NCBI GenBank assembly: GCA_011389745.1
Contig: JAABTQ010000034.1
Coordinates: 1-37,489, forward strand
Reading direction: 5' to 3'
Source: Desulfobacteraceae bacterium
GTDB taxonomy: Bacteria > Desulfobacterota > Desulfobacteria > Desulfobacterales > SKZT01
DNA: 37,489 nucleotides
Made by a program: the position numbers and the translations under genes
Shown: in pieces, positions 1 to 37,489 of the stretch
Layout of the letters: every line of letters starts with the position of its first letter
How positions within the stretch are numbered: position 1 is the first letter of the stretch
Notes under the pieces: generated by a model
The model's database searches: none
What the model was told of the DNA's origin: nothing
Seen by the model: only the letters and a program-made list of their open reading frames with translations

Positions 1-110
1 AAATGGGTCGTTACCACTTCTGGATCGCGGTATGTTATGATTGCAGTCTCACCATCCCTGCTGATGGTAACTTCATCCAATGTAGTTCGATATGGTTTTT
101 TCCTTCGCAT
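1..110 (-). CDS. Unknown protein, N-terminal part only (runs off the left edge)
   Basis: Reading leftward from an ATG at 110-108 there is an open frame to the window edge, about 36 codons, beginning MRRKKPYRTTLDEVTISRDG. An AGGAAG ribosome-binding site lies a few bases before the ATG, which makes this start convincing. The visible part is basic at the start and then alternates acidic and hydrophobic residues, as in a small soluble beta-rich protein. I do not recognise the family, and most of the gene lies outside the window. It follows 9 bases after the stop of a possible 29-codon leader ORF on the same strand, so the two could be translationally linked. Confidence 0.55.
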   Translation of the reverse strand, partial: MRRKKPYRTTLDEVTISRDGETAIITYRDPEVVTTH

Positions 111-119
111 AATTCTTCC

Positions 120-209
120 TTATAAAATGCCTCTCCAACGCCCCGGATGTGAGGTGCAAGCGAAAAGATGTTTCGTACAAATTGCGGCATTGCTCTTGGT
201 GTTCGCCAT
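120..209 (-). CDS. Possible 29-aa leader ORF
   Basis: An ATG at 209-207 is preceded by a very strong AAGGAGG ribosome-binding site at optimal spacing. It opens a 29-codon frame starting MANTKSNAAICTKH and ending in TAA at 122-120. The stop lies just ahead of the ribosome-binding site of the next gene. The peptide has two cysteines and no membrane segment. It could be a translated leader, a short peptide gene, or the decayed 5' end of a larger gene. The initiation site is clear, but function is unknown. Confidence 0.3.
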   Translation of the reverse strand: MANTKSNAAICTKHLFACTSHPGRWRGIL

Positions 210-600
210 TTGTCCTCCTTGTCACCAACGTCCCCTTCTGTCTACAACCGAAGCGGCTACCGGATGCTAAAATCTGATAAGCCGCTTTTTTTAATTTCCA
301 GGGTTTGAAACTCACGGTTACATTTGGTAATCTACAATATTATTGGAAGGTTATGCGTTTCCATTAAGGCAAGACATTTACACTTTTCGGGGGCATCGAG
401 AATTGTCTATGAGGAAAACATATTATGGACGCGGTAGCATATTTATGAAATCCCTTTGTTAAAATGAAGAAATGGGACAAAGGAATAGCCGCCATTTACA
501 GTTTCAAGGTACCTTCTCTAAAATGTCCCCACTGGCCAATTTCCGATGTGTCCTTGGGTAAAGTGCAAGCAAAGGTCAAGAAAATGGTTTGTATCCCCGG
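210..600. other. 391-bp non-coding stretch left of ccdA
   Basis: No convincing gene was found here on either strand. It contains a hairpin at 251-287, described separately. It also has a spaced inverted heptamer (TGGGACA near 473 and TGTCCC near 523) that may be a decayed repeat. The frames open on the plus strand here lack ribosome-binding sites and run into the ccdA coding region. This stretch probably holds the 3' untranslated region of the ccdA operon and the upstream region of the leftward gene at the edge. Confidence 0.5.
251..292 (+). terminator. Hairpin plus T-run
   Basis: An 8-bp perfect stem (AAGCGGCT at 251-258, AGCCGCTT at 280-287) is followed by a T-run to 292. This is a typical Rho-independent terminator on the plus strand. 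No plus-strand gene upstream of it is recognised, so it may instead work as structure in the leader of the leftward gene at 1-110. Confidence 0.4.
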
Positions 601-1329
601 CTACCAGACTAATCCGTTTAAAAACCCCAGTTTGGCTGTTATTAAAGTCAAATTTCCGGTTATCATCAGTATTCCTAAAAGCACCAGTATCGCGCCGCTG
701 ATTTTTTGGATGAGATTCATATGATTTTTAATTTTTGAAAAAAGCTTGAAAAAACCCTTCATCGCTACCGTGGTTAACAAAAAAGGAATTCCCAAGCCGG
801 CTGAATAAACAAACAACAGCATCACGCCCTTGCCCACTGTATCCATGGTGGTCGCGTAAGTCAGTATCGCGCCAAGAATCGGCCCAACACATGGTGTCCA
901 GCCAAAGGCAAATGCCACTCCAAGCAGCGGAGCTTTAAATGAGCCCAGCTTTTCCACTGGCAGGTCAACCTGCATTGTGGTCAGCATGAAACCAAACTTA
1001 AACAGCCCAATCTGCTGAAGCCCGAAGATTATTATGACCACACCGGCGATACTTGTTAGAAGCGGTAGCCTCTGGACTAAAAACCCGCCCAGCCAAGTCG
1101 CCGAGGCCCCCAAAGCCACAAAAACAACAGAAAAACCCAGCACGAACATGACGGAATTGAGCATGGCTGAAGTCATTTCTTTGTCTGTCCATCCACTTTC
1201 CGCCATTTGATCAATAGAAAGGCCGGACACAAATGCAATATATCCCGGAATAAGCGGCAGCACGCAGGGAGACAGAAATGACAAAAGCCCGGCGGAAAAT
1301 ACAATTAGTAACGACAATTCCTGTTCCAA
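601..1329 (-). CDS. ccdA: CcdA-type cytochrome c biogenesis / thiol-disulfide transmembrane transporter
   Basis: This 242-aa membrane protein is of the CcdA (short DsbD-beta) family. It passes electrons from cytoplasmic thioredoxin across the membrane to periplasmic reductants. The two family signature cysteines are visible: Cys22 in SPCVLPLIPG and Cys147 in FGWTPCVGPILG. About six hydrophobic segments span the length, which fits the family. The start is TTG at 1329-1327, one base after the stop of the DsbA-like gene, so translation is probably coupled. It is the last gene of the leftward operon tlpA-like, dsbB-like, dsbA-like, ccdA. The natural partner is the TlpA-like reductase at the head of the operon. 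Confidence 0.9.
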   Translation of the reverse strand: MEQELSLLIVFSAGLLSFLSPCVLPLIPGYIAFVSGLSIDQMAESGWTDKEMTSAMLNSVMFVLGFSVVFVALGASATWLGGFLVQRLPLLTSIAGVVIIIFGLQQIGLFKFGFMLTTMQVDLPVEKLGSFKAPLLGVAFAFGWTPCVGPILGAILTYATTMDTVGKGVMLLFVYSAGLGIPFLLTTVAMKGFFKLFSKIKNHMNLIQKISGAILVLLGILMITGNLTLITAKLGFLNGLVW

Positions 1330-1330
1330 T

Positions 1331-1981
1331 TTAATAATTCTCTTTAATTTCGGATTCTACTAATTCTTGTAATTGTTTGTAACCAAAGACAAGAAGTGGC
1401 TTACCATTTACAAAAAAACCAGGTGTTTTCCTGACATTGAGCGTTTTAGCATCTGCAAGATCCTGCTTGATCAGTGTTACTATTTCAGGATCATTCATAT
1501 TATTTCTAATTTTTTCTAAATCGAGCCCTGCATGCGGAAGAAACTTCCATATTAATTGAGGTTGTGGATTTTGATGACTTGCCCAGTAGCTTTGGGTTTT
1601 ATACATAACCTCCAAAGTCTCCCAATATTTTCCTTGTTTTCTTGCCGCTTCAAGAATTTTGACAAAATAATCTGCACCATCATGAAAAGGGGCATATCTG
1701 ACGACCAGTTTGATTTTACCCGGGTTGTCGGCCATCAATTTCTTAACGAATGGGTGAAAAGCGCTACAGGTTTCACACGCAGGATCTGAAAATTCTACAA
1801 GATAGACTTTTGCATCATCACTGCCAAGCGTTTGTGAATGTTCTCTAACAAAGGTTGAGGCGTTTTCCCGAGCCATAAATCCATATTTTTTGGCTTGCTG
1901 GCTTTTATATATATAAACGCCAAGTACAAACAAAAGAATAAGAACACCAATAGAAATTAATACTATATTTTGTTTTCTCAT
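1331..1981 (-). CDS. Membrane-anchored DsbA-family thiol oxidoreductase
   Basis: This is a 216-aa thioredoxin-fold protein with one N-terminal membrane anchor (about residues 5-25) and an extracytoplasmic domain. The active-site pair is Cys69-Glu-Thr-Cys72 in DPACETCSAFHP. A cis-proline loop (RKTPGFFVNG) and a C-terminal GYKQLQELVE segment are typical of the DsbA_2/thioredoxin_4 group. A longer frame runs upstream, but the ATG at 1981-1979 has an AGGAG site and overlaps the dsbB-like stop as ATGA. That marks the true start. It is presumably oxidised by the DsbB-like protein encoded just upstream. Oxidase rather than isomerase activity is inferred from that pairing. Confidence 0.85.
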   Translation of the reverse strand: MRKQNIVLISIGVLILLFVLGVYIYKSQQAKKYGFMARENASTFVREHSQTLGSDDAKVYLVEFSDPACETCSAFHPFVKKLMADNPGKIKLVVRYAPFHDGADYFVKILEAARKQGKYWETLEVMYKTQSYWASHQNPQPQLIWKFLPHAGLDLEKIRNNMNDPEIVTLIKQDLADAKTLNVRKTPGFFVNGKPLLVFGYKQLQELVESEIKENY

Positions 1982-2415
1982 TTTGAAAGTCTCCTCTTTA
2001 AAATCAAAAGCAATGCGACTATAGTTGAAAAAGATATCAGTGAAAGCATTGGAATTGTTAAAAATCCAAACAAATCCAGGTAGGTCTCTGTGCATGAAAC
2101 ACCTTGGCTGCAAGGTTGTAGGCTTTCAGGAATAATTCCGGAATACAGAAGGGAATGATAAAAAGTGAACCCCCATCCAGCTAAAGCTAAAGGGAGGGCA
2201 TACCTGACAATGCTTTTATCAAATGGAAAGAGCCCGACTAATAAAATTAAAACCAAGGGGAACATGAATATTCTTTGGTACCAGCACAAAGCACAGGGAG
2301 CGAATTCCATTATTTCACTAAAAAACAAGCTCCCCAGTGTTGAGACACTGGCTATTATCCAGCATATAAAAATGATAGTCCAGTTTGAATTGGACGCTTG
2401 ATCTAAATTATTCAT
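1978..2415 (-). CDS. DsbB/BdbC-type disulfide-generating membrane protein
   Basis: This 145-aa protein has four hydrophobic segments, the architecture of DsbB/BdbC quinone-linked disulfide oxidases. The first redox pair is Cys41-Ala-Leu-Cys44 (APCALCWYQR) after the first membrane segment. The second pair, Cys102 and Cys108 in QPCSQGVSC, lies in the second periplasmic loop. This matches the two-pair relay that moves electrons from DsbA to quinone. The WYQR after the first pair is a family hallmark. It overlaps the following DsbA-like gene by 4 bases (ATGA), and an AGGAAA site precedes its ATG. The length is typical of the short BdbC group. Confidence 0.88.
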   Translation of the reverse strand: MNNLDQASNSNWTIIFICWIIASVSTLGSLFFSEIMEFAPCALCWYQRIFMFPLVLILLVGLFPFDKSIVRYALPLALAGWGFTFYHSLLYSGIIPESLQPCSQGVSCTETYLDLFGFLTIPMLSLISFSTIVALLLILKRRLSK

Positions 2416-2488
2416 ATTTGTTATTTCCTGAAATGAGCAATGAATTTTGTCCTAAAATGAACGGCAACCGGCGTATCATTATTGATCG

Positions 2489-3067
2489 CTAATTTATCTG
2501 AATTAGATTTCGAAAATAACGAATAGAACCAGGTGTAACCCAGTCCCTTGGGCCGATAACTTTTTCTACAATAATCCCTTCTTCATCAATGATAAAGCTT
2601 TCAGGGACACCGGTTGTCTGATAAAGACTTTTTATATCTCCCTTAGAATCCGTAAGGGCAGGAAAGCTCAGCTTGTTTTCTATCATAAAAGGGAGCACAG
2701 CTTTGGCCCCCGATACATCAATACTGACTGCCAGGATTTCAAAAGATTCACCCTTCAACTCTTGATAGAGTTTTTCCATGGACGGCATCTCATCCACACA
2801 AGGAGGGCACCATGTTGCCCAAATGTTGAGGAGGACCACTTTGCCCTTGTAATCAGCCAAGCTGACCATTTTGCCGTCAAGGTCAGGCAAAGTGAAATTT
2901 GGCGCAGGCACACCTTTCATAAGCCTAAGCCCGGACTTTCCTGATAGATTGAAAGAAGAATCTTTGGTTTGAAGCAGGACTATGATTCCAACACCGATAA
3001 TAATTAGAAAAATTAATATTATGGATTGAGGGTTTACTCTTCGGACTTTTTGAATTTCTTCTTTCAT
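2489..3067 (-). CDS. TlpA/ResA-like membrane-anchored thioredoxin
   Basis: This is a 192-aa thioredoxin-fold protein with an N-terminal membrane anchor (about residues 14-32). Its TlpA/ResA-type active site is Cys87-Pro-Pro-Cys90 in the WATWCPPC motif. The redoxin body begins at APNFTLPDLDGK, and a cis-Pro loop (TGVPESFIID) lies toward the C-terminus. Such proteins reduce apocytochrome c haem-binding cysteines or other extracytoplasmic disulfides, using electrons from CcdA. CcdA is encoded three genes downstream in the same operon. The ATG at 3067 lacks a strong ribosome-binding site. It is the first gene of the operon. Confidence 0.9.
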   Translation of the reverse strand: MKEEIQKVRRVNPQSIILIFLIIIGVGIIVLLQTKDSSFNLSGKSGLRLMKGVPAPNFTLPDLDGKMVSLADYKGKVVLLNIWATWCPPCVDEMPSMEKLYQELKGESFEILAVSIDVSGAKAVLPFMIENKLSFPALTDSKGDIKSLYQTTGVPESFIIDEEGIIVEKVIGPRDWVTPGSIRYFRNLIQIN

Positions 3068-3127
3068 GTGTCTAAGCTCACGGCCTTTCTGCTTTTATAA
3101 AATATCTTTTATACATCATTCTTGAAA

Positions 3128-3168
3128 CAGGAGGACATGCTTCCGTGTGGAAGCTTTCTTTTTTCCTG
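3128..3168 (+). terminator. Strong hairpin with T-run in the leader of the tlpA operon
   Basis: GCTTCC (3139-3144), a GTGT loop and GGAAGC (3149-3154) form a perfect 6-bp stem followed by TTTCTTTTTT. An outer CAGGA/TCCTG pair could extend it. Read on the plus strand it is a good Rho-independent terminator, but no plus-strand gene is recognised before it. On the minus strand it lies between the cysteine-rich gene and the tlpA-like gene and lacks a T-run. Confidence 0.45.
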
Positions 3169-3281
3169 CCAATTGTTTAAAATTGGACAAATTAGGAAAA
3201 CAAACACTGGCAACCCAATGCAATTATCGCAAAAACAAGCTCAAAGGGGTAGAGTATCTGCTGACCTTAAAGGCTTGGGAA

Positions 3282-3758
3282 TCAGATGAGAATGGATTGT
3301 GTTAGAATGTAAATTGGTACAGCTTTGAGGGATGTTGTTAGAATATATGCTTCAAAGGTGCTTTGCTCACGATCATTGACATGAAAAAAGCCTACGTTCT
3401 TTTGAAGCGGATGTAGGTATTGGGGAAATAAAGGATTGATGAACGTGCATTCATAATATCTTTCACGGCGGTCGGTTTTACAGCAGGTATTTTTTGCATC
3501 ACAATTTGCCAGAAAATTTTCATAAATGTGAATCGGCTGCAGTCTGCGATTACATTGGAGCGGGGGCAAGCTTCTACAAGTGTTGTCGATAATACAACTA
3601 TCTGAAACCCTACTGAACGTCGGTATACAGGCGTCTATAGTAGCGCTGCAGCCTTCCTGCTGCGCGTACACGATTCCGTACACAACGATCCAGGACATAA
3701 GGATCACTGTGCTGCCTTTGATGATATTTTTTAACATTTTTTTCATTGTTTTACTCAT
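3282..3758 (-). CDS. Small exported cysteine-rich protein, unknown function
   Basis: This frame encodes 158 aa from the ATG at 3758. Other possible starts are 3782, 3746 and 3737, and none has a clear ribosome-binding site. The N-terminus (MSKTMKKMLKN followed by a hydrophobic stretch ending VYAQQEGC) looks like a signal peptide cleaved after VYA. The next roughly 75 residues hold nine cysteines. Their spacings are 6, 10, 5, 7, 16, 5, 0 and 10 residues. The remaining tail has no cysteine and ends in a hydrophobic stretch. I do not recognise the family. Its position directly upstream of a disulfide-forming and reducing operon on the same strand suggests it may be a substrate of that machinery. 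Confidence 0.5.
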   Translation of the reverse strand: MSKTMKKMLKNIIKGSTVILMSWIVVYGIVYAQQEGCSATIDACIPTFSRVSDSCIIDNTCRSLPPLQCNRRLQPIHIYENFLANCDAKNTCCKTDRRERYYECTFINPLFPQYLHPLQKNVGFFHVNDREQSTFEAYILTTSLKAVPIYILTQSILI

Positions 3759-3903
3759 TTTGATAGAGCTTATATGCCACATTGTAATAAAATTATCAAC
3801 AATAGAGTTGTTTCGCTATATTTCGAAATAAAATCTTTTAATACGTCAGTGTGGAGATGATCCATATGTAAACATGACATAGGAATATTAATCAACCTTC
3901 ATT

Positions 3904-5086
3904 TCATTCTCTTTTTTTCTCGCCTATGATCCTTGTAGAATAAGCTACAGCAAGCAGAGCAGTACCCATATCCGCAAACACCGCTTCCCACATGGAGGCG
4001 AGGCCCATGGCACCGAACACGAGAAAAATTCCTTTCACAGTGAATGCCGGGAAGATATTCTGCCAAACAATGTGTCGTGTCAGCCTCGCAATAGAAACGG
4101 CTTCGGCCATTTTCATTGGAGAGTCAGTCATCAACACCACATCGGCTATCTCAATAGCAGCATCGCTTCCAAGCGCTCCCATGGCCACGCCAACATCGGC
4201 TCGGGCAATTGCGGGTGCATCATTGACGCCATCACCAACAAAAGCGGTTGTTCCATCCTCCTGGTGCCTTCACGCAGCCTTTCAAAAATTTCGACTTTAT
4301 TTTCAGGTAACAGATCAGCATAGAAGCTGTCAAGTTTGAGCCTTTTTGCTACGGCCTCAGCCGCACAGGCATTTTCTCCGGTCAACATTGCTATATGATC
4401 AATACCTTGCGCTTTTAAGGATCGGATCGCTTCAGCCGCATCGGGCTTGATTTCATCGCCTATTGTAATATACCCAGCGTATTTTCCATCCACGGCAACG
4501 TGAGCAACCGTTGATTCAAAATCGCATCTGCTATGATCGATTGCTTGATGATGCAGAAATTTATCGTTTCCGACCATAACTGTGTGATCACCATAACGGG
4601 CAGTCACCCATTTACCTGAAAAGCCTGTGTGATCAAATACTTTCGAAGTATCGATCTTACTGCCGTTTTTTTTAAATAAAGTTAAAATGGAGGTGGCGAT
4701 GGGATGGTTGGACTGGTACTCGGCAGCGGCAGCAAATTCCAGAAGCTGAGCCTTTGAGAAACCGTTTGGGCTTACCACTTCCTGGACTTTAAAAACGTCT
4801 TTTGTGAGCGTTCCTGTTTTGTCAAACACAACCGTTTTAACTGCAGCCAGTGCATCAATAAAATTGGACCCTTTAACCAGGATGCCTCTTCGCGATGCTC
4901 TTCCGATGCCGCCAAAATAGCCTAATGGGATGCTGACCACCAATGCACACGGGCAGGAGATGACCAAGATTACCTGCCCGGTAAATCCATGTTTGAAATG
5001 ACGCGCCGGTTACAACCGGTGGAATAAAGGCGATGCACGCGGCGATTAGCACCACAGCGGGGGTGTAATAACGGGCAAACCCCTAA
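3904..5086 (-). pseudogene. Heavy-metal P1B-type ATPase remnant (ZntA/CadA-like), truncated and frameshifted
   Basis: Three adjoining reading frames together spell the C-terminal half of a Zn/Cd/Pb-type P-ATPase. The first, from about 5086, reads [20 protein letters not shown] and ends in the WIYR segment. The second (4967-4146) carries the membrane metal site [10 protein letters not shown], the phosphorylation motif DKTGT and MLTGEN, where families usually have MLTGD. The third contributes the hinge [12 protein letters not shown] and the last membrane segments, ending at 3904. The frame breaks are near 4975 and near 4260. The second fits loss of one base before a GTTAFVGDG segment. The N-terminal metal-binding domain, first membrane helices and actuator TGES are absent: homology stops at about 5086. 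At least the truncation is not a sequencing artefact that one base could explain. Confidence 0.88.
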
Positions 5087-5291
5087 CAATGGGTACCAAA
5101 TACGATATTCATGTTTTCGTGGTTGCCCAATCAGGAGGTTCCCTTTGTGCGAAAGGGGTGGGGCTTTGATTGCAAAATTGAGGTGCGGACCCACGACCCC
5201 GGCACCAGTATCCCCAGAATGACTTATCTTGAGAAGGAAATCAGCATTTTCTCTCGTTCCCATGCTTCGGGCGGGAACGAGAGTTTTAGAT
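5087..5291. repeat. Intergenic insertion-like segment with a perfect 11-bp hairpin
   Basis: This segment separates the broken ATPase from the metallo-hydrolase gene, and I see no gene in it. CTCTCGTTCCC at 5251-5261 and GGGAACGAGAG at 5273-5283 form a perfect 11-bp stem with an 11-base loop, followed by TTTT. CGTTCCC/GGGAACG hairpins of this kind recur as dispersed non-coding repeats in many environmental bacterial genomes. That point is from general knowledge and was not searched here. The segment starts exactly where ATPase homology stops, so it may mark the rearrangement that destroyed the gene. Confidence 0.55.
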
Positions 5292-6041
5292 TCATGAGGG
5301 TATCGTATCCATGGACGCAAACATGGGTTCATGGAGCGGAATCATTATGTCCGCCATTTTTTTCACCTTAAGCAAAATATCATATGATTCATAAGCATTC
5401 ACATGGGTTCCAGGAGGAATCACCTCCATTTCCATTGCCTTTATTGAATTGGGCGGGTCCATATTTTCCATGATGACACAAAAGCCCGTGATGGCTGCTT
5501 TACCGGCAGGAGTGTCGATAAGTACAGTCAAACCACCAGGTGTATGTGCCGGTGTGTGCAATACCTCGATGCCGTCTGTGATCTTTTGGTCGGACGTAAT
5601 CCTTTGGATTTGGCCGGCCTCGTCCACATCCGTGATAAAGTCTTCCAAATATCTGAAATCAAGAGGATGCGGATTATAGATACTTTCTATTTCTTTTTCG
5701 TGTACATAAAATGTGGCATTTGTGCATTTATAATCATTTTCACAATGGTCGTTGTGTAAATGCGTATGAATAACCACATCGATGTCTTCCGGTCGTAAAT
5801 CCCATCGGGCAAGCCCTTCCTCGAAAGTATAAATTTTTCCCCCCATACTTTTCTCCCGGTCTTCGGATCGAATAGGGTTCATCTCACCGGTATCCACCAG
5901 AATTTTTTTATCTCCACCTTCCAGATAAAAAGAATATATGGGGATGGTATATCGTTCCCCGCCACCATACTGGTAGGTCATCATGGTCTTATCGAAAATT
6001 TTTGTTCCCATCACGATGGGATGAATTTTGTATTGTGTCAT
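5292..6041 (-). CDS. Metallo-beta-lactamase-fold hydrolase, lactonase-like
   Basis: This 249-aa protein resembles the N-acyl-homoserine lactonase (AttM/AiiA) branch of the metallo-beta-lactamase superfamily. It has the metal motif H94-L-H96-N-D98-H99, His166 in HTPAHTPGG and His237 in IPLHEP. The bridging aspartate normally found after a small-residue strand (TGD or TID) is not seen: the segment reads Gly186-Phe187-Cys188. Most ligands are therefore present and one is altered. The substrate is unknown, and acyl-homoserine lactone cleavage should not be assumed. It starts 9 bases after the tpx stop and is the last gene of the HAL2-like/tpx operon. Its end abuts the repeat-bearing segment. Confidence 0.8.
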   Translation of the reverse strand: MTQYKIHPIVMGTKIFDKTMMTYQYGGGERYTIPIYSFYLEGGDKKILVDTGEMNPIRSEDREKSMGGKIYTFEEGLARWDLRPEDIDVVIHTHLHNDHCENDYKCTNATFYVHEKEIESIYNPHPLDFRYLEDFITDVDEAGQIQRITSDQKITDGIEVLHTPAHTPGGLTVLIDTPAGKAAITGFCVIMENMDPPNSIKAMEMEVIPPGTHVNAYESYDILLKVKKMADIMIPLHEPMFASMDTIPS

Positions 6042-6050
6042 AATGAAACG

Positions 6051-6560
6051 TTATCCTTTTTTATTCAACTGGGCCAATGCAGTTTCATAATCAGGTTCCT
6101 CGGCTATTTCCGGCACCTGCTGGGTATAAATGACCTTGCCGTTTTTATCGATGACGACCACGGATCGTGCCAGAAGGCCGGCCATAGGGCCATCCACAAT
6201 CCGAACACCGTAACTATTGCCAAAATCGAGGTTTCTCAATTCTGAAACAGCGATGACATTGTCGAGTCCTTCCGCACCACAGAATCTTGCAAGGGCAAAT
6301 GGAAGGTCACGTGAAGCACAAAGTACCACGGCATCTTCATAGTTGTTGATCTGTGCATTGAATTTTCTAACCGAAGTGGCGCAGATATCGGTATCCACAC
6401 TGGGAAAAATGTTAAACACAATCGTTTTTCCGGCAAAATCCTTCAAAGATACATCGGATAAATCAGTTTTGGTTAAAATAAAATCCGGGGCTTTATCGCC
6501 TGCTTTCGGCAACTCGCCCACGGTGTTGATCGGATTTCCTTTCAGGGTGATTTTAGCCAT
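6051..6560 (-). CDS. tpx: Thiol peroxidase (atypical 2-Cys peroxiredoxin)
   Basis: This 169-aa Tpx-family enzyme reduces hydrogen peroxide and organic peroxides using thioredoxin. The peroxidatic cysteine is Cys60 in PSVDTDICATS, and the resolving cysteine is Cys94 in LPFALARFC. Both have the spacing typical of Tpx. A longer frame extends upstream into the previous gene, but the ATG at 6560-6558 has an AAGGAG site and gives the family length. It lies 34 bases downstream of the HAL2/CysQ-like gene and 9 bases upstream of the metallo-hydrolase, so it is the middle gene of a three-gene leftward operon. Confidence 0.95.
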   Translation of the reverse strand: MAKITLKGNPINTVGELPKAGDKAPDFILTKTDLSDVSLKDFAGKTIVFNIFPSVDTDICATSVRKFNAQINNYEDAVVLCASRDLPFALARFCGAEGLDNVIAVSELRNLDFGNSYGVRIVDGPMAGLLARSVVVIDKNGKVIYTQQVPEIAEEPDYETALAQLNKKG

Positions 6561-6594
6561 GGTATTCTCCTTATTTATTTTTAATGTTAAAGGG

Positions 6595-7569
6595 TCAGAT
6601 AACTTCGGCAATGGCGTCGAGTACCTGGGTGTGAAGGTGCTTATTGGTAGCCAGAATGCCGACATTGTTTTCAAGATTTTTTCCAAGGTTAAATTGTAAA
6701 GGGTTTCCTTTAAAATCCGTCACTTTTCCACCGGCTTCCTCTACAATGATGGATCCGGCCGCATGGTCCCAGATTTTTTCCCTGTATTCTTTATTTCTGG
6801 GGAGCCTGAGATAAATGGAGGCATCGCCCCGGGCCAGCGCGGCATATTTGACCTGGCTGTCCATCCGGCAGGGGGATGCCGTAATGCCGAGAGCGTCGGC
6901 AATTTTTTGGTGTTGGTCATGTGAAGCATGTTTTGTTTCTACCGATTCGCAAAACCTGGCCATGTTGACACTGGTGATCGAATCCACAATTACTTTTTGC
7001 GGGTTTTGGCCATTTAACGGCATTATGAATGTTCCCTGACCTTTGACGGCATACATCAATACACCCCGGTTTTGGGGTTCGGAATTGTTTATCATCATAT
7101 TCGGACAGCCTAAAACCCCGAGGACCACTTGTCCTTTTTCCAACAATGCAAGAGCAACGGCAAACTGCTCTTTTCTCAGGAAGCCTTTGGTGCCGTCAAT
7201 GGGATCTACTGTCCAAAACCTTTTGTTGGAATCAAATGTTTTTGAACCATAATCCACTAATTCCAAAAGTGTTTCAAGATTCATGGTATCAATTTCTGTG
7301 CATACCAGGTCCAAAACTTTTTTCCCCAGTTGTTCATGCTGTTGAATGGTTTTTGATTCTTCTTCACCCACGATGGGGTCATCGGGATAATGCTTGCGCA
7401 ATGCAAGAGTAATCAATGCCTGACTTGCCAGGTCGGCAACGCTCACTGGTGAGTGGTCTTCTTTTTGTACGGAGGAGATGGGGGAAGATGCTTCGGATAC
7501 CGTTACACAAATTCTTGAAGCTTTTTGTACGGCGTTAATGGCTGCGGCAAGCTCTTTTTCAAAAGTCAT
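6595..7569 (-). CDS. 3'(2'),5'-bisphosphate nucleotidase / inositol monophosphatase-family enzyme (HAL2/CysQ-like)
   Basis: This 324-aa Mg2+-dependent, lithium-sensitive-type phosphatase has the family metal motifs: EEE at residues 69-71, DPIDGTKGF at 122-130 (Asp122, Asp125) and WDHAAG near residue 268. The length and the insert between the first two motifs resemble eukaryotic HAL2/SAL1 more than the shorter E. coli CysQ. HAL2-like enzymes remove the 3'-phosphate from PAP or PAPS, by-products of sulfate activation and sulfotransfer. Specificity for PAP over inositol phosphates is inferred from the HAL2 resemblance. The ATG at 7569 has an AGAGGGA site. It heads the operon with tpx and the metallo-hydrolase. 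Confidence 0.85.
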   Translation of the reverse strand: MTFEKELAAAINAVQKASRICVTVSEASSPISSVQKEDHSPVSVADLASQALITLALRKHYPDDPIVGEEESKTIQQHEQLGKKVLDLVCTEIDTMNLETLLELVDYGSKTFDSNKRFWTVDPIDGTKGFLRKEQFAVALALLEKGQVVLGVLGCPNMMINNSEPQNRGVLMYAVKGQGTFIMPLNGQNPQKVIVDSITSVNMARFCESVETKHASHDQHQKIADALGITASPCRMDSQVKYAALARGDASIYLRLPRNKEYREKIWDHAAGSIIVEEAGGKVTDFKGNPLQFNLGKNLENNVGILATNKHLHTQVLDAIAEVI

Positions 7570-7628
7570 TTTTTATTCCCTCTGTGTAATGTTTAGGGTA
7601 CGGCCAGGTTCGGGTGAAGCGCATCTAA

Positions 7629-7634
7629 ATTATA
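7629..7634 (-). promoter_or_regulatory. Candidate -10 box for the HAL2-like/tpx operon
   Basis: Read on the minus strand, these bases are a perfect TATAAT, about 60 bases upstream of the first start codon of the operon. At 17-19 bases spacing there is no good -35 match, so it would be a weak or activator-dependent promoter. Confidence 0.3.
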
Positions 7635-7695
7635 AAACTCGGTTGCCGATATTGAGTAACCATAATCATTTTTTCTTATTTTTCCACGAAAAAAT

Positions 7696-7723
7696 TTGCA
7701 TATGGGTAAACCTTTTTTATGTT
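7696..7723 (+). promoter_or_regulatory. Candidate sigma-70-type promoter for der
   Basis: TTGCAT (7696-7701) and TATGTT (7718-7723) are separated by 16 bases in the divergent region between the HAL2-like gene and der. The match to consensus is moderate. Confidence 0.3.
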
Positions 7724-7763
7724 GACTAATTGGTGCCTTCATGGGAATTAGTTGCGAAATAGT

Positions 7764-7785
7764 CAGAATGATTTAAATTATTCTG
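7764..7785. promoter_or_regulatory. Near-perfect 22-bp palindrome in the der leader
   Basis: The two 11-base halves, CAGAATGATTT and AAATTATTCTG, differ from perfect dyad symmetry only at one base pair position in each arm. It lies about 40 bases downstream of the candidate der promoter and 56 bases before the der ATG, a plausible operator position. The AT-rich centre could also be fortuitous. Confidence 0.3.
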
Positions 7786-7841
7786 GTTTAAGAGAGCCCG
7801 GCCCTCTTGGTTGGAATTTATCGATCACTATTCAGAGGAAC

Positions 7842-9215
7842 ATGAAACCTGTTGTTGCTATTGTGGGTCGTCCTAATGTTGGAAAGTCGACCCTTTTTAA
7901 CCGAATTACCAAATCACAAAATGCTTTGGTTGATAATTTTCCGGGTGTTACCAGAGACCGTAATTACAAAGATGCGGTTTGGGATGACATTGAGTTTACT
8001 GTTGTGGACACAGGTGGGTTTTTAACAGATAACTCGGATGATTTTGCCGAAAACATTCGTTTTCAAGTCAACCAGGCCATTGATTCAGCAGATGCGGTTG
8101 TGCTGGTTCTGGACCGAAAAGCAGGACCATCCCCATTTGACCACGAGCTGGTCGATTTGTTGCGGGGAGTACAAAAGCCTGTTTTTTATGTGGTTAACAA
8201 GGTGGATGGCCCAAGTCAGGAGGAGGAGCTTTATGATTTCTATCAGTTGGGTATCGAGCACCCTTATCCGGTCTCAGCAGCTCATGGATATGGTGTACCT
8301 GATTTTTTAGATGACCTGATTGCTGTTTTTCCTGAACAGGATGCTGCCGAATCCCTGGAATTGATAAATATTGCAGTAATAGGAAGACCCAATGTCGGTA
8401 AATCCTCTCTGATTAACCGGATTTTGGGAGAGCCTCGTCTTTTGGTCAGTGATGTTGCAGGGACCACCCGAGATGCTGTTGATACGGTTTGCCGGGTGGA
8501 TGACCAGTCATATCTTTTTATCGACACAGCGGGAATTCGCCGGAAAGGAAAAGTGAGGCAAAAACTGGAAAAATTTTCAGTGATCAAAGCCATCAGAAGC
8601 CTTGATCGATGTCATGTGGCGCTGATTGTTCTGGATGTCTCCGAGGGAATTACTGAACAGGATATGACCATTGCCGGTTATGCCCATGAAAAAGGCTGCG
8701 GATGTGTTTTTCTGCTTAACAAATGGGATATGGTTGAAAAAGACCGGGCGACAGCAAGAAAATACTTATCGGATCTTCGTGAGGCGTCAAAGTTTATGAG
8801 TTATGCCCCGGCTATAACCATATCCGCCTTAACCGGTCAAAAGGTAAAAAAAATATTCCCGGCGGTTCAAGAAATTTACAGGCAGTATAACACCCGTATT
8901 GGTACAGGGCAGTTTAACCGAATACTTGAAGATGCTGTCAGGGCTAATGAACCATCCCTGGTCAAAGGACGACGGATTAAATTTTATTATGGCACCCAGG
9001 TGTCTTCCGGCCCGCCAACCTTTGTCTGTTTTGTCAACTATCCGGCAGAAGTTCACTTTTCCTACACCCGATACATTATCAACCAGGTTCGTTCAGCCAC
9101 CGGTCTTGATAAAACTCCGATTCGATTGTTCCTGAGACAGCGAACCGGCAGTCTGGATGATTTCAAGTTCGGCGACAAACATCCAAAAAAGAAGAAAAGG
9201 GGCCGTAAAAGATAA
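7842..9215 (+). CDS. der: Ribosome-assembly GTPase Der (EngA)
   Basis: This 457-aa protein has two tandem GTPase domains and a C-terminal KH-like domain, the Der arrangement. It is essential for maturation of the large ribosomal subunit. Domain 1 has GRPNVGKST (residues 9-17), DTGG and NKVD (from residue 119). Domain 2 has GRPNVGKSS (from residue 181), DTAG and NKWD (from residue 293). The C-terminus ends in a lysine/arginine-rich tail (KKKKRGRKR). The frame is open 30 codons further upstream, but the ATG at 7842 has an AGAGGA site and begins directly at the conserved MKPVVAIVGRP. That start was chosen. Confidence 0.97.
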   Translation: MKPVVAIVGRPNVGKSTLFNRITKSQNALVDNFPGVTRDRNYKDAVWDDIEFTVVDTGGFLTDNSDDFAENIRFQVNQAIDSADAVVLVLDRKAGPSPFDHELVDLLRGVQKPVFYVVNKVDGPSQEEELYDFYQLGIEHPYPVSAAHGYGVPDFLDDLIAVFPEQDAAESLELINIAVIGRPNVGKSSLINRILGEPRLLVSDVAGTTRDAVDTVCRVDDQSYLFIDTAGIRRKGKVRQKLEKFSVIKAIRSLDRCHVALIVLDVSEGITEQDMTIAGYAHEKGCGCVFLLNKWDMVEKDRATARKYLSDLREASKFMSYAPAITISALTGQKVKKIFPAVQEIYRQYNTRIGTGQFNRILEDAVRANEPSLVKGRRIKFYYGTQVSSGPPTFVCFVNYPAEVHFSYTRYIINQVRSATGLDKTPIRLFLRQRTGSLDDFKFGDKHPKKKKRGRKR

Positions 9216-9257
9216 ACAAACCCCGATGTTGGACCAAGGTTCACTCATTGTGATTTC

Positions 9258-9292
9258 AAAACATGCCGGTTTGAAGAAAACATGGTTTTTTT
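9258..9292 (+). terminator. Weak terminator-like hairpin after der
   Basis: AAAACATG (9258-9265) can pair with CATGGTTTT (9281-9289) with one bulged base, and the T-run continues to 9292. The stem is AT-rich and weak. It lies 43 bases after the der stop and 34 bases before rarA, so it may only partly separate the two genes. Confidence 0.3.
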
Positions 9293-9325
9293 AAAACATC
9301 GGAGTAACATCAGCAGGGAGTATTA

Positions 9326-10696
9326 TTGGATATTTTTCAGGACCAGGCCAAAAGGGCTGAAGAGGCGGCAAAACCATTGGCGGAAAGAATGCGTCCCGTA
9401 AAACTTCATGAATTCATCGGGCAGGAGCATTTGGTAGGGAAGGGGACGCTGTTGCAAAGGGCCATGGAAAACGATCAGGTATTTTCAATGATCTTTTGGG
9501 GACCCCCCGGATGCGGTAAAACAACTCTGGCAAGAATGATTGCCGGTGAAACAAAATCTTATTTTATCCACTTTTCTGCGGTTCTTGCCGGTGTTAAAGA
9601 AATTCGCGCCGTAATCGATGAAGCCGGAGACCAGCAGAAATTTCATGGAAGAAAAACCATCCTCTTTGTTGATGAAATTCACCGTTTCAACAAGTCACAA
9701 CAGGATGCTTTTCTTCACCATGTGGAAAGTGGATTGATCACATTGATCGGTGCTACCACGGAAAATCCATCCTTTGAGGTTATTGCCCCTTTGTTGTCGC
9801 GCTGCAGGGTCATCGTATTAAAACAACTGACAGATGACAATATCCAAAAGATCCTTAATCGTGCAATCAATGATCTTTCAAATGGATTGGGTAACCTCAA
9901 TTTGGATGTTGCACATGATGCCCTGGCTTATCTGGCGGCTATCTCAGATGGTGATGCACGTGTGGCCTTAAACAATCTTGAAGCCATAGCCGTTTGGATA
10001 CAAAAAAACGAACACGAGGTAAAATCCGATACACGGGAAAAGCAGGCTGGAAAAATCACTTTGAATGATGTGGAAACTGTCCTGGAAAAAAAGGCGATGC
10101 TGTATGACAAAAATGGTGAGGAGCATTACAATCTTATTTCGGCATTTCATAAAAGTCTTCGCGGAAGTGACCCTGATGCAGCCCTTTACTGGTTGGCACG
10201 AATGCTTGCGGCAGGTGAGGATCCTTTTTATTTGGCCCGAAGGATGGTTCGGTTTGCATCGGAAGATATCGGAAATGCCGATCCGCATGCCTTGACCATG
10301 GCAATAAATGCCATGGAATCCTATCGTTTTCTGGGTTCTCCCGAAGGAGATCTGTCTTTGGCGCATGCTGCGGCTTATTTAGCCGTGGCCCCCAAAAGCA
10401 ACAGCGTTTATACCGCCTATAAAAAAGCTGTTGATATTGCCCGGAAATCGGGATCTTTGCCTGTTCCCATGCATATTAGAAATGCTCCTACAAAGCTGAT
10501 GAAAGATCTGGGATACTCAAAAAACTATAAGTACGCCCACGACTTTGAGGGGGGGTACGTGGTGCAGCAATATCTGCCGGAAAAGCTCAGGGGAACCATT
10601 ATGTATTTGCCGACTGAGAGAGGATATGAAAAGACCATCAAGCAGCGTCTTGATAAATGGCGCGATATTAAAAAAAACCGGCTCAACAAAGAATGA
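9326..10696 (+). CDS. rarA: Replication-associated recombination protein A (AAA+ ATPase, RarA/MgsA)
   Basis: This 456-aa AAA+ protein is of the RarA/WRNIP1 family, which acts at stalled replication forks and interacts with single-stranded DNA-binding protein. Walker A is GPPGCGKTTL (about residues 59-68) and Walker B is LFVDEIHRFN. Sensor 1 is ATTENPSFE, and an SRC arginine-finger segment follows. The C-terminal MgsA tetramerisation region (SEDIGNADPHAL to the end) is complete, and the length is typical. The start is TTG at 9326 with a CAGGGAG site. Its stop overlaps the next gene's ATG, so translation is coupled to the Nudix-like gene. Confidence 0.95.
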   Translation: MDIFQDQAKRAEEAAKPLAERMRPVKLHEFIGQEHLVGKGTLLQRAMENDQVFSMIFWGPPGCGKTTLARMIAGETKSYFIHFSAVLAGVKEIRAVIDEAGDQQKFHGRKTILFVDEIHRFNKSQQDAFLHHVESGLITLIGATTENPSFEVIAPLLSRCRVIVLKQLTDDNIQKILNRAINDLSNGLGNLNLDVAHDALAYLAAISDGDARVALNNLEAIAVWIQKNEHEVKSDTREKQAGKITLNDVETVLEKKAMLYDKNGEEHYNLISAFHKSLRGSDPDAALYWLARMLAAGEDPFYLARRMVRFASEDIGNADPHALTMAINAMESYRFLGSPEGDLSLAHAAAYLAVAPKSNSVYTAYKKAVDIARKSGSLPVPMHIRNAPTKLMKDLGYSKNYKYAHDFEGGYVVQQYLPEKLRGTIMYLPTERGYEKTIKQRLDKWRDIKKNRLNKE

Positions 10697-11520
10697 TTTT
10701 GGATCTTTTAAAAAAACCTCATGACTTAAAGAATCATATTATCAGGGTTCTTGAGAATAAAAATCGGGAAGAACGGTTTGTTCCCGAAAACCATATTTCG
10801 TCGCCGACCGTGTCATCGGTGTTGTTTTTGCTCGGTAATTATTCGCAGAACGGAAAATCTCCGGAGGCTTCCATAGTACTTAATAAAAGATCCAAAAAAG
10901 TAACACAGTCAGGGGACTTGTGTTTTCCCGGAGGGGTGATTACGCCGTGTTTGGACTATCACCTGGCCAAAATAATGGCCTTTCCGGGACTGCCCCTGTC
11001 GGGTTGGCCATACTGGTCACTGTGGAAAAAAAACAGGCCCGAAGAGGCCCGGTGGCTGTCACTGATGATGGCGATCAGCCTTCGGGAAAGCTTTGAGGAG
11101 ATGAGGTTGAATCCTTTGGGGGTCAAGTTTTTAGGGCCTCTGCCTTCCCATCGCCTTCGAATGTTTAAAAAAGAAATATATCCCATGGTAGGATGGGGGA
11201 GTTATCAAAAACGATTTTTTCCCAATGGGGAAGTCGATAAAATCGTTATTGTTCCGTTTCGGTTGTTGTTAAATCCTGATAACTATGTCCGGTTTCGTAT
11301 TTCATATCCTCTGAAGGTCAAACAAAAACTAAACCGTGATTTTGATGAGTTCCCATGTTTTATATTTCAAAATCAAAAGGAGAAAGAGATACTCTGGGGG
11401 GTTACTTTTCGCATAGTTATGGCTTTTATCTCCCTTGTATTCGGTTTTAAGATGCCTGATATGGGTTCCCTTGACGTTGTGTCCGCAGTGTTGAGGGAAA
11501 ACTATCTTGGTAATTCATGA
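10693..11520 (+). CDS. Nudix-like hydrolase with a split Nudix box
   Basis: This 275-aa protein has parts of a CoA-pyrophosphatase-like Nudix domain. SGDLCFPGG resembles the FPGG segment of NudL/NUDT7 enzymes. LRESFEEMRLNP then supplies the REXXEE core of the Nudix box. The two parts are separated by about 50-60 residues instead of the usual 10-20, and the Nudix glycine after EE is replaced. Downstream, LGPLPSHRLRMF resembles the conserved region after the box. It starts within the rarA stop codon (ATGA) and ends overlapping the convergent NRDE gene by 19 bases. Nucleotide or CoA-derivative hydrolysis is plausible. The linkage to rarA hints at nucleotide-pool or replication stress, but that is inference. 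Confidence 0.7.
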   Translation: MILDLLKKPHDLKNHIIRVLENKNREERFVPENHISSPTVSSVLFLLGNYSQNGKSPEASIVLNKRSKKVTQSGDLCFPGGVITPCLDYHLAKIMAFPGLPLSGWPYWSLWKKNRPEEARWLSLMMAISLRESFEEMRLNPLGVKFLGPLPSHRLRMFKKEIYPMVGWGSYQKRFFPNGEVDKIVIVPFRLLLNPDNYVRFRISYPLKVKQKLNRDFDEFPCFIFQNQKEKEILWGVTFRIVMAFISLVFGFKMPDMGSLDVVSAVLRENYLGNS

Positions 11521-12284
11521 AACCTGAACTTCCGTGTTTCATTTTTTACTATGTTCCCTTGTCTTGGGATGAATGTACGTTCTGTAAATTCGATATTTCC
11601 GTTTCTATCCCACAGTAATATTGTGGATGAGCGGGTTCCGTAAGTACTGCTAGTGATAAAAAGCGGTGAAAGAATCCTTTCCCATTCAATAGCGACCCCT
11701 GTATTTGGAAGCAGGTGGTCCGGAGGTTGGTATTGATCCTGAAGTATCGAAAAAAGAGTTTCCGTGTCCGGCAAATAGTCCTTGGAAATAGTTTGGGCTA
11801 ACCGTTGTGTTCCTTTTTTTACTTTGGGCCAGTCTGTATTGATCAGGTGATTGCTGAGTCCATGGTTGCCCGGAGGGATTTTGAGAATATTGTTTTGACG
11901 GTTGGAATAATAAAAAAGTCCGTCGGGGGTTCCCACAATAAGATTAAACCCATTGTAGAGTCCACCAATCTTATTGATTTTATTCAGGTAATCTTCGGGG
12001 GAATAATCCGTTTCCAAAAAGTCTCGAACCAAAAAACCCCGGGATGGTGCATTTTCAGTGGTATTTTCAGGTTCACGGAAATTGGTGATGGCGGCAATGC
12101 GCCCGGTACGTGTGATACCCATCCAGGTGCCGCCTCCTTTCAAATCCTTACCGGCCAGAAGATCTGGTGAACCATTCCAGAATTGCGCGGGACGGGTCGG
12201 TCTGTCGTAAAACTCATCCCGATTGGCGGCAAATATGAGTTTATATCGCGGATGCTTATCATAAGAGAAAAGAATTAAACACAT
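11502..12284 (-). CDS. NRDE/TANGO2-family protein
   Basis: This 260-aa protein begins MCLILFSYDKHPRYKLIFAA and continues directly into NRDEFYDRPT. That gives the conserved N-terminal cysteine and the NRDE motif that define the family related to eukaryotic TANGO2. Further family segments are a GGTWMGI stretch, ITNFREP and SNHLINTDWPK. The N-terminal Cys2 arrangement suggests an Ntn-hydrolase-like fold. The bacterial function is not established; roles in haem or lipid handling are reported for eukaryotic relatives. It is convergent with the Nudix-like gene, and the two 3' ends overlap by 19 bases. Confidence 0.88.
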   Translation of the reverse strand: MCLILFSYDKHPRYKLIFAANRDEFYDRPTRPAQFWNGSPDLLAGKDLKGGGTWMGITRTGRIAAITNFREPENTTENAPSRGFLVRDFLETDYSPEDYLNKINKIGGLYNGFNLIVGTPDGLFYYSNRQNNILKIPPGNHGLSNHLINTDWPKVKKGTQRLAQTISKDYLPDTETLFSILQDQYQPPDHLLPNTGVAIEWERILSPLFITSSTYGTRSSTILLWDRNGNIEFTERTFIPRQGNIVKNETRKFRFHELPR

Positions 12285-12582
12285 GTTCGGTCAGCCTGTA
12301 GGTTTTTTGTCAGGTAATGTGCCGGCGAAAAGTCGCATTCATTGGATTATCCTATCAAACCATTGATTTTTTTGCGACCTTTTTCTAAAGGATTGCAACA
12401 TGCTATCATCGTGTCAAATGGGCAAGTAACATGGTTCATTGTCAGGTTTTCAGGAGCCCGGCCTGGTCCCGGACAAGTGGATGAGAGTTCTATCTTTTTT
12501 CTTTACTTGTTCGTGCAATCTTGATAAAAGACAGGGTGTTTTCAATTTAAAATCATCAGATCAGATAGGAGAAAAAATTAAA
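12285..12582. other. 298-bp intergenic region before the small membrane protein
   Basis: This is the divergent region between the NRDE gene and the 51-aa membrane peptide gene. It must carry promoters for both. A GC-rich patch at about 12450-12475 (GAGCCCGGCC, then GGTCCCGGAC) stands out from the AT-rich surroundings and could form a small stem. No gene or tRNA was recognised. Confidence 0.4.
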
Positions 12583-12738
12583 ATGACTGTAGCTAGAAGA
12601 TTGGGGACGTTGGTTGTTTTCGGTGTGCCTGCGATTATCGGCGGCGGCATTGTTTTTGCGATATTTGGTAGCTATATTCCGGTTGTCGTGTTTGAAGGTT
12701 TGCTGATCCTGGTTGCCGGTGGCCTGGTTTCTAAATAA
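12583..12738 (+). CDS. Small membrane protein, 51 aa
   Basis: The ATG at 12583 has a TAGGAGA site. The peptide starts with a short basic N-terminus (MTVARRLG), followed by two hydrophobic helices joined by a glycine/isoleucine-rich turn. It ends LVAGGLVSK. The upstream in-frame extension lacks a ribosome-binding site and was not used. A hairpin terminator follows 42 bases after the stop, so it is probably its own transcription unit. I do not recognise the family. Two-helix peptides of this size often bind and adjust membrane complexes, but nothing here shows a partner. Confidence 0.65.
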   Translation: MTVARRLGTLVVFGVPAIIGGGIVFAIFGSYIPVVVFEGLLILVAGGLVSK

Positions 12739-12779
12739 TGCCTTTATAAATCTCGGATATATCCATTCAAATTTATTTT

Positions 12780-12829
12780 CGGCACCTTTTTTCCTATGAT
12801 ATCAGGAGATAAGGTGTCGTGTTTTTTTC
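12780..12829 (+). terminator. Terminator between the small membrane protein and gyrA
   Basis: CGGCACCTT (12780-12788) pairs with AAGGTGTCG (12811-12819; one G-U pair). An inner TCCT/AGGA stem and a following run of seven T form a typical Rho-independent terminator. The right arm AAGGTGT can alternatively pair with ACACCTT at 12847-12853, which would undo the terminator. Confidence 0.6.
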
Positions 12830-12877
12830 TATTTTGTAACTGATCAACACCTTATTGATGTATAACCGGAAATTAAT

Positions 12878-15307
12878 ATGACAGAAGTAAATAAAGTTGC
12901 CGAGATCAGTATCGAGACAGAGATGAAACAGTCTTATCTCGATTATGCCATGAGTGTAATTATCGGAAGGGCGCTCCCTGATGTAAGAGACGGGCTCAAA
13001 CCCGTGCATCGGCGTGCTCTTTTTGCCATGCGGGAGTTGAAAAACGACTGGAACAAGCCCTATAAAAAATCCGCAAGAATTGTTGGTGATGTAATCGGTA
13101 AGTACCATCCCCATGGAGACAGTGCCGTATATGATACCATTGTCAGGATGGCGCAGGATTTTTCAATGCGATATCCGCTTGTCGACGGACAGGGGAATTT
13201 CGGGTCCATCGATGGAGACCCTCCGGCTGCAATGCGTTATACTGAAATCAGGATGACTCGTCTTGCACACGAAATGTTGGAGGATCTTGACAAGGAAACT
13301 GTTGATTTTGTTCCAAACTATGATGAGTCGATGACGGAACCGTCCGTGCTTCCATCGAAGATTCCCGACCTGTTGATTAACGGCTCGTCAGGTATTGCTG
13401 TGGGAATGGCCACAAATATACCGCCTCATAATATTACCGAGGTAATCAACGCACTCAAAGCCCTCATCGACAACCCGGATATCACCATTGAAAAAATTAT
13501 GGAGCATGTTCCGGGCCCTGACTTTCCCACCCATGGTATTATTTACGGAATTGACGGGATTAAGGAGGCTTACCGGACAGGAAGGGGAATATTTCGGGTT
13601 CGGGCCAACGCCAAGGTTGAAATTGACAAACGTACCAAGCAGGAAACTATTATTATCTCTGAGTTGCCTTACCAGGTCAACAAGGCAAGGCTCATCGAAA
13701 AAATCGCCGGCCTGGTCAAAAACAGGCAGATTGAAGGCATCCGATATGTCAGAGATGAGTCCGACCGTGAGGGAATGCGAATTGCCATAGGGTTGAAAAA
13801 AGACCAGGTAGCCGAAGTTTTGATCAACCAGCTGTTCAGGCAAACGCAGATGGAGACCAGTTTTGGTATCATATTTCTGGCCGTGGTGGATAATCGGCCG
13901 ATGATATTGAATTTCAAAGACATTTTAGAACATTTTATCCTCCACCGCAAAGATGTCATTATCCGTCGCACAATTTTTGACCTTCGAAAAGCTGAAGAAC
14001 GCGCTCATATTTTGGAAGGTTTAAAAATTGCACTGGAAAATCTGGACGAGGTGGTCAAACTGATCCGCGAATCAAAAACACCGTCTGAAGCCCGTACAGG
14101 GTTGATGGAACGTTTTGAATTAACCCAGATGCAGGCACAGGCTATCCTGGATATGAGGCTTCAGAGACTCACCGGTCTTGAGCAGGAAAAAATACTGGAG
14201 GAGTATGAACAGATAACTAAAGATATCGAATGGTTCAGGAAAATTCTTGCTGAAGAAAAGATAATTCTCGATATTATTAAAGATGAACTGACTCAGATAG
14301 AAGAAAATTATGGCGATGCTCGGCGGACCAGAATTGTTGAGGAGACCAGGGAAATTACCATCGAGGATATGATTGTCGAAGAGGATATGGTGGTAACCAT
14401 CTCCAACAACGGGTATATCAAAAGGACCCCGATCACTTTGTACCAGGCTCAAAAAAGGGGAGGCAAAGGAAAAACCGGAATGGGGACCAAAGAAGAGGAT
14501 TTCGTGTCTCTTCTTTTTGTGGCCTCTACCCATCATTCATTTTTATTTTTTACCAATCAGGGACGGGTTTACTGGGCAAAAGTGTATGACATTCCCCAGT
14601 CGGCACGCCAAAGCCGTGGAAAGGCAATTGTCAATCTTCTGAATTTTCAGGAAAATGAAAAACTTGCAACTGTTTTAGCGGTTCCTGCTTTTGAGCCGGG
14701 ATACCATGTATTAATGGCAACAAAAAACGGTCTGGTCAAAAAAACTGAACTGATGGCTTATTCACGCCCACGAGCCGGGGGTATTATCTCGATTAATATT
14801 GTAGAGGGAGACGAGTTGATTTCTGCCCGAATTACCGATGGCGCGCTCAATGTATTTATGTGTACGGCTAAAGGCAAGTCGATTCGTTTTCATGAATCCG
14901 ATGTACGCCCTACCGGGCGGACAGCTCAGGGGGTCCTCGGGATGCGAATGGAGAAAAAAGACCGTATTGTGGGATTAGAAGTGCTAAGTTATGGGCAGAC
15001 ACTTTTTACGGTGACTGAACACGGTTTTGGAAAAAGGACTTCCATTGATGAATATCCTGTCCAGAAACGTGGCGGAAAAGGCGTAATTACTATCAAAACC
15101 AGTGAACGAAATGGTCAGGTAGTTGGTATTCTTCTGGTTGATGACGAAGACGATGTTATGCTGGTTGCCAATTCAGGTAAAATTATTCGGATGGCTGTCA
15201 AGGATATTTCCATTATCAGCAGAAACACTCAGGGAGTCAAACTGATCTCTGTTGAGCCTGACGAGCAGGTGGTGGCTGCCGCAAGGCTTGCTGAGAAAGA
15301 AGATTAG
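12878..15307 (+). CDS. gyrA: DNA gyrase subunit A
   Basis: This 809-aa type IIA topoisomerase subunit cleaves and rejoins DNA to introduce negative supercoils with GyrB. The catalytic tyrosine is Tyr121 in [10 protein letters not shown]. The quinolone-resistance region reads [15 protein letters not shown], with Ser82 and Asp86 in the drug-sensitive state. A GyrA box ([10 protein letters not shown], near residue 525) in the C-terminal beta-pinwheel identifies gyrase rather than ParC. A second box-like QKRGGKG occurs near residue 727. gyrB is not in this window. gpsA follows 36 bases later, and the gene probably heads the gyrA-gpsA-radC-pgk run. Confidence 0.97.
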
Positions 15308-15343
15308 AAAGATCATAAATTTATTAAATTAAGTCAGGCTGCA

Positions 15344-16375
15344 ATGAAGGAATCAGAGCGTATTCTGGATATAAAAATCGGTGTTGTCGGGGCTGGGAGC
15401 TGGGGAACGGCTCTTGCCAATCTTTTGGCCGACAAGGGATATGTCGTATCCTTGTGGGTTTTTGAATCTGAAGTTGAACAACAAATACTTAATGAGCGGG
15501 AAAATAAGGTGTTTCTTCCGGGAGTGAAGCTTTCCGAGCGGCTGATGCCCTCAGAAGATATAGCCCACGTGGTTTCCGGAAAAGACCTTTTGCTGGTGGT
15601 GGTGCCCTCCCACGTCATGAGGGAGACTTCTGAAAAATTTTCCAGGTATATTTCAGATGATACATTAGTTGTTTCTGCATCCAAGGGGATTGAAAATAAT
15701 ACCTACCTGACCATGTCTCAGGTGCTGAGAGAAACGATTTCTCATGTTCCTGAAAATCGTTTTGCAGTGCTTTCCGGACCCACTTTTGCAAAAGAAGTTG
15801 CTGAAAAGGTACCCACACTGATATCGGTTGCATCAAAAGATCCCGAGGAGGCAAATTTTATACAGAGGGTTTTTGCTACGGCTTATTTCAGAGTTTACAC
15901 CAACAATGATATGGTAGGTGTTGAGCTGGGAGGTGCGGTAAAAAATGTGATCGCCATTGCATCGGGAATTATCGATGGGCTTGGATTGGGGCTCAATACC
16001 AGGGCCGCTCTGATCACCAGAGGTCTTACTGAAATTCGCCGCCTCGGTACACAGATGGGGGCTAGACCGGATACCTTTGCCGGTCTTTCGGGTATTGGTG
16101 ATTTGCTCCTGACCTGCACCGGTGCTCTGAGCCGAAACTACACAGTAGGCAAAAAGATCGGTGAAGGCAAGAAAGCGGAAGAGATTCTTTCCGAAATGCG
16201 AATGGTTGCCGAGGGTGTTAAAACTGCAAAATCGGTTTACAACCTTTCCCGGCAACTGAACGTTGAAATGCCGATTTGCCATGAGATTTATCGTATTCTT
16301 TATGAGGATGATTCTCCTATAGCTGCAGTTCGGCGCCTGATGACCCGGGATTTAAAAAATGAGCTAGATGACTGA
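15344..16375 (+). CDS. gpsA: Glycerol-3-phosphate dehydrogenase [NAD(P)+]
   Basis: This 343-aa cytoplasmic enzyme reduces dihydroxyacetone phosphate to sn-glycerol-3-phosphate, the backbone for phospholipid synthesis. The Rossmann motif GAGSWGTALAN starts near residue 17. Other conserved blocks are SASKGIE, LSGPTFAKEV, the catalytic-lysine segment ELGGAVKNVIAIASG and the substrate-binding GLSGIGDLLLTC. The start ATG at 15344 gives an N-terminal extension of about ten residues and has only a weak ribosome-binding site. A start a little further downstream cannot be excluded. It is followed by radC after 17 bases. Confidence 0.96.
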   Translation: MKESERILDIKIGVVGAGSWGTALANLLADKGYVVSLWVFESEVEQQILNERENKVFLPGVKLSERLMPSEDIAHVVSGKDLLLVVVPSHVMRETSEKFSRYISDDTLVVSASKGIENNTYLTMSQVLRETISHVPENRFAVLSGPTFAKEVAEKVPTLISVASKDPEEANFIQRVFATAYFRVYTNNDMVGVELGGAVKNVIAIASGIIDGLGLGLNTRAALITRGLTEIRRLGTQMGARPDTFAGLSGIGDLLLTCTGALSRNYTVGKKIGEGKKAEEILSEMRMVAEGVKTAKSVYNLSRQLNVEMPICHEIYRILYEDDSPIAAVRRLMTRDLKNELDD

Positions 16376-16392
16376 AAATAAAGAGAATAGCC

Positions 16393-17136
16393 ATGGGCTC
16401 AACCGGAAAAAACCACAAAGGTGACGGGCACCGCCAAAGGCTTCGGGAGCGGTTTCTTGAATCGGGTATTACGGGCTTCCATGACTACGAGGTGATCGAA
16501 CTTCTGCTGACATTGGGAACGCCGCGGAGAGATTGCAAGGATATGGCTAAAGAAGCGATGGCTCGTTTCGGGACACTTCAGTCCGTTCTTGAGGCAAGTC
16601 CTGAAGAACTTTGCGATATCAAAGGTATTGGACCGAAAAACCTTTTCGGCATCAAGCTGATTAAGGCCGTTTCAGAACGTTATTTGGAAAAAAGGGTACT
16701 CAAAAAAGATCCTGTCCGAAACTCCAGGGAGCTCTTTGATTATCTGTTTCACCGATTACGGGATAAAAACCGGGAGCATTTTCAGGTATTATACCTGGAT
16801 GCAAAAAATCGGATTATAAAAACCGAAACACTTTTTGTGGGTACTTTGACAGCAAGTTCAGTATACCCCAGAGAAGTGGTTTCCGCTTCATTGTTAAATC
16901 GTGCCGCAGCCCTCATTTTTGCCCATAACCATCCATCAGGTGATCCGCAACCTTCCCCGGAAGACATCGCTGTGACCAGAGAACTGATATTTGCCTGTAA
17001 AGTTGTGGGAATTACGGTTCATGAACACCTTGTTATTGGTGACAATCGATATTTCAGTTTTGCAGACCACGGCCATATCGCTCAGATGAATCGAGAATAT
17101 GAGGCACAAAGACAAAAGCTTAAGGAAAAGAGTTAG
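16393..17136 (+). CDS. radC: RadC/JAB-domain family protein
   Basis: This 247-aa protein has the two-part RadC layout. An N-terminal helix-hairpin-helix-like UPF0758 region (LCDIKGIGPKNL) is followed by a C-terminal JAB/MPN metalloprotease-like domain. The JAMM zinc motif is intact: HNHPSGDPQPSPED, starting near residue 178. The name implies DNA repair, but the biochemical role of RadC proteins is not settled. It lies in a tight run between gpsA and the small four-cysteine protein, with an 8-base gap to the latter. Confidence 0.94.
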   Translation: MGSTGKNHKGDGHRQRLRERFLESGITGFHDYEVIELLLTLGTPRRDCKDMAKEAMARFGTLQSVLEASPEELCDIKGIGPKNLFGIKLIKAVSERYLEKRVLKKDPVRNSRELFDYLFHRLRDKNREHFQVLYLDAKNRIIKTETLFVGTLTASSVYPREVVSASLLNRAAALIFAHNHPSGDPQPSPEDIAVTRELIFACKVVGITVHEHLVIGDNRYFSFADHGHIAQMNREYEAQRQKLKEKS

Positions 17137-17144
17137 TAATTAAA

Positions 17145-17438
17145 ATGGAATATCCACACTGCTATGCAATTTTAGACAAAGTTTTCCCCATGGGAGAAAA
17201 CGGGTTGAGACAAACACCTGAAAGATGTATGGTCTGTCTTTATAAAGTAGAGTGCTTACGAACGGCCATGGGTAAATCCGATGGTTTTAAGGTAAAAGAG
17301 GAGATGATTGACAGGGCCTATTCATCAGGGATTATTGGTTTTTTTGAGCGGTGGTCCCAAAAAAAGGACCTTCAGCGCCGTAGCTTGAAAACTAAGGAAA
17401 AAAGGGAGGTAAAAAGCAAAAGCCATGAAAACCATTAA
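17145..17438 (+). CDS. Conserved-looking 97-aa four-cysteine protein, unknown function
   Basis: This small basic protein begins [17 protein letters not shown]. It has cysteines at 6, 28, 31 and 37, the last three as [11 protein letters not shown] CxxCx5C cluster plus an upstream cysteine suits a zinc or iron-sulfur site. A helical middle ([10 protein letters not shown]) and a lysine-rich C-terminus follow. It starts 8 bases after radC and overlaps the pgk start by 14 bases, so its translation is tied to both. I do not recognise a named family. The tight packing and coherent composition support a real gene. Confidence 0.75.
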
Positions 17439-18621
17439 AGAGATTGATATTTCAGGCAAGCGGGTTTTTATCAGAGTCGATGTCAACGTTCCCATGGATA
17501 AATTTCAAAACATTACTGATGATAACAGAATCAAGGCAATCCTTCCGACCGTCCAGTATGCGTTGGATCACCATGCAAAAGTGATTCTGAGTTCGCACCT
17601 GGGACGTCCCAAAGGAAAAGTGGTTTCCGAAATGAGTCTCTCCCCCGTAGCCAAGAGGCTGGGGAGATACTTGAATAAATCGGTAAAAATGGCTCCGGAT
17701 TGTGTTGGTTCCGAAGTTGAAGCTCTTGTGGGGCAAATGATGCCCGGTGATATTATTTTACTGGAAAACTTGAGGTTTCACCAGGGCGAGCAGGATAATG
17801 ACGAAACATTTGCAGCAGAACTTGCCCGGCTTTGTGATGTTTATATCAACGATGCCTTCGCGGTTTGCCATCGTCGGAATGCTTCCGTTGAGGCTATCAC
17901 CCGGTTTGTGCCTGTATGCGGGGCCGGTTTTTTACTTCAGAATGAGCTTTCTTATTTTAAAAAAGCGTTGGATAATCCAGCCCGGCCCTTAGTAGCAATC
18001 GTTGGCGGAGCAAAAATTTCCAGTAAATTGACGGCCCTGGAAAACATGCTCAATCAAGTGGACAAATTCATCGTGGGTGGCGCCATGGCCAACACTTTTT
18101 TGAAAAGTATGGGTATTGATGTCGGAAAATCCAGAACCGAGGATGACCTGGTGATGACCGCCGGGAATCTGATGAAGAAAGCAACGGATAAAGGGGTAAA
18201 ATTTTATGTTCCCGTGGATGCGGTCGTGGCCGGCAGCCAAAATCCCGATGCTGATATTAAAATAGTGCCTGTGCAGGAAGTTCCCGATGGTTCGATGATT
18301 ATGGATATCGGTCCGGCAACATCCTTATTGTTTGAAGAAGTATTGGCCGATGCCAAAACTATTGTATGGAACGGTCCAATGGGTGTTTTTGAAGAGGAAC
18401 CTTTCAGCAAGGGAACTTTGGCCATGGCCCGGACGGTTGCTGAATCTTCAGCCCTCTCCATTGTTGGCGGGGGAGATACGGATGTGGCGATCCATAAAGC
18501 AGGAGAAAGCGACCGCATTACTTATATTTCTACGGGAGGGGGGGCTTTTTTGGCTTTGCTGGAAGGAAAGCCGCTTCCGGGAGTCGCTGCATTGGATAAG
18601 GTCAACATGCGGGGCAATTGA
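17425..18621 (+). CDS. pgk: Phosphoglycerate kinase
   Basis: This 398-aa glycolytic and gluconeogenic enzyme interconverts 1,3-bisphosphoglycerate plus ADP and 3-phosphoglycerate plus ATP. Conserved blocks are [26 protein letters not shown], the hinge and nucleotide segment [19 protein letters not shown], and the phosphate loop [10 protein letters not shown]. The start ATG has a GGGAGG site just inside the preceding small ORF. It is the last gene of the gyrA-gpsA-radC run. The length is typical of bacterial Pgk. Confidence 0.97.
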
Positions 18622-18666
18622 CCATTCTAAAGGATGATTCCTCTTCTGTTGATCATTGATTTTGTC

Positions 18667-18695
18667 GGTAGTTGTTGACTAGAAAGATAATCCGT
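18667..18695 (+). promoter_or_regulatory. Possible promoter before the 354-aa unknown gene
   Basis: In the 162-base gap after pgk, a TTGACT near 18675 is followed after 17 bases by TATCTC. The -35 is good and the -10 is poor. A second candidate (TTGAAT near 18729) lies closer to the gene. The assignment is weak. Confidence 0.25.
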
Positions 18696-18783
18696 GTTAT
18701 CTCTTATCAGCTAACAGGCTGATTTAAATTGAATATTTGTATACATATCTTATGCCTGCAACCAAACTGAACGGGAGAGACGA

Positions 18784-19848
18784 TTGGATTTTTGGAGTTC
18801 AAGGGATGAACTCAGTCATGCAAACAGATTAAGACGTTCCTATTATGAATTATTACGGGATGATCTGGACCAGCTTTTAATTGATTATTCCTTAACAAAA
18901 TCATACCAGAATTTTGTCAGAAAAAATGTCGAATACCCTTTTGTTGAAAAGCGTGAGTTGAAACCCCGGGCTCGTGTACCTTATACGGAATATGATCTTC
19001 ACAACGCTTTTCTGGTAATATTCGTGGAAGATTCAATTCCTGCGTCAAATAAAAAATACATCCGGTTTTTTGATGTCAACAAAACCACAAAGACTAATCT
19101 GCTGAAAAGCAAAACACTTCCATTAAATGACGAGTATGACAGGAATCAGAAATATCTGGATTCGGTTCATTTTACCGATTTTCTCCGTTATCTTCTTCCC
19201 ATTGACTATGCGCTGCTGATACAAAGAAATCCTGCCGGCGGAGGAAGAGACAGGTATGAGCTGTCCCACTTTCATGTCCGAATCGATTGGCCCATTGCCG
19301 AGGCATCCGAAGATCTCGCACAATATTTACGGTATATCTCAAAAGATCTTTATGAGAAAGGGGATAAATATGCAGAGGATATTCAGAAAAAGTTTTTCGA
19401 ATATTATGGGCTTCCTGTTATGGCGGGCGGAAGAAGAACCGCGGCAATAGTGGCGGCTCAATATTTGAGGCGGTTGACTAGTATTACCACGGTTTATGCG
19501 GGAAGCAGCGAGTCAAGAGCGCTCATCAGGATTTCCGAGACCGGGGTAGCCAAGTTTACCCTGATGAAATTTGAAATGGAGGAAATGAATCAAATTGCGG
19601 CCAATAACAATCTGGCTATCAATACTTTCAAAAAAAATTATGTGTTATCCCAGAACCAGAAAGAGGGTGTTTGCCTGTTTCAAGTGACTTATTCTCCATC
19701 CTCCCACGCCAGGCCTCCCGAGGACGGAAAATTAAGAGACCTCAAACCTGACCTTTCCTGGCTTCGTGTGTCCTCTCAACACCTGATCCCAAAATCAGGG
19801 GTATGGAAATACCCCCCATTGCCGATTAATCTGATATACAGTGCCTGA
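18784..19848 (+). CDS. Unrecognised 354-aa protein
   Basis: The frame starts at TTG (18784) behind a GGGAGAG site. The protein is soluble, rich in tyrosine and charged residues, and has no signal peptide or membrane segment. Noticeable segments are RYELSHFHVRIDWP, with clustered histidines, and GGRRTAAIVAAQYLRR, a glycine/arginine turn before a helix. The C-terminus is proline-rich (WKYPPLPINL). No catalytic motif of a known family was identified. It is convergent with mrpG, with 38 bases between them. Its role is unknown, although its codon pattern looks normal for the window. Confidence 0.75.
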   Translation: MDFWSSRDELSHANRLRRSYYELLRDDLDQLLIDYSLTKSYQNFVRKNVEYPFVEKRELKPRARVPYTEYDLHNAFLVIFVEDSIPASNKKYIRFFDVNKTTKTNLLKSKTLPLNDEYDRNQKYLDSVHFTDFLRYLLPIDYALLIQRNPAGGGRDRYELSHFHVRIDWPIAEASEDLAQYLRYISKDLYEKGDKYAEDIQKKFFEYYGLPVMAGGRRTAAIVAAQYLRRLTSITTVYAGSSESRALIRISETGVAKFTLMKFEMEEMNQIAANNNLAINTFKKNYVLSQNQKEGVCLFQVTYSPSSHARPPEDGKLRDLKPDLSWLRVSSQHLIPKSGVWKYPPLPINLIYSA

Positions 19849-19886
19849 TTTTTTAAAATTGAGATGTTTTTTGACATTATCCGCGG

Positions 19887-20276
19887 TCACTCTTTGGGAT
19901 CTGGTGCTTCGGATTTCGAATTATTATCGGGTTCGAACTCGCTTACTCTCCAATTGCAGGTATTGGCCAGTTCGTCAATCCAGGTTTTTTCCCATAGGGT
20001 TACTTTACTGCAGTAAGCGGCTCGTCCGATCAGGTGGGCCGCCACCGGAGCAGTGAGCAAAACAAAGGTAACTGCAGCAAGTGCCCGAAGCGTTGTGGCG
20101 AGTTCGTAATGATAGAATGCCTGGGCGATAAGTATAAGCCCTGCTCCTAATGCACCGGCTTTGGTTGCTGCGTGCATACGAATAATGGTATCCGGAAGAC
20201 GCAGCATTCCAAGGGATGCGATAAAAGAAAAAATACCCCCGGCTATTAAAAATACAGCGGTAACAATGTCATTCAT
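19887..20276 (-). CDS. mrpG: Na+/H+ antiporter subunit G
   Basis: This 129-aa MrpG/MnhG-family protein has three membrane segments. The family block IRMHAATKAGALGAGLIL follows the second helix start. The C-terminal tail is longer and more acidic than usual (ending EAPDPKE). It overlaps mrpF by 4 bases (ATGA) and ends the seven-gene mrp operon. Confidence 0.92.
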   Translation of the reverse strand: MNDIVTAVFLIAGGIFSFIASLGMLRLPDTIIRMHAATKAGALGAGLILIAQAFYHYELATTLRALAAVTFVLLTAPVAAHLIGRAAYCSKVTLWEKTWIDELANTCNWRVSEFEPDNNSKSEAPDPKE

Positions 20277-20593
20277 GTATCGATGTCCTTGTCTGTGTTT
20301 AATTGGCCGTGTTTTTTCGCCAGACGTTCACGATACCTGGCCAGAGCCACTGTACCCAGAAAAGCAATAAGCGCATAGGCGATCGCAACATCCAGAAAAG
20401 ATTTTTCATCCGCATAGATCGAAAAAGCGGCCAGAAATGCAACGATCAGGATTGATATTAAATCCAGGGCGACAATTCTGTCGGCGGGGTCAGGGCCGAT
20501 TAAAAGTCTTATGAAGGCCAGGAGAATACCAAGCATCAACAGAACCAGCGTCAGTTCGGTTGCCGCCTTTAATAAAAAATTTTCCATGTTCAT
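20273..20593 (-). CDS. mrpF: Na+/H+ antiporter subunit F
   Basis: This 106-aa MrpF/MnhF-family protein has three membrane helices. The conserved GPDPADRIVALDL block follows the first helix, and AIAYALIAFLGT lies in the third. It overlaps both neighbours by a base or a few bases, which indicates translational coupling. A short hydrophilic tail ends DKDIDT. Confidence 0.93.
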   Translation of the reverse strand: MNMENFLLKAATELTLVLLMLGILLAFIRLLIGPDPADRIVALDLISILIVAFLAAFSIYADEKSFLDVAIAYALIAFLGTVALARYRERLAKKHGQLNTDKDIDT

Positions 20594-21069
20594 CAGCGAA
20601 CAGCCTCCAAAACTCTTTGCTCAATCCCTTTTTTGATTTGTAAACGCATGGCTTCCACATCATCAAGAAACATTACATGCACATAAAGGATTTTGCGGTC
20701 TGCGGAAATATCCAAAGTCAGTGTACCGGGGGTAAGTGAAACAAGATTGGCCACCAGCATTATCTCAAAATCGGATTTGGCATCCAATGGAACACCGATG
20801 ATGCCGGGTTTGCTGATATGAGTCGGTGTGATGACATCCCAGAGCACGCGAAGGTTGGAAACGATAAGCTGCCAGGTAAAATAGCCCAACAACCGCAGGA
20901 TGTTAGATACTTTTGCAAAATAAAGAGTTGGTTCATACAAAGGACGGGTGATCCATAAGGCGAGATATCCGATTGCATAGCCCGCCAGAAAACCACTCAC
21001 ATTCAAATGCCCTAAAACCGCACAAAATCCGGCAGCCAAAAATAAATTCATTAAAAACAGATTGCTCAT
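20593..21069 (-). CDS. mrpE: Na+/H+ antiporter subunit E
   Basis: This 158-aa MrpE/MnhE-family protein has two or three N-terminal membrane helices and a cytosolic C-terminal domain. The family signature region SLTPGTLTLDISADRK is present. The ATG at 21069 overlaps the mrpD stop. Confidence 0.92.
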   Translation of the reverse strand: MSNLFLMNLFLAAGFCAVLGHLNVSGFLAGYAIGYLALWITRPLYEPTLYFAKVSNILRLLGYFTWQLIVSNLRVLWDVITPTHISKPGIIGVPLDAKSDFEIMLVANLVSLTPGTLTLDISADRKILYVHVMFLDDVEAMRLQIKKGIEQRVLEAVR

Positions 21070-22565
21070 AATTCCCCCAGTACAGCTTTAACGTAAATTT
21101 CCGGGTTAAGCAGTTCATGGGCAGCCTGCCCGGCCATTTTCAAAAAGGGCTCGGGAACAAGGCCGATAGTAATGGTTAATATCGCAAGGGCGATAATCGG
21201 CAAAAACATCCAGAAACTTGCCGGCTGCCCTTTGTCATCAATTTCAGCATCGATTATCTCGGGTTTAGGCTTCCAGAAAGCTTCCCCCCATATTTTTGTC
21301 ATGGAATACAGGGTCAAAAGTCCCACAGCCGCTGCAGTAGCTGCTACAGTGTAGGATTGTATCTCTAAAGCGGCACGAATAAGAATCATTTTGGCCCAAA
21401 AGCCCGATAAGGGTGGAAAACCTGCCAGGGAAAATGCAGGAATAAAAAACAAGATCGCCAATAAGCCGTTAGACCGATAAAATCCTCCAAGTTTAGATAA
21501 CTCGAATGAGCCGCCGGTTTTCCTGGACACGCCGCTGATCAAAAATAGATTGGCTTTAACAATCATGTGGTGAAGAATATAAAAGACCGAACCTTTCAAA
21601 GCCAGGGGTGTAAACAATGCCAGACCCATTACCATGTAACCTACCTGGCTGATGATATGAAAAGAGAGAATTCTTCGAAACTCATTAAAGGCGGCGGCAC
21701 CGAGGACTCCTGTAATCATGGTCAAAACGGCGACTATCAGCAGCAGTCCGTGTGTGTAGGCAATGTCGAAAGTAAATACCAGGCTGAACATGCGGATCAT
21801 GGAATAGACACCTACTTTGGTCAAAAGTCCGGCAAATATGGCTGATATGGCTACAGGAGGCGTATGATAGGATGCCGGCAGCCAGAAAAAAAGAGGAAAA
21901 ATACCCGATTTAATGCCGAATGCAGCCATAAAGATCGCAGCTATTGCCGTGAGTAAACCCTTATCGGTTACGCCCTGAACTTTCAGGTGTAAATCCGCCA
22001 TATTCAAGGTACCGGTCAGTCCGTACAAAAGCCCGAGGCCGGCAATGAACAAAAGGGTTGAGAACAAATTGATCATCACGTATTTGACACCGCCATCGAA
22101 CTGCTGTTTTTTCTGACCTAAAACCAGCAGCCCAAATGATGCCATCAGCATGACTTCGAACCAGACATAAAGATTAAATAGGTCGCCGGTCAGAAATGCT
22201 CCGCAGACACCACCGATCAAAATATGCATCAATGGGTGGTAACCCGCTTTCAGAAGGTTTGGATTTATTTCGGCCTTTGAATAGACCATGACGGCAAGGT
22301 TTAAGATACCGGTGACGGCAACCATGATTACGCTCAAATGGTCGGCTGCAATGGTAATCCCGAATGGAGCAGGCCAGTTGCCGATCTGCGTAGTCACAAT
22401 ACCGTTGTGGTAAACTTTAAAAAGTAGGAAAATACATGCTCCAAAATGAAGCAATGCACCCAAAATGCTCAGATTTTGTTGCAGCCTGAAATCTTTCCTG
22501 AACTGCAAAGTTGCGGCTGCAAAGGCAAACGGTAAAATAATCGGTAATACCAAAATCCAGTTCAT
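21066..22565 (-). CDS. mrpD: Na+/H+ antiporter subunit D (NuoN/NuoM-like)
   Basis: This 499-aa polytopic protein is homologous to proton-pumping complex I subunits. It has about 14 helices. The conserved glutamate is in NLYVWFEVMLMASFGLL and the conserved lysine in LLTKVGVYSMIRM. Both are key residues of the ion path in Mrp and complex I antiporter-like subunits. A histidine-rich segment, LHHMIVKANLFL, follows. It overlaps mrpC and mrpE by 4 bases each. The length is typical for MrpD. Confidence 0.95.
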   Translation of the reverse strand: MNWILVLPIILPFAFAAATLQFRKDFRLQQNLSILGALLHFGACIFLLFKVYHNGIVTTQIGNWPAPFGITIAADHLSVIMVAVTGILNLAVMVYSKAEINPNLLKAGYHPLMHILIGGVCGAFLTGDLFNLYVWFEVMLMASFGLLVLGQKKQQFDGGVKYVMINLFSTLLFIAGLGLLYGLTGTLNMADLHLKVQGVTDKGLLTAIAAIFMAAFGIKSGIFPLFFWLPASYHTPPVAISAIFAGLLTKVGVYSMIRMFSLVFTFDIAYTHGLLLIVAVLTMITGVLGAAAFNEFRRILSFHIISQVGYMVMGLALFTPLALKGSVFYILHHMIVKANLFLISGVSRKTGGSFELSKLGGFYRSNGLLAILFFIPAFSLAGFPPLSGFWAKMILIRAALEIQSYTVAATAAAVGLLTLYSMTKIWGEAFWKPKPEIIDAEIDDKGQPASFWMFLPIIALAILTITIGLVPEPFLKMAGQAAHELLNPEIYVKAVLGEL

Positions 22566-22960
22566 ACCCCGTTTCCTTCCATGGCTTTAGTGTCGGAAAC
22601 ATCTTCCTTTTCAACAGGTTCTGCAAAACGCATGGATTCGGTATCCACTGTGCCTAGAGTTTGGTAAGCACGGTAAAACAATATGAAGACAAAGGTCAAT
22701 AAAGCAAAACCGATAACAATTGCAGTTAAGATGAGTGCCTGGGGTAAAGCATTGGCCATCGGCAATTCAGAAACCGGCAAATGTTCCGGAATCAACGGAG
22801 GATGGGAAATCGATATTCGTCCGGCAATAAAAATCAAAAGATTAACAGCGTTGGTGGCCATCACAAGGCCGAATATAAATCGAATCAAATTACCGGACAA
22901 CATCAGATATATGCTGGCTGCGGCCATTGTACCGCACAATAATGGCAGAATAGTTTCCAT
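22562..22960 (-). CDS. mrpC: Na+/H+ antiporter subunit C (NuoK-like)
   Basis: This 132-aa NuoK-like protein has three membrane helices. Family features are LIRFIFGLVMATNAVNLLIF and ALPQALILTAIVIGFA. The cytosolic C-terminal tail is somewhat longer than usual. It starts one base after the mrpB stop and overlaps the mrpD start by 4 bases. Confidence 0.94.
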   Translation of the reverse strand: METILPLLCGTMAAASIYLMLSGNLIRFIFGLVMATNAVNLLIFIAGRISISHPPLIPEHLPVSELPMANALPQALILTAIVIGFALLTFVFILFYRAYQTLGTVDTESMRFAEPVEKEDVSDTKAMEGNGV

Positions 22961-22961
22961 G

Positions 22962-23378
22962 TCAGTTCTCTTCCAGTGTTAAAATCAGTGTCAGGATTGT
23001 TCCCAACACGATAGCGAATACACCGATATCGAAAAGCAAAGGTGTGCCGACCACCACCAAGGGAGTGTCCGTGTTTTTTGCCATGGACCACCAAAGACCG
23101 GTTAAGAAAGGTTTACCCGAAAGCCGGGCCATCAGGCCGGTGGCCAGGGTGAGGCCCATTCCAAAGATAATCAGCCTGCGGGGATCGATCCGGATAGCCT
23201 TCCGAACCGAGGCGGCCCCTTCAGCCATGATATAGAGTGCAAATCCGGTAGCGGCGACCAAAGCTCCTACAAAACCTCCCCCTGGAGCGTTGTGTCCGCG
23301 AAAAAGCAAATAGACTGAAAAAACCAGAATGAGACTCACTAGCAATCTTGTGGCTGTTCTTAAAATCAATGAATGCAT
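22962..23378 (-). CDS. mrpB: Na+/H+ antiporter subunit B
   Basis: This 138-aa MnhB-family protein has four membrane helices. It has the family block [20 protein letters not shown] after the first helix and [12 protein letters not shown] near the C-terminus. Its ATG shares one base with the mrpA stop. Confidence 0.94.
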
Positions 23379-25639
23379 TATTTGCTCCGTCGATTCAATA
23401 TTAAAGCGTACCCGGCAAGCCCTGCGGTTGCCACCACGATTATCTCGCCAAGGGTATCCATACTTCTGAAATCAACCAGGATAACATTGACAATATTACG
23501 TCCATGGGCTGCCACATAACTGTTCTGTTCAAAAAAGGCAGTAACGGATCGGTCCAGGTCATGAGATAACACTGCCAATAACAGAGTCGTCACCAGTACA
23601 CCTGCACCCAGAGCCAAAGATGCGTCAAAAATCCTTTGAGGTCTGTATTTAATCGGCTTTAAACCTAATCTGGGCAACCGAAGCAATATAATCGAAACAA
23701 TAATGACCGTCAGGGTTTCCACAAGCAATTGCGTCAAGGCAACATCAGGAGCGCCAAAACTTAAAAATATCAGGGCAATTCCGGCGCCGATAACACCTAA
23801 TCCGCATACGGCCAGCAATCTTGATCGTGTCATGACCACTGTTATCACTGCTGCCGATATCACAATTGTCAGAAGCAACTCACGCCAGCTTATAAGTGGA
23901 AAGGCAATCGATGGAAACGATTCGCAGTGGCTGAAAAAACCGTATCCGGCGGAAATTACAAAAAAGGCCACAACCACAAAAAAGTAGCGATGCAAGGATC
24001 CATTTTGGATAATTCGTGTCTGAATTTTGCCTAATCCGACAACACTTTCCGAGATCCGATCGTATGCTTGTGAAGCAGTTATGGGAAGTTTACCAAAGGT
24101 GATATTAATCCACTTGTATAAAAATTGGTGTTTCAGATAAAAACGGATACCCAGAACCAGGGTAATTATGCTCAACAATAGCGGTCCGTTGATGCCATGG
24201 AAAAAACTAAGTTCGATATCATCCCGTGTGTAATGAATCGCTCTTACGGCAGGTTCAACCAACCATCGGCCAACCCAGTCCGGAGCGATGCCGAATAAAA
24301 TATCAAGTCCTCCCAGTATCACCGGGCCACACCACATATAAGGTGATGCCTCACGAACAGTTGCATAGTAATCACCACCCGGCTGACCCAGAAAAGCTCT
24401 GATGACCAAAATGCCGGCAACAGCAACCATCAGAGCATTGCATAATACGACCGTGCTGGTAGCCAAAATGGGAAACATTGTTTGAGCCAATGCGCCCTTA
24501 TACATGATTTCCTTGCCGATAAATCCGAAAAACAGCGGAAAACCTGCCATGGAAAGACAGGCGGCGACGGCGGCAAAGGTTGTAAACGGCATGGAATCCC
24601 AAAGGCCGCCTAATTGATCAATCCTGCGGGTGCCGGTTTGATGGTCGATAATACCCGCAACCAGAAATAATGCTGATTTGTAAAGTGAATGCACAAGCAA
24701 AAAAGTTATGGCAGCAGTAAGCGAAGATGTTGTTTTCCCGCCCAGAAACAGCGTTATAATACCCAATGCCGTGATAGTAGTATAGGCCAGGATTTTTTTG
24801 AGGTCTGACTGCCCCAAAGCCATGAAGGCGCCACTGACAGCCGTGACGGCGCCGATAATGACCAGGGTCATGGTCCAGGCATCCGTACCTCCCAGAATCG
24901 GATGAAATCTTGCCAGCAAATAAATTCCCCCTTTTACCAGGGTTGCCGAGTGCAAAAAGGCACTGATTGGTGTTGGGGCGGCCATAGCGTTGGGAAGCCA
25001 GAAATGAAATGGAAATTGGGCTGATTTGGTAAATGCACCTATGAAAATTGTTGTTAAGATTACACCATAAAGCGGATGGCCTTTTAAATATGGCGCGACA
25101 GATTCCATTTGGGAAATTTCATAGGTGCCGCTGATAATTTCCAAAAGCAAAAATCCGATCAATAATACCAAACCGCCCGCACCGGTGACCAAAAGGGCTT
25201 GTCGTGCACTGGCACGTGAACTTTCTTTTTCATGCTCAAAGCCGATCAGCAAATAGGAAAAAATCGTGGTCAGTTCCCAAAAGACAAACAATGCCAGCAC
25301 ATTATCGGCAGTTACAATTCCGAGCATAGAGAGCATGAACGCTTGCAAAAAAACAAAAAAACGTCCTGTTTGATGATGTCCATGAAGATAATCGGCTGAA
25401 TAAAGTGTAACAAAAAAACCAATACCACTGATGATCAATGCAAACAGGACACTGAGACCATCGAGCATAAACGACATTTGAACGCCGAGGTCGGGAATCC
25501 AGGGAAACTCAAAGCGATAAAAACCTCCTGCAATGGTCCTGGGCAACATGAACGAAGTTGCCAAAAACAAAATAAGCGGTATGACACATGTGGCCCGGGC
25601 GAATCGTACGGCAGAATTTTTGTCGGCAAGATTAATCAT
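23378..25639 (-). CDS. mrpA: Na+/H+ antiporter subunit A (NuoL-like, with fused MnhB-like C-terminus)
   Basis: This 753-aa subunit is the largest of the Mrp complex, an electrogenic multi-subunit Na+/H+ antiporter for pH and sodium homeostasis. The NuoL-like region carries the conserved glutamate in [19 protein letters not shown] and the conserved lysine in [16 protein letters not shown]. The C-terminal third contains the MbhD/MbhE-like helices ([20 protein letters not shown]). This is the fused form normal for group 1 Mrp operons. It is the first gene of the operon, behind a candidate promoter, and the start has no strong ribosome-binding site. All seven subunits A to G follow in order. Confidence 0.96.
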
Positions 25640-25696
25640 TTTTTTTTATTAAAGGGAAAAAACGAAAAGTTAGTCATTTATTTTGAAAACAAATGG

Positions 25697-25725
25697 ACTA
25701 TATCAAAAGAATTTTAGAATTTCAA
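25697..25725 (-). promoter_or_regulatory. Candidate sigma-70-type promoter of the mrp operon
   Basis: Read leftward, TTGAAA (25725-25720) and TATAGT (25702-25697) are separated by exactly 17 bases. They lie about 60 bases before the mrpA start codon. Both hexamers match consensus in five or four positions. Confidence 0.5.
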
Positions 25726-25771
25726 CAATACAGACGTGAAAAATTTATGAAACAACAAGGAATATAATATC

Positions 25772-26689
25772 CTAATGGGGGGAATGTTGGATACTATGAT
25801 TTGATTGATGTGAACTGGAGAGTGGTGTTGGTTTTTCGCCATAAGAAGCCAGGCAGATTGCCGAGAGTATCAATGCTCCACCAATAGCCTTTGAGTATGT
25901 GATTGCTTCGCCGAAAATGAAATAGGCGAGGATGGTAGCACCGATAGGTTCTCCCAGAAGGCTAACAGCGATTGTACTTGCACTGAACCATCTTAGTGCC
26001 CAATTGTAGCTGGTGTGCCCGATTAACTGGGGGATCAGGGCCATAGCCCAAAAAGCGGCAGTAGTTTGCACTGAAAAACCATAAAATTTCAATCCAAACC
26101 CGAGCACTATACTCCATAAGATAACAGCGGCACTACCATAGCAAATTGAAATATAGGCAACCAATGAGAGCTTTTTGCGAAGGTTTCTTCCAAGTAACAG
26201 GTAAAATGCCGCACAAATCCCTCCCACCAAAGCCAGTGAATCTCCAAAAAGCGCTTTGGATCCGATGGCAAAATCTTCCGCACTAATGATGATACCACCC
26301 AGAATGCTTATTAAAATACTGATAGCCACACTGGTTCTGATTTTTTCCTTATTGATCCAGGGGGTTAACAGGCCTACCCAAAGTGGATTGGTATTGACAA
26401 GAACGACACTGTTGGCCACGGAAGTGTAGCTGAGCGAGGAAATCCATACGGCAAAATGAAGCGCAAGAAAAAAACCGGCAGCTAACGCTAACATGATATC
26501 TTTTAAGGATAATCGTTTCAGTTCATCTTTTGCTTTCCACCATGCCAAAGGCATCAGAATTAAAAATGATAGACCAACCCGATAAGCAGCGATAACCAAT
26601 GGCGGGGCATCGGCCATCCTTGCAAAAATAGCACCGGTCGATATGGCCAAAACACCGCTGACTAAAGCAATGGCAGGATGAAAAGGCAC
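25772..26689 (-). CDS. EamA/DMT-family transporter
   Basis: This 305-aa protein has ten predicted membrane helices arranged as two EamA repeats, typical of drug/metabolite transporters. It starts at GTG (26689) with no strong ribosome-binding site. The segments YRVGLSFLILMPLAWW in repeat 1 and LGEPIGATILAYFIFGE in repeat 2 are characteristic. The C-terminal tail is hydrophilic and histidine/serine-rich (SSHQSNHSIQHSPH). The substrate cannot be told from sequence. It is separated from the dodecin gene by a strong terminator. Confidence 0.9.
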   Translation of the reverse strand: MPFHPAIALVSGVLAISTGAIFARMADAPPLVIAAYRVGLSFLILMPLAWWKAKDELKRLSLKDIMLALAAGFFLALHFAVWISSLSYTSVANSVVLVNTNPLWVGLLTPWINKEKIRTSVAISILISILGGIIISAEDFAIGSKALFGDSLALVGGICAAFYLLLGRNLRKKLSLVAYISICYGSAAVILWSIVLGFGLKFYGFSVQTTAAFWAMALIPQLIGHTSYNWALRWFSASTIAVSLLGEPIGATILAYFIFGEAITYSKAIGGALILSAICLASYGEKPTPLSSSHQSNHSIQHSPH

Positions 26690-26746
26690 CTTTTTAACTA
26701 CTCCGGATGGATTGCTTGTCGATAATGAGATTCAAGTTGCTTTATA

Positions 26747-26790
26747 GATAAAAAAGAAGGCAGGGTCTTTAAATCAACCCTGCCTTCTTT
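26747..26790 (-). terminator. Strong terminator downstream of the dodecin gene
   Basis: A perfect 14-bp stem (AAAGAAGGCAGGGT at 26753-26766, ACCCTGCCTTCTTT at 26777-26790) has a 10-base loop. On the minus strand it is followed by a T-run, so it ends dodecin transcription and insulates the EamA gene. Confidence 0.85.
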
Positions 26791-26887
26791 GAGTTTTTAT
26801 ATTGATGATATGATTTTAAAGAGTCGATTCCAACATTTAAAACAAATTAAATGAACATTAACATTAAATTATACACAAGGTTGAATG

Positions 26888-27097
26888 TTATGATTCCAGT
26901 TTGAAAGATAAACTAACCCTTGCCCGGAAAAATTTAATTTTTCCGTCCTCAACTTTCATGTCAAGTTTAGTGACTTCGGCAACCCTCAAATCTCTTAAGG
27001 ATTTGCTTGCTGAATCAACAGCTTTGGCCGCTGCATCTTCCCAGGATGTTGGACTGGTTCCGACAACTTCGATAAGTTTGTATACGCTTTCTGCCAT
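26888..27097 (-). CDS. Dodecin-family flavin-binding protein
   Basis: This 69-aa protein has the dodecin layout: a beta strand (VYKLIEVVG), the SPTSWEDAA helix start with the flavin-stacking tryptophan, and two long strands. Dodecins form dodecameric shells that store or buffer riboflavin and FMN (CoA in some archaeal-type members). An AAGGAGA site precedes the ATG. It is a single-gene unit with a strong terminator downstream. Confidence 0.95.
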   Translation of the reverse strand: MAESVYKLIEVVGTSPTSWEDAAAKAVDSASKSLRDLRVAEVTKLDMKVEDGKIKFFRARVSLSFKLES

Positions 27098-27509
27098 CTC
27101 ATTTCTCCTTCTGTTTGCAGTTAATGGTTGACAACTGAACCGGCAAAGGCCTTTTGGTGTTTTAGGAGCGGTTGAAAAAGCCCGCCGGGATTCATCTTTG
27201 GTCAGAAACAGAGCGTAGTGGATAATTTCGATAATTATTTACAGGTTCATATGGAAATTTTAGTTACGCTCTGACCAAATCAACTTTTTTTGGATTCAGT
27301 GATTGATTGCTAACATAAAAGAATTGTAAAAGTCAAGAAGCAACATAGGTGGTCGGCATTTGCATGCAGATTTGTTTTTGATTCCTGGTTTTTGTTTTGA
27401 ATCCTCACCAGCAGAATGGTTTCGCACTATTTACCAGTCTTGCCTGGATGTCCGGAATCTGCTATATTTATCAAAAAAAATTACCGACAATGCAACATTG
27501 AAAGAATTC
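27098..27509. other. 412-bp region between dodecin and the histidine kinase
   Basis: This divergent region must hold the promoters of dodecin and the kinase operon. It contains the long inverted repeat at 27197-27279, described separately. An in-frame extension of the kinase gene back to 27360 is open but encodes a non-membrane segment with no homology I recognise. No other gene is evident. Confidence 0.45.
27197..27279. repeat. 83-bp inverted-repeat element
   Basis: TTTGGTCAG, a 6-base insert and AGCGTA (27197-27217) are the inverted copy of TACGCTCTGACCAAA (27265-27279). The arms enclose about 47 AT-rich bases. The element could be a small MITE-like repeat or a large hairpin in the kinase leader. 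A T-run follows after 27284. Confidence 0.45.
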
Positions 27510-28475
27510 ATGAACCGATTCCGCTGGTATTTTCACCCTGTCTTTGTATTTATTTTCTCTATCATGGCCCTGGGCCTTTCGCTATTTCTTTATATTTACT
27601 GGTATATCGAGGTGAGCAAAGGGCTTAAAACGATTGTAACCAAGTTTAACCTGGATACTGAAAAAGTTCTGACCTACGAAACATGGGTAGTGATACTGGT
27701 TCTTTCTGTTTTAGTGGGCTTGATCCTGGTTGGAATATTTATCATTTTTGTCTATAGCCAAAAGATGGTCCAGCTTTTCAGGCTTCAACAGAATTTTATC
27801 AATAATTTTACCCACGAACTCAGGACTCCGATTACCTCTTTAAAACTTTACCTTGAGACATTTTTAAAACACGAGCTTCCCCCTGAAGACCGGAAAAAAT
27901 ACGTCGGGTATATGCTACAGGATGCCCAACGTCTTTCTGAAAATGTTAATCGTATATTAAATATTGCCAAGCTGGAAAGTAAGAGCTACAAAAGTGAATT
28001 TGTGGATTCGGAACTGTCAGCCTTGATCAGGAGGTTTTGCAAAGATAATAGGTATCTTTTTCCCAAATGTCGCATTCTAATTGATGAAGTCAAGGATGGT
28101 ATATACCCATATCGAGTCAATCGTTCTTTGTTTGAAATGCTTTTGATCAACCTTTTGGCAAATGCTTTCAAATATAACCAATCGCCGGTACCTGAGGTCA
28201 GAATCCATTTTGAAACCTTACGGAGAAAGCTCAAAATTCATTTTGAAGACAACGGTATCGGTTTGGCAAAAAACGAGTTGAAAAAGATATTTCGAAAATT
28301 TTATCAGGTGGGTAGTTCCGAAGACATGTCGGCCAAGGGAAGCGGCCTGGGATTGTATCTGGCACAGCATGTAGCGCGCATTCACGATGGCAGAATTTCT
28401 GCCGAAAGCCAGGGCTTAGGCAAGGGATCGGTTTTTACACTTATACTTCCCTTTCCGCAAAAGGGGTGCCGATGA
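27510..28475 (+). CDS. Sensor histidine kinase with a minimal sensor region
   Basis: This 321-aa membrane histidine kinase starts at the ATG at 27510. A start at 27360 is also open and would add 50 residues. Two membrane helices flank only about 30-35 extracytoplasmic residues, with no PAS, HAMP or Cache domain recognised. The catalytic core is complete: phospho-acceptor His102 in NFTHELRTPI, an N-box LLINLLANAFKYN, then DNGIGL, an F-box FRKFYQVG and GSGLGLYLAQ. Sensing is probably within the membrane or via a partner protein. Its stop overlaps the response regulator ATG. Confidence 0.9.
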   Translation: MNRFRWYFHPVFVFIFSIMALGLSLFLYIYWYIEVSKGLKTIVTKFNLDTEKVLTYETWVVILVLSVLVGLILVGIFIIFVYSQKMVQLFRLQQNFINNFTHELRTPITSLKLYLETFLKHELPPEDRKKYVGYMLQDAQRLSENVNRILNIAKLESKSYKSEFVDSELSALIRRFCKDNRYLFPKCRILIDEVKDGIYPYRVNRSLFEMLLINLLANAFKYNQSPVPEVRIHFETLRRKLKIHFEDNGIGLAKNELKKIFRKFYQVGSSEDMSAKGSGLGLYLAQHVARIHDGRISAESQGLGKGSVFTLILPFPQKGCR

Positions 28476-29188
28476 TTGCGGCCAGAAAAAAACGTATTCT
28501 GATTATCGAAGATGAAACCCATATTGCCGAAGGACTTAGGTTAAACTTTATGCTTCAGGGCTATGAGATTCTTTTAGCGGCTGACGGTTTGTCAGGTTTG
28601 TATTTGTATAAAACCGATCAACCTGATTTGATTGTTCTGGATATTATGTTGCCGGGCATGGATGGACTTTCGGTGTTAAAAAAAATACGAGAGGAAAACG
28701 AGCGCATTCCGATTCTGATTTTATCTGCCAAGAATGCCACTGATGACAAAGTTCAGGGACTTTATTTCGGTGTTGATGATTATATGACAAAGCCGTTTAA
28801 CCTGGAGGAGTTGATCCTTCGTGTGGAACGACTTCTTCTGCGTGGAGCATGGTCCCAGGCGGATAAAGAAACAGAGTTTTCAAGAGAAAGATACGTGTTT
28901 GGGGAAAATGAAATTTGTTTTGATACATTAACCGCCATGCGCGGAGGCAATGAAATCCACCTTACAGAGCTTGAACTCAAGCTTTTGAAGCTTTTTATCG
29001 CCAATCGCGGAGAAGTACTTTCCAGGGCTGAAATTTTGGAGAATGTATGGGGCTATGCCCGAAACACAAGCACCAGGACTGTAGATAACTTTATTGTTCG
29101 TTTTCGAAAATATTTTGAGCCAAACCCCAAAGAACCGATTTATTTTAAAAGTTTAAGATCTGTCGGCTACGTTTTTGACCATGATTAA
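28472..29188 (+). CDS. OmpR/PhoB-family response regulator
   Basis: This 238-aa regulator has a receiver domain with phospho-acceptor Asp57 in LIVLDIMLPGMDG and the conserved lysine in YMTKPF. A C-terminal winged-helix DNA-binding domain follows (LTELELKLLKLF, then NVWGYARNTSTRTVD). The ATG at 28472 overlaps the kinase stop (ATGA) with an AAGGGG site. It was preferred over the GTG at 28466. Only 28 bases separate it from the CoA-disulfide reductase gene, a likely co-transcribed gene or target. Confidence 0.95.
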   Translation: MIAARKKRILIIEDETHIAEGLRLNFMLQGYEILLAADGLSGLYLYKTDQPDLIVLDIMLPGMDGLSVLKKIREENERIPILILSAKNATDDKVQGLYFGVDDYMTKPFNLEELILRVERLLLRGAWSQADKETEFSRERYVFGENEICFDTLTAMRGGNEIHLTELELKLLKLFIANRGEVLSRAEILENVWGYARNTSTRTVDNFIVRFRKYFEPNPKEPIYFKSLRSVGYVFDHD

Positions 29189-29216
29189 ATATTTTACTTA
29201 GTAAGGAGATAACTTT

Positions 29217-30932
29217 ATGGCACAGCAGGTTATCATTGTCGGCGCGGTAGCAGCAGGTACTAAAGCCGCCTGCCGAATCAAGCGAATGGATCCGTCCGCA
29301 AACATTACATTGATTGATCGGGATAGTTACATATCTTATGCGGGGTGCGGGATTCCTTATTTTGTGGGAGGGGATGTTGCTGACCTGGAAGGTCTTCAGG
29401 CTACCTTCGCCCATGTGATACGGGACTGCGGTTATTTTAAAAATGTCAAAGGAGTGAATGTAAGACCACGGGTCGAAGCTGTTTCAATAGATTGTAAATC
29501 AAAACAGTTGTTGGTTCGAAATCTGGCAGAAAGAATTGAAGAAACGCTATGTTATGACAAGTTGGTATTAGCCGTCGGGTCCGTGCCGATGATTTTTGAT
29601 TTGCCTGGTGCGGATTTGCCTGGTGTTTTTCCGGTTGGAAATCTTCATCACGCCAAAGGAATCAAGGAAAGGGTGTCAAAGGGAATGGTGGAAAGCGCTG
29701 TTGTCATCGGGGGCGGGGCCAAAGGTCTGGAGATGGCCGAGGCACTCACCGACCTGTGGGGTGTGGAGACAACACTCATTGAAATGAGAGATCAGCTTTT
29801 GCATTCAGCTTTTGGCGATGACATGGCCCTTTTAATTCAAAACCATCTTCAGGAAAAAGACGTACGTGTCATTTTATCCGAACGGGTGATACGTATCGTG
29901 GGAGATTCTGAAACCGGTGTAGAAGGTGTTGAGACCGAAAATCAAAAGATTTCCTGTGATTTGGTGATTATTGCCACGGGAACAATGCCTAACGTTTCCC
30001 TTGGAAAAAATGCAGGTCTTGATCTGGGAGAGACCGGAGCGATTGTTGTTAATGAACTCATGCAAACATCCGATCCGGATATATATGCCGGAGGCGATTG
30101 CGTGGAAATGACTCATCTGGTCAGCAGACGTAAAATTCATATGCCCATGGGATCGTTGGCGAATCTTCACGGAAGAGTTATCGGAACCAATATTGCCGGA
30201 GGTCGGGATCGATTTCCAGGCACCGTGGCTTCATGTTGTTTGAAAGTTTTTGATATGGCGGTTGCCAGGGCCGGTCTGACAGTAAAGCAGTCTGAAATCG
30301 AAGGTTTTGATCCGGTATTCACGATTGTGGTGCAGTCGGACAGGGCCCATTTTTATCCGACCCAGGAGTTGATGTGGATGAAATTAATTGCCGACAAACG
30401 AAGTCGAAAAGTCCTCGGAATTGAGGTCATGGGAAGTCAGGGAGATGCCGTCAAAGCACGTGCGGATGTTGTGGGTGCGTTGCTTTATAATCAAGTGGAC
30501 CTTTCAGTATTATCCAGCCTTGAAGTCGGCCATACCCCACCTTTTGCCGCTTCTTTGGAGATAATCAACAACGCTGCCAACTCCCTGGAAAATATTCTTG
30601 AAGGGCGCCAGGATTCAATCACTGTGAAAGAATTTTTGGAACTTTTTAAAAAGGGTAAAGCCCGGGTGCTGGATGTCCGCAGCACGGTTCAGGCAGGCCC
30701 CTTTGTTGAAAAATATGGTGATCAATGGGTCAATATACCCCAGGAAGAACTCCCGAATCGTCTGTCTGAGATTCCAGCGGGCACATTATCATTGGTTTGC
30801 GGATCAGGTCCTCGTTCCTATGAAACACAATTATTTTTAAGGGAAAAAGGATATAAGGAAACCAAGAATGTGCAGGGCGGTATCGGCATGATCAAATATT
30901 CGGACCCTGATTTTTCACCCCCGGAACATTAA
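29217..30932 (+). CDS. CoA-disulfide reductase-like flavoprotein with C-terminal rhodanese domain
   Basis: This 571-aa protein joins a class of pyridine-nucleotide disulfide oxidoreductase to a rhodanese domain. The FAD motif is IIVGAVAAGTKAA, and the single redox cysteine Cys44 sits in SYAGCGIPYFVGG, the CoADR/Npsr signature. A second Rossmann motif, VVIGGGAKGLEMAEAL, binds NAD(P)H. The YAGGDCVEMTH segment contacts FAD. The rhodanese tail begins near RVLDVRST and has Cys528 in the loop CGSGPRSYE. Relatives reduce CoA disulfide, CoA persulfide or polysulfide, or oxidise NADH with oxygen. An AAGGAG site precedes the ATG. Confidence 0.93.
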   Translation: MAQQVIIVGAVAAGTKAACRIKRMDPSANITLIDRDSYISYAGCGIPYFVGGDVADLEGLQATFAHVIRDCGYFKNVKGVNVRPRVEAVSIDCKSKQLLVRNLAERIEETLCYDKLVLAVGSVPMIFDLPGADLPGVFPVGNLHHAKGIKERVSKGMVESAVVIGGGAKGLEMAEALTDLWGVETTLIEMRDQLLHSAFGDDMALLIQNHLQEKDVRVILSERVIRIVGDSETGVEGVETENQKISCDLVIIATGTMPNVSLGKNAGLDLGETGAIVVNELMQTSDPDIYAGGDCVEMTHLVSRRKIHMPMGSLANLHGRVIGTNIAGGRDRFPGTVASCCLKVFDMAVARAGLTVKQSEIEGFDPVFTIVVQSDRAHFYPTQELMWMKLIADKRSRKVLGIEVMGSQGDAVKARADVVGALLYNQVDLSVLSSLEVGHTPPFAASLEIINNAANSLENILEGRQDSITVKEFLELFKKGKARVLDVRSTVQAGPFVEKYGDQWVNIPQEELPNRLSEIPAGTLSLVCGSGPRSYETQLFLREKGYKETKNVQGGIGMIKYSDPDFSPPEH

Positions 30933-30964
30933 TAACCAGGAAGTTGAGAGGGTAATTTTTCTTT

Positions 30965-31948
30965 TCATGTTAATAAACAAGCCTTCATGTTATCGATAAT
31001 TTCGGACAGGATAATTTCGAGGTCTGTTTTGGGTTCAAAACCGATAAACGATTTCAATTTATCAACACTGGGAACCCTGCGCTGCATGTCCTCGAAATCT
31101 TTTTTGAAAGCCTTTTCATAGGGAATTTTTTCGATTGCGGATTTAGAATTGGTTTTTTCGATGATTTTACAGGCCAAATCCTGGATCGAAATTTCTTTAG
31201 TACCCCCTACATTAAAGATTTCTCCAACTGCCTTTTCGTGTTTCATTAATTCTATGAGTGCCCTGACGACATCATCCACAAACGTAAATGTGCGGGTCTG
31301 GGTACCGTCTCCATAAACAGTAACAGGAAGGTCTTTTAAAGCCTGTTCTACAAACCTGGGAATCACCATTCCATAGGCGCCTGTTTGCCTGGGGCCCACC
31401 GTATTAAATAATCGTGTGATGACTACCTGCAATCCTTTGGTGCTGTGATAGGCCAGAGCTGTAAATTCATCCATCAGTTTGGATGCCGCATAACTCCATC
31501 GGGATTTTGTTGACGGTCCGTAGATAATATTGTCTGTTTCCACCAATGGTGCATGAAGGTGTTTGCCATAAACTTCCGAGGACGAAGCAATCAAAACTTT
31601 TTTATTAAACCGCGAGCACAGATTCAATACCATTTCAGTTCCCTGAATGTTGGTTTTAATTGACTCCAGAGGGTTTTCCAATATGTAGCGCACACCCACT
31701 GCCGCGGCCAGATGAAAGACCATGTCGGCAGAGCCGATCAACTCGGCCATGGTGAGAGGATTCAATATAGTATCGATGGTTACCGATAGTCGTTTTTGGA
31801 GCCTGGGATCGTTTTGAAGATACCTTATGTTGTCCATGGATCCCGTGGAAAGATTATCAATAATGGAAACTTCCATGCCCTTTTCAAGACAGGCTGAAGC
31901 CAGATGAGATCCGATAAAGCCGGCTCCACCGGTGATGACAACTCTCAT
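30965..31948 (-). CDS. NAD-dependent nucleotide-sugar epimerase/dehydratase
   Basis: This 327-aa extended short-chain dehydrogenase has the NAD motif TGGAGFIGSHL at the N-terminus and the catalytic Tyr153-x3-Lys157 in WSYAASKLMDE. A Ser/Glu segment, ASSSEVYGKH, precedes it, and the sugar-nucleotide region GDGTQTRTFTFVDDV follows. It resembles UDP-glucose 4-epimerase and UDP-glucuronate decarboxylase relatives, and the exact substrate is not clear. An AAGGAC site precedes the ATG. It lies 33 bases downstream of the CoA-transferase/GNAT gene on the same strand, so the two probably form an operon. Confidence 0.9.
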   Translation of the reverse strand: MRVVITGGAGFIGSHLASACLEKGMEVSIIDNLSTGSMDNIRYLQNDPRLQKRLSVTIDTILNPLTMAELIGSADMVFHLAAAVGVRYILENPLESIKTNIQGTEMVLNLCSRFNKKVLIASSSEVYGKHLHAPLVETDNIIYGPSTKSRWSYAASKLMDEFTALAYHSTKGLQVVITRLFNTVGPRQTGAYGMVIPRFVEQALKDLPVTVYGDGTQTRTFTFVDDVVRALIELMKHEKAVGEIFNVGGTKEISIQDLACKIIEKTNSKSAIEKIPYEKAFKKDFEDMQRRVPSVDKLKSFIGFEPKTDLEIILSEIIDNMKACLLT

Positions 31949-31981
31949 TAAATAGTCCTTCCATGAATTTTTTAAATTATA

Positions 31982-33853
31982 TCAAACCGGCTCGTCAAAC
32001 CGGCAGCTAAGCATAAGGTCATCGCCCAATACAGATCTGATTTTAAAGGGAAGTTTTCTGAATAATCTGATCATGTTTTTGTTGCCCGGTACCGTCACGG
32101 CAAACAGACCTAAAATACCGTTTTCCCTGGCAGCTTCCGCAAGTTTGCGGATCAGAATTTTTCCAAAACCTTTTCCCTGATATTCCTTACTGACGGAAAA
32201 GGCTATTTCCGCCATATTATCTGCTGATTCAAAATAATAAGAACCAACGCCCACGACCTTTTCGAAACCTGATTCACCCACCAGGGCGATGATGGTCATA
32301 TTATGAATATAATCGACCTGAAACATACCCTGGACTTCCTGGCGGACAAATCGTGATTTTTCGTGAAAAAATCTGGATATCACATCCACTTTTTCAAGTT
32401 GGTAAAAGTGTTCCTGTATCCGTCTTTCATCAACAGTTTTGGCAGGTCTGAAAAGTATCTTTTTCCCGGCGATTTTGATGGTTTCTTCAAATCTAACCGG
32501 GTAAACACCTCGGACAGATTCGCCAAGGGTTCGTTCAGATCCTACCATGCCCAGATTTTTAGCTTCAAACAGCAGTTTTTCGCGAAAATCCGGATGGGCG
32601 ATGCTGATAATGGCAAGGGCTCTCTGCTGAATGCTTTTGCCGTAAAGGTTGGCGACGCCGAATTCGGTAACTACCCAGCGGATGTCCTCTCTGGGAATGG
32701 TAACAATAGTATTGTTGAGCATCGGAACGATCCGGCTTTCCGTGTTGTCTTTGGCGGTGGCATTGATCATAATAATCGATTTGCCGTGTTTGGATCGGTT
32801 TGATCCTCTGACAAAATCCGGTATTCCTGAAACTCCCGCATAAAGATTGTACTCCAGGGCATCGCAGGACACCTGGCCGGCCAGATCAATATATTGGGCA
32901 ACATTCATGGATACCATTTTATTGTGCCTGGAGATAATATCAATGTCGTTGATATAATCAAAAGGATAAAAATCCACGGCCGGGTTCAGGTCTAGAAATT
33001 CATACAGGTTTTTGGTTCCCACCGCACAACCCGCAACCATTTTACCATTATTGAACCCTTTCATTTTATTGTTGATCACCCCCATGGAATATAGTCTCAT
33101 CATATCCACTGTGAGAAACTGGGAATGAATGCCGAGGTCATTTTTTTCCGAAAGCGCAAGACTGGTGGCCTGTGAGGCAGTGTCCAGGCCGATTTGCAGC
33201 GTTGAGCCGTCTTCGATAAGACGGGCGATATGCTTGCCGATCATATCCGCTCTTTGGGGAATCGGAACCGAAGATATGGTCAAGAGATCTTCATCATATT
33301 CGACAATGGCATCGACATCATTGACATGAATAAAACTCTGGCCTAAAACCATCGGCATCCGGCTATTGACCTGCGCAATCACGATATCTGCGGACTGGGC
33401 TGCGGCCATGGTGACATCTACTGAAACCCCAAGGCTCATCCACCCGAAATCATCCGGGGGACGCACCTGGATCAACGCCACATTGATGGGAATCAATCTC
33501 TTTTTAAACAGTCTGGGGACTTCCGAAAGGTTCATTGGCGTATAAAAACGCATATTTTTTGCCAGGATTTCCGATTTGGCGGACCCAAGATAAATGGATC
33601 TGATGGTCAGACGCTGGTCCCGTGTTTTGTTGGCGATCATTGTCAGGGAAGTTGTCTCTGTGGACATCAGCCGGATAATTTCAATATCGGAAAGTCGGCC
33701 CGAACCTTCCGCAAAACCCTTCACCAGATGCTGGGGCTCTCCACAGTATGATCCGATAAAGACCCTTTGCCCCGATTTAATCATTTGGATGGCGTCATGG
33801 ACCTCTTTTTTCTTTTTGACATAGTCATCAGCCCAGTATCCGCTGAAGGTCAT
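31982..33853 (-). CDS. Acetyl-CoA hydrolase/transferase-family protein fused to a GNAT acetyltransferase domain
   Basis: This 623-aa protein has an N-terminal class I CoA-transferase fold (about residues 1-435), resembling 4-hydroxybutyrate and acetyl-CoA CoA-transferases. A C-terminal GNAT domain (about 460-615) has the acetyl-CoA loop YQGKGFGKILIRKL. Transferase landmarks are GWMSLGVSVD, VSGIPDFVRGSN and VVTEFGVANLYGKS. The nucleophilic glutamate expected in an H-[ST]-E motif is Gln245 here (LGIHSQFLTV). The preceding glycine/proline loop is also altered. The frame opens at TTG 33856, but the ATG at 33853 has better spacing to AGGGAG. Similar fusions are common in Desulfobacterota. Activity of this copy is uncertain. 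Confidence 0.88.
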   Translation of the reverse strand: MTFSGYWADDYVKKKKEVHDAIQMIKSGQRVFIGSYCGEPQHLVKGFAEGSGRLSDIEIIRLMSTETTSLTMIANKTRDQRLTIRSIYLGSAKSEILAKNMRFYTPMNLSEVPRLFKKRLIPINVALIQVRPPDDFGWMSLGVSVDVTMAAAQSADIVIAQVNSRMPMVLGQSFIHVNDVDAIVEYDEDLLTISSVPIPQRADMIGKHIARLIEDGSTLQIGLDTASQATSLALSEKNDLGIHSQFLTVDMMRLYSMGVINNKMKGFNNGKMVAGCAVGTKNLYEFLDLNPAVDFYPFDYINDIDIISRHNKMVSMNVAQYIDLAGQVSCDALEYNLYAGVSGIPDFVRGSNRSKHGKSIIMINATAKDNTESRIVPMLNNTIVTIPREDIRWVVTEFGVANLYGKSIQQRALAIISIAHPDFREKLLFEAKNLGMVGSERTLGESVRGVYPVRFEETIKIAGKKILFRPAKTVDERRIQEHFYQLEKVDVISRFFHEKSRFVRQEVQGMFQVDYIHNMTIIALVGESGFEKVVGVGSYYFESADNMAEIAFSVSKEYQGKGFGKILIRKLAEAARENGILGLFAVTVPGNKNMIRLFRKLPFKIRSVLGDDLMLSCRFDEPV

Positions 33854-33964
33854 CAAGATCTCCCTTTAAATTTAATTTTTCTTGTGCGATGTTGTCAGCA
33901 GCAATGCGTCATTTCAACGAAAGCCGAAATTCAAAAGGTTTACAGTTTGCGGAACGTTACTTAA

Positions 33965-34393
33965 TTAAAAGGGAATATCGTCATCCTGGGTATCGGGGTA
34001 TGGTGTTTCCGGAATGTCGGATTTTTTGGATGACGTCATCGAAGTCTTTGGAGCATCCCCCGTATCACGGGTTCCCAGCATTTGCATCTGGTTGGCGACG
34101 ATTTCCGTGGTATACTTTTTATTGCCGTCTTTATCCTCCCACTCCCGTGTCTGGATTTTGCCTTCAATATAAATTTGCTTACCCTTGGATAAATATTCTC
34201 CACAAATTTCGGCAAGTCTTCCGAATGCAACAATTCGGTGCCACTCAGTACGTGATTCGCGCTGACCATCTTTTGTCCAGTTTTCCGTAGTTGCCAGGCT
34301 GAAATTGGCTACCGCCATACCGCTGGGAGTATATCGAATTTCAGGATCTTTTCCTAAATTTCCAATAAGTGTTGCTTTGTTTAAACCGGCCAT
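33965..34393 (-). CDS. ssb: Single-stranded DNA-binding protein
   Basis: This 142-aa SSB has an N-terminal OB fold ([17 protein letters not shown], then [13 protein letters not shown] and [13 protein letters not shown]) and a disordered linker. The acidic C-terminal tip DDDIPF binds replication and repair partners. A longer frame exists upstream, but the ATG at 34393 with a GGGAGG site and the typical MAGLNK start was chosen. A clear promoter lies just upstream. RarA, encoded elsewhere in this window, is a known SSB partner in other bacteria. Confidence 0.97.
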
Positions 34394-34426
34394 TTTTACC
34401 TCCCTTTTATTGGATTGTTTTATTGA

Positions 34427-34455
34427 CAAATACAAGAGATATTGAACAATGTCAA
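34427..34455 (-). promoter_or_regulatory. Sigma-70-type promoter of ssb
   Basis: Read leftward, a perfect TTGACA (34455-34450) and TATTTG (34432-34427) are separated by exactly 17 bases. They lie about 35 bases upstream of the ssb ATG. This is the best promoter match in the window. Confidence 0.6.
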
Positions 34456-34562
34456 CTTCAGAAGTAGTGGCTGGAACATGAAAACAAATTTACAAAATAA
34501 GGAGGTCCTGATAAAGGATACATCTTGATAATAAGCGAGCAACAAACTGATGCCATTTTAAA

Positions 34563-34613
34563 AATCTCCCTGAATCCCCTTTTTTTTTTCAAAGGGGGAC
34601 TTGTGGGGGAGTT
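34563..34613. repeat. Inverted-repeat element of C-rich and G-rich arms
   Basis: The left arm (CTCCCTGAATCCCCTTT region, 34563-34582) and right arm (AAAGGGGGACTTGTGGGGGA region, 34591-34613) pair imperfectly around a T-run. Elements of this type (CCCCCTTT...AAAGGGGG flanked by CTCCC/GGGAG) are dispersed in many bacterial genomes. That is general knowledge and was not searched here. It lies in the gap between ssb and the second EamA gene and could also act as a leader structure. Confidence 0.55.
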
Positions 34614-34658
34614 ACTTAGAAACTTTTTTAGGAACAATCCGAGGAAATATTTAAAACA

Positions 34659-35627
34659 ATGATGCCAAAAGTTGTCCCGAAGTCTCCACGATGGGGCTAT
34701 TGTTATGTGATGGTGGCGGCCTTGCTATGGGCGGTTTCCGGGTCATCAGCCAAATTTCTGTTTCACCAGGGAATATCCCCGTTTCAACTGGTGCAGCTTC
34801 GGATTACGTTGGCAGCCGTTTGTCTTTTTATTTGGCTTTTTTTAAAGAACAAATCCTTGCTGTGCATTTCAAAAGATGATTTGATCTACTTTTTGATCCT
34901 TGGAATATTTGGTATGGCCGCTGTGCAGTTCACGTATCTTTTCGCCATCAGTAAGATTCAAGTGGCAGCCGCAATTTTGCTTCAATACATGGCTCCGATT
35001 TTTATTGCTCTTTTTTCTGTTATTTTTGTCAAGGAAAAGTTAAAAAGATCCACTTTGGCTGCAATTGTCATTGCTACAACAGGGTGCTGGCTAGTGGTTG
35101 GGGCTTACAACCTGAATGTGCTATCCATGAATATTTTGGGTATTTTTTCCGGAATTGCATCAGCAATCGCCTTTGCATGGTATTCGGTCCACGGAGAGTA
35201 CGGCATGCGAAAGTATAACCCATGGACCGTACTTTTTTATGCAATTTTGTTTGCGGCGTTGGTATGGAATGTTTTGCATCCGCCCTTGGAAGCTTTTTTC
35301 CATGCACACTCTCTGTTGGAATGGTGGTGGATTTTTTATATCGCCATTTTTGGAACGATGCTTCCTTTTGGATTATACCTTGAAGGAGTCAACCTGATTC
35401 GAGCCACCCGTGCAAGCATCACGGGTATGCTGGAGCCTATAACCGCCGGGGTGTTATCCTATATTTTTTTAAACGAAGTTATGGAACCTTTACAGCTTGC
35501 CGGTGGTGTCCTGGTCATTTTCGCCATTATCCTGCTTCAGTTGAGGCAGGAGTTTGACGACAAAGCCCCTGCCATGATCCGGGCCGGTAAGGGTATAACA
35601 ACAGGGCAGCCCAAAGTTGACAAATGA
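34659..35627 (+). CDS. EamA/DMT-family transporter (second copy)
   Basis: This 322-aa protein has ten predicted membrane helices in two EamA repeats. Characteristic segments are AALLWAVSGSSAKFLF in repeat 1, AAILLQYMAPIFIALFSVIF at the repeat-1 end and TGMLEPITAGVLSYIFLNE in repeat 2. The substrate is unknown. The ATG at 34659 has a GAGGAAA site about 12 bases upstream. It is clearly distinct in sequence from the EamA protein at 25772-26689. The stop overlaps the start of the RNA methyltransferase gene by 11 bases. Confidence 0.92.
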   Translation: MMPKVVPKSPRWGYCYVMVAALLWAVSGSSAKFLFHQGISPFQLVQLRITLAAVCLFIWLFLKNKSLLCISKDDLIYFLILGIFGMAAVQFTYLFAISKIQVAAAILLQYMAPIFIALFSVIFVKEKLKRSTLAAIVIATTGCWLVVGAYNLNVLSMNILGIFSGIASAIAFAWYSVHGEYGMRKYNPWTVLFYAILFAALVWNVLHPPLEAFFHAHSLLEWWWIFYIAIFGTMLPFGLYLEGVNLIRATRASITGMLEPITAGVLSYIFLNEVMEPLQLAGGVLVIFAIILLQLRQEFDDKAPAMIRAGKGITTGQPKVDK

Positions 35628-36807
35628 ACCTGCATTTTCTAAGCGAATCCGGCGGCGGATCATTGCCAGAAACTGGGATTTTTTTGCAGTTACCGCGCCC
35701 GGACTGGAAAAAATTTGCCGAAATGAGGTTGGTCATTTTACGTCATTAGAATCCCCGCCAAGAGTTGTCAAAGGAGGTGTCGAAATACGGGGGCGTGTAC
35801 ATCTTATTTATGAAGCAAATCTTTTCAGTCGCACTGCAAACCGGATCATGATGAGAATCGGCGGTTTTAATGCCGCCAATTTCAGGCAGTTGGAAAAAAA
35901 GCTCCCGGAGTTTTCCTGGGAACTTTTTTTGAATCCACACAGTACTCTCCGGGTGAAAGTTTCAGCCTCACACTCCAGGCTCTACCATACCAATGCGGTT
36001 AGTGCACGTATTTCCGACTTCCTCAGCAAGGATCCCTGGTGTTCGCAACAATGGAAAATGTCATCGGAGGGTATCATTCAGACCTTATATGTACGTATTG
36101 TTGAAGATCAGGTGACCCTTTCTTTGGACAGCAGCGGAGAGATTCTTTACAAGAGAGGTGTTAAAACACACGGGGGTAAGGCACCATTACGGGAAACGGC
36201 GGCTTGTGCCGCTCTTTTGCTTGCCGGATACAAAGGACATGAGCCGTTGATTGATCCCATGTGCGGAACCGGCACTTTTTCCCTGGAAGCCGCCATGATG
36301 GCGCTGAATATTCCTCCGGGATGGTTTCGCGAATTTGCTTTCATGAACTGGCCTTGTTTTAATCCCGCCCAATGGAATTTTATCCGCAGTCAGGCAAAAA
36401 AACAAATTCTGAAAATCAAAAAACCAATAATTTTCTCCTCTGATATCGATACCCGCATGTGCAATGAACTCAAAAATTGTGTTAGAAACAACGGCTTTGA
36501 TGATATCATCAAAGTGAGTGATGGGGATGATTTTTTTACTCTTTGTCCTGAAAATCTCACGAAAAGACGAGGTTTGGTGGTTCTCAACCCTCCATATGGT
36601 CTTCGGATGGATCCATTGGAAAAATGCACTGATCAGTTATTTCAGGAAATTTTCAAAAAACTGATAAAAGACTACAAAAAGTGGAAAGTGGCTATGATTT
36701 TACCCAATCAACATCTTGTTCGTACGTCAACATTAGGGTTGAAAATGAAGCCTTTTTTTCACGGTGGACTCAAACGCTTTCTAATGTACGGAACCATTCG
36801 AGGCTGA
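35617..36807 (+). CDS. THUMP-domain RNA methyltransferase (RlmL N-terminal/UPF0020 type)
   Basis: This 396-aa class I SAM-dependent methyltransferase has an N-terminal ferredoxin-like/THUMP RNA-binding half (about residues 15-165). The Rossmann catalytic half follows. The SAM-binding motif is DPMCGTGTFSLEAA (from about residue 214), an acidic loop is SSDIDTRMC, and the catalytic NPPYG motif is near residue 325. This is the layout of the RlmL half of E. coli RlmKL, which makes m2G in 23S rRNA. The RlmK half is absent. The only sensible start is TTG at 35617, inside the EamA coding region. Target specificity is inferred. Confidence 0.88.
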   Translation: MTNEPAFSKRIRRRIIARNWDFFAVTAPGLEKICRNEVGHFTSLESPPRVVKGGVEIRGRVHLIYEANLFSRTANRIMMRIGGFNAANFRQLEKKLPEFSWELFLNPHSTLRVKVSASHSRLYHTNAVSARISDFLSKDPWCSQQWKMSSEGIIQTLYVRIVEDQVTLSLDSSGEILYKRGVKTHGGKAPLRETAACAALLLAGYKGHEPLIDPMCGTGTFSLEAAMMALNIPPGWFREFAFMNWPCFNPAQWNFIRSQAKKQILKIKKPIIFSSDIDTRMCNELKNCVRNNGFDDIIKVSDGDDFFTLCPENLTKRRGLVVLNPPYGLRMDPLEKCTDQLFQEIFKKLIKDYKKWKVAMILPNQHLVRTSTLGLKMKPFFHGGLKRFLMYGTIRG

Positions 36808-36987
36808 TGATACCAATATTTGATTGCCAATTTCGGATCTCCCGTGTTAATTGGTGATTTACTATATTGATTTACAACCATCCTTGAACAACATTGGAGT
36901 TTTTTTGAGGCAAGCCGCCTTCAAATTGTCTGCGGGAAAAAATATGGATTAGCGACAAACGTGACAATAAAAAGAAAGGAGCCGACC

Positions 36988-37245
36988 ATGTCCGAATTGT
37001 TAAAAAAATTTGAAACCGCTTCCCGGAAAGTCAAACAATTGCCTTCACGACCTGATAATGAAACTCTCCTGAAGCTTTACAGCTTATACAAGCAGGGCAA
37101 GGAAGGCGATGTGACCGGCGAACGGCCGGGATTTGCCGATTTTAAAGAGCGTGCAAAATATGATGCCTGGGCAAAGCTTAAAGGAACTTCAAAGGAAAAA
37201 GCCATGCAGGATTACATTGATCTGGTGGAAAAATTAAAAGGATAA
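36988..37245 (+). CDS. Acyl-CoA-binding protein (ACBP)
   Basis: This 85-aa four-helix ACBP binds medium- and long-chain acyl-CoA esters in the cytosol. Ligand-binding landmarks are present: LLKLYSLYKQ with the tyrosine and lysine, and the AKYDAWAKLKG and EKAMQDYI segments. The length matches eukaryotic ACBP closely. The ATG at 36988 has an AAGGAG site, and the upstream in-frame extension was not used. It lies 43 bases before the acetoacetyl-CoA ligase gene on the same strand, which suggests a role in lipid or ketone-body carbon flow. Confidence 0.95.
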   Translation: MSELLKKFETASRKVKQLPSRPDNETLLKLYSLYKQGKEGDVTGERPGFADFKERAKYDAWAKLKGTSKEKAMQDYIDLVEKLKG

Positions 37246-37288
37246 CTTATCAGGGCTCGATCGCATTTGAAAAAGAAAGGAGCGAACC

Positions 37289-37489
37289 ATGGCTGAATTG
37301 TTATGGCAACCCTCTGAGCAGCATATCAAGCAAACGCATATGTATCGGTTCATGCAGTTGATCAACGAACGTTTTAATTGCTCTTTAAACCGATATGAGG
37401 AGCTTTATCAATGGTCAGTCGACCATATCCCTGAATTTTGGGCCGTCATGTGGAATTTTACGCAGATTAAATTCTCTGAACCTTATACT
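37289..37489 (+). CDS. Acetoacetate-CoA ligase (acetoacetyl-CoA synthetase), N-terminal part
   Basis: An ATG at 37289 with an AAGGAG site opens a frame that runs off the right edge after 67 codons. The visible part (LLWQPSEQHIK, RFMQLINERF, YQWSVDHIPEFWAVMWNF) is the ACAS_N region typical of acetoacetyl-CoA synthetases. These activate acetoacetate with ATP and CoA. The catalytic domains lie outside the window, so a related acyl-CoA synthetase remains possible. Its initiation region is nearly identical to that of the preceding ACBP gene. Confidence 0.8.
   Translation, partial: MAELLWQPSEQHIKQTHMYRFMQLINERFNCSLNRYEELYQWSVDHIPEFWAVMWNFTQIKFSEPYT

Follow-up and report, generated by a model that had tools for sequence, protein, structure and literature searches.

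The window, a stretch of 37,489 nucleotides from a Desulfobacteraceae bacterium (contig JAABTQ010000034.1), carries on its minus strand a gene at 31982..33853 whose ORF, Pfam matches and fold describe a 4-hydroxybutyrate (4HB)-CoA-transferase-like half joined to a Pat-like GNAT half. Read from the ATG at 33853 the protein has 623 amino acids; a TTG one codon upstream would give 624. On the 623-aa protein, Pfam placed PF02550 at residues 11-191, PF13336 at residues 279-430 and the GNAT domain PF00583 at residues 526-601. The CoA-transferase-like domain (residues 11-431; 32561..33823, minus strand), from which several conserved loop residues are gone, is defined by PF02550, PF13336 and its resemblance to 2oas, and the Pat-like GNAT domain (residues about 450-620; 31994..32506, minus strand) by structure and profile matches. 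From reading their sequences, we named the upstream neighbour a single-strand DNA-binding protein (33965..34435, minus strand) and the downstream neighbour an NAD-dependent sugar epimerase-like protein (30965..31948, minus strand). In locus L038, the ORF upstream of the gene falls in the same cluster as the window's single-strand DNA-binding protein. None of 153 plasmid records searched spanned 80% of the window protein. Elsewhere in the window (3904-4967, minus strand), a stretch that reads as a heavy-metal P-type ATPase runs over two frames and has a seemingly incomplete start.

An AlphaFold2 model built from 57 sequences (mean pLDDT 77.4, pTM 0.64) gave the N-terminal half a predicted fold close to the 4HB-CoA-transferases 2oas (Z 48.7, rmsd 1.9 over 416 residues) and 3gk7 (Z 46.9), so that Pfam and predicted fold both assign this half to the acetyl-CoA hydrolase/transferase fold. 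The H-[ST]-E glutamate of an active 4HB-type enzyme is absent from it. The codon at 33119..33121 (minus strand) is CAG, and the resulting H-S-Q motif faces H-T-E or H-S-E in five solved 4HB-CoA-transferases, with no gap at or beside the motif; Gln245 pairs with Glu238 of 3gk7. This alignment bears out the sequence-only reading, which had placed a glutamine (HSQ) where class I CoA-transferases carry their catalytic glutamate. We take the aligned H-[ST]-E glutamate to be the catalytic residue throughout the 4HB-CoA-transferase family. For related class I enzymes, E46 (PMC12400318) and, in AarC, E294 (PMC4876117) are reported as the catalytic glutamate.

Homologues were searched in 297 genomes of the phylum, 214 of which gave a match, and in a named collection from which 80 of 361 loci were kept; additional fused and non-fused homologues completed the set of relatives. 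Among named records, those most similar to the window protein come from Desulfobacteraceae and Desulfobacterales, the top one at 82%. Alignment of 230 ORFs yielded 220 distinct rows, and the tree was computed from 219 sequences with the motif columns excluded and one partial ORF dropped; FastTree's long-branch flags include L152, L216 and L217. Thirty-nine rows have no match to the window's GNAT half and are referred to here as lacking this GNAT, although some of their frames exceed the length of a lone CoA-transferase (1317 aa in L230, 582 aa in L231). GNAT-bearing rows are split from these by one change in the tree, with support of 99/97 in a 57-row IQ-TREE tree. The window protein belongs to a clade of 111 rows, supported at 90 in FastTree and, through the 16 of its rows that are in the smaller IQ-TREE tree, at 100/100. 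Of these 111 rows, 34 make up the window's subclade (FastTree support 99); the other 77 do not form a single subclade.

Residue 245 is Gln in 96, Glu in 42, Asp in 16, Pro in 11 and another residue in 15 of the 180 fused rows, and Glu in 28, Gly in 9 and Ala in 2 of the 39 rows lacking this GNAT. The sequence-only reading had asked whether Glu and Gln divide by clade, and they do: Gln occupies the position in 91 of the 111 rows of the window's clade (82%), as against Glu in 28 of the 39 rows lacking this GNAT. The rest of the clade has Glu (6), Phe (3), Leu, Pro, Tyr or His (2 each) and Ala, Met or Arg (1 each), and in a ranking of 421 positions by increasing variability, position 245 comes 259th. 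Because so many clade members share the glutamine, a sequencing error at this codon is unlikely. The six clade rows with Glu nest inside the Gln clade and lack R94, G222, G342 and G382; from this placement, Glu was probably regained in them. Loss of Glu is not peculiar to the fusion, since 11 of the 39 relatives lacking this GNAT are also without it. A second Glu-less group is made up of eleven such CoA-transferase relatives (L200-L210), whose catalytic position holds Gly or Ala. We found no support for repeated independent loss of Glu: uniting the clade with the second Gln lineage costs 3.55 log units (AU p 0.38), and uniting all fused lineages without Glu costs 0.33 log units (AU p 0.48).

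The exchange at 245 is accompanied by others. As references we used two intact sets, 28 Glu rows lacking this GNAT and 36 fused Glu rows outside the clade, in which 45 positions are at least 88% conserved; both sets were picked by residue 245, which is consequently Glu in every row. Among the 45, positions 94, 245, 342 and 382 are altered in the clade and positions 339, 365 and 395 are mixed. The window has Ser94 (33572..33574, minus strand) where intact relatives have Arg (25 of 25 filled Glu rows lacking this GNAT, 33 of 36 fused Glu rows outside the clade), and Thr382 (32708..32710, minus strand) where they mostly have Gly (24 of 27 filled rows and 32 of 36). Residues 340-343 (32825..32836, minus strand) read GVSG in place of GxGG, with G342 present in 28 of 28 and 35 of 36 rows of the intact sets and Ser or Thr at this position in 102 of the 111 clade rows. 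The loop at residues 220-229, QIGLDTASQA (33167..33196, minus strand), holds a G-x-G (222-224) in intact relatives; position 224 is Gly in all 28 Glu rows lacking this GNAT and Asp in the window, and across the clade position 222 is Ser in 52 and position 224 Asp in 34 of 111 rows. All 34 rows of the window's subclade carry both D224 and S342. The two glycine loops are therefore broken at D224 and S342, but G222, G340 and G343 are kept. The sequence-only reading had this loop without its usual glycine and proline pattern, which holds for the glycine but says less for the proline: Ser227 of the window is also seen in intact rows, position 227 being Pro in 18 and Ser in 9 of the 28 Glu rows lacking this GNAT. 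AarC has a mobile loop at residues 270-274 (PMC4876117), to which residues 221-225 would correspond by the numbering offset of 49 (294-245).

Much else of the active enzyme persists. H243, K265, N290, D323, Q327, F347, E397, G399, R411, P421 and R424 are kept at 99-100% in the clade (H243, Q327 and E397 each in 111 of 111 rows), and N302 in 106 of 111. No other glutamate takes the catalytic position: E397, the candidate substitute for Gln245, is invariant, but just as invariant in intact forms, and is ruled out in this role. The gene is not decaying, since the CoA-transferase half is under purifying selection, with a dN/dS of 0.03-0.10 (five pairs; a rough estimate, as synonymous sites are partly saturated). 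We also counted six residues picked for differing in the clade, so that the clade's score of 0-3 kept in 111 of 111 rows arises by construction. All six are kept in 32 of the 36 fused Glu rows outside the clade, and five of six in all five rows of the second Gln lineage, where D343 replaces Gly. Because several conserved positions have been lost together clade-wide and residue 245 splits by clade, these alignments argue strongly, as the sequence-only reading had surmised, that the CoA-transferase half has very probably lost transferase chemistry.

Other fused lineages depart from Glu in their own ways. Sixteen GNAT-fused relatives (L144, L145, L153-L155, L157-L160, L163, L166, L167, L170 and L226-L228) have Asp at the catalytic position, and every one of the 16 retains the remaining five of the counted residues. 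In a class I enzyme, E46A and E46S had no activity, and exchange of Glu for Asp converted the transferase to a hydrolase (PMC12400318); in light of that conversion, the Asp forms may be natural acyl-CoA hydrolases. Rows with an H-S-P motif, two copies of which lie in the source genome (L003 and L004), have likewise lost residues, Q327 among them, that are retained across the window's clade. The source genome has four PF13336 matches in all, each in a GNAT-domain protein and none with Glu. Two short ORFs of 115 and 138 aa at L235 (3841-4540, minus strand) resemble the two ends of another CoA-transferase-GNAT gene that lacks its central part and is probably a remnant.

The GNAT half is predicted to resemble those of protein acetyltransferases of the Pat type. 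Its model is nearest the GNAT domain of Streptomyces lividans Pat (4u5y; Z 21.7, rmsd 1.9 over 160 residues) and also matches E. coli PatZ (9it0; Z 19.1 over 170 residues), to which the profile match has an E value of 4.7e-27; weak matches to spermidine and aminoglycoside acetyltransferases were found as well. PF00583 scores above its cut-off, and the CoA motif Q/R-x-x-G-x-G/A is present as Q559-G-K-G562-F-G564. This motif also varies in the clade, where Q559 is found in 109, G562 in 98 and G564 in 82 of 111 rows (Gly or Ala at 564 in 94). Glu549 (32207..32209, minus strand), the candidate general base, is Glu in 111 of 111 clade rows; the window protein thus has the Pat-like GNAT with conserved Glu that marks type I Pat.

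We then analysed gene neighbourhoods in the window and the 80 named loci (81 in total, one without a focal ORF). Outside the window's subclade, the 77 clade rows include 49 named loci, 39 of them with at least 1.5 kb downstream; CODH/ACS or RACo-like genes lie just downstream in 32 of the 39 (a CODH/ACS core gene on the same strand in 20, a RACo-like gene only in 12, neither in 7). Four of the seven with neither (L057, L071, L089 and L090) carry the probably regained Glu; L114, also with Glu, adjoins CODH/ACS. The source genome itself has a 60% paralogue with an H-T-Q motif (L232, 13793-15664, minus strand; G000:C40) just upstream of a CODH/ACS cluster, followed directly by genes for RACo-like ferredoxin, CdhD-like, CODH, AcsB, CdhD and pterin-binding proteins. 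In the window's subclade, 31 loci are named and 25 have the downstream stretch, and a CODH/ACS or RACo-like downstream gene was found in 0 of the 25. A CODH/ACS partnership of the window's own gene is accordingly unsupported, and the cellular role of this copy may differ. At nine loci (L040, L083, L088, L095, L101, L104, L110, L116 and L117) a long acyl-CoA-synthetase-like protein is encoded, usually no more than three genes away from the fused gene; the one in L101 reads as PatZ-like.

At the level of genomes, 177 of the 241 in the class have a strong match to the protein (E at most 1e-150) and 188 have AcsB. Both occur in 148 genomes, the protein only in 29, ACS only in 40 and neither in 24 (Fisher p 0.0008, uncorrected for kinship); for four of the 177 the best E value lies between 1e-150 and 1e-200, and a few of these might contain other fused types alone. 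Strict dependence on CODH/ACS is ruled out by the 29 of 177 strong-match genomes without an ACS match. The neighbourhoods suggest that the family is tied to acetyl-CoA metabolism, which need not apply to the window copy. More tentatively, an acetyl-CoA-sensing acetyltransferase family may feed the acetyl-CoA state back on CODH/ACS (Wood-Ljungdahl) in Desulfobacterota, with the window copy a paralogue that has departed to other targets; we hold this to be possible rather than probable.

Taken as a whole, and by analogy with Pat, the CoA-transferase half is best explained as sensing CoA or acyl-CoA on behalf of the GNAT, as the sequence-only reading had proposed. We consider it fairly probable that the window encodes a Pat-like acyltransferase whose regulatory half is a dead CoA-transferase kept as a CoA/acyl-CoA-binding domain; of this scheme, we infer the loss of activity, ligand binding, allosteric coupling and the protein substrate. 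The N-terminal half would be a 4HB-type class I CoA-transferase unable to form the glutamyl-CoA thioester, yet still able to bind acetyl-CoA or CoA. Its domain closure would depend on ligand and would switch the GNAT half, which would transfer an acyl group to lysine (or another amine) with Glu549 as base. In AarC, the E294A exchange abolishes activity but leaves the protein able to bind CoA and to close fully, and the authors of that study proposed that the contact between Glu and CoA props the site open (PMC4876117). By this token, a Glu-less domain could be a ligand-driven switch.

The predicted fold and purifying selection would fit equally well with a CoA-transferase half that is only a scaffold, for dimerisation or for docking of acetylation targets, and that binds no CoA ligand; the alteration of several conserved loop residues agrees with this too. 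We consider such a scaffold unlikely, as many residues of active relatives that presumably line the pocket are kept (H243, Q327, E397 and N302). Alternatively, the half could have altered its chemistry, acting as a slow acyl-CoA hydrolase or as a transferase based on Gln or another nucleophile. Retention of Gln in 91 of 111 rows, not a full scatter of residues, is in keeping with this, as are the known route from Glu to Asp to hydrolase (PMC12400318) and the five residues retained by the Asp-type fused rows. Gln, however, lacks the carboxylate on which the known mechanism relies, the E46A and E46S mutants are dead (PMC12400318) and additional conserved residues are gone, which makes altered chemistry very improbable; data on a Gln mutant of a class I CoA-transferase were not found in the portions of the open-licence literature consulted. 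As for the GNAT half, GNATs are diverse and the weak matches to spermidine and aminoglycoside acetyltransferases would suit a GNAT that acts on a small molecule and is regulated or supplied by the first half. Since Pat-type protein acetyltransferases provide both the nearest structures and the nearest profile matches, we regard this as quite unlikely.

Compared with the sequence-only reading, our analysis adds the clade-wide state, the Pat-like GNAT, the fused lineages with Asp, Pro or intact Glu, and the CODH/ACS or RACo-like setting of most other members. If the CODH/ACS link is true, it would represent an unrecognised control of anaerobic acetyl-CoA metabolism. Because Glu, Asp, Gln and Pro forms coexist in one fused family, the path from enzyme to pseudoenzyme is open to dissection. 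By titles and the beginnings of abstracts, no paper on a CoA-transferase-GNAT fusion was found in the open-licence literature searched, and the term CoA-transferase is absent from the available text of a review (PMC8556138).

Among known systems, the window protein recalls the type I protein acetyltransferase Pat/PatZ of Salmonella enterica and E. coli. The acyl-CoA-synthetase domain fused to the GNAT in Pat types I and II has no catalytic activity but binds acetyl-CoA (PMC8556138). Both arrangements set a dead CoA-handling domain, presumptively dead in the window protein, N-terminal to a GNAT of similar fold (for Pat, PMC8556138). They differ in that Pfam finds a CoA-transferase at the place of Pat's regulatory domain, so that the regulatory half has a class I CoA-transferase fold and not that of an NDP-forming acyl-CoA synthetase, and in length, the window protein having 623 aa and the 9it0 chain 886. 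Another CoA enzyme fold seems here to have gone Pat's route from enzyme to acetyl-CoA-binding regulator. With the 4-hydroxybutyrate CoA-transferases 3gk7 and 2oas, the N-terminal half shares its predicted fold and many conserved residues, but it has Gln for Glu, has lost more conserved residues and has gained a GNAT. Type III GNATs likewise have a ligand-binding domain before the GNAT, as predicted for the window protein, but their regulatory folds are cAMP-, ACT- or NADP-binding domains.
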